Assembly: GCA_030447865.1 (NCBI GenBank)
Contig: JAUJOD010000002.1
Location: forward strand, 477,702-520,372
Length of the DNA: 42,671 bases
Reading direction: 5' to 3'
Source of the DNA: Nocardioidaceae bacterium
Lineage (GTDB): Bacteria > Actinomycetota > Actinomycetes > Propionibacteriales > Nocardioidaceae
Part shown: positions 1-42,671 of the stretch, one piece after another
Numbering within the stretch: the stretch's first letter is position 1
Layout of the letters: every line of letters starts with the position of its first letter
The notes under the pieces: generated by a model
The model's input: only the letters and a program-made list of their open reading frames with translations
Database searches by the model: none
Told to the model about the DNA's origin: nothing
Program-made: the position numbers and the translations under genes

Positions 1-505
1 GGACGGCGGAGTGGCGCAGCGCCGCGTGGAACACCGGGGCGAAGCAGAAGGTGATGCCCACTTCGGCAGCGACCTCCTCGACGGCCGCGACCGGCAGGTC
101 GAGCCGGATTCCCAATCCCTCGAGTACGTCGGCAGAGCCACACGCTGACGACGCGGCCCGGTTGCCGTGCTTGACAACCGGGACACCAGCCGCTGCTGTC
201 ACCAGCGCCGCCATCGTGGAGATGTTGACAGTCTGGGCGCGGTCGCCGCCGGTGCCGACGATGTCGACAGCACGACCCGGATAGCTCAACGGGACGGCAA
301 ACTCATACATCGTGTCGACGAGCCCTTCCACCTCCTCGACCGTCTCACCCTTGGCTCGCAGAGCGACAGCAAAGCCGGCGATCTGGGCAGCCGTCGCATC
401 GCCGGCGAGCACCTGGCGCATCGCCCAGCCGGTCTGGGTTGAGGTCAGGTCATCGCCGGCCATCAGCGTCGACAGCACCGACGGCCAGGAGAACAGGTCA
501 GTCAT
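1..505 (-). CDS. trpD: Anthranilate phosphoribosyltransferase, 5' part (runs off the left edge)
   Basis: Transfers the phosphoribosyl group of PRPP to anthranilate in tryptophan synthesis (cytoplasm). The 168 visible residues begin [11 protein letters not shown] and carry the N-terminal helical region, then the glycine-rich PRPP loop DIVGTGGD followed by NISTMAA, the [18 protein letters not shown] anthranilate-site segment and the start of the next helix block ([16 protein letters not shown]). These are the standard TrpD landmarks in the right order. The C-terminal half lies outside the window. ATG at 505 gives the family-typical N-terminus. It follows the receiver-like gene on the same strand by 25 nt, so the two are probably cotranscribed. 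A trpD next to the cytochrome oxidase/bc1 block is common in actinomycetes, so this is probably the housekeeping copy. Confidence 0.93.
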
Positions 506-530
506 GGCGCGGCTGGCAGGGTCAACCGGC

Positions 531-923
531 TCAGCGCGGCTCTAGGTCAGCGCGAGGCCGTAGCAGACCGATCACGGTCTCGGCGACCACGAGCGGGTCG
601 AGCGGGTGCGGCACGACGGCGTCGGCGCGCGACCAGGTCGCCAACCACCCGTCCTCCCGCCGCCCGATGAGCACCAGCACTGGCGGACATTGGTAGATCT
701 CGTCCTTCAGCTGACGGCAGATGCCCATGCCGCCAGCCGGAACGGCCTCGCCGTCGAGGATCGCCAGGTCGATGCCGCCGGCGTCCAAGGTCGAGATGAC
801 GACGGGTTCGGTGGCGCACTCGACGTACTCAACCGCGGGCAGGTCGGGGTGCGGACGCTTGCCGAGCGCGAGCATGACCTGCGCTCGCGTGTTGGAGTCG
901 TGGCTGTAAACCAAAACCCTCAT
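531..923 (-). CDS. Receiver-like domain protein of 130 aa
   Basis: A stand-alone response-regulator-like domain with no output domain. It starts [21 protein letters not shown], as CheY-like folds do, and has [24 protein letters not shown] where the phospho-acceptor strand and following loop are expected (the Asp of LDGEA is the candidate acceptor), then [10 protein letters not shown] and a C-terminal helix [10 protein letters not shown]. The upstream open frame would add 63 arginine/proline-rich residues that look non-coding, so the ATG at 923 is preferred. It lies between ctaG and trpD on the same strand. Partner kinase and output are unknown; proteins of this kind occur beside trpD in other actinomycetes. 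The fold is fairly certain, the role is not. Confidence 0.8.
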
Positions 924-993
924 GGGTGCGTGACCTGCCTTGTGTCGCCTCGGGGGTGCCCTGGGTGCCGCCTCGCGGTGCTCTGGCGGCATG

Positions 994-1929
994 CTACCGG
1001 GTGGCCGCCCGACCGCTGCGGTGTGCAGCCGCCTCTTCCCGGTCGAGCCGGCGGTCCTCCCGGACCGCTTCGCCGGTGCTCTGGCGCACCCACTGCACGA
1101 ACAGCACAGCAAAGATCAACAACCCGACGGCGTCGCCGGATCCCCACAAGATCTGGCCGGCGAGGTGCTGGTCGTCAACAGGAGTCGGCGGCCACGTCCT
1201 GCCCAGCGAGCGGTACCAGTCGCCGGCCAGCAACTGCTGCGTCGACATGATCGTCACACCGAGGAACGCGTGAAAGGGCAGCGTGGCGAAAACCGTGAGC
1301 AGCCGGAGCGGATACGCCACCCGCCCCGGCACCGGGTCCAGCCCAAGGAGCGGCCAGAAGAACAGGCAGCCGACGATCACAAAGTGCAGGTGCAGCAGGT
1401 CGTGCAGCACAACCGAGCGCAAGGTGGCGTCGTACCAGCCGGAGAAGTAGAGCACCCACGGACTAGTGACGAAGAAGACGAACGCGACAGGCGGGAAAGC
1501 CAGCACGGCGGCCAACCGGCTGTGCAGCACGCTCACCAGCCGACGCCGAGGGCTGGGCGGCAGTGTGCGCAGCGCCAAGGTGACCGGCGCGCCGAGAGCC
1601 AAGAACACCGGCGCAACCATCGTCAAGACCATGTGCTGCGCCATGTGCATGCTGAGCAGCACCTCGTCGTAGGTCGCCAGCGACGAGCAGGTGGCAACGA
1701 GCAGGCTGCCAAGGCCGCCGAAAGTAAAGCTCAGCGTCCGCCAGAACGACCAGCGGTCCCCCCGCCGCTGCAGCATCCGGACGCCCAGGAGATAACCAGC
1801 CCCGGTGACGGCGATCAGCGCGAGCGGCAACGGCTCGAAGGTCCAGGCCGTGAAGACGCGCTCGGCGCTGATGGCGGGCACCAACTGGGCATCGTCGGCG
1901 TGGCCGGAGAATGTCGCGGCGAACGTCAC
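994..1929 (-). CDS. ctaG: CtaG-type (caa3) cytochrome c oxidase assembly membrane protein
   Basis: A 311-residue polytopic membrane protein of the caa3_CtaG family, implicated in assembly or copper supply of haem-copper oxidase. About seven hydrophobic segments are visible. The histidine-rich membrane motifs typical of the family are present: LLSMHMAQHMVLTMVAPVFLALG, then SVVLHDLLHLHFVIVGCLFFW, then LPFHAFLGVTIM. The C-terminus is a charged tail (VREDRRLDREEAA). The GTG start at 1929 is supported by a -10 hexamer TACGCT at 1936-1941 exactly 6 nt upstream, implying a leaderless mRNA. It is divergent from ctaE with 67 bp between starts, consistent with a shared role in oxidase biogenesis. This is not the unrelated proteobacterial Cox11/CtaG copper chaperone. 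Confidence 0.88.
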   Translation of the reverse strand: MTFAATFSGHADDAQLVPAISAERVFTAWTFEPLPLALIAVTGAGYLLGVRMLQRRGDRWSFWRTLSFTFGGLGSLLVATCSSLATYDEVLLSMHMAQHMVLTMVAPVFLALGAPVTLALRTLPPSPRRRLVSVLHSRLAAVLAFPPVAFVFFVTSPWVLYFSGWYDATLRSVVLHDLLHLHFVIVGCLFFWPLLGLDPVPGRVAYPLRLLTVFATLPFHAFLGVTIMSTQQLLAGDWYRSLGRTWPPTPVDDQHLAGQILWGSGDAVGLLIFAVLFVQWVRQSTGEAVREDRRLDREEAAAHRSGRAATR

Positions 1930-1935
1930 CTGATC

Positions 1936-1941
1936 AGCGTA
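1936..1941 (-). promoter_or_regulatory. -10 element of leaderless ctaG
   Basis: TACGCT on the minus strand fits TAnnnT and sits 6 nt before the GTG at 1929, so the transcript should begin at or beside the start codon. No Shine-Dalgarno sequence is present. No good -35 hexamer is visible. Confidence 0.6.
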
Positions 1942-1984
1942 GGTAAGTCACGGGGGTCGCCGTACCGCTGGGCGCCTCGGTAGA

Positions 1985-1990
1985 CATAAT
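1985..1990 (+). promoter_or_regulatory. -10 element of leaderless ctaE-qcrCAB operon
   Basis: CATAAT (one mismatch from TATAAT) ends 6 nt before the GTG at 1997, leaving no room for a leader or Shine-Dalgarno site. It drives the four-gene respiratory operon and is back to back with the ctaG promoter. Confidence 0.65.
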
Positions 1991-1996
1991 GGTGCC

Positions 1997-2635
1997 GTGG
2001 CGACATCGACCGCGATCCCCGCCTCTCGGGCACACGGCCAGCACGACCGGCCGAGCATGGTGAGTGTCGGCACGATTGTCTGGCTGGCCAGTGAGTTGAT
2101 GTTCTTCGCGGCGCTGTTCGCCGCCTACTTCACGATTCGCGGCGTCGCCACCGGCCTGTGGGAACAGGAGACCGCCAAGCTCAACATCCCGTTCGCCTTT
2201 GCGAACACGACGGTGCTGGTGCTCAGCTCCGTGACCTGTCAGCTCGGTGTCTTCGCGGCTGAGCGGGGCCAAGTCGGCCGCTCGGGCAGCGTGCTGAACG
2301 TGGCCGGGTGGGGTCTGCGGGAGTGGTTCGTGCTCACCTACGCGATGGGCGCCTTCTTCATCGGCGGCCAGGTGTTTGAGTACGCCGCCCTCATCGGCGA
2401 GAACGTCACCCTCCAGTCGTCGTCGTACGGCTCGATGTTCTACCTCACCACCGGTTTCCACGGGCTGCACGTGACCGGCGGCCTCATCGCTTTCCTGTTC
2501 GTGCTCGGCCGAACCTTCATGGCGCGCACCTTCACCCATGAGCAGGCTGTCACCGCGATCGTCGTGTCCTACTACTGGCACTTCGTCGACGTGGTGTGGA
2601 TCGCCCTGTTCGCGACCATCTACCTGCTCAAGTGA
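1997..2635 (+). CDS. ctaE: Cytochrome c oxidase subunit III (aa3-type)
   Basis: Subunit III of the haem-copper oxidase in the plasma membrane. It has 212 residues with five clear transmembrane segments, the short actinobacterial form. Family landmarks are the first helix [22 protein letters not shown], the loop-helix [21 protein letters not shown] and the C-terminal [21 protein letters not shown]. The GTG start is fixed by the CATAAT hexamer 6 nt upstream. It is the first gene of ctaE-qcrC-qcrA-qcrB; qcrC follows after 22 nt with its own strong ribosome site. Having subunit III with the bc1 genes, apart from ctaC/D, is the usual actinobacterial arrangement and fits a bcc-aa3 supercomplex. Confidence 0.96.
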
Positions 2636-2657
2636 GCCAGCGAGAGGAGGGGCCGTC

Positions 2658-3494
2658 GTGGTGAGGAAGCTGTCGACCCGTCGCCGGCATCCGCTCGCGG
2701 GGTTCGTCGTGCTGCTGTTCGCGCTGGTGGTGGCGGGCGGCCTCTACTCGGCGTTTCGGCCAGCGGTCGCCGACGAGTCCGGCAAGTCCGACGCCCAGCT
2801 GATCGCCGAGGGCCGGCAGCTGTACGAGGTGGGCTGCGCGTCCTGCCACGGCCTCAACGCCGAAGGCATCATCACCGAGCGCGGCAAGAACATCGGGCCG
2901 CCGCTGATCGGCGTCGGCGCCGCGGCCGTCGACTTCCAAGTCAGCACCGGGCGGATGCCGATGGCTCGGCCCGACACCCAGGCCCCCGACAAGCCACGCA
3001 CGTACGACGAAGGCGAGGTGGACAAACTCGCGGCGTACATCGCCTCGCTCGGCCCTGGACCGGCGATCCCCGACCCGGAGTACTACGACGTCTCCGAGGC
3101 CACGGACGAGCAGATCGCCCGCGGCGGCGAGTTCTTCCGCACGAACTGCACCGCCTGCCACAACTTCGCCGGGGTCGGGGGGGCACTCCCCGAAGGCCGG
3201 TACGCACCGAGCCTGCACGGCGTCGAGCCCATCCACATCTACGAGGCCATGCTGACGGGGCCGCAGCAGATGCCGGTGTTCTCCGACGAGGTCTTGACGC
3301 CCCTTCAGAAGCGCGACGTGATCGCCTACATCAAGACGCTTGAGGACCAGACGGCGTACGGCGGGCTTGAGCTCGGCAGCCGCGGCCCGGTCGGCGAGGG
3401 CTTGTGGGGCTGGACGTTCGGCATCGGCGCCTTGGTGCTTGCCGCCGTGTGGATCGCCAACAACGGCGTGCGGGCAGAAAGGAAGAAGCCGTGA
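2658..3494 (+). CDS. qcrC: Diheme cytochrome c subunit of the cytochrome bcc complex
   Basis: Carries electrons from the Rieske/cytochrome b core directly to the CuA centre of the oxidase, replacing a soluble cytochrome c. In 278 residues there are an N-terminal membrane anchor (about 13-33), two class I cytochrome c domains with CASCH at 60-64 and CTACH at 164-168, methionines suitable as axial ligands (GRMPMARPD, QQMPVFSDE) and a C-terminal membrane helix (about 252-272). GTG at 2658 is chosen because AGGAGG at 2645-2650 lies 7 nt upstream; a second GTG follows directly. The last four bases overlap the qcrA start (GTGA), indicating coupled translation. Two haem sites are characteristic of Actinomycetota. 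Confidence 0.96.
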   Translation: MVRKLSTRRRHPLAGFVVLLFALVVAGGLYSAFRPAVADESGKSDAQLIAEGRQLYEVGCASCHGLNAEGIITERGKNIGPPLIGVGAAAVDFQVSTGRMPMARPDTQAPDKPRTYDEGEVDKLAAYIASLGPGPAIPDPEYYDVSEATDEQIARGGEFFRTNCTACHNFAGVGGALPEGRYAPSLHGVEPIHIYEAMLTGPQQMPVFSDEVLTPLQKRDVIAYIKTLEDQTAYGGLELGSRGPVGEGLWGWTFGIGALVLAAVWIANNGVRAERKKP

Positions 3495-4564
3495 GCGACG
3501 ACGGCCAGCACGACACGCCGGGCACGGGCTCGAACGGCGCCGGCGACAACTCGCTGCTCCCGATCGGCCCGCAGGAGCCGCTGGACAACCCTGGTGTGCC
3601 GGAGCACCAGCCGCGACCCACCGATGTCGATCCCGCGCTGGAGCGCCGAGCCGAGCGCCAGGTGGCGGCGATGTTCGTCGTCGGTGCTGTGATGGCGCTG
3701 GCCTTCTGCGTCGCCTACTTCCTCTTCGACCCGCATCCCGAGACCGGGGAGACCGCGCTGGGTGTCGGGGCGTCGAACCTGGCGCTCGGGGTCACCCTCG
3801 GCCTGTCACTGCTTCTCATCGGCCTCGGCGCCATCCAGTGGGCCCGGAAGTTGATGGCCGACCACGAGATGATCGAGTACCGGCACTCCGCCGCGTCGAC
3901 CGTCGAGGATCGCCAGGAGGCCATCGCTGCCTTCCAGGCAGGGTCGGAGGAGTCCGGCCTCGGGCGGCGCAAACTCATCCGCAACAGCCTGCTCGCGTCG
4001 ATGGCGATGTTGGGTCTGCCCGCGGTGGTGTTGTTGCGCGACCTGGGTCCGCTTCCGGGGGTGAAGCTCGAGCAGACCGTGTGGCGCCGCGGTATGCGAG
4101 TTGTCAGCGACGTTTCCGGCCGAGCCATCCGACCGTCCGAGGTCCCGATCGGACAGCTCATCAACGCCGAGCCGGCGGTGTTCTTCGAGCACGCGGAGGA
4201 GTTCGAAGGCAACGAGCTGCTGAACGAGAAGGCCAAGGCGGCTGTCATCGTGGTGCGGATGCCGCCGGAGGAGTACACGCCGTACCCTGCGCGCAGGGAC
4301 TGGGACGTCGAAGGGATCTTGTGCTACTCCAAGATCTGCCCTCATGTCGGTTGCCCGATCAGCCTGTATGAGCAGCAGACCCACCACGTCTTGTGTCCCT
4401 GCCACCAGTCGACCTTCGACCTCGCCAACAACGGCGTGGTGCTCTTCGGCCCCGCTTCGCGCAACCTTCCGCAGCTGCCGCTGGGCGTCGACGGCGAGGG
4501 CTACCTGATTGCGATGAGCGGGTTCCAGGAGCCCGTCGGGGCAAGTTTCTGGGAACGAGGATGA
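3491..4564 (+). CDS. qcrA: Rieske iron-sulfur subunit of the cytochrome bcc complex
   Basis: Accepts an electron from menaquinol through a [2Fe-2S] cluster. It has 357 residues: a hydrophilic N-terminal extension (about 1-55), membrane segments near 60-80, 100-118 and 165-182, and a C-terminal Rieske fold. Cluster ligands are Cys283/His285 (CPHVGC) and Cys302/His305 (CPCHQSTFD); Cys288 and Cys304 are placed to form the stabilising disulfide. A long N-terminal region with three membrane helices is the actinobacterial form. The GTG start overlaps the qcrC stop by four bases. An in-frame upstream extension of 29 codons lies entirely inside qcrC and is discounted. Confidence 0.95.
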   Translation: MSDDGQHDTPGTGSNGAGDNSLLPIGPQEPLDNPGVPEHQPRPTDVDPALERRAERQVAAMFVVGAVMALAFCVAYFLFDPHPETGETALGVGASNLALGVTLGLSLLLIGLGAIQWARKLMADHEMIEYRHSAASTVEDRQEAIAAFQAGSEESGLGRRKLIRNSLLASMAMLGLPAVVLLRDLGPLPGVKLEQTVWRRGMRVVSDVSGRAIRPSEVPIGQLINAEPAVFFEHAEEFEGNELLNEKAKAAVIVVRMPPEEYTPYPARRDWDVEGILCYSKICPHVGCPISLYEQQTHHVLCPCHQSTFDLANNGVVLFGPASRNLPQLPLGVDGEGYLIAMSGFQEPVGASFWERG

Positions 4565-4571
4565 TGCCACG

Positions 4572-6326
4572 ATGAGCTCCTCCACCGCTGCCCGGTCCAA
4601 AGCCGGGGCGGCCTCCCGCTCCACGGCCGGCGTCGTCACCTGGCTCGACGAGCGTCTCGGCATCGGCGCGCTGACGAAGAAGCAGCTGCGCAAGGTCTTC
4701 CCCGACCACTGGTCGTTCATGCTGGGCGAGATCGCGCTGTGGAGCTTCGTGATCCTGCTGCTCACCGGGACCTTCTTGTCGTTCTGGTTCAAGCCGAGCA
4801 TGGCCGAAGTCGAGTACATGGGCTCATACGCGAACCTGCGTGGCCTGCACATGTCAGAGGCCTACGCGTCCACCCTCGACCTGTCGTTCGACGTCCGCGG
4901 CGGCCTGCTGATGCGGCAGATGCACCACTGGTCGGCGAACCTGTTCTTGGCGTCGATGACCATCCACATGCTGCGGGTGTTCTTCACCGGCGCGTTCCGC
5001 AAGCCGCGGGAGCTCAACTGGATGATCGGGCTCGCCCTGCTCATGCTCGGCATCATCGAGGGCTTCGCGGGGTACTCGCTGCCTGACGACCTGCTGTCCG
5101 GCACCGGCTTGCGCATCGCCCAGGGGCTGATGTTGTCGATCCCGGTGGTCGGCAGCTACATCTCATTCTTCGTCTTCGGCGGTGAGTTCCCCGGCGACGA
5201 CTTCATCCCCCGGCTCTACACCGTGCACGTGCTGCTCGTGCCCGGCATCCTGCTCGCGCTCATCACCGCACACATGCTGCTGCTCGTCTACCACAAGCAC
5301 ACGCAGTTCCCCGGCCCCGGACGCACCAACAACAACGTCGTCGGCTTCCCGCTGATGCCTGTCTACATGGCCAAGGCCGGTGGCTTCTTCTTCATCGTGT
5401 TCGGCGTCACGGCGCTGATGGGCGGCTTGTTGCAGATCAACCCGATCTGGATGTACGGCCCGTACAACCCTGCTGAGGTGACGGCCGGTTCCCAGCCCGA
5501 CTGGTACATGGGCTGGCTGGAGGGTGGGCTGCGGATCATGCCCAACTGGGAGACGAACCTGTGGGGCTACACGCTCTCGTGGAACGTCTTGATCCCCGGG
5601 GTGCTGTTGCTCGGTGTGCTCTTCGCCCTGTTGGCCTTCTACCCGTTCATCGAGCGGTGGATCACCGGAGACGACCGCGAGCACCACCTGCTGGAGCGGC
5701 CGCGCAACGCGCCGACGCGTACGGCGTTCGGTGTGGCGGGCATGACGGCGTACGCCTTGTTGTGGATCGCGGGCGGCAACGACATCCTGGCCTACGAGTT
5801 CGGTCTGTCGCTCAACGCCATCACGTACTTCATGCGGGTAGCGATCTTCGTCGTCCCCGTGCTGGCGTTCATCATCACGCGGCGGTGGTGCCTGTCACTG
5901 CAGCGCCACGACCGCGAGGTGGTGCTGCACGGTTACGAGACCGGCGTCATCGTGCGCTCTCCAGACGGCTCGTACGCCGAGATCCACCGCCCGATCAACC
6001 CGGTTCGCGCCTACGAGCTCACGATGCACGAGCAGCACACTCCCGTCGAGGCGCCGGCGGCCTCCGACGCCAACGGTGTGCCTGCGCCGGCGCAGGGCAA
6101 GGAGCGGTTGCGGTCGCGGCTGTCGCACTTCTGGTACGCCGACGACGTCAGCAAGCCGACCAAGGAGGAACTCGAGGCGGCTGCGCACCACGCGACGAAC
6201 GGCTCCCATGCGCTAGAGGACGGGCATGGTCCCGCCAGCGGGAACGGTGCTCACCTCGGCATCGAGACCAGCGGCATCGTCGGCGGCCAAGACTTCGGCC
6301 TAGAGCAAAAGCCCAAGGCGCCCTAG
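4572..6326 (+). CDS. qcrB: Cytochrome b subunit of the cytochrome bcc complex
   Basis: The membrane core that holds hemes bL and bH and oxidises menaquinol. In 584 residues, an eight-helix cytochrome b is followed by a hydrophilic tail of about 140 residues. The N-terminal half carries heme histidines in MRQMHHWSANLFLASMTIHMLRVFF and in LYTVHVLLVPGILLALITAHMLLLVYHKHTQFPGPG. The quinol-site signature is PDWYMGWLEG, the actinobacterial counterpart of PEWY. A glycine motif LIEGFAGYSLPDDLLSG precedes the fourth helix. The start lies 7 nt after qcrA ends. It is the last gene of the operon; a 57-bp stem-loop begins 78 nt after its stop and may end transcription. Confidence 0.96.
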   Translation: MSSSTAARSKAGAASRSTAGVVTWLDERLGIGALTKKQLRKVFPDHWSFMLGEIALWSFVILLLTGTFLSFWFKPSMAEVEYMGSYANLRGLHMSEAYASTLDLSFDVRGGLLMRQMHHWSANLFLASMTIHMLRVFFTGAFRKPRELNWMIGLALLMLGIIEGFAGYSLPDDLLSGTGLRIAQGLMLSIPVVGSYISFFVFGGEFPGDDFIPRLYTVHVLLVPGILLALITAHMLLLVYHKHTQFPGPGRTNNNVVGFPLMPVYMAKAGGFFFIVFGVTALMGGLLQINPIWMYGPYNPAEVTAGSQPDWYMGWLEGGLRIMPNWETNLWGYTLSWNVLIPGVLLLGVLFALLAFYPFIERWITGDDREHHLLERPRNAPTRTAFGVAGMTAYALLWIAGGNDILAYEFGLSLNAITYFMRVAIFVVPVLAFIITRRWCLSLQRHDREVVLHGYETGVIVRSPDGSYAEIHRPINPVRAYELTMHEQHTPVEAPAASDANGVPAPAQGKERLRSRLSHFWYADDVSKPTKEELEAAAHHATNGSHALEDGHGPASGNGAHLGIETSGIVGGQDFGLEQKPKAP

Positions 6327-6404
6327 CGCCGGCGCCGCCCGGTCGAGCCGCTGGCCAGCTTGTCGACACCAAGACTCCGTCAGCGTGCCAGCGGTCGGCG
6401 CTCT

Positions 6405-6461
6405 CGAGATGCGCAGGGATGTTGCAGCAAGCAGGCTCAGACAGCATTCCTGCGCATCTCG
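6405..6461. repeat. 57-bp dispersed stem-loop element, copy 1
   Basis: Two 20-nt arms (6405-6424 and 6442-6461) flank a 17-nt loop. The left arm begins CGAGATGCGCAGG and the right arm ends CCTGCGCATCTCG. Read on the plus strand all 20 positions pair, two of them as G-U. A second copy with the same arm and loop lengths and a similar loop lies at 16728-16784. Copy 1 sits between the convergent ends of qcrB and ctaF, where it could end transcription from either side. There is no T tract. Confidence 0.85.
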
Positions 6462-6526
6462 CGGCTGGGTTGGACGAATAGCGGGCCGAGCCGCCCGCCA
6501 GCGCCGACGGGTTGGCCGCGGTTGCT

Positions 6527-6922
6527 CTAGTGCGCGTGCTCCCCGCGGTAGTACTCGAAGACCCACCCGATCAGCGCCACCGATCCGGCGCCCACGCCAA
6601 CCAGTGCGAGCCACCACCCGAAAACCACGCCAAGCACGCACAGGGTAAGCGCGCAGGCGCACCACAGCGGCCACCACGAGTACGGCGGGAAGAAGCCCAG
6701 CTCGCCTGCCCCGTCGACGATCTCGGCTTCCTTCCGGTCCTCGGGGCGGGGATCCATCTTCTTGGCGTGAAATCCCAGGTAGAACGCCACGAGCACGGCC
6801 AAGAAGAACGACATCACCAGCGCCGCGGTGCCGGTGGGGTCGGAACTGAGGAACCAGTAGCTTGGCGCCACCACGAGAAAAAAAACCGCCAGGAACCCGA
6901 AAACCCACGCTTCAGCCTTCAC
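6527..6922 (-). CDS. ctaF: Cytochrome c oxidase subunit IV (actinobacterial type)
   Basis: A small accessory subunit of the aa3 oxidase found in actinomycetes. Its 131 residues have about four hydrophobic helices: two at the N-terminus ([23 protein letters not shown] and [16 protein letters not shown]), then a cytoplasmic loop [15 protein letters not shown], then two more ([19 protein letters not shown] and [23 protein letters not shown]). The tryptophan-rich [14 protein letters not shown] stretch before helix 3 is typical. Its ATG overlaps the ctaD stop by four bases (ATGA), so it is coupled to ctaC-ctaD. The gene ends 65 bp short of the shared stem-loop. Confidence 0.92.
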
Positions 6923-8703
6923 GGCCGGTCCTCCCCGTTGTCGGTGCGACCCTGCGGCGGTGCTCCATCGACCTGCTCCTTGAGGTGGCCGGCCCGGCCG
7001 TGCATCTCGGGAGAATCAGCCGTCTCGCCCTCGACGTTGACGTTCTCGTTGTCCTCGAACTCGCTGAGCGCCACCTCGGGGTGGTGCAGGTCGAACGCCG
7101 GGCTTTCGGAGCGGATCCTCGGCAGTTGGTGGAAGTTGTGGCGAGGCGGCGGGCAGGAGGTCGCCCATTCCAGGGACCGTCCCCATCCCCAGGGGTCGTC
7201 TGAGGTGACCCTGGGGCTGTTGCGCGACTTCCACACGTTGTAGAGGAACGGCAGCGTCGAAGCGCCCAAGATGAACGCCCCGATGCTGGAGATCTCATTC
7301 AACGTGGTGAAGCCGTCGTTGGGCTGGTAGTCGGCGTAGCGCCGGGGGAACCCTTCGCTGCCCAGCCAGTGTTGGACGAGGAACGTCGTGTGGAAGCCGA
7401 TGAACAGCAGCCAGAAGTGGATCTTGCCTAGCCGCTCATCGAGCATGCGGCCAGTCAGCTTCGGCCACCAGAAGTAGAAGCCGGCGAACATCGCGAACAC
7501 CACGGTGCCGAACACCACGTAGTGGAAATGCGCCACGACGAAGTAGGAGTCGTTGAGCTGGAAATCCAGCGGAGGCGAAGCCAAGATGATGCCGGTAAGG
7601 CCGCCGAGCAAGAACGTCACCAAGAAGCCGATGGACCACAGCATCGGGGTGTCGAGCGACACCGACCCGCCCCACATGGTGCCGATCCAGTTGAAGAACT
7701 TCACCCCGGTCGGCACCGCGATCAAGAACGTCATGAACGAGAAGAAAGCCAGGTCGACCGCGCCGACGACGAACATGTGGTGCGCCCACACGGCCACCGA
7801 CAGCGCCGCGATGGTCAAGGTGGCACCGACCAGACCGATGTAGCCGAAGATCGGCTTGCGGGAGAAAACAGGCAAAACCTCGGTGATGATCCCGAAGAAG
7901 GGCAGCGCGATGATGTAGACCTCGGGGTGGCCGAAGAACCAGAACAGGTGCTGCCAGAGGACGGGTCCACCCGTCGCGGGGTCGAAGACATGAGCGCCGA
8001 GCATGCGGTCGGCGCCGAGCGCCAGTAGGGCGCCGGCGAAGATCGGGAACGCGATAAGCACCAGCAGCGACGTCACCAAGATGTTCCAGGTGAAGATCGG
8101 CATCCGGAACATGGTCATGCCGGGGGCCCGCATGCAGATGATCGTGGTGACGAAGTTGACGGCGCCGAGGATCGTGCCGAGACCGGCCATCCATAGCCCC
8201 ATGACCCACAGGTCGCCGCCGAGGCCCGGCGAGCGCACCGCGTCCGACAGCGGAGTGTAGGCGTACCACCCGAAATCTGCGGCGCCGCCGGGGACGAGAA
8301 AACCCCCCATGACGGTGAGACCACCGAACAGGAACAGCCAGTAGCTGAACATGTTCAGCCGGGGGAACGCCACGTCGGGGGCGCCGATCTGCAGCGGCAT
8401 GACGGCGTTGGCGAACCCGACGAACAGCGGTGTAGCGAACAACAGCAGCATGATCGTGCCGTGCATCGTGAACAGCTGGTTGTAGACCTCCTCGTCGACC
8501 AGCTGCAGGCCCGACTGCGCCAGTTCGGCACGGATGAGCATCGCCATCAGGCCGGCGATCAGGAAGAACACGAACGACGTGACGAGGTAGAGGTTGCCGA
8601 TCACCTTGTGGTCGGTGGTCGTGAGGTACTTGACGAGGACCTGACCCTTGGTACGTCGCCTCGGCTGGACGATCGGGGTGGTGCGAGCGTCGATCGCGGT
8701 CAT
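6919..8703 (-). CDS. ctaD: Cytochrome c oxidase subunit I (aa3-type)
   Basis: Catalytic subunit reducing O2 to water at the haem a3/CuB centre and pumping protons. It has 594 residues and twelve predicted helices. Landmarks are the first heme a ligand in [18 protein letters not shown], the CuB histidine and cross-linked tyrosine in [27 protein letters not shown], and the heme ligand pair [16 protein letters not shown]. The C-terminal 60 residues are hydrophilic. The open frame extends 54 codons further upstream but that part is inside ctaC in another frame; ATG at 8703 gives the expected start and overlaps the ctaC stop by four bases. Middle gene of the ctaC-ctaD-ctaF operon. Confidence 0.97.
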
Positions 8704-9572
8704 TCTCCGGTGACCTCCCCTTTCCCGACGGTGGTGCGGGTGTACTCGCCGCCCTTGGGCGCGCCGACCTGACCGGCGGCTCTCAGGTCTTGGAGGTGGG
8801 CGTCGAACGCAGCCCGGTCGACCACCTTCACCGTGAACAGCATCCGGGCGTGCAGCCAGCCGCACAACTCGGCGCAGCGCCCGGCGTACTCGCCCGCGCG
8901 CGTCGGTGTCACCGAGAACGAGTTCTCCCGCCCCGGTATGACGTCAAGCTTCATGATGAAGGACGGCGCCCAGAACGAGTGAATGACGTCGGGGGACAGC
9001 AGCGTGAAGGTGACGGTCTCACCTTCGACGAGCCACAGCTCCGGCAGTTGGGCAGGTGTGCCGACGTCGTAGACGTCTTGCCCCCCGACGGCTTCCTCGC
9101 CCAGGTAGCTGAACGTCCAGGACCACTGCTGCCCAACCACCTGCACCTCGTGGGCAGGGTCCTCGACCGTCTCGAGCACCTTGTTCTGCGTCTCGAGCGT
9201 GAAGAAGAACAGCACCGCGACGATGATGAGCGGGGCGATCGTGTAGAGCACCTCGATCGGGAGGTTGTAGCGCACCTGCGCCGGGATCTCGTCGTCGTCG
9301 CGCCGGCGGAAGCGGATCGCGGCGTACAGAATCAGTCCCCAGACGAAGACGCCGACCAGACCAGCAGCGATCCACGAGCCGACCCAGAGCTCGTAGATCT
9401 GACTGCCCTGGTCGGTCGCGATCACTGGCAGTCCGAGCCGTTTCAGCGAGTCAACGGTGTCTTCGGAGCACCCGGTCAGCGCCAACAACAACGCGGGCAG
9501 ACAAACGGCCGTCACAGCGAGCCGGCGCGCTCGTAATAGCCGCTTTTTGCGCTCGGTGAGAGTCCAGCTCAC
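8700..9572 (-). CDS. ctaC: Cytochrome c oxidase subunit II, lipoprotein with CuA site
   Basis: Receives electrons from QcrC at a binuclear CuA centre outside the membrane. In 290 residues there is a lipoprotein signal peptide (positive n-region [11 protein letters not shown], hydrophobic core, lipobox LTGC with Cys35), two membrane helices ([23 protein letters not shown] and [23 protein letters not shown]), then a cupredoxin domain. CuA ligands are in [11 protein letters not shown] and [17 protein letters not shown] at 9572 is chosen because a Shine-Dalgarno AGGAAGG lies about 7 nt upstream; an in-frame ATG at 9602 has none. A TAGGGT hexamer at 9614-9619 (minus) may be its -10. First gene of ctaCDF. 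Confidence 0.95.
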
Positions 9573-9613
9573 GTGGCGCCTTCCTCGTGGTGGGGTCCGC
9601 ATTCTCCACCGGA

Positions 9614-9619
9614 ACCCTA
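9614..9619 (-). promoter_or_regulatory. Possible -10 element of ctaCDF
   Basis: TAGGGT on the minus strand would start transcription near 9607, giving a leader of about 35 nt that contains the ctaC ribosome site. No clear -35 is seen. Confidence 0.4.
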
Positions 9620-9672
9620 CTCCAGAAGCGCTGGCGGCCACGGGCCAGGTGGGGTGCCGAGTTCGGCCAAAC

Positions 9673-9684
9673 TACCGATCGGTA
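9673..9684. promoter_or_regulatory. 12-bp perfect palindrome upstream of ctaC (possible operator)
   Basis: TACCGATCGGTA is self-complementary. It lies about 65 bp upstream of the inferred ctaC start of transcription and 28 bp upstream of the -10 proposed for the small ORF at 9725. Palindromes of this shape are common operators for TetR-like or MarR-like repressors, but no regulator gene is adjacent. Confidence 0.35.
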
Positions 9685-9724
9685 CCTCTAGCGGGACTGG
9701 CGTTTCCCTCCTACCGTGAGCTGC

Positions 9725-9946
9725 GTGCGCGAGACGCGGGGGACAGGCAACCCTCTCGAGCAGCACGTCGACGGTGGGTCGATGCAGCAGCTGTACGCCG
9801 ATGCGCGGGCGACGGCGCGGAGCTATCTAGCTCCTCGGTCGCTGCAGCCGCCGAGGACTGATCGCCTCACTGCCGAGTCGCATTGGCACGCCATCTGCGC
9901 CGAACTGATCGCGGCGCATTCGCTGCCTCGGCCGTTTCCCGACTAG
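9725..9946 (+). CDS. Small hypothetical protein, 73 aa
   Basis: Not recognised. A hydrophilic protein with two likely helices (GGSMQQLYADARATARSYLAP and RLTAESHWHAICAELIAAH) and a proline-rich linker between them; no cysteine pairs, signal peptide or membrane segment. The start is inferred from TACCGT at 9712-9717, a TAnnnT hexamer 7 nt before GTG 9725, the same arrangement as many genes here; an earlier GTG at 9716 overlaps that hexamer. It is divergent from ctaC and convergent with the iron-sulfur carrier gene. It could be a chance open frame in GC-rich DNA. Confidence 0.4.
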   Translation: MRETRGTGNPLEQHVDGGSMQQLYADARATARSYLAPRSLQPPRTDRLTAESHWHAICAELIAAHSLPRPFPD

Positions 9947-9958
9947 GAGCCCGCGCGC

Positions 9959-10342
9959 TCAGTGGAACGAGTCGCCGCAGGCGCACGACCCGGTCGCCGT
10001 CGGGTTGTCGATGGTGAAGCCCTGCTTCTCGATCGTGTCGACGAAGTCGATCGTGGCCCCATGCAGGTACGGCGTGCTCATGCGGTCGACCACCACGGCG
10101 ACGCCGCCGAAGTCGCGCACCGTGTCGCCGTCGAGGTTGCGCTCGTCGAAGAACAGCTGGTAACGCAGACCCGAGCAGCCGCCGGGCTGCACGGAGATGC
10201 GCAGCTGAAGATCGTCACGACCTTCCTGGTCGAGCAGCGCCTTGACCTTCTGTGCGGCATTGTCGGTCAACAGAACCCCCTCGGCAGGCGGCGCTGTCTC
10301 GGCTGGCGAAGGCTGGGTCACCGTGCTGGCCTGGTCGGTCAT
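9959..10342 (-). CDS. erpA: Iron-sulfur cluster carrier of the HesB/IscA family (ErpA-like)
   Basis: An A-type carrier that inserts Fe-S clusters into apoproteins. In 127 residues, a disordered N-terminus (about 1-22) precedes the A-type fold with the three conserved cysteines: Cys56 in QPGGCSGLRY, and Cys120 and Cys122 in GSCACGDSFH at the C-terminus. The DRMSTPYLHGATIDFVD segment is also typical. ATG at 10342 is preferred to the in-frame ATG at 10372 because GGGAG lies about 9 nt upstream of it. An A-type carrier beside the oxidase genes is usual in actinomycetes; QcrA and the two-cluster LipA in this window are plausible clients. Confidence 0.92.
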   Translation of the reverse strand: MTDQASTVTQPSPAETAPPAEGVLLTDNAAQKVKALLDQEGRDDLQLRISVQPGGCSGLRYQLFFDERNLDGDTVRDFGGVAVVVDRMSTPYLHGATIDFVDTIEKQGFTIDNPTATGSCACGDSFH

Positions 10343-10456
10343 GTCGCTTGCTCCCAAGGATGTCTGTGTCATGCGCCCGGTGTCATCCGCAGCGGGCGCC
10401 TGCTTCTTTGACGGACAACAGCGGCGGTATCCGCTGCATTCCCATCGTGGCACACC

Positions 10457-11548
10457 TTACCGAGACCACGTCCGCGCGACGCGTTCCGCCAAGGCGCTGA
10501 GAGTGCCATGAGGGTCCGCAAATGCCGCTGCCTCCCCTACCAGGTCGACAACGGAGTACGCCGACTCGATTCCCAGCGTCCGCATCTCCCTCGAGCCGAC
10601 CAAGACCTGACCGGCCAGCGCGATACAAGGCCGGATCGCCTCGCCGGCGATCTGCGCAACGCCGTACGGCACCTTGCCCGACCGTGACGAGAAGTCGAAA
10701 GCGCCCTCGCCGGTGATCACCAGGTCGGCGTCGCTCACCAGCTTGGCCAGCCCGAGGGCCGCGGAGACGACCTGTACCCCACCCACCCGCTCGCCGCCCG
10801 CGAGCATGAGTGCGAAGCCGAGACCGCCGGCGGCACCGGCACCCTTGCGGTTGGCGACGCTGCGGTCGGTGAGCTGGGCCAGCCGCGTCAACTGGCCGTC
10901 GACCTCCTGCTTGCGCTCCTCCGGGATGCCCTTCTGCGGGCCGTAGACGTTGGTCGCGCCGCGCAGGCCGAGCAGCGGGTTGTCCACGTCGGTCGCGACC
11001 ACCAGCTCGACGCCGGCTAACCGCTGGTGCACCGGCTGCAGATCGACGCTGGACAGCTCCGCCAGCGCCGGTGGCCCACCAACGAGCGCTGCCTGCGGCT
11101 CGGTCGTCGCCCCGAGGGCGGCCAGGCAGCCGGCTCCTGCGTCGTTGGTGCCGCTCCCACCGAGGCCCACCACCACGCGGCGCGCGCCTTCCTCGACTGC
11201 GTCGCGGATCAGCTGGCCCACCCCGTACGTCGACGCCCGCTCGGGCTCCCGCCGCCTCGACAGGTGGAGGCCGCACGCCTGAGCCGCCTCGACGTACGCC
11301 GTCTGCCCGACCAGCAAAACGGTGGCTGGCACCGGGTCGCCGTACTGGTTCTGCACAGTCACCGCGAGCAGCTCCCCGCCGAGTGACGCGTGGAGCGTGT
11401 CGACGAATCCGGGTCCGCCGTCGGACATGGGCGCCAGTACCATGTGGTCGTGCGGCGCGCGCCGCCGCCATCCATCGGCCATCGCCTGCGCCGCCTCGAC
11501 CGCCGTCAGGGTCCCCCCGAAGGAGTCCGGAGCAAACAGCACGCGCAC
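10457..11548 (-). CDS. glxK: Glycerate kinase (GlxK/GarK family)
   Basis: Phosphorylates D-glycerate, feeding it into glycolysis. The 363 residues are the family's usual length. Recognisable segments are the N-terminal VLFAPDSFGGTLTAVEAAQAMADGW, the SDGGPGFVDTLHASLGG motif, VVGLGGSGTNDAGAGCLAALGA, and the C-terminal glycine-rich GAAGGLGFAL and DLVITGEGAFDFSSRSGKVPYGVA. The GTG at 11548 is 6 nt downstream of CAGGAT (11555-11560, minus), suggesting a leaderless message. It is divergent from the GNAT gene with 49 bp between start codons. Which isomer of phosphoglycerate is made cannot be told from sequence. Confidence 0.93.
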   Translation of the reverse strand: MRVLFAPDSFGGTLTAVEAAQAMADGWRRRAPHDHMVLAPMSDGGPGFVDTLHASLGGELLAVTVQNQYGDPVPATVLLVGQTAYVEAAQACGLHLSRRREPERASTYGVGQLIRDAVEEGARRVVVGLGGSGTNDAGAGCLAALGATTEPQAALVGGPPALAELSSVDLQPVHQRLAGVELVVATDVDNPLLGLRGATNVYGPQKGIPEERKQEVDGQLTRLAQLTDRSVANRKGAGAAGGLGFALMLAGGERVGGVQVVSAALGLAKLVSDADLVITGEGAFDFSSRSGKVPYGVAQIAGEAIRPCIALAGQVLVGSREMRTLGIESAYSVVDLVGEAAAFADPHGTLSALAERVARTWSR

Positions 11549-11554
11549 TCCCCC

Positions 11555-11591
11555 ATCCTGCCGTCAGCTCGTCGCAGACTGCCCATAAGGT
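11555..11591. promoter_or_regulatory. Divergent leaderless promoter pair for glycerate kinase and GNAT genes
   Basis: CAGGAT (minus, 11555-11560) is 6 nt from the GTG at 11548, and TAAGGT (plus, 11586-11591) is 6 nt from the GTG at 11598. The two -10 elements are separated by 25 bp, so any -35 contacts of the two promoters must overlap. Confidence 0.5.
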
Positions 11592-11597
11592 GCTGGA

Positions 11598-12479
11598 GTG
11601 CTGATCCGTCCGATGACGCTCAACGACGTGTCCGCTGTCGAGCGGGTGACGGCGGAGGCCTTCTACGCGCTGGACGTAGCGACCCGGCCGGCTGACTGGC
11701 CGAAGCCGGAGCGACGGCCAGCCCACCGGACCGAGCCGTGGAAGGTGCGCCTGCGGCACCTGGTGAACCACGACGCCGACGGCTGCTGGGTCGCCGAAGA
11801 CGACGACGGCGAGGTCGTCGGCGCTGCGGCCGCGCTGCGGCGGGAAGGGCTTTGGGCGCTGTCGACGTACGCCGTGCGGCCGGGCTTGCAAGCCCGTGGG
11901 GTAGGTCGGCGGCTGCTCGACGCCGCGCTGGCTTACGGTCCCCCCGACTCGCCGGGCATCATCAGCTCGTCGCACGACCCGCGGGCCGTGCGCCGCTACC
12001 GGCTCGCCGGGTTCGACATCCATCCGGCCATGCTGATGTGGGGGACGGTACGGCGCTCAGCGATCCCGGCACTGCCCGACGTGCGCGAGGGTAGCGCTGA
12101 CGACATCGAGCTACTTGACGAGATCGACCGGGCCAGTCGAGGCCACGGCCACGGCGTAGATCATGAGGTGCTGGTGAGCCAGTGGCCGTTGCGGATCTAC
12201 GAGCGGGGCACCAGCCGGGCCTATGCCTACCTCTACCCCGCCGGCGGTCCGCACCTGCTGGCCGCGACCGATCCTGACAGCGCCAGCAGCGTCTTGTGGG
12301 CGGCGCTGGAGACCGCCCAGCCGGACAAGCCGGTCGACTTCCACAACGTCACTGGCGAGCAGTCCTGGGCTCTCGATGTCGCCCTAGCCGCGGGCATGGA
12401 GGTCCACAACCGCGGCTTCTTGGCGCTGCGCGCGATGCCGGTCCCCGCGCCGTACATCCCCTCCGGCCACTTCCTCTAG
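11598..12479 (+). CDS. GNAT-family N-acetyltransferase, tandem-domain type
   Basis: A 293-residue acetyl-CoA-dependent acyltransferase of unknown substrate. The N-terminal GNAT domain (about 1-150) begins LIRPMTLNDVSAVERVTAEAF and has the acetyl-CoA pyrophosphate loop in VRPGLQARGVGRRLLDAAL (Q/RxxGxG/A form), followed by HDPRAVRRYRLAGFDIHPAM. The C-terminal half (about 155-290) has a second, degenerate GNAT-like repeat without the loop. GTG 11598 is fixed by TAAGGT 6 nt upstream. No substrate is suggested by the neighbours. It converges on the GPP34 gene with a 39-bp gap. Confidence 0.85.
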   Translation: MLIRPMTLNDVSAVERVTAEAFYALDVATRPADWPKPERRPAHRTEPWKVRLRHLVNHDADGCWVAEDDDGEVVGAAAALRREGLWALSTYAVRPGLQARGVGRRLLDAALAYGPPDSPGIISSSHDPRAVRRYRLAGFDIHPAMLMWGTVRRSAIPALPDVREGSADDIELLDEIDRASRGHGHGVDHEVLVSQWPLRIYERGTSRAYAYLYPAGGPHLLAATDPDSASSVLWAALETAQPDKPVDFHNVTGEQSWALDVALAAGMEVHNRGFLALRAMPVPAPYIPSGHFL

Positions 12480-12518
12480 CGAGATCCCTGCACGAACTAG
12501 GTCCGGCAGGTGAGCACC

Positions 12519-13193
12519 TCAACCGCTGCCTCCGGCGGCCGCAGCACCGGCGGCAGTGCTGGCGGTGGCCGTCTCGACTGCCTTGCGCACGGCCGCTGCT
12601 GCCCAACTCTGCTCCTCGACGGCCTTAGCACGCCGTTTCAGTTCCCGCCTCTCGATGCCGTGGGCCTTCGGGTCGACGACCTTTGTGGCCTTGTCGATGG
12701 CGGACAACAAGGAGATGAGGCCGCCGATGTGTGGCTCAGCCTGGCGCGCGTGGCGAAGCGCGTCGGCGATGGCTGCGTGGACACGTTGCTCGTGCGCCTG
12801 GTCGGCGGCTGGCCAGGAGGTTCGCGGGAACAACCCCAAAATCTTGTCCCGTTCCCTGCGCAGGATTCCCCGCTCGGCGAGCCGCTCGTACAGCGAGTCA
12901 CGCAGGCCCTTCTGTATCTTGCCGAGGACGTCTTGCGGTTTCTTGCCCTCTCGATCACGGATCGTGGCCAGCGCCGCGTCCAAGACCGCGTCACCCGTCG
13001 GGCTCGCGTCGGTGACAATCAGTCGGCCTGCCTTGACTCGGGCGTTGCGCTCAGCGACGTCGACCTTCCCGACCAGTGCCAGCTCGAGCAGGACGGCCCC
13101 GGCCAGCGCATGGGTTAGCTTGACCGAGTCGGCCTGCGGCCTGCCGGTCTCGTCGTCGGTGAGAAGCAGCAGCAGGTCTTCGGCAATCAGCAC
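12519..13193 (-). CDS. GPP34 (Golgi phosphoprotein 3-like) domain protein
   Basis: A 224-residue protein of the GPP34 family, peripheral membrane proteins which in eukaryotes bind phosphatidylinositol 4-phosphate and in actinomycetes are widespread but of uncertain function. The N-terminus LIAEDLLLLLTDDETGRP and the following TLALAGAVLLEL-like helix (THALAGAVLLELALVGKVDV) are the family hallmark; KPQDVLGKIQKGLRDSLYERLAERGILRRERDKILGLFPRTSW and the helical repeats to residue 200 complete the domain. The tail is alanine-glycine rich. Start GTG 13193 is supported by TACCAT at 13200-13205 (minus), 6 nt upstream. It is divergent from the transporter at 13282. Confidence 0.9.
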   Translation of the reverse strand: MLIAEDLLLLLTDDETGRPQADSVKLTHALAGAVLLELALVGKVDVAERNARVKAGRLIVTDASPTGDAVLDAALATIRDREGKKPQDVLGKIQKGLRDSLYERLAERGILRRERDKILGLFPRTSWPAADQAHEQRVHAAIADALRHARQAEPHIGGLISLLSAIDKATKVVDPKAHGIERRELKRRAKAVEEQSWAAAAVRKAVETATASTAAGAAAAGGSG

Positions 13194-13199
13194 GCCTCG

Positions 13200-13274
13200 A
13201 TGGTAAGGCGGGTGAGGACGCGCAAGTCGGGAGTCTCGGCTGCTCCTCCTCGGGGGACCGGCGGGTGACAGACT
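13200..13274. promoter_or_regulatory. Divergent leaderless promoters of the GPP34 and EamA genes
   Basis: TACCAT (minus, 13200-13205) lies 6 nt before GTG 13193. CAGACT (plus, 13269-13274) lies 7 nt before GTG 13282. Neither gene has a convincing Shine-Dalgarno site. Confidence 0.4.
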
Positions 13275-13281
13275 CCCGCGG

Positions 13282-14124
13282 GTGAGCGTCGTACTTGCAC
13301 TGGCGTCCGCCCTCGCGTACGGCGTGGCGGATTTCCTCGGAGGGTTGTTCTCGCGCCGCGCCAGCGCGTGGGCCATTGCGCTGCTGGCCCAAATTTCCAG
13401 CGTCGTGGCCATCGCAGCGGCCGCAACCAAGCTGGGCGGCTCGCCTACCGCCGCTGACCTCGGCTGGGGTGCTGCCTCGGGAGCTGGCAGTGGACTGGGC
13501 ACATACTTTCTCTACCGCGGACTCGGCGGTGCTCAGATGAACCTCGTCGCACCCCTGTCGGCCATCGGCGCGGCCACCGTGCCCGTGCTGGTCGGGATTG
13601 CGCTCGGTGAGCGACCAACGACGTTGGCTTGGATCGGCATCGGCCTCGCCCTCCCAGCGATCTGGCTCGTGTCCCGAGGGGGCAGTGCAGCAGCTGCAGT
13701 GGCTGGGCGCCCCGAGTCGGGTGTTCGCCAGGGCTTGCTCGCTGGTGCCGGGTTTGGCTTGCTGTTTGTCGCGCTGGGCCAGGTTCATCCGGCGGCCGGA
13801 CTATGGCCGCTGGCGGTCGGTCAGGGTGTAGCAACCCTCGTGCTCGCTGCTGGCGCGGCGTTGGCCAGAGCGTCGCTCAGGAACCTTCCGCGCCGCCTCG
13901 CGGCGGGAGCTTCCGCTGTGGGGTTGTGTTCCGCCGGTGCAACTGTGCTCTACCAGCTCGCCGTTCGCGGCGAGCTGGTCTCGGTCACGGCGGTTCTCGC
14001 CTCGCTCTACCCTGCCCTCACGGTCCTACTCGCGACCTGGCTCCTGCACGAGCGCATGAATCGCGTCCAAGCCGTCGGTCTCGCCTTGGCCGCGGGTGCG
14101 GTCGTCTTTGTCGCGCTCGGGTGA
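13282..14124 (+). CDS. EamA/DMT-superfamily transporter
   Basis: A 280-residue inner-membrane permease with ten predicted transmembrane helices arranged as two EamA repeats: residues about 1-135 (begins VVLALASALAYGVADFLGGLFSRR) and about 145-280 (begins RQGLLAGAGFGLLFVALGQ). The second repeat ends with the family-typical SLYPALTVLLATWLLHERMNRVQAVGLALAAGAVVFVALG, in which the Glu of LHERM and the preceding proline are conserved. Substrates of the family range from amino acids to nucleotide sugars; nothing here indicates which. GTG start at 13282. The next gene, a hydrolase on the same strand, follows after 96 bp. Confidence 0.9.
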   Translation: MSVVLALASALAYGVADFLGGLFSRRASAWAIALLAQISSVVAIAAAATKLGGSPTAADLGWGAASGAGSGLGTYFLYRGLGGAQMNLVAPLSAIGAATVPVLVGIALGERPTTLAWIGIGLALPAIWLVSRGGSAAAAVAGRPESGVRQGLLAGAGFGLLFVALGQVHPAAGLWPLAVGQGVATLVLAAGAALARASLRNLPRRLAAGASAVGLCSAGATVLYQLAVRGELVSVTAVLASLYPALTVLLATWLLHERMNRVQAVGLALAAGAVVFVALG

Positions 14125-14220
14125 TCGACGTACGCCGGAGGCGGCCAGAAGGAGCTTGCCTCCGTTGTCGACCCGTCCGGCCAACTTCTGGTAAGTGATC
14201 GCCGACGGCACACTGGGCTC

Positions 14221-14910
14221 GTGGCAGAGACAGTCGTCCGGCGGGTGGACTTCGGCTACTTCGTCCGGCCAGCCGAGGAGACGGGCACCGGGGCTCCGCG
14301 GGTCGAGCCGTGCTTCGGCTACCTCGTCGACCATGCCGACGCGCTCTTGCTGCTGGATACCGGGATGGGCAGCCATCCCGAGGTGGATGCTCACTACCGT
14401 CCGCGGCACACGTCTTTGGACGCGGCCCTTGGCGCCGCCGGTATCGGTAAGGGAGACGTCGACATGGTGGTCAACTGCCACCTGCACTTCGACCACTGCG
14501 GCGGCAACCCGCAGCTTTCCGGCGTGCCGATCTTCACTCAACGCGTCGAGCTTGCCAGCGCGAGAGGAACCGCTGACTACACGTTGCCCGAGCTCGTCTC
14601 GCCGGGCCTGCGGTACGAGGAGCTGGACGGCGAAGCCGAGGTGCTGCCCGGAGTGCTTGTGGTGCCGACCCCTGGGCACACCGCCGGGCACCAGTCGCTC
14701 GTCGTACGTCGCGGCGACGGCATGGTCGTGGTCGCGGGGCAGAGTCACGACACAGCGACCGCCTACAGCGCCGACGTTCTTGCGTGGCGTGCCCAGCGAG
14801 ACGGCCACGCGCCACCGCTGCCCTTGACTCCGGACTGGATCGACCGGCTCCAACAGCTAGACCCTTCTCGGGTCGTCTTCGCCCACGACAACGCGGTCTG
14901 GGAGCCCTGA
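14221..14910 (+). CDS. Metallo-beta-lactamase-fold hydrolase (AHL-lactonase-like)
   Basis: A 229-residue zinc hydrolase. The dinuclear metal site is visible: HLHFDH at 87-92 (His87, His89, Asp91, His92), His in PTPGHTAGHQS (about residue 156), Asp in VAGQSHDTATAY, and His in VVFAHDN near the C-terminus. The long N-terminal strand region with LLLDTGMGSHPEVDAHY and the motif order resemble N-acyl-homoserine-lactonase-type proteins, but a lactonase activity is not proven. GTG 14221 follows CACACT by 6 nt. It may be acquired or housekeeping; base composition is unremarkable. Confidence 0.87.
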   Translation: MAETVVRRVDFGYFVRPAEETGTGAPRVEPCFGYLVDHADALLLLDTGMGSHPEVDAHYRPRHTSLDAALGAAGIGKGDVDMVVNCHLHFDHCGGNPQLSGVPIFTQRVELASARGTADYTLPELVSPGLRYEELDGEAEVLPGVLVVPTPGHTAGHQSLVVRRGDGMVVVAGQSHDTATAYSADVLAWRAQRDGHAPPLPLTPDWIDRLQQLDPSRVVFAHDNAVWEP

Positions 14911-14932
14911 GGACGCGAGAACTGGTGATTCG

Positions 14933-15367
14933 TCATTCGCTCGAGGGAGCAGAGTGACTCCGGCTGAGTCGCCGCACAATCCATGAGCTGAACCAGAGGA
15001 TGAGCCCGGCAGAGGCCAAGAGAACGATCGGAACTCCCACGGCGACCCACATGGGTATCTGGTGCTTGCCCTCGCTGTTTGCCCTGCCCATAGCGAGCCC
15101 AGCGGCGGCAAACACAGCACTTATCGCCACGACCAGCGCGGAAGCTCGCTGACGCCGAAGGAAATCGCTGCCATCGACTCCGGGACGACTTCTCCCCAAC
15201 CGAAAGGCGATCAGCATCCGCCATATGAACAGCACGACGCATACAAGCCCGAAACCCACCGTCAACCAGATAGACACCGGGCGTAGCATGAGCGCCGCAA
15301 AAATGAAGACTCCGCCCGCAACCGACAGCGACGCGGGGTAACGCTCGATGAACCCGGGCCTACGCAC
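14933..15367 (-). CDS. Hypothetical membrane protein, four helices
   Basis: Not recognised. 144 residues with four hydrophobic segments: two near the N-terminus (SLSVAGGVFIFAALMLRPV and LTVGFGLVCVVLFIWRMLIAF), a basic cytoplasmic loop RLGRSRPGVDGSDFLRRQ, then SALVVAISAVFAAAGLAMGR and MWVAVGVPIVLLASAGLILWF, ending with a basic serine-rich tail. GTG 15367 is preferred over the TTG two codons earlier because TAGGTC lies 6 nt upstream, but this is weak. The adjoining gene on the same strand also encodes an unknown membrane protein. Confidence 0.65.
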   Translation of the reverse strand: MRRPGFIERYPASLSVAGGVFIFAALMLRPVSIWLTVGFGLVCVVLFIWRMLIAFRLGRSRPGVDGSDFLRRQRASALVVAISAVFAAAGLAMGRANSEGKHQIPMWVAVGVPIVLLASAGLILWFSSWIVRRLSRSHSAPSSE

Positions 15368-15509
15368 GCTCAAGACCTATCACAATGACAAGAGCGATTC
15401 CGTCCGTAAAAACTTCATCAAGGGACACCAGGCACGCCCGTACGTCGAGCCGCGATCCGGCCGGCGCCGCCTGAAAAGCATCAGCCGCTGCGCAACTCGC
15501 GGAACGCGC

Positions 15510-16043
15510 CTATCCCTCGGTCGATCCAAAAAGCGCGATGATCAGAAATGAGGTCAGCACCCATCCGACGAATCCGGTCAAAACGCGGACGGCCGTTGGT
15601 GGCCCCAGCACGGCGCCCACCAACCAACCGATAGGAGGCACCGCCAACAGGGCGACCATATAGATCTGGAGCCCGCGAAGTTCCGCGCGGGAGATCCGGC
15701 CGCTCGGACCGCCGTACACCTCTGGTCCGGGAGCGGGCCCATCAACCTCCAGGTCGGGCGCACCTTCGCGCGCGAACCGCAACCGAACGCGATCGTCGTC
15801 GTGTGTGTAGGTGGCGGTGCCGGGACCCTGGATGGGGCTTTCCGGGCCGATCGTCTTCGACGGGTCCCAGACGTTGGACTTGCTTCCTACCGTCAAGGTG
15901 TACGCACCGTTGGTGCGCAGACCTTCCATGACCACATGCACCATGGCACTACGTGCCTTCAACCAGGCAACCGCGAAGAGAATGGCGTAGAGGCCGCAGA
16001 CGACCGTCCCCACTGCTAGGGAAGCGAGCATGCTGTTGTCCAT
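15510..16043 (-). CDS. Hypothetical membrane protein with N- and C-terminal helices
   Basis: Not recognised. 177 residues: one N-terminal helix (LASLAVGTVVCGLYAILFAVAWL), a hydrophilic middle of about 90 residues likely rich in strands (TNGAYTLTVGSKSNVW, GTATYTHDDDRVRLRFAREG), and two C-terminal helices (IYMVALLAVPPIGWLVGAVLG and VLTGFVGWVLTSFLIIALFG). ATG 16043 has GGAGG about 5 nt upstream. It lies 59 bp after pspAB on the same strand, so read-through from the stress cluster is possible. Confidence 0.7.
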   Translation of the reverse strand: MDNSMLASLAVGTVVCGLYAILFAVAWLKARSAMVHVVMEGLRTNGAYTLTVGSKSNVWDPSKTIGPESPIQGPGTATYTHDDDRVRLRFAREGAPDLEVDGPAPGPEVYGGPSGRISRAELRGLQIYMVALLAVPPIGWLVGAVLGPPTAVRVLTGFVGWVLTSFLIIALFGSTEG

Positions 16044-16102
16044 GCGCCCTCCTGCGACTCCGACTCTGCATCAACCAGCTTGCATACGTACGGGTCTCCG
16101 CC

Positions 16103-16672
16103 TCACAGCCCGGGGGCGCCCCAGACCGCCATCCAGCGACCGAGTTCCGGCTCGATCGTCAGGTCGTCGCCGAGCACGCCTCTGATCTGCAGCTCGAGAG
16201 CGTTGTCGCGTTGCTTTTCACCCTTGGGCGCAAAGGGATAGAACGTGCCCTGCTTGTAGAGGTAGACAAGGCCCAACCGCCGCCCGGACTCGTCCTCGAA
16301 GGCGACCAACGAGCACAGCAGCGACGGCCCGAAGCCGGCGTTCTCCAGCGCGCTGTTGACCGCGTGGACTTCCGTGACGAGCTCCGAGAGCTCGTTGGGG
16401 TCGCGGCGGCAAACCAACCAGGTGAACCCGAAGTCGTCGGTCGACCGCTCCACCTTCGGTCCGGCGTCCGCGTCAAGCAGTGCCTGTACGTCGCTCTGCG
16501 TGGTGGCAAACGCGCCGCCCTCAGCGGCCCGGTAGCAGGCCGACGCCACACCGGTGGGTTTGAAACCGGCAGCGACCTCCAGCGTGATAGCCGCAGACGG
16601 CACGGCGAACAGGTTGTCGAGGTTGGCCTTCGGGGGGTCGCTGCGGCCGAAGACGTTCTTCAAGAAACCCAT
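16103..16672 (-). CDS. pspAB: PspA-associated protein PspAB
   Basis: A 189-residue cytoplasmic protein of the PspA-associated family B, found beside htpX and pspA in actinomycetes and thought to act with them in envelope stress. The N-terminus MGFLKNVFGRSDPPKANLDNLFAVPSAAITLEV is the family signature. The C-terminus includes FGPSLLCSLVAFED, RRLGLVYLYKQGTFYPFAP and ELGRWMAVWGAPGL. The open frame runs 36 codons upstream, into the stem-loop element, but ATG 16672 has AAGGA about 8 nt before it and gives the conserved start. It is separated from htpX by 172 bp, most of a third of which is the stem-loop. Confidence 0.88.
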   Translation of the reverse strand: MGFLKNVFGRSDPPKANLDNLFAVPSAAITLEVAAGFKPTGVASACYRAAEGGAFATTQSDVQALLDADAGPKVERSTDDFGFTWLVCRRDPNELSELVTEVHAVNSALENAGFGPSLLCSLVAFEDESGRRLGLVYLYKQGTFYPFAPKGEKQRDNALELQIRGVLGDDLTIEPELGRWMAVWGAPGL

Positions 16673-16727
16673 GCGGCGATCCTTGCACGCCTGGTGCAGC
16701 CGTCGTACGCGCTGCGCCCACTGACTT

Positions 16728-16784
16728 CGAGATGCGCGAGAATGCTGTAGCAAGGGGGCTCGGGCAGCATTCTCACGCATCTCG
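16728..16784. repeat. 57-bp dispersed stem-loop element, copy 2
   Basis: Arms 16728-16747 and 16765-16784 flank a 17-nt loop. Nineteen of 20 positions pair; the exception is C/A on the plus strand and G-U when read on the minus strand, the strand of the neighbouring genes. Relative to copy 1 the stem differs at paired positions on both sides, keeping the helix, and the loop keeps AGCAAG and GGCTC. It lies 61 nt after the htpX stop and 56 nt before pspAB. Confidence 0.85.
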
Positions 16785-16844
16785 CGGGGATCTCGACCTG
16801 CCCGGGCTGCCTCCGCGGTAGGCGCTTAGCCCCTAGTAGCCGCT

Positions 16845-17741
16845 TTACGCAGAGGGGCGGGACAGGTCGGCAGAGATCTGAGACAGCTGCTCGAGCCGGC
16901 GGTCAAGCGGCGGGTGGGTGGCGAACAGCGCGCTGATCGACTGGCCGTTGAAGGCGGGGGCGAAGAAGAACGCGTTGAACGGCTGGGCCTCGCGCAGATC
17001 GCGCGTCGGGATGCGGGCCATGTCGCCGGAGATCTTCACCAGCGCTGACGCCAGCGCCGACGGCCGACCGGTGAGGTAGGCACCCGAACGGTCAGCGCAG
17101 AGCTCGCGGTAGCGGCTCAGCACCCTGGTCAGCAGGAACGAGATGATGAACACCACGACGCTGCCGAGCCAGATCACGATGAAGGCAGGGCCGCCGTTGC
17201 TGTCCCTGCGGCCGCCGCCGAAGTACAGCCCCCACCGCATGACCAGCCCAGCCACAATGCCGAGGAACCCTGCGATCGTCATCACCATCACGTCGCGGTG
17301 CGCGACATGGGAGAGCTCGTGCGACAGCACGCCCTCGAGCTCGTCTGTGTCAAGCCGACGCAGGATGCCCGTGGTCACGCAGACGACGGAGTGCTCGGGG
17401 CTGCGCCCAGTGGCGAAAGCGTTGGGAATGTCGGAGTCGGCGATCGCCACTCGCGGCTTCGGCATGTCAGCCAGCGCGGACAACCGGTCGATCATGCCGT
17501 GCAGCTCGGGGGCCTGATTCGGCGTGACCTCATGAGCCCGCATCGCGGTCAGCGCCAGCTTGTCGGAGAAGTACCACTGCGCCAGCCCGCCGACGGCGGC
17601 AAGGATCAAGACGGTCACCGCTGACACGCCGTACCAGATGAGCGCGGCGCCAACCGACACGTACAAAACGCCCAGCAGCACCATGACGACGGTCATCCGG
17701 ACTGTCAGACCTGCGTCACTGCGAAAGCGGGTACTTGCCAT
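16845..17741 (-). CDS. htpX: Membrane zinc metalloprotease HtpX
   Basis: An M48-family protease that degrades damaged membrane proteins. 298 residues: two N-terminal helices (about 15-55), the zinc motif HELSH at 141-145 followed by VAHRDVMVM, two further helices (IAGFLGIVAGLVMRWG and FIVIWLGSVVVFIISFLLTRVL), then the third-ligand segment RYRELCADRSGAYLTG. The C-terminal FATHPPLDRRLEQL is typical. ATG 17741 has GAGGTG about 6 nt upstream. It sits between pspAA and pspAB on the same strand, the standard actinobacterial arrangement for envelope-stress control. Confidence 0.95.
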   Translation of the reverse strand: MASTRFRSDAGLTVRMTVVMVLLGVLYVSVGAALIWYGVSAVTVLILAAVGGLAQWYFSDKLALTAMRAHEVTPNQAPELHGMIDRLSALADMPKPRVAIADSDIPNAFATGRSPEHSVVCVTTGILRRLDTDELEGVLSHELSHVAHRDVMVMTIAGFLGIVAGLVMRWGLYFGGGRRDSNGGPAFIVIWLGSVVVFIISFLLTRVLSRYRELCADRSGAYLTGRPSALASALVKISGDMARIPTRDLREAQPFNAFFFAPAFNGQSISALFATHPPLDRRLEQLSQISADLSRPSA

Positions 17742-17851
17742 CGTTCACCTCGGCTCTCAATCCGTGCTCAAAACCTACCCAGTACGACGCTCTGACCCCT
17801 CGCCTTGTTCCCGCCAAGCGAGCGCAGCGGGGCGTCGCCGCCGTACGACGG

Positions 17852-18130
17852 TCAGCCGGGGATCAGCCCGTCGCCGCTGAGCAGGTCACGAACCTCCGGC
17901 AGGCTTGCGTCGGCCGACGGGAGCAGCAGGTTCGACGGGACCAGCGCGTCCATCGCCACCGGGGTGCCGATGCTGCGGACTGAGTCGAGCAACGCCGCCA
18001 GGCTTGCCGAGAAGGCCTCCTCGTCGCCCTCCTCGATCGCACTCTCGAGTTGCCCGTCGAGTTCGTTCAGCCCGTCGACCTGCTCGTCAGGCACGTCGTA
18101 CTGGCCCTCACTGAGGATGCGGATGATCAT
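17852..18130 (-). CDS. pspAA: PspA-associated protein PspAA
   Basis: A 92-residue partner of PspA. The N-terminal strand-rich motif MIIRILSEGQYDVPDEQVDGLNELDGQLESAIEEGDEEAF is characteristic of the PspAA family; the C-terminal part (SLAALLDSVRSIGTPV, LVPSNLLLPSADASLPEVRDLL) completes it. Its ATG overlaps the pspA stop by four bases (ATGA), and GAAGGAG lies upstream, so it is coupled to pspA. It probably modulates PspA assembly at the membrane. Confidence 0.9.
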   Translation of the reverse strand: MIIRILSEGQYDVPDEQVDGLNELDGQLESAIEEGDEEAFSASLAALLDSVRSIGTPVAMDALVPSNLLLPSADASLPEVRDLLSGDGLIPG

Positions 18131-18888
18131 GCCTGCTCCTTCTGGTTGGCCTGGCCCTCGATCTGGGCTGGGGCCGTCCCGCCTTCCAGCTGCGCCTTCA
18201 TCCGCGCCAGTTCGAGCTCGACCTCGCTGCCGGCCGACATCTGCTCGAGCTCAGCGGTGATGTCGTCCTTGCCACCGCCGACGGCGAGCGGGTCGTTGAG
18301 CGCACCAGCGGCGATCAGCTCGTCGACAGCGCTGGCGCGAGCCTGCATCTGGGCCGTCTTGTCCTCGGCCCGTTCGACGGCTAGGCCGACGTCGCCCATC
18401 TCCTCGGAGATGCCGGAGAACGCCTCGTTGATCTTGCTCTGGGCCTCGGCAGCGGTGTAGGTGGCCTTGAGGCTCTCCTTCTTGGTGCGGAAGGCCTCGA
18501 TCTTGGCCTGCAGCCGCTGCGAGGCGGTGGTGAGCTTCTCCTCCTCCGCTTGCAGGTTTGCGTGTTGGGCCTGCAGGTCGCCGGCCTGTTGCTGCAGCGC
18601 CGAACGCCGGCTCAGCGCCTCGCGGGCGAGGTCTTCTCGGCCCGCCGCCAACGCCTGCTGCGCCTGCTGCTGGAGCTTTTCGGACTGCTGCTCGAGCTGC
18701 TGCATCTGCAGGTCGAGCCGCTTGCGGCTGGTCGCGACGTCGGCGAGCCCCCGGCGGACCTTCTGCAACAGCTCGCGTTGCTTGGCGTAGCTGTAGTCGA
18801 GCGTCTCCCGCGGGTCCTCCGCGGCGTCGAGCCGCTGGTTTGCCTTGGACCGAAAGATCAGCGCGATGCGCTGCATGATGCTGGCCAT
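18127..18888 (-). CDS. pspA: Phage-shock protein A / IM30 family
   Basis: An ESCRT-III-like membrane-remodelling protein that coats stressed membrane. 253 residues, almost entirely helical coiled coil from the amphipathic N-terminus (MASIMQRIALIFRSKANQRLDAAEDPRETLDYSY) through the glutamine-rich LQQQAQQALAAGREDLAREALSRR hairpin to the ELEQMSAGSEVELELARMKAQL helix. ATG 18888 gives the canonical start; a GTG five codons earlier is possible. A 20-bp perfect palindrome lies 34 bp upstream. It heads the pspA-pspAA-htpX-pspAB cluster. Confidence 0.94.
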   Translation of the reverse strand: MASIMQRIALIFRSKANQRLDAAEDPRETLDYSYAKQRELLQKVRRGLADVATSRKRLDLQMQQLEQQSEKLQQQAQQALAAGREDLAREALSRRSALQQQAGDLQAQHANLQAEEEKLTTASQRLQAKIEAFRTKKESLKATYTAAEAQSKINEAFSGISEEMGDVGLAVERAEDKTAQMQARASAVDELIAAGALNDPLAVGGGKDDITAELEQMSAGSEVELELARMKAQLEGGTAPAQIEGQANQKEQA

Positions 18889-18921
18889 CGAGGTCGACCT
18901 CACCCTCTAGTTGCACCGGCT

Positions 18922-18941
18922 CGTACGGCGATCGCCGTACG
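18922..18941. promoter_or_regulatory. 20-bp perfect palindrome upstream of pspA (candidate operator)
   Basis: CGTACGGCG and CGCCGTACG are joined by AT, giving full self-complementarity over 20 bp. It is 34 bp from the pspA start, in the gap divergent from the DUF3043 gene. It does not match the CGC-N5-GCG layout of ClgR sites, which control pspA in mycobacteria. The cognate regulator is unknown. Confidence 0.45.
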
Positions 18942-19105
18942 CTCGCAACCCTACGTGCCGCGGTTGGCAGATGCCACGTGGCCAGCAGTCGGCCGGTAGG
19001 CTGCGGCCGTTGGCAAGCGCCGTACACAGCGGCCGCGGCGCGGCCCGAGACACCCAACCGGCCGCGGCGTAGCCAGCGATCCGTCGGCAGTGAGGGCACA
19101 TCTCG

Positions 19106-19681
19106 GTGTTTGGTCGTCGTAGCAGCCCACCGCCGCCTGACCCGGCCGAGGAGGTGGTGGTCCCGGCCACCGGCAAGGGCCGTCCGACCCCAAGCCGCAA
19201 AGAGGCGGAGGCCGCTCGCAAGAAGCGAATGGCGCCGCCGCGCAACCGCAAGGAAGCCGCGGCTCGCCGCAGGGAGGCGATTCGGGAGTCCCGCGCCAAG
19301 ACGCGCGCGGCGATGGAGACCGGGGAGGAAAGGTACCTGCCGGTCCGCGACCAAGGCCCGGTGAAGCGCTACATCCGGGACTACGTTGACTCCCACCGCA
19401 CCATCGGCCAGTTCATGATTCCGATCTTCTTCGTGATCTTCGTGCTCGTGTACGTCAACACCAGCTGGGCCGCGACGCTCGGAAGCATGGCCTGGCTCAT
19501 CGTGATCGTGCTGCTGGCGTTGGACTCGGTCCGGATCCTGCGTGGCGTGAAGGCGGGTATCCGATCCCGTTTCGGCGACGACGCCACCAAGGGCATCACG
19601 CTGTACACGCTGCTGCGCTCGTGGCAGATGCGAAGGCTGCGGCTCCCGAAACCGCTCGTGAAACCTGGGGATCCGATCTAA
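19106..19681 (+). CDS. DUF3043 membrane protein
   Basis: A conserved actinobacterial protein of unknown function, 191 residues. The N-terminal 95 residues are very basic and probably disordered (PTPSRKEAEAARKKRMAPPRNRKEAAARRREAIRE), followed by LPVRDQGPVKRYIRDYVDSHRTIGQFMIPIFF, a DUF3043 signature, two membrane helices (about 105-125 and 130-150) and a basic tail. GTG 19106 gives VFGRR, as expected for the family. Upstream is a gap of about 200 bp holding the pspA palindrome. Confidence 0.85.
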   Translation: MFGRRSSPPPPDPAEEVVVPATGKGRPTPSRKEAEAARKKRMAPPRNRKEAAARRREAIRESRAKTRAAMETGEERYLPVRDQGPVKRYIRDYVDSHRTIGQFMIPIFFVIFVLVYVNTSWAATLGSMAWLIVIVLLALDSVRILRGVKAGIRSRFGDDATKGITLYTLLRSWQMRRLRLPKPLVKPGDPI

Positions 19682-19749
19682 GCCTTGCCCACAGGTACGC
19701 CGTCCAACGTCGGCGGCGGCCTGCGTCTTGGCTCCTCGGGCGCTCCTCG

Positions 19750-19755
19750 TAGGGT
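19750..19755 (+). promoter_or_regulatory. -10 element of the aldo/keto reductase gene
   Basis: TAGGGT (TAnnnT) lies 7 nt before ATG 19763, so this ATG rather than the in-frame start at 19685 should be used and the mRNA is probably leaderless. Confidence 0.55.
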
Positions 19756-19762
19756 CAACGCC

Positions 19763-20767
19763 ATGGAGTTTCGAAACCTCGGCAAGTCCGGCCTCAAGAT
19801 CAGCGAGATCAGCTACGGCAACTGGCTGACGCATGGCTCTCAGATCGAGGAGGAGCAGGCAACGGCCTGCGTGCGCCGCGCCCTGGACGAGGGGATCACC
19901 ACGTTCGACACCGCCGATGTGTACGCCAACACGGTCGGCGAGTCCGTGCTCGGTCGTGCCTTGGAGGGTGCCCGCCGGGAGTCGCTGGAGATCTTCACCA
20001 AGGTCTACTGGCCGACCGGTCCGGGCGGACCGAACGACTCCGGCCTGTCGCGCAAGCACATCCACGAGTCGATCGACGCCAGCCTTACCCGACTCAAGAC
20101 CGACTACATCGACCTCTACCAGGCGCACCGTTACGACTACGAGACGCCGCTCGAGGAAACGATGGAAGCGTTCGCCGACGTCGTCAGGCAGGGGAAGGCG
20201 CTCTACATCGGCGTCTCGGAGTGGACCGCCGACCAGATTCGGGCTGGGCACTCGCTGGCCCGGGAGCTGAGGATCCCGTTCATCTCGAACCAACCGCAGT
20301 ACAACATGCTGTGGCGAGTCATCGAGGCCGAGGTCATCCCCGCCTCTGTCGAGCTAGGGATCGGCCAGATCGTCTGGTCGCCGATCGCACAAGGGATCCT
20401 CACCGGCAAGTACCAGCCTGGCGAGCCGCCACCGGAGGGATCGCGTGCTGCTCACGAGGAGGCAGGCTCGTTCGTCAAGCGGCGGTTGACCGACGACGTA
20501 CTGCGTCGGGTGCAGGAACTGAAGCCGGTCGCCGACGACGAGGGCCTGTCACTGGCCCAGCTAGCGATCGCCTGGGTGCTGGCCAACCCGGCTGTCTCCT
20601 CGGCGATCATCGGAGCCTCGCGACCAGAGCAGGTGAGCGAGAACGTGAAGGCGTCCGGTCACTCCCTCAGCGACGAGACTCTGAAGCGAGTTGACGAGAT
20701 CCTCGGTGATGCCGTCGAGCGTGATCCGAGTCAGACCAAGTCGCCCGAGAGCCGCTCGTTCGACTGA
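19763..20767 (+). CDS. Aldo/keto reductase (voltage-gated K+ channel beta-subunit-like)
   Basis: An NADPH-dependent carbonyl reductase of unknown substrate, 334 residues, TIM barrel. The catalytic tetrad is visible: Asp49 (TTFDTADVY), Tyr54, Lys80 (EIFTKVYW) and His122 (YQAHRYD). The cofactor-binding C-terminal SSAIIGASRPEQVSENVKAS is typical. The form MEFRNLGKSGLKISEISYGNW is closest to the AKR6/YghZ-type branch. The last codons and stop (TTCGACTGA) are the first part of a 28-bp unit repeated nearly three times downstream. No operon partner. Confidence 0.92.
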   Translation: MEFRNLGKSGLKISEISYGNWLTHGSQIEEEQATACVRRALDEGITTFDTADVYANTVGESVLGRALEGARRESLEIFTKVYWPTGPGGPNDSGLSRKHIHESIDASLTRLKTDYIDLYQAHRYDYETPLEETMEAFADVVRQGKALYIGVSEWTADQIRAGHSLARELRIPFISNQPQYNMLWRVIEAEVIPASVELGIGQIVWSPIAQGILTGKYQPGEPPPEGSRAAHEEAGSFVKRRLTDDVLRRVQELKPVADDEGLSLAQLAIAWVLANPAVSSAIIGASRPEQVSENVKASGHSLSDETLKRVDEILGDAVERDPSQTKSPESRSFD

Positions 20768-20838
20768 TCGCCGCGCACGCCGCACGTTCGACTGATCGCC
20801 ACGCTCGCCGCACGTTCGACTGAGCGCCGCGCACGCGT
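20760..20838. repeat. 28-bp tandem repeat spanning a stop codon (2.8 copies)
   Basis: Units at 20760-20787, 20788-20815 and a partial one at 20816-20838, each starting TTCGACTGA. The first unit contains the last Phe and Asp codons and stop of the aldo/keto reductase. Units 1 and 2 differ at two positions. Confidence 0.85.
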
Positions 20839-20924
20839 CTTCACTAGGTGAGTGGACGCGGAAAACCGGCAAATCCCCTCCGAAGACGACCACCCACATA
20901 GTGAACATCCCCTCGGATAGTCAA

Positions 20925-20960
20925 GGCATCGTTGGCGTCACGGGCATCGTTGGCGTCACG
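20925..20960. repeat. 18-bp perfect tandem duplication
   Basis: GGCATCGTTGGCGTCACG occurs twice head to tail in the 264-bp gap after the reductase. No gene or palindrome explains it. Confidence 0.8.
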
Positions 20961-21031
20961 GCCGGTTCCCTGCTGATGACCGATCGCGAACGCGCCACGG
21001 CAGGCTCTTGAAGGGAGGCGTCCCGTCCGGG

Positions 21032-21235
21032 TCACCCCTCCTCGAGCGACATCGGGCCGTAGACGACGTGGTCGTCGTCGAGCAGTGTCACCTGGCCGGC
21101 GCCGAGCTCGGCAAGCTCGCGCCATACCTCCCCGATCCACGTCTCGGCGTCGCTTTGTGAGCTGAAGGTCGGTACGGCGAAGTCCAGTGCCACGGGGTCG
21201 CCCGAACCGGTCTCCACCCGCCATGTCCATGCCAT
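21032..21235 (-). CDS. Small conserved-type hypothetical protein, 67 aa
   Basis: Not named. MAWTWRVETGSGDPVALDFAVPTFSSQSDAETWIGEVWRELAELGAGQVTLLDDDHVVYGPMSLEEG has an alternating strand-helix-strand look, with aromatic residues at the start and an acidic end. ATG 21235 is supported by GGAGG about 6 nt upstream; the longer open frame upstream is proline-arginine rich and discounted. It shares the minus strand with gcvT, which ends about 200 bp upstream, but shows no obvious functional link. Confidence 0.7.
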   Translation of the reverse strand: MAWTWRVETGSGDPVALDFAVPTFSSQSDAETWIGEVWRELAELGAGQVTLLDDDHVVYGPMSLEEG

Positions 21236-21438
21236 CGCTGCCTCCAACCGCCTGTCGAACCGCCTGGACTCCGGCGCCGGCCGCGAGCCTAATCGCGCCA
21301 CCCGCTGGGCGTGATGGCGCCTGGTTCGTGGAGTATCTCCGGCGTGAGGTGCCGGACAGACTCCACAAACCTCGCACGCGGGCGGTGCGGCCGGCTGTCC
21401 GCGGGCGGCCGGGGCAGGTTCAGCGGCTGCGCGCACCC

Positions 21439-22548
21439 TCAGCGCGCGGGCGCACCGGGGGTGACGAACGGGGGCTTTGTGACCGTGAACGGATCACGCC
21501 GCCCCCGCACGTCGACGTACACCTCGTCGCCGTCGCTGACGCCCGGACTTAGCAGGGCCAAGGCGATGCCTTTGCGCAAGGAGGGCGAGAAAGTTCCCGA
21601 CGTCACGGAGCCGACCTCGGCGCCGTCACCACCGAGCACCTGCATCGCCGGTCGCGGGATCCCACGCCCGACCGCGACCAGGCCGTGCAGCGCGCGCGCC
21701 GGGCCGGCGGCTCGCTCGGCGCGCAACGCGTCGGCTCCCCAGAACGTGTCCTTGTGCCAGCCGACAGCCCAACCGAGTCGCGCCTGCACCGGTGTGATGT
21801 CGCGGCTGAGGTCCTGGCCGTGCAGCGGATAGCCCATCTCCGTGCGCAGCGTGTCGCGGGCGCCCAACCCGGCTGGAACGATGCCGTACGCCGCTGCGGC
21901 GTCGAGGACCGCGTCCCAGACCCGCGACGCCGCCTCAGCCGGCACCACCAGCTCATAGCCGCGCTCTCCCGTGTAACCGGTGCGGCACACCACCACAGCC
22001 ACCCCGCCATAAGGCGCCTCGACGAACGACATGTAGTCGTGACCCACCGGGAGACCAGCCGCCTGCAGGGTGGCGTCGCTGTGCCGCCCCTGGACCGCCA
22101 GGACGGCGTACTCATGACTCTGGTCGAGCACCTCGACGCCGCCCGGCGCGTCGGCGGCGAGCAGGCGAGCCACCTCCGCCGTGTTGGCGGCGTTGGGGAC
22201 GAGGAACACCTCGTCGGGGCTGCGCAGATAGGCGATCAGGTCGTCGACCACTCCCCCGTCGCGCGTGCAGCACAACGTGTACTGCGCCTGGCCCGGTGCG
22301 ATTCGCTCGAGGTCGTTGGTCAGGCACGAGTTGACGTACTCCGCAGCGCCGGGCCCCCGGACCAGCGCCTTGCCCAGGTGACTGACGTCGAACAGCCCGA
22401 CAGCCTCCCGCACTGTGGTGTGCTCCTTGACCGTGCTCGAGTACTCCAGCGGCATGGTCCAGCCGCCGAACGCGGCGAACTTCGCGCCGAGGGCAACGTG
22501 CCGGTCGTGCAGAGGCGACGGACGGAGCTGGACGGGGTCCTCGGCCAT
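21439..22548 (-). CDS. gcvT: Glycine cleavage system T protein (aminomethyltransferase)
   Basis: Transfers the aminomethyl carbon from lipoylated H protein to tetrahydrofolate. 369 residues. Landmarks are [27 protein letters not shown] at the N-terminus, [16 protein letters not shown], the ALQGRHS-like [11 protein letters not shown] segment, [34 protein letters not shown] (folate-binding loop), and the C-terminal [23 protein letters not shown] 22548 is favoured by TAGGTT (minus, 22557-22562) 8 nt upstream; 27 further codons upstream overlap pepA regulatory DNA. It depends on lipoate, like the E2 in this window. No gcvH or gcvP is adjacent. Confidence 0.95.
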
Positions 22549-22621
22549 GGCTGGCGAACCTACCGCACCGGGGTAGAGTCGCCGCGAACCACTGACTCCA
22601 CCCAAAGGGGCTCCCATCTCC

Positions 22622-24109
22622 GTGACCACAGCACGACTGCGCGACGTACCGGCACTTTCCGCTCAGGCCGACGCCTTGGTGATCGGGATCACGGGCAACG
22701 ACTCGTCGTTGGTGCCCGCGCCAGGAGCGCAGGAGGTCCTCGAGGCACTGGGCACTGACTTCACGCAGACGCTGCAAGACCTTGGCGCGTCGGCCAAGCT
22801 CGGCGAGACCTGCAAGGTCCCAACCGCGGGTGCCGCCAGGGCTCCCGTCGTCGTGGTGGTCGGGCTGGGAGCGGACGAGGAGATCAGCGCCGAGTCACTT
22901 CGCCGCGCCAGCGGGGCGGCCGCGCGGGCGCTGGCGGGCAAGGACGTCGTGGCGTTCGCCCTGCCGGCTACTAGTGACGAGCAGATCCGGGCGATCAGCG
23001 AGGGCGCCTTGCTGGGGGCGTATGCCTTCGACCGCTACCTCACCAAGAAGCACGCCCCGATCGGTGAGCTCGTCGTCCTCACCCCCCGGGCGGGGGACCG
23101 CACCGCCAAGCAGACAGTGGAGCGGGCTGGCCTCGTGGCCGCTGCCGTCAACTTCGCCCGTGACTTGGTCAACACGGCGCCCAACGACCTCTATCCCGAG
23201 TCGATGGCGACGCAGCTCGCGGCCCGCGCGAAGGGCACGAAGGTGAAGGTCTCTGTCACCGACGAACGCGGGCTGGCGGAGCAGGGGTACGGCGGCATCC
23301 TTGGCGTCGGCAAGGGGTCGGCCAGGCCGCCGCGGCTGGTGAAGCTGGCCTACGCACCGCGCAAGGCGGCCGCGCACCTCGCGTTCGTCGGCAAGGGGAT
23401 CACCTTCGACTCCGGCGGACTCAACATCAAGCCCGCCAGCGGCATGGGGACGATGAAGTGCGACATGTCCGGGGCCGCGGCCGTGGCTGCCGCCGTGTTC
23501 GCGGTGGCGGAGCTCGGGTTGCCGGTCCGCGTCACGGCGTACGCCTGCCTCGCGGAGAACATGCCGTCAGGAAATGCGACTCGTCCTGGAGACGTCCTGA
23601 CCATGTACGGCGGCAAGACCGTCGAGGTGCTCAACACCGACGCCGAGGGTCGCCTGGTCCTCGCTGACGGCATCGCCACCGCCAACGGCGACCAGCCGGA
23701 CCTCATCGTCGACGTAGCTACGCTGACCGGCGCCTGCGTCGTCGCGTTGGGGAACAAGATCTCCGGAGTCCTCAGCAACGACGAGGACCTGCTCGAGGAG
23801 CTACCACAGATCGCCGAGCGCGCCGGTGAGCTGATGTGGCCGCTGCCGATCCCAGCCGAGATGAACGACAAGCTGCGCACGACGAAGGTCGCCGACCTCA
23901 GCCAGCACAACCCCGACAAGTGGGGCGGCGCACTGTTCGCGGCGGCGTTCCTGCGCGAGTTCGTCGGCGACGGCATCGCCTGGGCGCACCTCGACATCGC
24001 CGGACCGGCCTTCAACGAGGGGAGCCCCGAGGGTTACACCCCCAAGGGCGGCACCGGCGCCGCCGTACGCACGCTCATCCAGCTAGCCGCTGAGAGAAGC
24101 GGCGGGTGA
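22622..24109 (+). CDS. pepA: Leucyl aminopeptidase (M17 family)
   Basis: A hexameric cytoplasmic dizinc peptidase releasing N-terminal residues. 495 residues: a variable N-terminal macro-like domain (about 1-170) and the catalytic domain with [21 protein letters not shown] (metal Lys and Asp), [11 protein letters not shown], and the M17 signature [13 protein letters not shown]. The substrate-loop end [16 protein letters not shown] is typical. GTG start at 22622; TAGAGT about 45 bp upstream could be a -10, giving a short leader. It is divergent from gcvT with 73 bp between starts. Confidence 0.95.
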
Positions 24110-24186
24110 CGTCTGCCGACTGAACCGAGCCGTCGACGCCGATCAAAGACGTCGCAGCGATGTGCGACCTTGGGACAGGCGATTGG

Positions 24187-24447
24187 CTATCGATCGTAGA
24201 TGTCCCGGCGGTGACCGACGGTTACGACAACTACGAGGAGCACATCGTCGGCGACGGTGTAGATGATGCGATAGTCACCGACCCTGACCCGCAGAGCGGG
24301 TCGACCCCTCAGGGGCCGAGCCGCAGGGGGCCGCGGATCCTGCGCCAGCAGAGCAATCGCCCCTTGAAGGCGGCGACGAACCGGGGGGTCGAGCTTGTGG
24401 AGAGCGCGAGCGGCGGCGGGCCGCAACTCGATGCGGTACGCGCTCAC
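24187..24447 (-). CDS. relE: RelE/ParE-family toxin
   Basis: Likely a ribosome-dependent mRNA endonuclease. 86 residues with the RelE pattern: N-terminal YRIELRPAAARALHKLDPPVRRRLQGAIALLAQDPRPPAARPL, then LRVRVGDYRIIYTVADDVLLVVVVTVGHRRDIYDR, in which the GDYRIIY strand and GHRRDIY end are family hallmarks. All parts are present, so it is probably intact. Its ATG overlaps the antitoxin stop by four bases. Confidence 0.93.
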   Translation of the reverse strand: MSAYRIELRPAAARALHKLDPPVRRRLQGAIALLAQDPRPPAARPLRGRPALRVRVGDYRIIYTVADDVLLVVVVTVGHRRDIYDR

Positions 24448-24692
24448 ATCCAGCCGAGATCGGCCTTGGCCTGCTCCCAGGGGATGTTGGGACCCTCCTC
24501 GTCCATTGCTGCGTCGAAAGCGGCGACGTCCTCGCTTTCCTCGAGCGCGGCCATGAGCTCGTCATAACGCCGAGGACTCAGCAGCACTGCCGCCGGACGC
24601 CCGTAGCGCTCCAAGAACACCGCCTCCGTTTGAGCCATGGCAACGGCTTCGGGGAGGTTGTCGCGCGCTGCGCTCATGCTGACGGCCACCAT
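24444..24692 (-). CDS. Phd/YefM-family antitoxin
   Basis: Neutralises the RelE toxin and probably represses the operon. The N-terminal DNA-binding part is VAVSMSAARDNLPEAVAMAQTEAVFLERYGRPAAVLLSPRRYDELMAALEE, typical of Phd/YefM; the acidic C-terminus (DVAAFDAAMDEEGPNIPWEQAKADLGWM) would cover the toxin. The frame extends 12 codons upstream, but ATG 24692 follows a TACGCT -10 by 6 nt, so the 82-residue form is preferred. An IS begins 43 bp upstream of the start. Confidence 0.9.
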   Translation of the reverse strand: MVAVSMSAARDNLPEAVAMAQTEAVFLERYGRPAAVLLSPRRYDELMAALEESEDVAAFDAAMDEEGPNIPWEQAKADLGWM

Positions 24693-24698
24693 CTCAGA

Positions 24699-24728
24699 AG
24701 CGTACGTTTCTCTTTGCATGTTGTGCAA
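24699..24728 (-). promoter_or_regulatory. Promoter and operator of the toxin-antitoxin pair
   Basis: On the minus strand TTGCAC (24723-24728) and TACGCT (24699-24704) are separated by 18 bp, forming a plausible sigma-70-type promoter; the -10 is 6 nt from ATG 24692. A perfect inverted repeat TTGCA-N5-TGCAA (24714-24728) overlaps the -35, the expected place for antitoxin autorepression. Confidence 0.55.
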
Positions 24729-24734
24729 GTCTGG

Positions 24735-26382
24735 CCTGGGGAAGTTTCATCGACCCTTGCCGCGCTAGCCCCGGTCTTTCATGAGGGCGGCGGCGGCGTG
24801 GCCGGCTGAGCGGGGTGGAGACGCTGAGTGGGTGTGCGCTGATTGCGGGTACGACGTTGGGCCGGCTGACGCTGCCGGGCTGCGGTTCTCCGGTTCCTCT
24901 GGTGGTGGGTGGACGGGGTTGGTCAGGCGGCTTGGGGGATTGCGGCGATGTTGGCGAAGACCGCGACGATCGCGGCGGCCCATGGCCACGTCTGGGGGAT
25001 CCGGAGCCGGCGTTGGCGTGCGCTGTTGGTGAGTCGGGCGGGCACGTGCAGGAACCGGTAGCGCAGCGCCTTCGGCTCACACGCGGCGAGGACCTTCGCG
25101 TCGCCGGTCAGGGCGAGCAGCCGGGCCCAGGCGACGAGGTCGGCGGCGATCGCGGTCAGCATCAGCCAGGTCTGGTTGATCGCGAACTCCCGCGACGGGA
25201 AGCGCCCGAGTCCGGTGTCTTTGGCATGGCGGATGCGGTCCTCGACGCCCGCGTGAGCACGGTGCCGGGCTTCGAGGAACGCGAGTTGCCCGACCGTCGT
25301 GTTGGTGACGAACGCCTGGTAGCGCCACCCGTCGCGCTCCTCGAACAGCGACAACTGCGCGCCGGGATGGGGGCGTTCGCGGCGCACGATGACTCGCATC
25401 CCAACCGGCCACCTCGCCAGCACGGCCGGGTCGATGAGTCCGGTGATCTCGGCGACGTCACCACCTTCCCGGACACCGCCGTCAGCATCGAGTGCCGGGA
25501 CCCAGACCTTGCTCGGGACCAGCTGGATGGTCTCGCGGATCTGCTCGGTGATCGCGAACCCTATCGAGTAGTCGACGCTTCGGCCGCGGACCTGGTCTTG
25601 GGCGTGGAGCCAGTCCAGAAGCTGGTGGGAGGCACCGGCGCCGTCGGAGCGGATCAGCAGCTTCTTGCGGTGGACGGCGGGGACCTGGGCGATCGCCTCG
25701 GTGAGCACGGTGATGTGGTCAGCAGCGGTGTTCGATCCCGCCCGGCCGGTCCGCAACTGCGCGGCGAGGAACTCCTCGGTGTTGTCACACCACACCCCGA
25801 GCGGGTGGAACCCGAAGGTTCGCTTGTAGGTCGGCGACGCCTGTTCCTTCTCGCTATGCGCGACCACGATCGTGGCATCCACGTCGAGCACGACCAGCTC
25901 GCGGAGGTCGGTGCCGGCGACCCGCGAAGCGGGCAGCCCGCCCGGGAACACGGACCACACGTGACGGCGCACGCGCGCTCGGGCGGTCTGAATCTTCCCC
26001 AGTCGCGCCGGGGTGACCTCGTCCAGGGTGCGCCACACCGTCGGCGCCGAAGCGACCGGTCCGAGCACGCTGACCTGGTGACGCAGCACGTCGATGTCGG
26101 CGATCGCCTCCCCGCCGTCTGCGAGCATCACCGCGACGTCGGTCAGCACCCGGCCACGGTCGTGAACCGGGTTGAACGAGCGGCGCTTCATCGCCTTCGC
26201 CAGCTCCGAACTGAGTCCGGTCCGGTCAGCCAAGAGCCCCAACCCGACGCTGCCCGCGTGGGCCACCACGCCGACACCACCGCTAGACACAGACAGGCCA
26301 GCCGACCACGAAGTACGCTTCACCTACGGAGTGCCTTCCAGTTCGAGAATTCTTGAGACGTCGCAATCCCAAGTTTCCCTTG
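24735..26382 (-). mobile_element. IS1380-family insertion sequence (ends inferred)
   Basis: About 1.65 kb, the family's usual size, with one transposase gene. Candidate imperfect terminal repeats are CCTGGGGAAGTT at the left end and, inverted, CAAGGGAAACTT at the right end (8 of 12 matches). Both are flanked by CTGG (24731-24734 and 26383-26386), a 4-bp target duplication as expected for IS1380. The exact ends remain uncertain because the terminal repeats are weak. Confidence 0.6.
24923..26323 (-). CDS. IS1380-family transposase
   Basis: 466 residues, full length. The family layout is present: helical N-terminus with RSFNPVHDRGRVLTDVAVMLADGGEAIADIDVLR, the first catalytic Asp in ELVVLDVDATIVVAHSEK, the second in KKLLIRSDGAGASHQLLDWL, and the C-terminal segment FLEARHRAHAGVEDRIRHAKDTGLGRFPSREFAINQTWLMLTAIAADLVAWARLLA with the Y/R/E-type signature. 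No frameshift or internal stop, so the copy may still be mobile. GTG start at 26323 with GGAAGG about 10 nt upstream. It points toward the toxin-antitoxin pair on the same strand. Confidence 0.93.
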   Translation of the reverse strand: MKRTSWSAGLSVSSGGVGVVAHAGSVGLGLLADRTGLSSELAKAMKRRSFNPVHDRGRVLTDVAVMLADGGEAIADIDVLRHQVSVLGPVASAPTVWRTLDEVTPARLGKIQTARARVRRHVWSVFPGGLPASRVAGTDLRELVVLDVDATIVVAHSEKEQASPTYKRTFGFHPLGVWCDNTEEFLAAQLRTGRAGSNTAADHITVLTEAIAQVPAVHRKKLLIRSDGAGASHQLLDWLHAQDQVRGRSVDYSIGFAITEQIRETIQLVPSKVWVPALDADGGVREGGDVAEITGLIDPAVLARWPVGMRVIVRRERPHPGAQLSLFEERDGWRYQAFVTNTTVGQLAFLEARHRAHAGVEDRIRHAKDTGLGRFPSREFAINQTWLMLTAIAADLVAWARLLALTGDAKVLAACEPKALRYRFLHVPARLTNSARQRRLRIPQTWPWAAAIVAVFANIAAIPQAA

Positions 26383-26486
26383 CTGGGCAGGCACTTCCGT
26401 GCTTCTACGCGCCGATCACACCGACAAGCCGTGAACGATCCGGGCTAGGACGCGGCGGCCCACGTGCGGCGAAGGCTTAGCACTTG

Positions 26487-26792
26487 CTACGGCTTCTGGC
26501 GGCGGTTCCACGCCCGCATCCGGTCCGGGTACCCGACCACGGCGGCGTCGTAGCTGGGAATGCCCAGCTCGTTGGCGAAGCGGTGCGCCCACTCGACTGA
26601 GGGAACTCGGCGCCGGGTCCACTCGCCGTCCTTCGCCACCAGCAGCATCGTGGTGTCGGTCACGGCCGTGCGCGGCTCGACGAACCCCTCGATCCCGGAG
26701 CGGGTCTTGACCCATTCCTTCAGGTACTGCGCGTCGCCGGACTCGGCGGCCCGCAAGGTGCCGGGCCGGCTTCTCCGTCTCAGGAAACGCAA
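26487..26792 (-). CDS. Small hypothetical protein, 101 aa
   Basis: Not recognised, but coding-like. Begins with a basic segment LRFLRRRSRPGTLRAAESGDAQYLKEWVKTRSGIEGFVEPRTAVTDTTMLLVAKDGEWTRRRVPSVEWAHRFANELGIPSYDAAVVGYPDRMRAWNRRQKP; the WAHRFANELGIPSYDAAVVGYP motif is well formed. No membrane segment. Start TTG 26792 is inferred from GAGAGGA about 7 nt upstream. It is divergent from lpdA, with 190 bp between. The IS right end lies 104 bp beyond its stop. Confidence 0.7.
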   Translation of the reverse strand: MRFLRRRSRPGTLRAAESGDAQYLKEWVKTRSGIEGFVEPRTAVTDTTMLLVAKDGEWTRRRVPSVEWAHRFANELGIPSYDAAVVGYPDRMRAWNRRQKP

Positions 26793-26982
26793 TGCAGGGT
26801 CCTCTCGCTCGAGCCTGAGGCCAGTATCGCCGATGCGCTCCCCGCCTTCGCGATTCGTCCGACTGCGCCACGCTCGGACCTTCCGCGCTGGGTCGGGCGA
26901 ATCGGTGGGGAGCCGTCGCGCGGCGGATGGGAAGATGGCTGCGCTGGTCGAGGTACGCCGACCCTGAGCTCTCGGAGGAACC

Positions 26983-28362
26983 GTGTTAGATACCCAGTTC
27001 GACGTCGTCATCCTTGGCGGCGGCAGCGGAGGGTATGCCTGCGCGCTGCGTGCCGCCCAGCTCGGCCTGAGTGTGGCGCTGGTCGAGAAGGACAAGGTCG
27101 GTGGCACCTGCCTGCACCGCGGCTGCATCCCCACCAAGGCGCTGCTGCACGCCGGGGAGGTCGCCGACGCCGTACGCGAGTCTGAGCAGGTGGGAGTGCT
27201 CGCGACGCTCCAGGAAGTCGACCTGGAGAAGGTGAACGCGTACAAGGACGTCGTGGTGAGTCGGCTCTACAAGGGCCTGCAGGGGCTGATCTCTGGCCGC
27301 GGGATCACCGTCATCAGCGGGAGTGGGAAGCTGGTCGGCCCGCGCACCGTGGAGGTGGCGGGCACCCGGTACGAGGGTCGCCACCTCGTGCTGGCGTCCG
27401 GCTCGTACGCCAAGTCGCTGCCCGGGCTCGAGATCGACGGCGAGCGGGTGCTCACCAGCGAGGAGGCGTTGCAGCTCACGGCGGTGCCGGAGCGCGCGGT
27501 GATCCTGGGCGGTGGCGTGATCGGGGTCGAGTTCGCCTCGGCCTGGCGGTCGTTCGGAGCCGACGTGACGATCGTCGAGGCGCTGCCGCGGCTCGTCGCG
27601 GCCGAGGACCCGGCCAGCTCGAAGGCGGTGGAGCGGGCCTTCCGCAAACGCGGCATCCGCTTCCTCACCGGTACGTCGTTCAGCAGCGTCGAGCACACCG
27701 ACAAAGGGGTGCGGGTCAGCGTCGAGCCGGGCGACGACTACGAAGCCGACCTGCTGCTGGTCGCGGTAGGTCGAGGCCCATTCACCGACGGCCTGGGATA
27801 TGACGACCAGGGCATCGCCATGGAGCGCGGCCTCGTGGTTACGGACGATCGGTTGCGCACCAACCTCGACGGCGTCTTCGCCGTCGGCGACATCGTGCCC
27901 GGCATGCAGCTCGCGCACCGCGGCTTCCAACACGGCATCTTCGTCGCCGAGGAGATCGCGGGTCTCGCGCCGTCGGTGATCAACGAGGCCGGTATTCCGC
28001 GGGTGACCTACTGTGACCCCGAAGTGGCCTCGGTGGGCCTGAGCGAACCGGTCGCAACCGAGCGGTACGGCGCAGACGCCATCGAGACGCTGACCTATGA
28101 CCTCGGCGGCAACGGCCGAAGCCAGATCCTCAAGACGCAGGGGTTCGTCAAACTGGTCCGGGAGAAGGACGGGCCGGTCGTCGGTGTGCACATGGTCGGC
28201 GCCCGGGTGGGTGAACTCATCGGTGAGGCGCAGCTCATCTACAACTGGGAGGCGTTCCCGTCCGACGTCGCCTCACTGGTGCACATGCACCCCACCCAGA
28301 ACGAGGCGCTGGGCGAGGCTCACCTGGCGTTGGCCGGCAAACCATTGCACGCGCACACCTGA
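26983..28362 (+). CDS. lpdA: Dihydrolipoyl dehydrogenase (E3)
   Basis: A flavoprotein that reoxidises dihydrolipoyl groups of 2-oxoacid dehydrogenase complexes and of the glycine cleavage H protein with NAD+. 459 residues: FAD motif LGGGSGGYA (11-19), redox-active disulfide Cys43/Cys48 in GGTCLHRGCIPTKALL, NAD-binding AVILGGGVIGVEFASAW, the second FAD segment VFAVGDIVPGMQLAHRG, and the interface His-Glu pair in HMHPTQNEALGE. GTG start with GGAGGA about 4 nt upstream. It lies 75 bp before sucB on the same strand. Confidence 0.96.
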   Translation: MLDTQFDVVILGGGSGGYACALRAAQLGLSVALVEKDKVGGTCLHRGCIPTKALLHAGEVADAVRESEQVGVLATLQEVDLEKVNAYKDVVVSRLYKGLQGLISGRGITVISGSGKLVGPRTVEVAGTRYEGRHLVLASGSYAKSLPGLEIDGERVLTSEEALQLTAVPERAVILGGGVIGVEFASAWRSFGADVTIVEALPRLVAAEDPASSKAVERAFRKRGIRFLTGTSFSSVEHTDKGVRVSVEPGDDYEADLLLVAVGRGPFTDGLGYDDQGIAMERGLVVTDDRLRTNLDGVFAVGDIVPGMQLAHRGFQHGIFVAEEIAGLAPSVINEAGIPRVTYCDPEVASVGLSEPVATERYGADAIETLTYDLGGNGRSQILKTQGFVKLVREKDGPVVGVHMVGARVGELIGEAQLIYNWEAFPSDVASLVHMHPTQNEALGEAHLALAGKPLHAHT

Positions 28363-28437
28363 GCATCCGTCGTAGGCTGAGCCCACCGGCCCACGACGTA
28401 AGCGATCGCTCCCGACGACAAGAGGACCTCGACCGAC

Positions 28438-30618
28438 ATGGCGACTGAAGTTACCCTCCCGGCGCTCGGGGAAAGCGTCACCGAAGGCACCGTCACCTCG
28501 TGGCTGAAGTCGGTGGGCGACGAGGTCGCCGTGGATGAGCCGCTGCTGGAGGTGTCGACCGACAAGGTTGACACCGAGATCCCCTCCCCGGCGGCCGGCA
28601 CGCTGCTGGAGATCAAGGCTCAGGAAGACGACACGGTCGAGGTCGGCGCCGTACTGGCTGTCATCGGGGCGGCCGACGACTCCACGGGTACGTCGTCCGA
28701 CGGCGCAGGTGCCTCCGCGGAGGGCAGCGCCGACGAAACCGAGGAAGCATCGGCGCCCGCGACCGACGAGGCCAGTGACGGAGGTGACGACTCGGCCGAG
28801 TCGGGCGGGGGTGACGACTCGGCTGAGTCGGACGGAGGTGACGACTCGGCTGAGTCGGACGGAGGTGACGACTCGGCTGAGTCGGACGGGGATGATGCCC
28901 CTGCCTCAGCCGGTGACGCGACCCAGGAGTCATCGCCCGGTGCAGCCCCGAGTACTCCTGAGACCGACGAGGGCGCAACGGACGCGGCTCCCTCAGAGCA
29001 GGCACCGGCAGCGCGGGCCGACGCTCAGCCCGCCGACACCGGCGATGGCCCCGGGAGTGGCGACGGTGGAGGCGACGCCAGCGAGGTCACCCTTCCGGCG
29101 CTCGGCGAGAGCGTCACCGAAGGCACGGTGACGTCGTGGCTGAAGTCGGTGGGCGACGACGTGTCCGTTGACGAGCCGCTTCTCGAGGTGTCAACCGACA
29201 AGGTCGACACCGAGATCCCCTCTCCGGTTGCCGGGAAGCTGCTGGAGATCCGGGTGGGCGAAGACGAGACAGTCGAAGTAGGCGCGGTGCTGGCACTGAT
29301 CGGCGCCGGCTCAGCAACCAAGGCCGACTCCGGTGACGCCGAGCGCTCGACGGGCGGAGACGGCGCGCACGACGCTAGCGAGCCGGAAGCCCGGTTGACA
29401 GCGGACGCCGAGGCCGGCGACGACCAGCCCGGGGACCTGGCTGGCGTGGCTGCCGGAGCACCCCCGTCACCCGACGACCGCCAGCAGGAAGCTGAAGACG
29501 CACCGGCCTCGCCGCCAGCCGAGCCAGCGTCGCCTCCGGAGTCCGAAGACATCCAAGCGGAGCCGCAGCCGCAAGCCGAGGCGCTCCCATCACCGCAGAC
29601 GACTCCGGAGGCCAACGGCCCAGCCACCCAGGAGGCACCGTGGCAACCGGCCGCCTCGACTGACGGGGCCGGCGCAGGCGACGGGAAGAGCTACGTCACC
29701 CCGCTGGTGCGCAAGTTGGCGGCCCAGCACAACGTCGACCTGGCCGGTCTCAGCGGTAGCGGCGTCGGTGGCCGGATTCGCAAGCAGGACGTGCTCGCAG
29801 CCGCAGAGAAAGCCAAGGAACCAGTCTCGACGCCCGCCGCCGCGACGCCGTCTGACTCCTCGGCGCCGTCCACCCCCGCGGCTGCGCCGAGTCCGCTTCG
29901 AGGCACCACCGAGAAGCTGAGCCGACTGCGGAAGGTCATTGCCGCCCGGATGGTCGAGTCCCTGCAGACCTCCGCCCAGCTCACCACGGTGGTCGAGGTC
30001 GACGTGACGGCGATCTCGAGGCTACGGGAGCGGGTCAAGAGCGGCTTCGAACAGCGGGAGGGCGTCAAGCTTTCCTTCTTGCCGTTCTTCGCCAAGGCTG
30101 CTGTGGACGCGCTCAAGACTTACCCACAGGTCAACGCCTCCATCGACACCGAGGCCGGTGAGGTCACCTACCACGACGGTGAGCACCTCGGTATCGCCGT
30201 CGACACCGAACGCGGGCTCCTTGTCCCGGTGATCAAGGACGCGGGCGACCTCTCGATCGCGGGGCTGGCGCGCAAGATCGCCGACCTTGCCGCCCGGACC
30301 CGCGACAACAAGGTGACGCCCGACGAACTGTCCGGCGGCACCTTCACGCTGACCAACACCGGCAGCCGCGGAGCCCTGTTCGACACTCCGATCATCAACC
30401 AACCGCAGGTGGGCATCCTCGGCACGGGAACGGTGGTGAAGCGTCCTGTCGTGATCGACGACCCCAACCTCGGCGAGACGATCGCGGTGCGGCAGATGGT
30501 CTACCTGGCGCTCACCTACGACCACCGGCTCGTCGACGGCGCCGACGCTGCCCGCTTCCTGACTGCCATCAAGCAACGTCTGGAAGAGGCGAACTTCGAG
30601 TCCGAGCTGGGGGTCTAG
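28438..30618 (+). CDS. sucB: Dihydrolipoamide acyltransferase (E2), two-lipoyl actinobacterial SucB type
   Basis: Acyltransferase core of the 2-oxoglutarate and/or pyruvate dehydrogenase complex. 726 residues: lipoyl domain 1 (about 1-77, lipoyl Lys43 in STDKVD), an acidic linker with four copies of the nonapeptide GGDDSAESD, lipoyl domain 2 (about 217-293, same [12 protein letters not shown] motif), a long proline/glutamate-rich linker, the E3-binding domain ([41 protein letters not shown], about 420-460), and the catalytic domain with [17 protein letters not shown] and the active-site DHRLVDG near the C-terminus. The layout is that of the shared actinobacterial E2. Long linkers account for its size. 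Confidence 0.95.
28780..28887. repeat. Four tandem 27-bp repeats in the E2 linker
   Basis: Units at 28780, 28807, 28834 and 28861, in frame, each encoding a GGDDSAES(D/G) nonapeptide. Units 3 and 4 are identical; units 1 and 2 differ by two or three bases. Recent slippage in an acidic, probably disordered linker. Confidence 0.9.
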
Positions 30619-30626
30619 CGAGGCGG

Positions 30627-31106
30627 TTATGCGCCGAGCCGGTCGAGGAAGGTTGCCTGGCCGCCGGCCAACTCGATGGTGAGCGGGAGCGGTTCCCACC
30701 AGCAGGCGAACGTCATACCGGCGTCTTCCCCGTCGCCGCCGACGGTGTGCTTCCAGGTTGCGACCCCCTCGCTGGATTCCGCGGACCCTGCAGGCTCGCT
30801 CGACATGGGGGCGACCACGTGGACGAAGTTCGACATCGACGGCCCGCCCTCGTCGTACAGGCCGAGCTCGACGAAGCCGACCTGCTCGACGTACGTCAGC
30901 CCGCTGAGGCCGGTCTCTTCCTTGACCTCTCGAAGCGCGGCGTCCTCCAGTGACTCGTACGGCAGCATGCCGCCGGCGGGCACCTGAACACCTGACGGAT
31001 CCTGCGGGTCGTCGTCAGCGTGCTCGAAGACCAAGAGCTCGCGACCGCGCTCCGTCGTCCTCGTCACGTAGCAGACCACCCGGTGGTGGAAACCGTAGAT
31101 CGACAT
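30627..31106 (-). CDS. NUDIX hydrolase
   Basis: A pyrophosphohydrolase of unknown substrate, 159 residues. The Nudix box is complete at about 45-67: GGMLPYESLEDAALREVKEETGL, with the REVKEE metal-binding glutamates. The start MSIYGFHHRVVCYVTR is a usual first strand. ATG 31106 is fixed by TACGGT (minus, 31113-31118) 6 nt upstream, so the message is probably leaderless; an earlier GTG frame at 31139 is discounted. It ends 9 nt from the sucB stop, tail to tail. Confidence 0.9.
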   Translation of the reverse strand: MSIYGFHHRVVCYVTRTTERGRELLVFEHADDDPQDPSGVQVPAGGMLPYESLEDAALREVKEETGLSGLTYVEQVGFVELGLYDEGGPSMSNFVHVVAPMSSEPAGSAESSEGVATWKHTVGGDGEDAGMTFACWWEPLPLTIELAGGQATFLDRLGA

Positions 31107-31112
31107 GGCACG

Positions 31113-31164
31113 ACCGTAGCCAGCCGAGGCCCCGAGCAAGGAGTGCCCCCACTGGAGGCAGGAT
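31113..31164. promoter_or_regulatory. Divergent leaderless promoters of the NUDIX and epimerase genes
   Basis: TACGGT (minus, 31113-31118) is 6 nt from ATG 31106; CAGGAT (plus, 31159-31164) is 6 nt from GTG 31171. Neither start has a usable Shine-Dalgarno sequence. Confidence 0.5.
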
Positions 31165-31170
31165 GGCCTC

Positions 31171-32061
31171 GTGGAGATCCTTGTCGCTGGTGGGTCCGGT
31201 TTCCTCGGTACGGCGTTGCGTGGGCAGCTTGGACGGGCCGGCCACTCCGTGACCCAGCTGGTGCGTTCGGAACCGTCGATGCCGGCCCAGGTGCGGTGGA
31301 ACCCCTACGCCGGCGACCTGGACCCGTCCGTCGTCGACCGAGCTGACGCGGTGATCAACCTGGCAGGCGCGCCGTTGGCCCACTGGCCGTTGACGACGGC
31401 GTACAAGCAGCAGATCGTCGACAGCCGCGTCGCCACGACGCGCACCCTGGCTGAGACGATCGCCTCCACCGGTGGCGGCACCGCCTTGATCAACGCCAGC
31501 GGCATCAACTACTACGGCAGCGACCGCGGCGACGAGCCGCTCGATGAGAGCTCAAGTCCCGGCGTGGACTTCATGGCCGAGGTGACGAAGCAGTGGGAGG
31601 ACGCAACCTCAGCCGCTGCTGACACCGGCGCGCGGATCGCCGTGCTGCGGACCAGCGTGGTGCTGGACCAGTCCGGAGGTGCGCTGAAGCCGCTGCTGCT
31701 GCCGTTCCGGCTGGGAGTTGGCGGACGGCTGGGCTCCGGCCGGCAGTGGTTCGCCAGCGTGTCCCTCGCTGACTACGTGGCTGCAGTGAGCCGGATCGTC
31801 ACCGACGAGTCGATGAGCGGTCCCTACAACATCGTCGCCCCAGTGCCGGCGACGAACGCGGAGTTCACCGCTGCGCTGGGGCAGCGGTTGCACCGGCCGA
31901 CCCGCTTAGCCGTGCCGGCCGTGGCGCTGAGCGCCGCGCTGCCCGAACTGTCGCGGGCACTGCTGGGCGGGGTTAAGGCAGCGCCTCGCCGGCTGCTGGA
32001 GGCGGGCTTCGAGTTCTCTCACCCCACAATCGGCGCCCAGCTCGACGCCGCTCTCGCCTGA
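31171..32061 (+). CDS. yfcH: TIGR01777-family NAD(P)-dependent epimerase
   Basis: An extended short-chain dehydrogenase of the SDR39U1/YfcH type, 296 residues, with unknown substrate. The nucleotide motif GGSGFLG is at 7-13; VINLAGAPLAHWPLTTAYKQQIVDSRVATTRTLAE and LINASGINYYGSDRGDEPLDESS are characteristic of this subfamily, as is the C-terminal LGGVKAAPRRLLEAGFEFSHPTI. In the YYG motif the usual Y of the active site is present but the following Lys is not obvious, a feature shared with the family. GTG start at 31171. Confidence 0.92.
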   Translation: MEILVAGGSGFLGTALRGQLGRAGHSVTQLVRSEPSMPAQVRWNPYAGDLDPSVVDRADAVINLAGAPLAHWPLTTAYKQQIVDSRVATTRTLAETIASTGGGTALINASGINYYGSDRGDEPLDESSSPGVDFMAEVTKQWEDATSAAADTGARIAVLRTSVVLDQSGGALKPLLLPFRLGVGGRLGSGRQWFASVSLADYVAAVSRIVTDESMSGPYNIVAPVPATNAEFTAALGQRLHRPTRLAVPAVALSAALPELSRALLGGVKAAPRRLLEAGFEFSHPTIGAQLDAALA

Positions 32062-32175
32062 CCTCGGCCGCTGACCTGGTCGTTGATCGCCGAGAGCGAC
32101 CATGATCAGTCGACCTCGAACTTCGCCGCGGGTTATCGCAGCCTGGGGACAACTCTGTGGATGCCCTGTTTGGTT

Positions 32176-32868
32176 TCATCGCTTGCCTGTCCGTACATCA
32201 GCGATACGCCAGCCGCCGCGAAAGCGGCGCAGCTCGATGACATGGCGGGTGGGACGGTCCCGCGGCAGGTCCAGGCGGCGGCCCCGCTTGTCGACGGCGG
32301 TGGCCGCCTGCAACTGGTCGACAACGCGCAGCGTCACCACACCGGGTGAGCGGCGAGCCACCCGGACCGAGCCAAAGGCAAGGCTGACCCCCCGAACACT
32401 CAGCCCCCGAGCGGCGTACTTGCGAAGCATCGAGCGGTCCTTGCTGCCCTCCGCAGCCGAGGGAAGGTAGACCTGCCGCAGCAAATCTGGACGGGCCTGC
32501 CGCCAAGCCCTCGCACGGACCCGGTCGAGTGAGTCGAGCACTCGCTGCCAGTGCCGCGCTTGCGGCGAGGGCACGCGTGGCGGCGTCGGTGAGGAGGCTG
32601 GCGGCAGCACCCCGGACGAGGTTGACGAGGCGGTTGGCCGCCGTGGCGGTGACAACACACGCTGGCCTCCGTTGGACGCCAACGTCGTCGTCGCGGTGAC
32701 TGCTGCTGGGACTGCGTCTGCGGTCGAGTCCGGGGTGTCGATTCGCTCTGACACTCCCATCGCGAGGCGTCCCGCCACGAACAGGAGCGCGGCTGCGACC
32801 AACCCGACGAGGATCCTTCGGCTGGTCGGGGTGGTGTTGGGACGTCGGGCGGCGTGAGCGGGCGGCAC
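32176..32868 (-). CDS. Hypothetical membrane-anchored extracytoplasmic protein
   Basis: Not recognised. 230 residues: a basic N-terminus, one membrane anchor or uncleaved signal ([20 protein letters not shown]), a threonine/proline/serine-rich linker of about 75 residues, then a folded basic domain (about 105-230) containing [125 protein letters not shown]-type ending with a GGWRI motif as in SnoaL/NTF2-like folds. GTG 32868 is chosen because AAGGCT lies 7 nt upstream; a GTG at 32916 is also in frame. Confidence 0.75.
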
Positions 32869-32950
32869 GTGTTCAAGCCTTGCGCAAGACGCCGACAGAC
32901 GGCTGCGGTTATCCACAGCCCGCCGGCGCGCCGACGTACGCTGGATGGTC

Positions 32951-33655
32951 GTGACAACGATCCAGGTGCGTCCGGCCGGGAGCGACGCTGCGAAGCCGGC
33001 GTTCCTGTACGCCGGGTTCGGCGAGCATGCCGTGGATTATGAGCGCGCCTGGGCGATGCAGCGCGAGCTGCACCGTCAGCGCGTGGACGACCAGATCGAT
33101 GACGTGGTCATACTCCTCGAGCATCCGCCCGTCTACACAGCCGGCAAGCGCACCGAACTGAAGGACCGTCCGGTCGACGGAACTCCGGTTGTCGAGGTAG
33201 ACCGAGGCGGAAAGATCACCTGGCACGGCCCCGGCCAGCTGGTTGGCTATCCCATCGTCAAGCTCCCCAGCCATGTCTACGTCGTGGACTACGTCCGCCG
33301 CCTCGAGGAGGCGCTGATCCGCACCTGCGCTGATCTCGGCGTCACCACTCACCGGGTCCCCGGCCGCAGCGGCGTGTGGATGCCGGCTGGTCCACTCGGC
33401 CGTACGGGGCTGGAGCGCAAGGTGGCCGCCATTGGCGTGCGGGTGTCCCGAGGCGTCACGATGCACGGCCTAGCGCTCAACTGCGACTGCGACCTGGGCA
33501 GTTTCGAGGCGATCGTCCCGTGTGGCATCCCCGATGCCGAGGTGACCTCGGTGAGCCGCGAGCTCGGCCGCGACGTTTCGGTGCAAGAAGCCGCTCCGCT
33601 GGTCGAAAGGCACCTCGGTCAGCTGCTCAGCTGGGCGCCGTACGACCGGTCCTGA
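32951..33655 (+). CDS. lipB: Octanoyl-ACP:protein octanoyltransferase (lipoate biosynthesis)
   Basis: Moves octanoate from ACP onto lipoyl domains such as those of SucB. 234 residues: [43 protein letters not shown] and the catalytic pair Lys157 (RKVAAIGV) and Cys191 (IVPCGI), followed by TSVSREL. This is the complete LipB set. GTG 32951 is preferred to ATG 32945 because TACGCT (32937-32942) is 8 nt upstream of it, too close for the ATG. lipA is 2.1 kb downstream with an ABC exporter pair between. Confidence 0.95.
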
Positions 33656-33824
33656 CCGGTGGCTGGGCACGGACGACCCCCCGCCCATCTGCTCCGATGG
33701 GTCGGGCTGGCGCCGGTTCCGGCGCGTCGGTGACGTCAGTAGGCGACCCGGGCTACCCTGTGCATCACCTCGGGCACCTACCAGCCATGGCGCCAGCCGC
33801 CCGAGGCGAGGAGCGGGGGGACAC

Positions 33825-34781
33825 GTGAGCGCACCGGTTGTCGAGACGACGAACCTGCGCAAGGAGTACCGCACGCGGCAGAGCAGTGTTGTAGCGGTGA
33901 AGTCACTATCGCTGCGCATCCCGAGCGGCGGCGTGCACGGCTTCCTCGGGCCCAACGGGTCGGGCAAGACCACCACGATCCGCATGCTGCTCGGCCTGGC
34001 CCGGGCGTCGAGTGGGAGCATGCAGCTGTTCGGCCAGGATGTGCCCGCGCACCTGCCCGATGTGATGGGCAAGGTTGGCGCGATCGTCGAGCAGCCGAAG
34101 TTCTTCGGCAACTTCAGCGGGCGCAAGAACCTGGAGCTGCTCGCCGATGCCATCGGCGTGCCGCATTCCCGCATCGACACGGTTCTCGACGAGGTGGGAC
34201 TGCGGGACCGTTCCGGCGACCGGTTCAAGTCCTACTCGTTGGGCATGAAGCAACGGTTGGCGATCGCGGCGACGCTGCTCAAGCAGCCGCAGCTGCTGAT
34301 CCTCGACGAGCCCACCAACGGTCTCGATCCGGCTGGTATCCGCGAGATCCGCGACATGATCCGACAACTGGGTGACTCCGGTGTGACTGTCATGCTCAGC
34401 TCACACATCCTCGCGGAGGTCCAGCAGGTCTGTGACCACGTGTCGATCATCGGCCGCGGCGAGCTGCTGGCCAGCGGCAGCGTCGACGAGGTGATCGGCG
34501 AGTCCGGCAGCGGGGTGAAGGTCGGTCTCCCCGACCTTGAGTCGGGCGCGGCAGTACTGACTAGCCACGGTTACGCCGTACGGCGCGAACCCGGCTACCT
34601 GGTCGTCGACGGCGTCAACGACAACGCCGCCATCACCAAGCTGCTCGCCGATTCCGGCCAGTACGTCAGCGAGCTCACCTCGGTCCGGGCTGACCTTGAG
34701 TCGGTGTTCCTTGAACTGACCGGGACCACCCCCGACGGCGCTCTCGCTGCCGACGCCACCCGCGGAGGTGCCGCGCCGTGA
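33825..34781 (+). CDS. ABC transporter ATP-binding protein (ABC-2 type exporter)
   Basis: 318 residues. Walker A GPNGSGKT at 42-49, signature YSLGMKQR at 137-144 (degenerate LSGGQ form common in drug/lipid exporters), Walker B LLILDE at 157-162 followed by PTNGLDP, and the switch His in SSHIL. The C-terminal 90 residues form the usual regulatory extension. It starts at GTG 33825 after a 169-bp gap holding TACCCT as a possible -10. Its stop overlaps the permease start (GTGA). Substrate unknown; the placement between lipB and lipA may be chance. Confidence 0.93.
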   Translation: MSAPVVETTNLRKEYRTRQSSVVAVKSLSLRIPSGGVHGFLGPNGSGKTTTIRMLLGLARASSGSMQLFGQDVPAHLPDVMGKVGAIVEQPKFFGNFSGRKNLELLADAIGVPHSRIDTVLDEVGLRDRSGDRFKSYSLGMKQRLAIAATLLKQPQLLILDEPTNGLDPAGIREIRDMIRQLGDSGVTVMLSSHILAEVQQVCDHVSIIGRGELLASGSVDEVIGESGSGVKVGLPDLESGAAVLTSHGYAVRREPGYLVVDGVNDNAAITKLLADSGQYVSELTSVRADLESVFLELTGTTPDGALAADATRGGAAP

Positions 34782-35719
34782 GGCTGTTCAGGGTGGAGGT
34801 ACGGCGCCTCTTCAGCCGGCGCGCCGTCATCGTCATGATGGTCCTGGGTGCCTTGGCGGTCGGCGCGATTGCAGCCGGTGTGCTGTACGAGAACCGGCCG
34901 GCATCTGCAGCGGAGCTCGCGCGGGCGGACCGTCAGGTCGACCAGTACAACCAGGAGCCGTGGGTCCAACGGCCGCTTGCCCGGTGCGTGGAGAAGACGG
35001 GTGACGTTGAGCGCTGCGAGGCCCGCTGGCTGCTGACGCCCGACAACTTTTACGGCCGCGGCCAGCTCCAGCCGGCGCAGTACAAGCCGTGGTTGATCTC
35101 GATGACCGGCGTTGTGGCTGCGCTCGGGCTGCTGATCGGGGCGACGTTCGTCGGTGCCGACTACATCTCCGGGTCGATGGGCACCCAGCTGCTTTTCGAG
35201 CCGAACCGGCGCAAGGTCTGGTTGGCAAAGGCAGGTGCGGCCGTCGTCGGCGTCGGTCTCTTCTCGGCGGTGGTGCTGTTGCTCGGCAACGGTGCCATGT
35301 GGGTCTTCGCGAAGTCGTGGGACAGACCGATCCGCCCCGGGCTGCTCGGCGACTATGTCGCCGCCGGCGGACGCGCTGTGCTGCTCGCCGCCGTGGCGGG
35401 TCTGGCCGGGTACGCCCTGGTGATGGTCGCGCGGCACACCGCGGCCGTCCTCGGCCTACTCGCCGTCTACGGCATCGCCGGTGAGGCCGTGCTGCGCAAC
35501 GTGTGGGCAGGCAGCGAGAAGTGGCTGTTCTCCAACCACGCGTTCGCGTGGATCGGCGGCGACTTCAAACGCCGGATCTATCCCTCGGACTGCTACGACG
35601 GATGCCGTCCAGAGATCGTCCACTTCACCCAGCAGTTCGCCGCCACATACGTCGGTGTCGGCCTGCTAGCGGTGGCTCTTGCTTCCCTGCTGGTGTTCTT
35701 CCGCCGCGACGTCGCCTGA
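34778..35719 (+). CDS. ABC-2 type transporter permease
   Basis: 313 residues, about six membrane helices: the first near the N-terminus (AVIVMMVLGALAVGAIAAGVLY), followed by an extracytoplasmic loop of about 80 residues with two cysteines (RCVEKTGDVERCEARW), then GVVAALGLLIGATFVGADYISGSMGTQLLFEPNRRKVWLAKAGAAVVGVGLFSAVVLLL and three further helices. GADYxxG is typical of ABC-2 permeases. A second cysteine pair (SDCYDGCRPE) lies in the last loop. It is coupled to the ATPase by a four-base overlap. Confidence 0.88.
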   Translation: MRLFRVEVRRLFSRRAVIVMMVLGALAVGAIAAGVLYENRPASAAELARADRQVDQYNQEPWVQRPLARCVEKTGDVERCEARWLLTPDNFYGRGQLQPAQYKPWLISMTGVVAALGLLIGATFVGADYISGSMGTQLLFEPNRRKVWLAKAGAAVVGVGLFSAVVLLLGNGAMWVFAKSWDRPIRPGLLGDYVAAGGRAVLLAAVAGLAGYALVMVARHTAAVLGLLAVYGIAGEAVLRNVWAGSEKWLFSNHAFAWIGGDFKRRIYPSDCYDGCRPEIVHFTQQFAATYVGVGLLAVALASLLVFFRRDVA

Positions 35720-35730
35720 GCGCCACCACG

Positions 35731-35736
35731 TAGGCT
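35731..35736 (+). promoter_or_regulatory. -10 element of leaderless lipA
   Basis: TAGGCT (TAnnnT) lies 6 nt before ATG 35743. The hexamer begins 11 nt after the permease stop, so lipA has its own promoter. Confidence 0.6.
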
Positions 35737-35742
35737 GGCTGC

Positions 35743-36684
35743 ATGACGATCGCCGCGGAGGGACGACGGATGCTGCGCCTGGAGGTGCGCAACTCCGAAA
35801 CACCGATCGAGAAGAAGCCGGCCTGGATCAAGACCCGCGCGAAGATGGGCCCGGAGTACCAGCAGCTGCAGAAGCTGGTGAAGACCGAGGGCCTGCACAC
35901 GGTCTGCCAGGAGGCTGGCTGTCCCAACATCTTCGAGTGCTGGGAGGACCGGGAGGCGACATTCCTCATCGGTGGAGACCAGTGCACCCGGAGGTGTGAC
36001 TTCTGCCAGATCGACACGGGCAAGCCGGCGGATCTTGACGTCGGCGAGCCGCGGCGCGTCGCCGAGAGCGTGCAGGCGATGCAGCTGCGATACGCGACAG
36101 TGACCGGCGTCTGCCGCGACGACCTGCCCGACGAGGGAGCCTGGTTGTACGCCGAGACGATCCGGCAGATCCATCAGCTCAACCCTGGCGTGGGCGTGGA
36201 GATGCTCGCACCCGACTTCAGCGGAAACCCAGACTTCCTGGGGCAGCTCTTCGACGCTGCGCCAGAGGTCTTCGCCCATAACATCGAGACAGTGCCGCGC
36301 ATTTTCCGCCGCATCCGGCCCGGCTTTCGCTACGAGCGCTCCCTGGAGGTCATCGGGGCCGCTCACAGCGTTGGCCTGGTGACGAAGTCCAACCTCATCT
36401 TGGGCATGGGCGAGACCAGATCAGAGATCACCGGAGCCCTGGAAGACCTCCGCGCCGTCGGAACCGACCTGGTCACGATCACGCAGTACTTGCGACCCTC
36501 GCTGCGTCATCACCCGATCGAGCGATGGGTGAGGCCTGAGGAGTTCGTCGAGCTTCGCGACGAGGCCACCTCCCTCGGCTTCGCCGGGGTCATGAGCGGA
36601 CCCCTGGTGCGGTCGTCGTACCGCGCCGGTCGGTTGTACCAGCAGGCGCTAGAGTCACGCCGGCCAGCCGACCTGAGCCACTGA
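35743..36684 (+). CDS. lipA: Lipoyl synthase
   Basis: A radical-SAM enzyme inserting two sulfurs into octanoyl groups. 313 residues. Both cluster motifs are intact: auxiliary cluster Cys55, Cys60, Cys66 ([12 protein letters not shown]) and radical-SAM Cys81, Cys85, Cys88 (CTRRCDFC). [27 protein letters not shown] and the C-terminal [11 protein letters not shown] (with the RSSY cluster ligand) complete it. It acts after LipB on SucB and the glycine cleavage H protein. ATG 35743. Confidence 0.97.
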
Positions 36685-36732
36685 CCGCAGCACTGACGCC
36701 CCACCCGACCGCGAAAGAGTAGATCTCAGCCG

Positions 36733-37446
36733 ATGGCCCGCAACGCATCCAAGCCGAAGAAGCAGGGCGGCCTCAGCAAGCTCCGCGCCGCCTACCGGAT
36801 GACCAAGGAGCACGACAAACACATCGGGTTGATCTGCTTGGCTTGGTTCCTGGGCGTCGGCTTGCTCGTGGGTCTCCCCGTCGGCTGGTTCTTCCACTGG
36901 GCCGCCGGTGTCGTGCTCGGCCTTCCGTCAGGCTGGCTGGCCGCTTTGGTGGTCTTCGGACGCCGCGCTCAGAACTCGGCGTACGCCCAGGTCGAGGGAC
37001 GGCCGGGCGCCGCCGCCGCCGCGCTGAGCGTGCTCAAGCGAGGCTGGCAGGTGCAGCCGGCGGTGTCGGTGACCAAGAACCAGGACCTGGTGCACAGAGT
37101 GGTCGGACGACCGGGTGTCATCTTGGTCGGGGAGGGCAATCCCGGTCGGGTGCGCAACCTGCTGGCCGTGGAGAAGAAGAAGCACGCACGCGTCGTCGGA
37201 GAGGTGCCGATCTACGACCTAGTGGTGGGCGAGGACGGTGACGGCGCTCTCCCCGTCAAGCGGGTCGCCAAGCACATCATGAAGCTGCCGCGCAACATCG
37301 CTCCCGCCGACGTCACCGACCTGCTGCAACGGCTGAAGGCACTCGACGCGATGCGTCCGCAGGTGCCGATCCCGAAGGGCCCGATGCCCACCAGCATGAA
37401 GCAGGCCAGATCCGCGATGCGCGGCCCCACCCCCCGCGGCCGCTGA
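36733..37446 (+). CDS. DUF4191 membrane protein
   Basis: A conserved actinobacterial protein that regularly follows lipA; function unknown. 237 residues: basic N-terminus (MARNASKPKKQGGLSKLRAAYRMTKEHD), two membrane helices (about 32-50 and 56-75), then a soluble domain with GRRAQNSAYAQVEGRPGAAAAAL, RGWQVQPAVSVTKNQDLVHRVVGRPGVILVGEG and PVKRVAKHIMKLPRNIAPADV. ATG 36733 lies 48 nt after lipA and is probably cotranscribed, though TAGATC 7 nt upstream hints at an extra start. Confidence 0.88.
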   Translation: MARNASKPKKQGGLSKLRAAYRMTKEHDKHIGLICLAWFLGVGLLVGLPVGWFFHWAAGVVLGLPSGWLAALVVFGRRAQNSAYAQVEGRPGAAAAALSVLKRGWQVQPAVSVTKNQDLVHRVVGRPGVILVGEGNPGRVRNLLAVEKKKHARVVGEVPIYDLVVGEDGDGALPVKRVAKHIMKLPRNIAPADVTDLLQRLKALDAMRPQVPIPKGPMPTSMKQARSAMRGPTPRGR

Positions 37447-37452
37447 CCCACG

Positions 37453-37878
37453 TCACCGCTGGAGCACGATGGAGTCAACGGCGAGGTCGTGCAAGCCCTG
37501 CCGGTCGCGGTTGTAGACGATCGGCGGGATCACCGCGCAGATCAGCGCGGTCCGGGCCAGCGCCCTGAGCAGGTCGAGCGGTCGTCCAGACGTACGCCGT
37601 ACGGTCACGCGGCAGATCAACTGACCCGCCGAGCCCCCGAGGAACGTCGTGAGCACCCAGGTCTCCAGCGCGAAAACGGCCAACGGTACCCATTGCCCGC
37701 CGCCTGGCGCGGTCCACACGCCCTGGCCGAGAAGAGCGCTGGACGCAAGCAACGACAGCAGCCAATCGATGCCCAACGCGAGGACCCGGCGTCCCCAGCT
37801 CGCCACTGCTCCCGGACCCGACTCGGGCAGGCCCCGCCGCTGGCCGGGATAGCCCTGCTCGTCCGGCCCTGGCTCCAC
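37453..37878 (-). CDS. RDD-family membrane protein
   Basis: 141 residues with about four membrane helices. The RDD signature is degenerate but present in [20 protein letters not shown]; the C-terminal half has [33 protein letters not shown] and [18 protein letters not shown], both usual. RDD proteins include sodium/proton antiporter-like members; role here unknown. GTG 37878 is chosen because TACGTT (minus, 37886-37891) is 7 nt upstream; a TTG at 37887 falls inside the promoter. It is divergent from glnA and its -10 overlaps the GlnR box. Confidence 0.85.
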
Positions 37879-37885
37879 GCGGCGC

Positions 37886-37891
37886 AACGTA
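37886..37891 (-). promoter_or_regulatory. -10 element of leaderless RDD gene
   Basis: TACGTT on the minus strand, 7 nt before GTG 37878. It shares bases 37889-37891 with the first half-site of the GlnR box, so GlnR bound for glnA could block this promoter. Confidence 0.5.
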
Positions 37892-37926
37892 ACACGCAGG
37901 AAACACAGCAGACATGGCGGGGAAAC
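37889..37926 (+). promoter_or_regulatory. Two-site GlnR box upstream of glnA
   Basis: Half-sites GTAAC (37889), GAAAC (37900), GACAT (37911) and GAAAC (37922) are each separated by exactly 6 nt, matching the actinobacterial GlnR pattern gTnAc-n6-GaAAc twice. The first pair fits fully, the second is weaker in its GTnAC half. The box is centred about 41 bp upstream of the start of transcription inferred from TAGCAT (37937-37942), the usual position for activation. Confidence 0.7.
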
Positions 37927-37936
37927 CGCCGCTCCA

Positions 37937-37942
37937 TAGCAT
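37937..37942 (+). promoter_or_regulatory. -10 element of glnA
   Basis: TAGCAT (TAnnnT) predicts a transcript start near 37949 and a leader of about 47 nt ending in a strong GAAGGAGG ribosome site. No -35 consensus is seen, as expected if GlnR activates. Confidence 0.5.
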
Positions 37943-37995
37943 GTAGTCCACCAGCTCGGCGCTCTTCAGACGCCGCCAGCACCGAAGGAGGAAAG

Positions 37996-39420
37996 ATGTT
38001 CGCCGACCGAGACGAGTTGCTGAAGTTCATCCAGGACGAGCGCGTGGAGTTCGTCGACGTCCGCTTCTGCGACCTGCCCGGAGTCATGCAGCACTTCACC
38101 GTTCCGGTGTCGTCTTTCGGGCCGCCCGTCTTCGAGGAGGGCCTCAACTTCGACGGCTCGTCGATCCGCGGCTTCCAGGCGATCCACGAGTCAGACATGG
38201 CGCTGTTCCCCGACCCGACCACGGCGTACCTCGACGCGTTCCGGGCCGACAAGACGCTGGTGGTGAACTTCTTCATCCACGACCCGCTCACCGGTGAGGC
38301 CTACAGCCGCGACCCCCGCAACATTGCCCGCAAGGCGCAGACATTCCTCAAAAGCACGGGCATCGGAGACACCGCGTACTTCGCGCCGGAGGCGGAGTTC
38401 TACGTCTTCGACGACGTGCGGTTCGAGACCAAGCAGAACACCGGCTTCTACTCCATCGACTCCGTCGCGGGCGCGTGGAACACCGGTCGCGAGGAGGTTG
38501 GAGGCAACCGCGGCTACAAGGTGAAGTACAAGGGTGGCTACTTCCCGGTGCCGCCCGTCGACCACTTCGCCGATCTGCGAGCGGAGATCTCCCGCGAGCT
38601 GGAAGCCGCCGGGCTTCTGGTCGAGCGGCAGCACCACGAGGTCGGCACGGCCGGTCAGGCCGAGATCAACTTCCGGTTCAGCGACCTGATGACCTCCGCC
38701 GACAACGTGATGAAGTTCAAGTACATCGTCAAGAACGTCGCCTGGCGCAACGGCAAGACGGCAACGTTCATGCCGAAGCCGATCTTCGGCGACAACGGCT
38801 CCGGCATGCACTGCCACCAGTCGCTGTGGGCCGACGGTGAGCCGCTGTTCTACGACGAGGCGGGGTACGCCGGCCTGTCCGACACCGCGCGGTACTACAT
38901 CGGCGGGCTGCTGGCGCACGCCCCCTCTCTGCTCGCCTTCACCAACCCCACCGTGAACTCCTACCACCGGCTCGTGCCCGGGTTCGAGGCGCCGGTCAAC
39001 CTCGTCTACAGCCAGCGGAACCGGTCAGCGTGCATCCGCATCCCGATCACCGGCGCCAGCCCCAAGGCCAAGCGCATCGAGTTCCGCTGCCCGGACCCTT
39101 CCGCCAACCCCTATCTGGCATTCTCCGCGATGTTGCTGGCGGGCATCGACGGCATCAAGAACAAGATCGAGCCGCCACAGCCGATCGACAAGGACCTCTA
39201 CGAGCTTCCGCCAGACGAGCACGCCGACGTACAGACCGTGCCAGCGACGCTGACCAAGGTGCTCGACACCTTAGAGGCCGACCACGACTTTCTGCTCGAG
39301 GGTGGTGTCTTCACACCCGACCTGATCGAGACCTGGATCGACTACAAGCGCCAAAACGAGGTGCTTCCGATCTCCTTGCGCCCGCATCCACACGAGTTCG
39401 AGCTCTACTACGACATCTGA
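37996..39420 (+). CDS. glnA: Glutamine synthetase type I
   Basis: Main ammonium-assimilating enzyme: glutamate + NH3 + ATP to glutamine. 474 residues, the GSI-beta length. Landmarks are the N-terminal [30 protein letters not shown], metal-binding [66 protein letters not shown] and [15 protein letters not shown]. Tyr402 in [11 protein letters not shown] matches the adenylylation site, so control by GlnE is expected. ATG 37996 has AGGAGG about 5 nt upstream; a much longer open frame upstream is antisense to the RDD gene. The last 21 bases before ATC TGA recur at 41079 with one change. Confidence 0.97.
39394..39414. repeat. Direct repeat in the glnA 3' end (possible attachment site, left)
   Basis: The 16-nt core GAGTTCGAGCTCTACT followed by one variable base and CGAC recurs at 41079-41099 in the same orientation (20 of 21 identical). 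Similarity ends abruptly on the 5' side, as for a crossover core rather than a decayed gene. Confidence 0.7.
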
Positions 39421-39435
39421 CGTCGTCGCAAACCC

Positions 39436-39479
39436 AAAGGGGCCTCTGACCTGCATGTTTGCAGGCTCAGGGGTCCTTT
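39436..39479 (+). terminator. Rho-independent-type terminator after glnA
   Basis: Hairpin starting AAAGG and ending CCTTT around a tetraloop TGTT, with an inner CCTGCA/TGCAGG stem and a bulged middle. It starts 16 nt after the glnA stop; two further T-poor bases follow. Strong enough to stop transcription in GC-rich DNA. Confidence 0.75.
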
Positions 39480-39481
39480 CC

Positions 39482-39852
39482 GTTGGACTGAAATCGGCCG
39501 GATTCCGCAGGGATTCCGCAGGAGATCCGTTCCAGCTTGTACCGGGCGCGAATCGACCGGCATTCCGGTAGAGATCGATCAGCTTGAAGTCTTGAGGGGT
39601 AATCGTCTTCATGACGTCACGGACGATCTCGAGAACACCCCCTGTCACCGCGTACTCCAGCCCTTGGAGTTGACGTATGTCAGGGACGCTCGCAACCTCA
39701 TGAAGAACCTCGCTGGGAATCTGTCGATTCGCTGGCTCGGGTCCTGGCCCAGTCGCCGACGTACGGCTCGCTGGCGGAGGTGGCCAAAACTGATCGGGAA
39801 TGTTGATGCCTTCGTCGGCACTACGACCAAAGCCGACGTGTCGGGTCGCCGA
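39482..39852. other. Unassigned 370-bp stretch between the glnA terminator and mntA
   Basis: No gene that I can support. An 11-bp tandem duplication (GGATTCCGCAG at 39500-39510 and 39511-39521) opens the region. A minus-strand frame is open through most of it and has coding-like pieces (VPDIRQLQGLEYAVTGGVLEIVRDV and TITPQDFKLIDLYRNAGRF), but it has no start with a ribosome site or -10 and runs into the terminator and glnA. It may be a decayed gene of the inserted segment. Base composition seems less GC-rich than the flanks. Confidence 0.4.
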
Positions 39853-39858
39853 TACGAT
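39853..39858 (+). promoter_or_regulatory. -10 element of mntA
   Basis: TACGAT (TAnnnT) lies 6 nt before ATG 39865; the spacer is GGAGGC, so a Shine-Dalgarno-like sequence sits where a leaderless start would be. Either mode is possible. Confidence 0.5.
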
Positions 39859-39864
39859 GGAGGC

Positions 39865-40194
39865 ATGACCGATATCGCAGCGCCTGCCCGGAAGCCGTTC
39901 AGCGGCCCCACTGGCAAACGTGTGGCCGCCCGCCGAGGCGAGCTGCTCGAGGTGCTGCGCCGCCACGGCGTCACGAACCCAGAGATCTTCGGCAGCGCCG
40001 CACGGGGCGACGATCGCGAAGACAGCGACGTCGACCTGCTTGTCGACTTCGCACCCGGGACCGACATCATCGACATCATCGGCATCAAGCGCGAACTGGA
40101 AGACGTGCTGGGTGTGCCCGTCGACTTGGTGCCGCGCAGCGGCCTCAAGGAGCGTGCGCGCTCTCGGGCAGCAAGGGACCTACTGCCACTGTGA
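39865..40194 (+). CDS. mntA: MntA-type nucleotidyltransferase antitoxin
   Basis: A minimal nucleotidyltransferase that, in characterised MntA/HepT pairs, inactivates the HEPN toxin by AMPylation of its active-site tyrosine. 109 residues. The catalytic motif is intact: GSAARG at 43-48 and SDVDLLVDF from 54, giving Asp55 and Asp57; the following DIIDIIGIKRELEDVLGVPVDLVP has the third acidic position (VDLV). The C-terminus overlaps the hepT start by four bases (GTGA). Partner toxin is frameshifted here, so the antitoxin may now lack a target. Confidence 0.92.
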   Translation: MTDIAAPARKPFSGPTGKRVAARRGELLEVLRRHGVTNPEIFGSAARGDDREDSDVDLLVDFAPGTDIIDIIGIKRELEDVLGVPVDLVPRSGLKERARSRAARDLLPL

Positions 40195-40527
40195 GCCGAC
40201 CCGGCGCCGACCGACTCGATGACATCGCCGCAGCCATCACGTCGATCCGCTCCCACCTCCAGCATGGCCCCATCTCCGTCGAGATCGTCATGGACGCCGT
40301 CGCCATGCGACTGCTGGAGATCGGCGAAGCGGTCAAGGGAATCAGTCCCGAGCTGACAGCGACGGAGCCCGACATCCAGTGGAGCGACATCGCGGGCATG
40401 CGACTTCCTCGCTCACCACTACTTCGCAACGAAGCCCGAGATCATCCAGCTCACCATCGACAAGCGCCTGGCGCCTCTCGCCGAAGCCGTCGAGCGCATG
40501 AAGGACCTCCTGCCGCCCGAGGGCTGA
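40191..40527 (+). pseudogene. hepT: HepT HEPN-family toxin, frameshifted in its catalytic motif
   Basis: A DUF86/HEPN ribonuclease toxin. Residues 1-71 are intact (LDDIAAAITSIRSHLQ, DAVAMRLLEIGEAVKGISPEL, WSDIAGMR). The reading frame then shifts by one at 40401-40403: the other frame continues DFLAHHYFATKPEIIQLTIDKRLAPLAEAVERMKDLLPPEG to a stop at 40527. Joined, the two give the RX4HXY active-site motif; as it stands the Arg and His are in different frames. A lost CG dinucleotide (ATGCGCGAC to ATGCGAC) explains it. The shifted frame has no early stop and would run to 40934, giving a 247-residue chimera without the motif. Confidence 0.88.
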
Positions 40528-40531
40528 TGGC

Positions 40532-40921
40532 TCACATCGCCAGGCGCCCGTGCTCGGCCTCCTCCCGAATCGCCTTGATGGCGCCGGCTGCGCGGCGACG
40601 GATCGAGCGGGAAGACATTGCCTGGGCTTCCTTTACCAGTTGCGTGACCGACGGCGTCATCAGCCCACCTCGGCCGCGACGCCCCGGAGCATCGATCTGC
40701 TCAGCCGCGTGGGCGAGGTCGAGCAGAAGGTCACGAACGCTCTCGACCAGCTTGCCGGAATCGATCCCGCGCTGGAGGAGATCGGCGAGCACCTCCCTAT
40801 CCGCCACCTCGTCATCCAGGGGTCCGGCAGGGATGGACTCAGCGAAGGCGTCGACCAGCACGGTCATCGCCCACGCCTCATCACGACGCTTGGCGAGGTC
40901 GCCGACGCCGAGCTCGGCCAT
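40532..40921 (-). CDS. Hypothetical protein of 129 aa next to the MntA/HepT pair
   Basis: Not recognised. Mostly helical and charged: LAKRRDEAWAMTVLVDAFAESIPAGPLDDEVADREVLADLLQRGIDSGKLVESVRDLLLDLAHAAEQID, a GRRGRGG linker, and a C-terminal helix pair VTQLVKEAQAMSSRSIRRRAAGAIKAIREEAEHGRLAM. No membrane segment or known motif; it might be a small DNA-binding or accessory protein. ATG 40921 has GGGAG about 4 nt upstream. It converges on hepT with a 4-bp gap. It lies inside the segment bounded by the glnA-tail repeats. Confidence 0.55.
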   Translation of the reverse strand: MAELGVGDLAKRRDEAWAMTVLVDAFAESIPAGPLDDEVADREVLADLLQRGIDSGKLVESVRDLLLDLAHAAEQIDAPGRRGRGGLMTPSVTQLVKEAQAMSSRSIRRRAAGAIKAIREEAEHGRLAM

Positions 40922-41219
40922 CGACTCCCGGTAAGACGAGGTCGACGACCTTCTTGGCGACGTACCTGTCGTCTGCGGGGTCGTGTTCGCAGATCGGGAC
41001 CGACAAGGCGTGATCGTGGCTCACCCACCGCGACCGTGGGGCACGGCGCCGGCGTCGAACGCACGACGCAGCAGTGGGGAGTTCGAGCTCTACTGCGACC
41101 TGTAAGGGTCTTCTCGGCGGCGGCGTGTTGTACGTCCTACTGGCACCCAATTGGCCTAACTTGGACGAAACTTCCCCGGCGTCCCGGAAAAGGGATGCCA
41201 CTTGCGATGGAGGCACATC
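40922..41219. other. Gap holding the second glnA-tail repeat
   Basis: No gene supported. It holds the repeat at 41079-41099, ending in an in-frame EFELYCDL-stop as in glnA. TAACTT at 41157-41162 could be a -10 for the secreted protein gene. A minus-strand frame over 40922-41070 (SHDHALSVPICEHDPADDRYVAKKVVDLVL) looks partly coding but has no supported start. Confidence 0.4.
41079..41099. repeat. Direct repeat of the glnA 3' end (possible attachment site, right)
   Basis: Copy of 39394-39414 with one substitution, followed by CTGTAA, so it still reads EFELYCDL-stop. The bases before it do not resemble glnA. Together with the left copy it brackets 1.68 kb containing mntA, hepT and the 129-aa gene. 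Confidence 0.7.
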
Positions 41220-41894
41220 GTGGCCACTGCATCGAGAATTGTCGCGGCGACTTGTGGTCTGACTTTCGCTTTCGCTGGTCTGTCTACCGGGCCAGCACTG
41301 GCAGATCACGAGGACGACCCGGCCGGTAACAACGGCGTCATCAAGGTCGATCAGATCCCCTTCGATTCAACACCGGGCAATGAGCCCCATACAGGCTGCA
41401 CGTTCCAGATCGACTTCTTCAACTACGACGAGGGCGACTACTTCGCCGACGTTACGTTCGAGCTGCGGCCACCTACCAGTGGCGCCGGTTACAGCCTCAC
41501 AGTGGACGGCGACACCCGTCCCTTCATCGGTGAGGATTCCGCCGGTGGCGGTACCGACGTCGACGCTCAAGAGACCTACACGTTGTCGTTCACCGGCACT
41601 CCGCAACCGCAACGGGGCTATCACGTGAGGCTGACCGTCGAGGCTCCCCGCTCCTTGGGGGCAGACACCAAACAGAAGACCTACTACGTGATGTGCGATG
41701 CAACGGCGACGACGTTGCCGCCGACGGCGATCGTGGGCGGCGTAGCGGGCGAAGCCCCCACGAACGAAGCCAGCACCGGGTCTACCTCCGCCCCGCCGTC
41801 GCGCATCATCTTGGCTCAGGTGGTGGCGGGCGCCGGTTTGCTACTGGTGCTCATGTGGGGCTTAGTGCGTTGGCGGTCTCACGGGCAGGTGTGA
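41220..41894 (+). CDS. Secreted, C-terminally membrane-anchored hypothetical protein
   Basis: Not named. 224 residues: a signal peptide (VATASRIVAATCGLTFAFAGLSTGPALA, cleavage after ALA), a strand-rich extracytoplasmic domain (about 29-160) with two cysteines (GCTFQIDFFNY and YYVMCDA) placed to form a disulfide, a threonine/serine/proline linker with LPPTA at 166-170, a membrane helix (about 196-216) and a short basic tail (RWRSHGQV). GTG 41220 is chosen because GGAGG (41209-41213) is 6 nt upstream. It overlaps the sortase start by four bases, so it is a likely partner or substrate. Confidence 0.75.
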   Translation: MATASRIVAATCGLTFAFAGLSTGPALADHEDDPAGNNGVIKVDQIPFDSTPGNEPHTGCTFQIDFFNYDEGDYFADVTFELRPPTSGAGYSLTVDGDTRPFIGEDSAGGGTDVDAQETYTLSFTGTPQPQRGYHVRLTVEAPRSLGADTKQKTYYVMCDATATTLPPTAIVGGVAGEAPTNEASTGSTSAPPSRIILAQVVAGAGLLLVLMWGLVRWRSHGQV

Positions 41895-42487
41895 CCGGGT
41901 CACCACTTCGCTGGATCGCGGTCTGGGCCTGCATCACTATCACGGCGGTCTCGATCCACGGGTGGACCGCTAGATCAGGCGAGGAGTCCGCAGCCCAGTC
42001 AACGCCCCAAACCCGGGTCACGTCGGTCCGGCCGGGTGTGCCGACGAAGCTACGGCTCCCCTCCCTCGGGGTCGAGGCGCCGGTCACCCAGATTGGCACC
42101 AACCGCAGCAACACGCTGGTTCCGCCAACCGACTACACAACCGTGGGCTGGTGGGGCTCCGGGCGGCGGCCAGGCGCAAAGCACGGCACCGCCATCCTGG
42201 CCGGCCACACGGTCGCAACCGGTGGAGGAGCACTGGACGACCTCGAACACCTGCAGGCGGGTGATCAGGTCATCGTTGAACGCTCGGGCCACCCTCTCAG
42301 CTACGAGGTGGCCTCGGTGCAGACGTACCTCAAGTCTGAGCTTGCCCACCGAGCGGGTCGACTGTTTGCGCAGTCCGGTCCGAGCCGAGTGGCCATTGTC
42401 ACCTGTGAAGACTGGAACGGTCAGACCTATCTCAGCAATGTGGTGGTCATTGCCACTGACCCCCGACCCATTAGTGATTACCGCTGA
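41891..42487 (+). CDS. Sortase, class E/F-like
   Basis: A cysteine transpeptidase that attaches proteins to the cell wall or processes them. 198 residues: one N-terminal membrane anchor (WIAVWACITITAVSIHGWTA), a linker, then the sortase barrel (about 60-195) with KLRLPSLGVEAPVTQIGTN, catalytic His106 in ILAGHTVAT, and Cys172 in AIVTCEDWNGQTYLSNVVVIAT. The expected catalytic Arg is not in the usual place: the YLSN before NVVVIA lacks the Arg of YRDN-type class F enzymes, though the DPR near the end might serve. GTG start overlaps the preceding stop (GTGA). An upstream extension in frame lies inside the previous gene. Confidence 0.88.
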   Translation: MTGSPLRWIAVWACITITAVSIHGWTARSGEESAAQSTPQTRVTSVRPGVPTKLRLPSLGVEAPVTQIGTNRSNTLVPPTDYTTVGWWGSGRRPGAKHGTAILAGHTVATGGGALDDLEHLQAGDQVIVERSGHPLSYEVASVQTYLKSELAHRAGRLFAQSGPSRVAIVTCEDWNGQTYLSNVVVIATDPRPISDYR

Positions 42488-42671
42488 TCGGTTGCCTTCG
42501 GGGGCGGTCGTGGCAATCCGTGCACGCGAACGGGTCCACCTGCGGCCCAGCGTTGACAACAACTATGTAACGGCCAGGGACCAATGCAGCACAAAGTATC
42601 GACTTGGTCGCTGACGGCTCGTAAAGTCCCGAGTCGCGGCACATACTAGGAGATTCTGCTCAGCCGGCGCA
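42488..42671. other. Right-edge non-coding stretch
   Basis: No gene visible. TTGACA at 42553-42558 matches a -35 element, but 17 bp further there is no good -10. CATACT near 42650 may belong to a promoter of a gene beyond the window. Confidence 0.3.

Follow-up and report, generated by a model that had tools for sequence, protein, structure and literature searches.

A predicted GlnR box upstream of glnA shares bases with the predicted leaderless promoter of a divergent RDD-family gene in a lineage of Nocardioidaceae

The locus lies in a 42,671-nucleotide stretch of a Nocardioidaceae genome (hereafter the window, meaning the whole stretch of DNA that was analyzed) and centers on two divergent genes. 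On the forward strand, glnA (37996–39420, ATG at 37996) encodes a type I glutamine synthetase of 474 aa (TIGR00653, 666.7 bits) and is preceded by an AGGAGG ribosome site at 37986–37991. On the reverse strand, the gene at 37453–37878, with a predicted leaderless GTG start at 37878–37876, encodes an RDD-family membrane protein (PF06271, 35.3 bits with a cut-off of 24.1). Its convergent neighbor on the forward strand is a DUF4191 gene (36733–37446; PF13829, 261.8 bits), for which a match was found in 190 of 197 family genomes, and beyond it lies lipA, encoding lipoyl synthase (35743–36684, forward strand; TIGR00510, 329.5 bits). Directly 5' of lipA is a gene for an ABC-2 type membrane permease (34778–35719, forward strand; PF12679, 29.6 bits). 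Just 3' of glnA, a GC-rich hairpin followed by a run of T's is seen by eye at 39437–39479 (forward strand) and is likely the glnA terminator. Further along the same strand, the segment 39592–40931 carries a nucleotidyltransferase domain (PF01909, 47.2 bits) and then a HepT-like match under the cut-off (21.2 versus 23.5 bits); it looks like a minimal nucleotidyltransferase/HEPN pair whose second member is perhaps incomplete or frameshifted. Of the 30 loci from a first search of relatives, 20 had the DUF4191, RDD and glnA genes together inside 1.5 kb flanks, and a scan of genome contigs with the RDD protein gave 2 loci, one of them from a distant relative at 40% identity. The RDD protein of this gene pair has no role that we are aware of.

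Between the two start codons we found a predicted double GlnR box (37889–37926, forward strand), recognized by its sequence and conservation and composed of the half-sites GTAAC (37889–37893), GAAAC (37900–37904), GACAT (37911–37915) and GAAAC (37922–37926), with every gap being 6 nt and a period of 11 nt. A review gives the a-b-a-b consensus of the Streptomyces coelicolor glnA promoter as gTnAc-n6-GaAAc-n6-GtnAC-n6-GAAAc, reports DNase I footprints of GlnR on that promoter and a cryo-EM complex in which four GlnR DNA-binding domains are arranged head to tail, and includes Nocardioides sp. JS614 among the actinomycetes with predicted GlnR sites (PMC10704036). Our box agrees with 16 of the 18 consensus letters. 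A pattern modeled on the site and allowing up to 2 mismatches matched once in the window versus 0.01 expected, and a match was obtained in 1 of 100 shuffles. With a slightly looser pattern, the box was the sole exact match in the whole 3.1 Mb genome; this pattern gave 6 matches in total (the exact one and five with 2 mismatches) versus 7 for a reversed-pattern control, so the inexact matches are regarded as background. These search patterns were composed after the site was known, while the a-b-a-b consensus is a published one (PMC10704036). Conservation of the box in relatives is evidence independent of these post hoc patterns.

Out of 120 family genomes drawn, 108 yielded glnA, and the upstream DNA was taken for all 108. 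A box was present in 100 of these, 99 of which carry at least 14 of the 18 consensus letters; one further locus with 13 letters (L143) was retained manually in view of its suitable position and spacing, and another with 13 letters in an improbable place (L118) was left out. No convincing box was found in 8 of the 108 loci (L106, L108, L116, L118, L119, L122, L132 and L144). As controls, the best scores ranged from 9 to 12 when the letters of each upstream stretch were shuffled once and from 9 to 14 on the opposite strand, where scores are partly raised because GTNAC reads identically both ways. At the class level glnA was found in 57 of 59 genomes, and the best box reached 13–18 letters in 29 of 29 loci, a figure drawn from the best matches with the source locus excluded and without a shuffled control; two of these loci (L177 and L179) duplicate family genomes, and in three others (L189, L191 and L204) the glnA start was left unadjusted and the codon given is no start codon. 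The divergent RDD-glnA pair with an intervening GlnR box is thus present well beyond the source genus.

The genome also encodes candidate regulators. It contains 8 Trans_reg_C matches, and two of the corresponding proteins were compared with solved structures. The best matches of the first (L003) were 8hih (E 3e-89) and 8hig (E 2e-82), both of which we take to be GlnR structures, followed by 4o1h, labeled GlnR (E 1.5e-28), ahead of the MtrA structure 2gwr (4e-26). The genome therefore encodes a GlnR-like regulator. The second protein (L007) is MtrA-like, its best match being MtrA 2gwr with E 2e-103. MtrA could accordingly be the main occupant of the box, or a competitor there, and the switch would then report the cell-envelope or developmental state besides nitrogen; binding of MtrA to GlnR boxes was reportedly described by Zhu et al. 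in 2019, and according to the review there are cases of competition between MtrA and GlnR, with GlnR being decisive (PMC10704036). Set against this, the four-half-site a-b-a-b form fits GlnR at glnA in the account of the review (PMC10704036). We regard MtrA as an improbable main occupant or competitor here. The box thus resembles that of S. coelicolor glnA, as far as described there, in its four half-sites, 6-nt gaps, position upstream of glnA and an encoded GlnR-like protein. By homology, we consider the assignment of the box to GlnR and the regulation of glnA by GlnR near certain. The presence of GlnR at glnA is well documented for other actinomycetes, a GlnR site situated between two divergent genes is a known kind of arrangement, and the box itself is ordinary. 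Apart from the regulators, no ammonium transporter (PF00909) match was detected in the genome, rated 97.8% complete, while all 14 control genomes matched; we did not expect this in a bacterium with GlnR.

Downstream of the box, the predicted glnA -10 element, TAGCAT (37937–37942, forward strand), lies 10 nt from the last half-site and 53 bases from the ATG, placing the inferred transcription start at about 37949. This spacing is kept in relatives: a TAnnnT hexamer sits exactly at +10 from the box in 90 of the 100 boxed family loci and at +11 in 5, and TACGTT occupies the glnA -10 position in 17 of the 100.

The divergent RDD gene appears to have a promoter of its own. Its predicted -10 element, TACGTT (37891–37886, reverse strand), lies 7 nt before the GTG at 37878–37876, and visual inspection showed no ribosome site ahead of this start. 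A TTG at 37887 was considered as an alternative start and ruled out on account of its overlap with the -10 and, again on visual inspection, its lack of a ribosome site. No sigma-70-type promoter was called within 37700–38200 in either direction. The RDD gene was found in 101 of the 108 family loci, on the reverse strand in 99 of them, and was not found in the remaining 7. Two loci (L093 and L141) depart from the divergent order, with the RDD match on the forward strand like glnA. Among the 93 loci with RDD on the reverse strand and a box, 90 carry TAnnnT upstream of the start codon at a distance of 6 nt (55 loci), 7 nt (34 loci) or 8 nt (1 locus), and no leaderless call was made in three (L066, L098 and L102). 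Seven other A/T hexamer patterns occurred at the RDD start in 0–12 of the 93 loci, a comparison that favors TAnnnT since frame and start were taken from the TAnnnT call. At the class level, RDD lay on the reverse strand within the flank in 22 of 29 loci and a leaderless call was made in 20. The call closest to the box is 16 nt from it, whereas four lie more than 500 nt off and may belong to other genes. Altogether, a leaderless RDD promoter at TACGTT is likely.

Alternatively, the RDD transcript may start upstream inside glnA, partly antisense to it, and TACGTT would not be the RDD promoter. We take SCO2197 of S. coelicolor to be an ortholog of the RDD gene. In that species, mapping identified the glnA antisense transcript as2198/cnc2198.1 with the 5'UTR of SCO2197, which provides a precedent, and overexpression of cnc2198.1 lowered GlnA by 40% (PMC5775266). 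However, the occurrence of TAnnnT followed by a start codon 6–8 nt later in 90 of 93 family loci and the apparent lack of a ribosome site before the GTG both speak for the leaderless promoter, and the two promoters could coexist; we regard a start within glnA as the sole origin of the transcript as unlikely.

Having placed both promoters, we examined how they meet at the box. The bases 37889–37891 are common to half-site 1 and the predicted RDD -10, a feature by which the source genome differs from the S. coelicolor glnA box as published. Assuming a 17-nt spacer, simple arithmetic places the RDD -35 region at 37914–37909, overlapping half-site 3, with half-site 2 inside the spacer. The predicted start points of the two genes are about 70 bp apart, so that two polymerases probably could not be accommodated at once. 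An earlier note on this DNA had described the overlap, and its account of four half-sites with exact 6-nt spacing, of a box just upstream of the TAGCAT -10 of glnA and of an outermost half-site sharing bases with TACGTT was borne out, while the divergent leaderless promoter that it predicted is supported by the same arrangement in relatives.

Judging from this geometry, we propose the following mechanism. When nitrogen is short, four GlnR subunits would bind head to tail on 37889–37926 and, as conservation and published work in other genera suggest, recruit RNA polymerase to the glnA -10 located 10 nt downstream. In the overlap lineage, the leaderless RDD promoter, provided that it is the one used, would have its -10, spacer and expected -35 under half-sites 1, 2 and 3, respectively. 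GlnR, or polymerase held at glnA, should then exclude polymerase from the RDD promoter, so that RDD would be transcribed mainly with GlnR off the site. We assign this model as a whole, with glnA switched on by GlnR and RDD transcribed mainly when GlnR is absent from the site, a probability of roughly 0.55. The part concerning the RDD gene, namely that GlnR lowers its transcription in the overlap lineage, is about even to slightly favored on the geometry. Given the long 5'UTR of SCO2197 antisense to glnA, a second RDD promoter could escape such a block.

We then asked how widely the overlap itself is distributed. Among 90 measured family loci, the distance from the RDD -10 to the box is -3 (overlap) in 5 and 6–155 nt in 85, with 36 nt being the commonest value (14 of 90). 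The five comprise the source genome, G002 and G065 (both g2), G058 (g10) and G003 (g3). The one relative from the source genus (G001, g1) has the same promoter letters together with an RDD reading frame that is broken in the assembly (L012, L066), which may reflect a sequencing error or early gene loss. The overlap was thus seen only in six genomes from 4 genera, namely the source and five relatives, and its geometry is the same in all of them. A 39-nt overlap pattern requiring GTAAC and GAAAC matched 1 of 394 class genomes, the source itself, the five overlap relatives being outside that draw. When the same pattern was applied to 15 selected near relatives, 5 of them gave a single match apiece and there were 0 control matches; out of the ten that did not match, seven had no glnA match (G010, G017, G039, G041, G046, G049 and G055) and three (G016, G022 and G052) have the RDD -10 at 11–20 nt from the box. 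The overlap is a lineage-specific variant of a widespread divergent pair, a local variation, and probably the derived state since the RDD -10 lies apart from the box in 85 of the 90 loci. A tree of 96 RDD proteins requires two overlap changes on the best tree and one in 49% of bootstraps; a single origin is allowed by this tree and neither shown nor excluded. Our literature search found no paper on the overlap of a GlnR box with an RDD -10 and none joining the RDD family with GlnR. The earlier note had called for a check of conservation and had linked the RDD protein to nitrogen status. The box (100 of 108) and the leaderless RDD promoter (90 of 93) proved to be conserved; the overlap is shared by genomes of 4 genera and absent from 85 of the 90 measured loci, and with overlap in 6 genomes only, no general link of RDD to nitrogen follows.

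The six overlap sequences show no variation in TACGTT, in the GTG or in 18 of the 20 half-site bases. For comparison, the adjoining RDD codons have 55 invariant columns out of 150, the gap ahead of the glnA -10 has 0 out of 10, and in the glnA -10 hexamer only T1, A2 and T6 are invariant. Taking this 37% as background, a run of six unchanged bases ahead of the box has a probability close to 0.002, and the figure for the three -10 bases outside the box is about 0.05, so that selection on the RDD -10 itself is only modestly supported; the sequences are, besides, related. A helical phasing of the RDD -10-to-box distances was also considered and rejected, as the resultant was 0.14–0.22 at periods of 10–11.5, lower than the 0.28–0.31 at 8, 9 and 13.

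As to the reason for the overlap, genome compaction is a serious rival. Across 21 genera, with rounded sizes and no correction for kinship, smaller estimated genomes have the box closer to both RDD (Spearman 0.52, p 0.015) and glnA (Spearman 0.65, p 0.0014), indicating that both flanks of the box shrink, and the overlap looks like the endpoint of this trend. As a by-product of compaction, the box would serve glnA alone, the RDD promoter would merely touch half-site 1, and RDD would be weakly and constitutively transcribed with little effect of GlnR. Mycobacterium tuberculosis Rv2219A, presumably the RDD ortholog, bears on this point. GlnR peak 20, shown by ChIP-seq and gel shift, lies between Rv2219A and glnA1, much as the predicted site of the source genome lies between its divergent gene and glnA, and Rv2219A is listed in Table 2 as 'Not Sig' in the glnR mutant, i.e. 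not GlnR-responsive (PMC4950008). Unlike in the source genome, the divergent transcription start (2487478) is about 90 nt from the peak center (PMC4950008). Speaking against a mere by-product, 6 genomes from 4 genera preserve the geometry exactly although nearby RDD codons diverged, and physical exclusion should follow from the overlap whatever its cause. We consider a mere by-product possible, if on balance doubtful.

Published data on GlnR help to delimit promoter exclusion at the RDD gene. The unaltered Rv2219A in the glnR mutant of M. tuberculosis counts against it (PMC4950008). The tables for Streptomyces venezuelae (PMC3087709) and Mycobacterium smegmatis (PMC3662644) name glnA alone at the glnA site. 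In S. venezuelae, GlnR occupies glnA at all time points (PMC3087709), and any RDD repression would on this model be constitutive and not a switch. That a single GlnR site can act in opposite directions has a precedent in M. smegmatis, in the divergent pair MSMEG_1078 (-3.8) and MSMEG_1079 (+3.4), genes other than RDD and glnA (PMC3662644, Table 1). If RDD is repressed by GlnR in the overlap lineage, its product is probably not needed under nitrogen limitation. A lineage whose RDD promoter slid onto the GlnR site offers a natural experiment on the compatibility of RDD and glutamine synthetase expression. A farther-reaching reading draws on the undetected ammonium transporter and the one exact double GlnR box, double boxes being what was searched: GlnR may have shrunk towards a local toggle that renders glutamine synthetase and RDD mutually exclusive, with RDD as a protein of nitrogen sufficiency. 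We offer this only as a rather unlikely conjecture.
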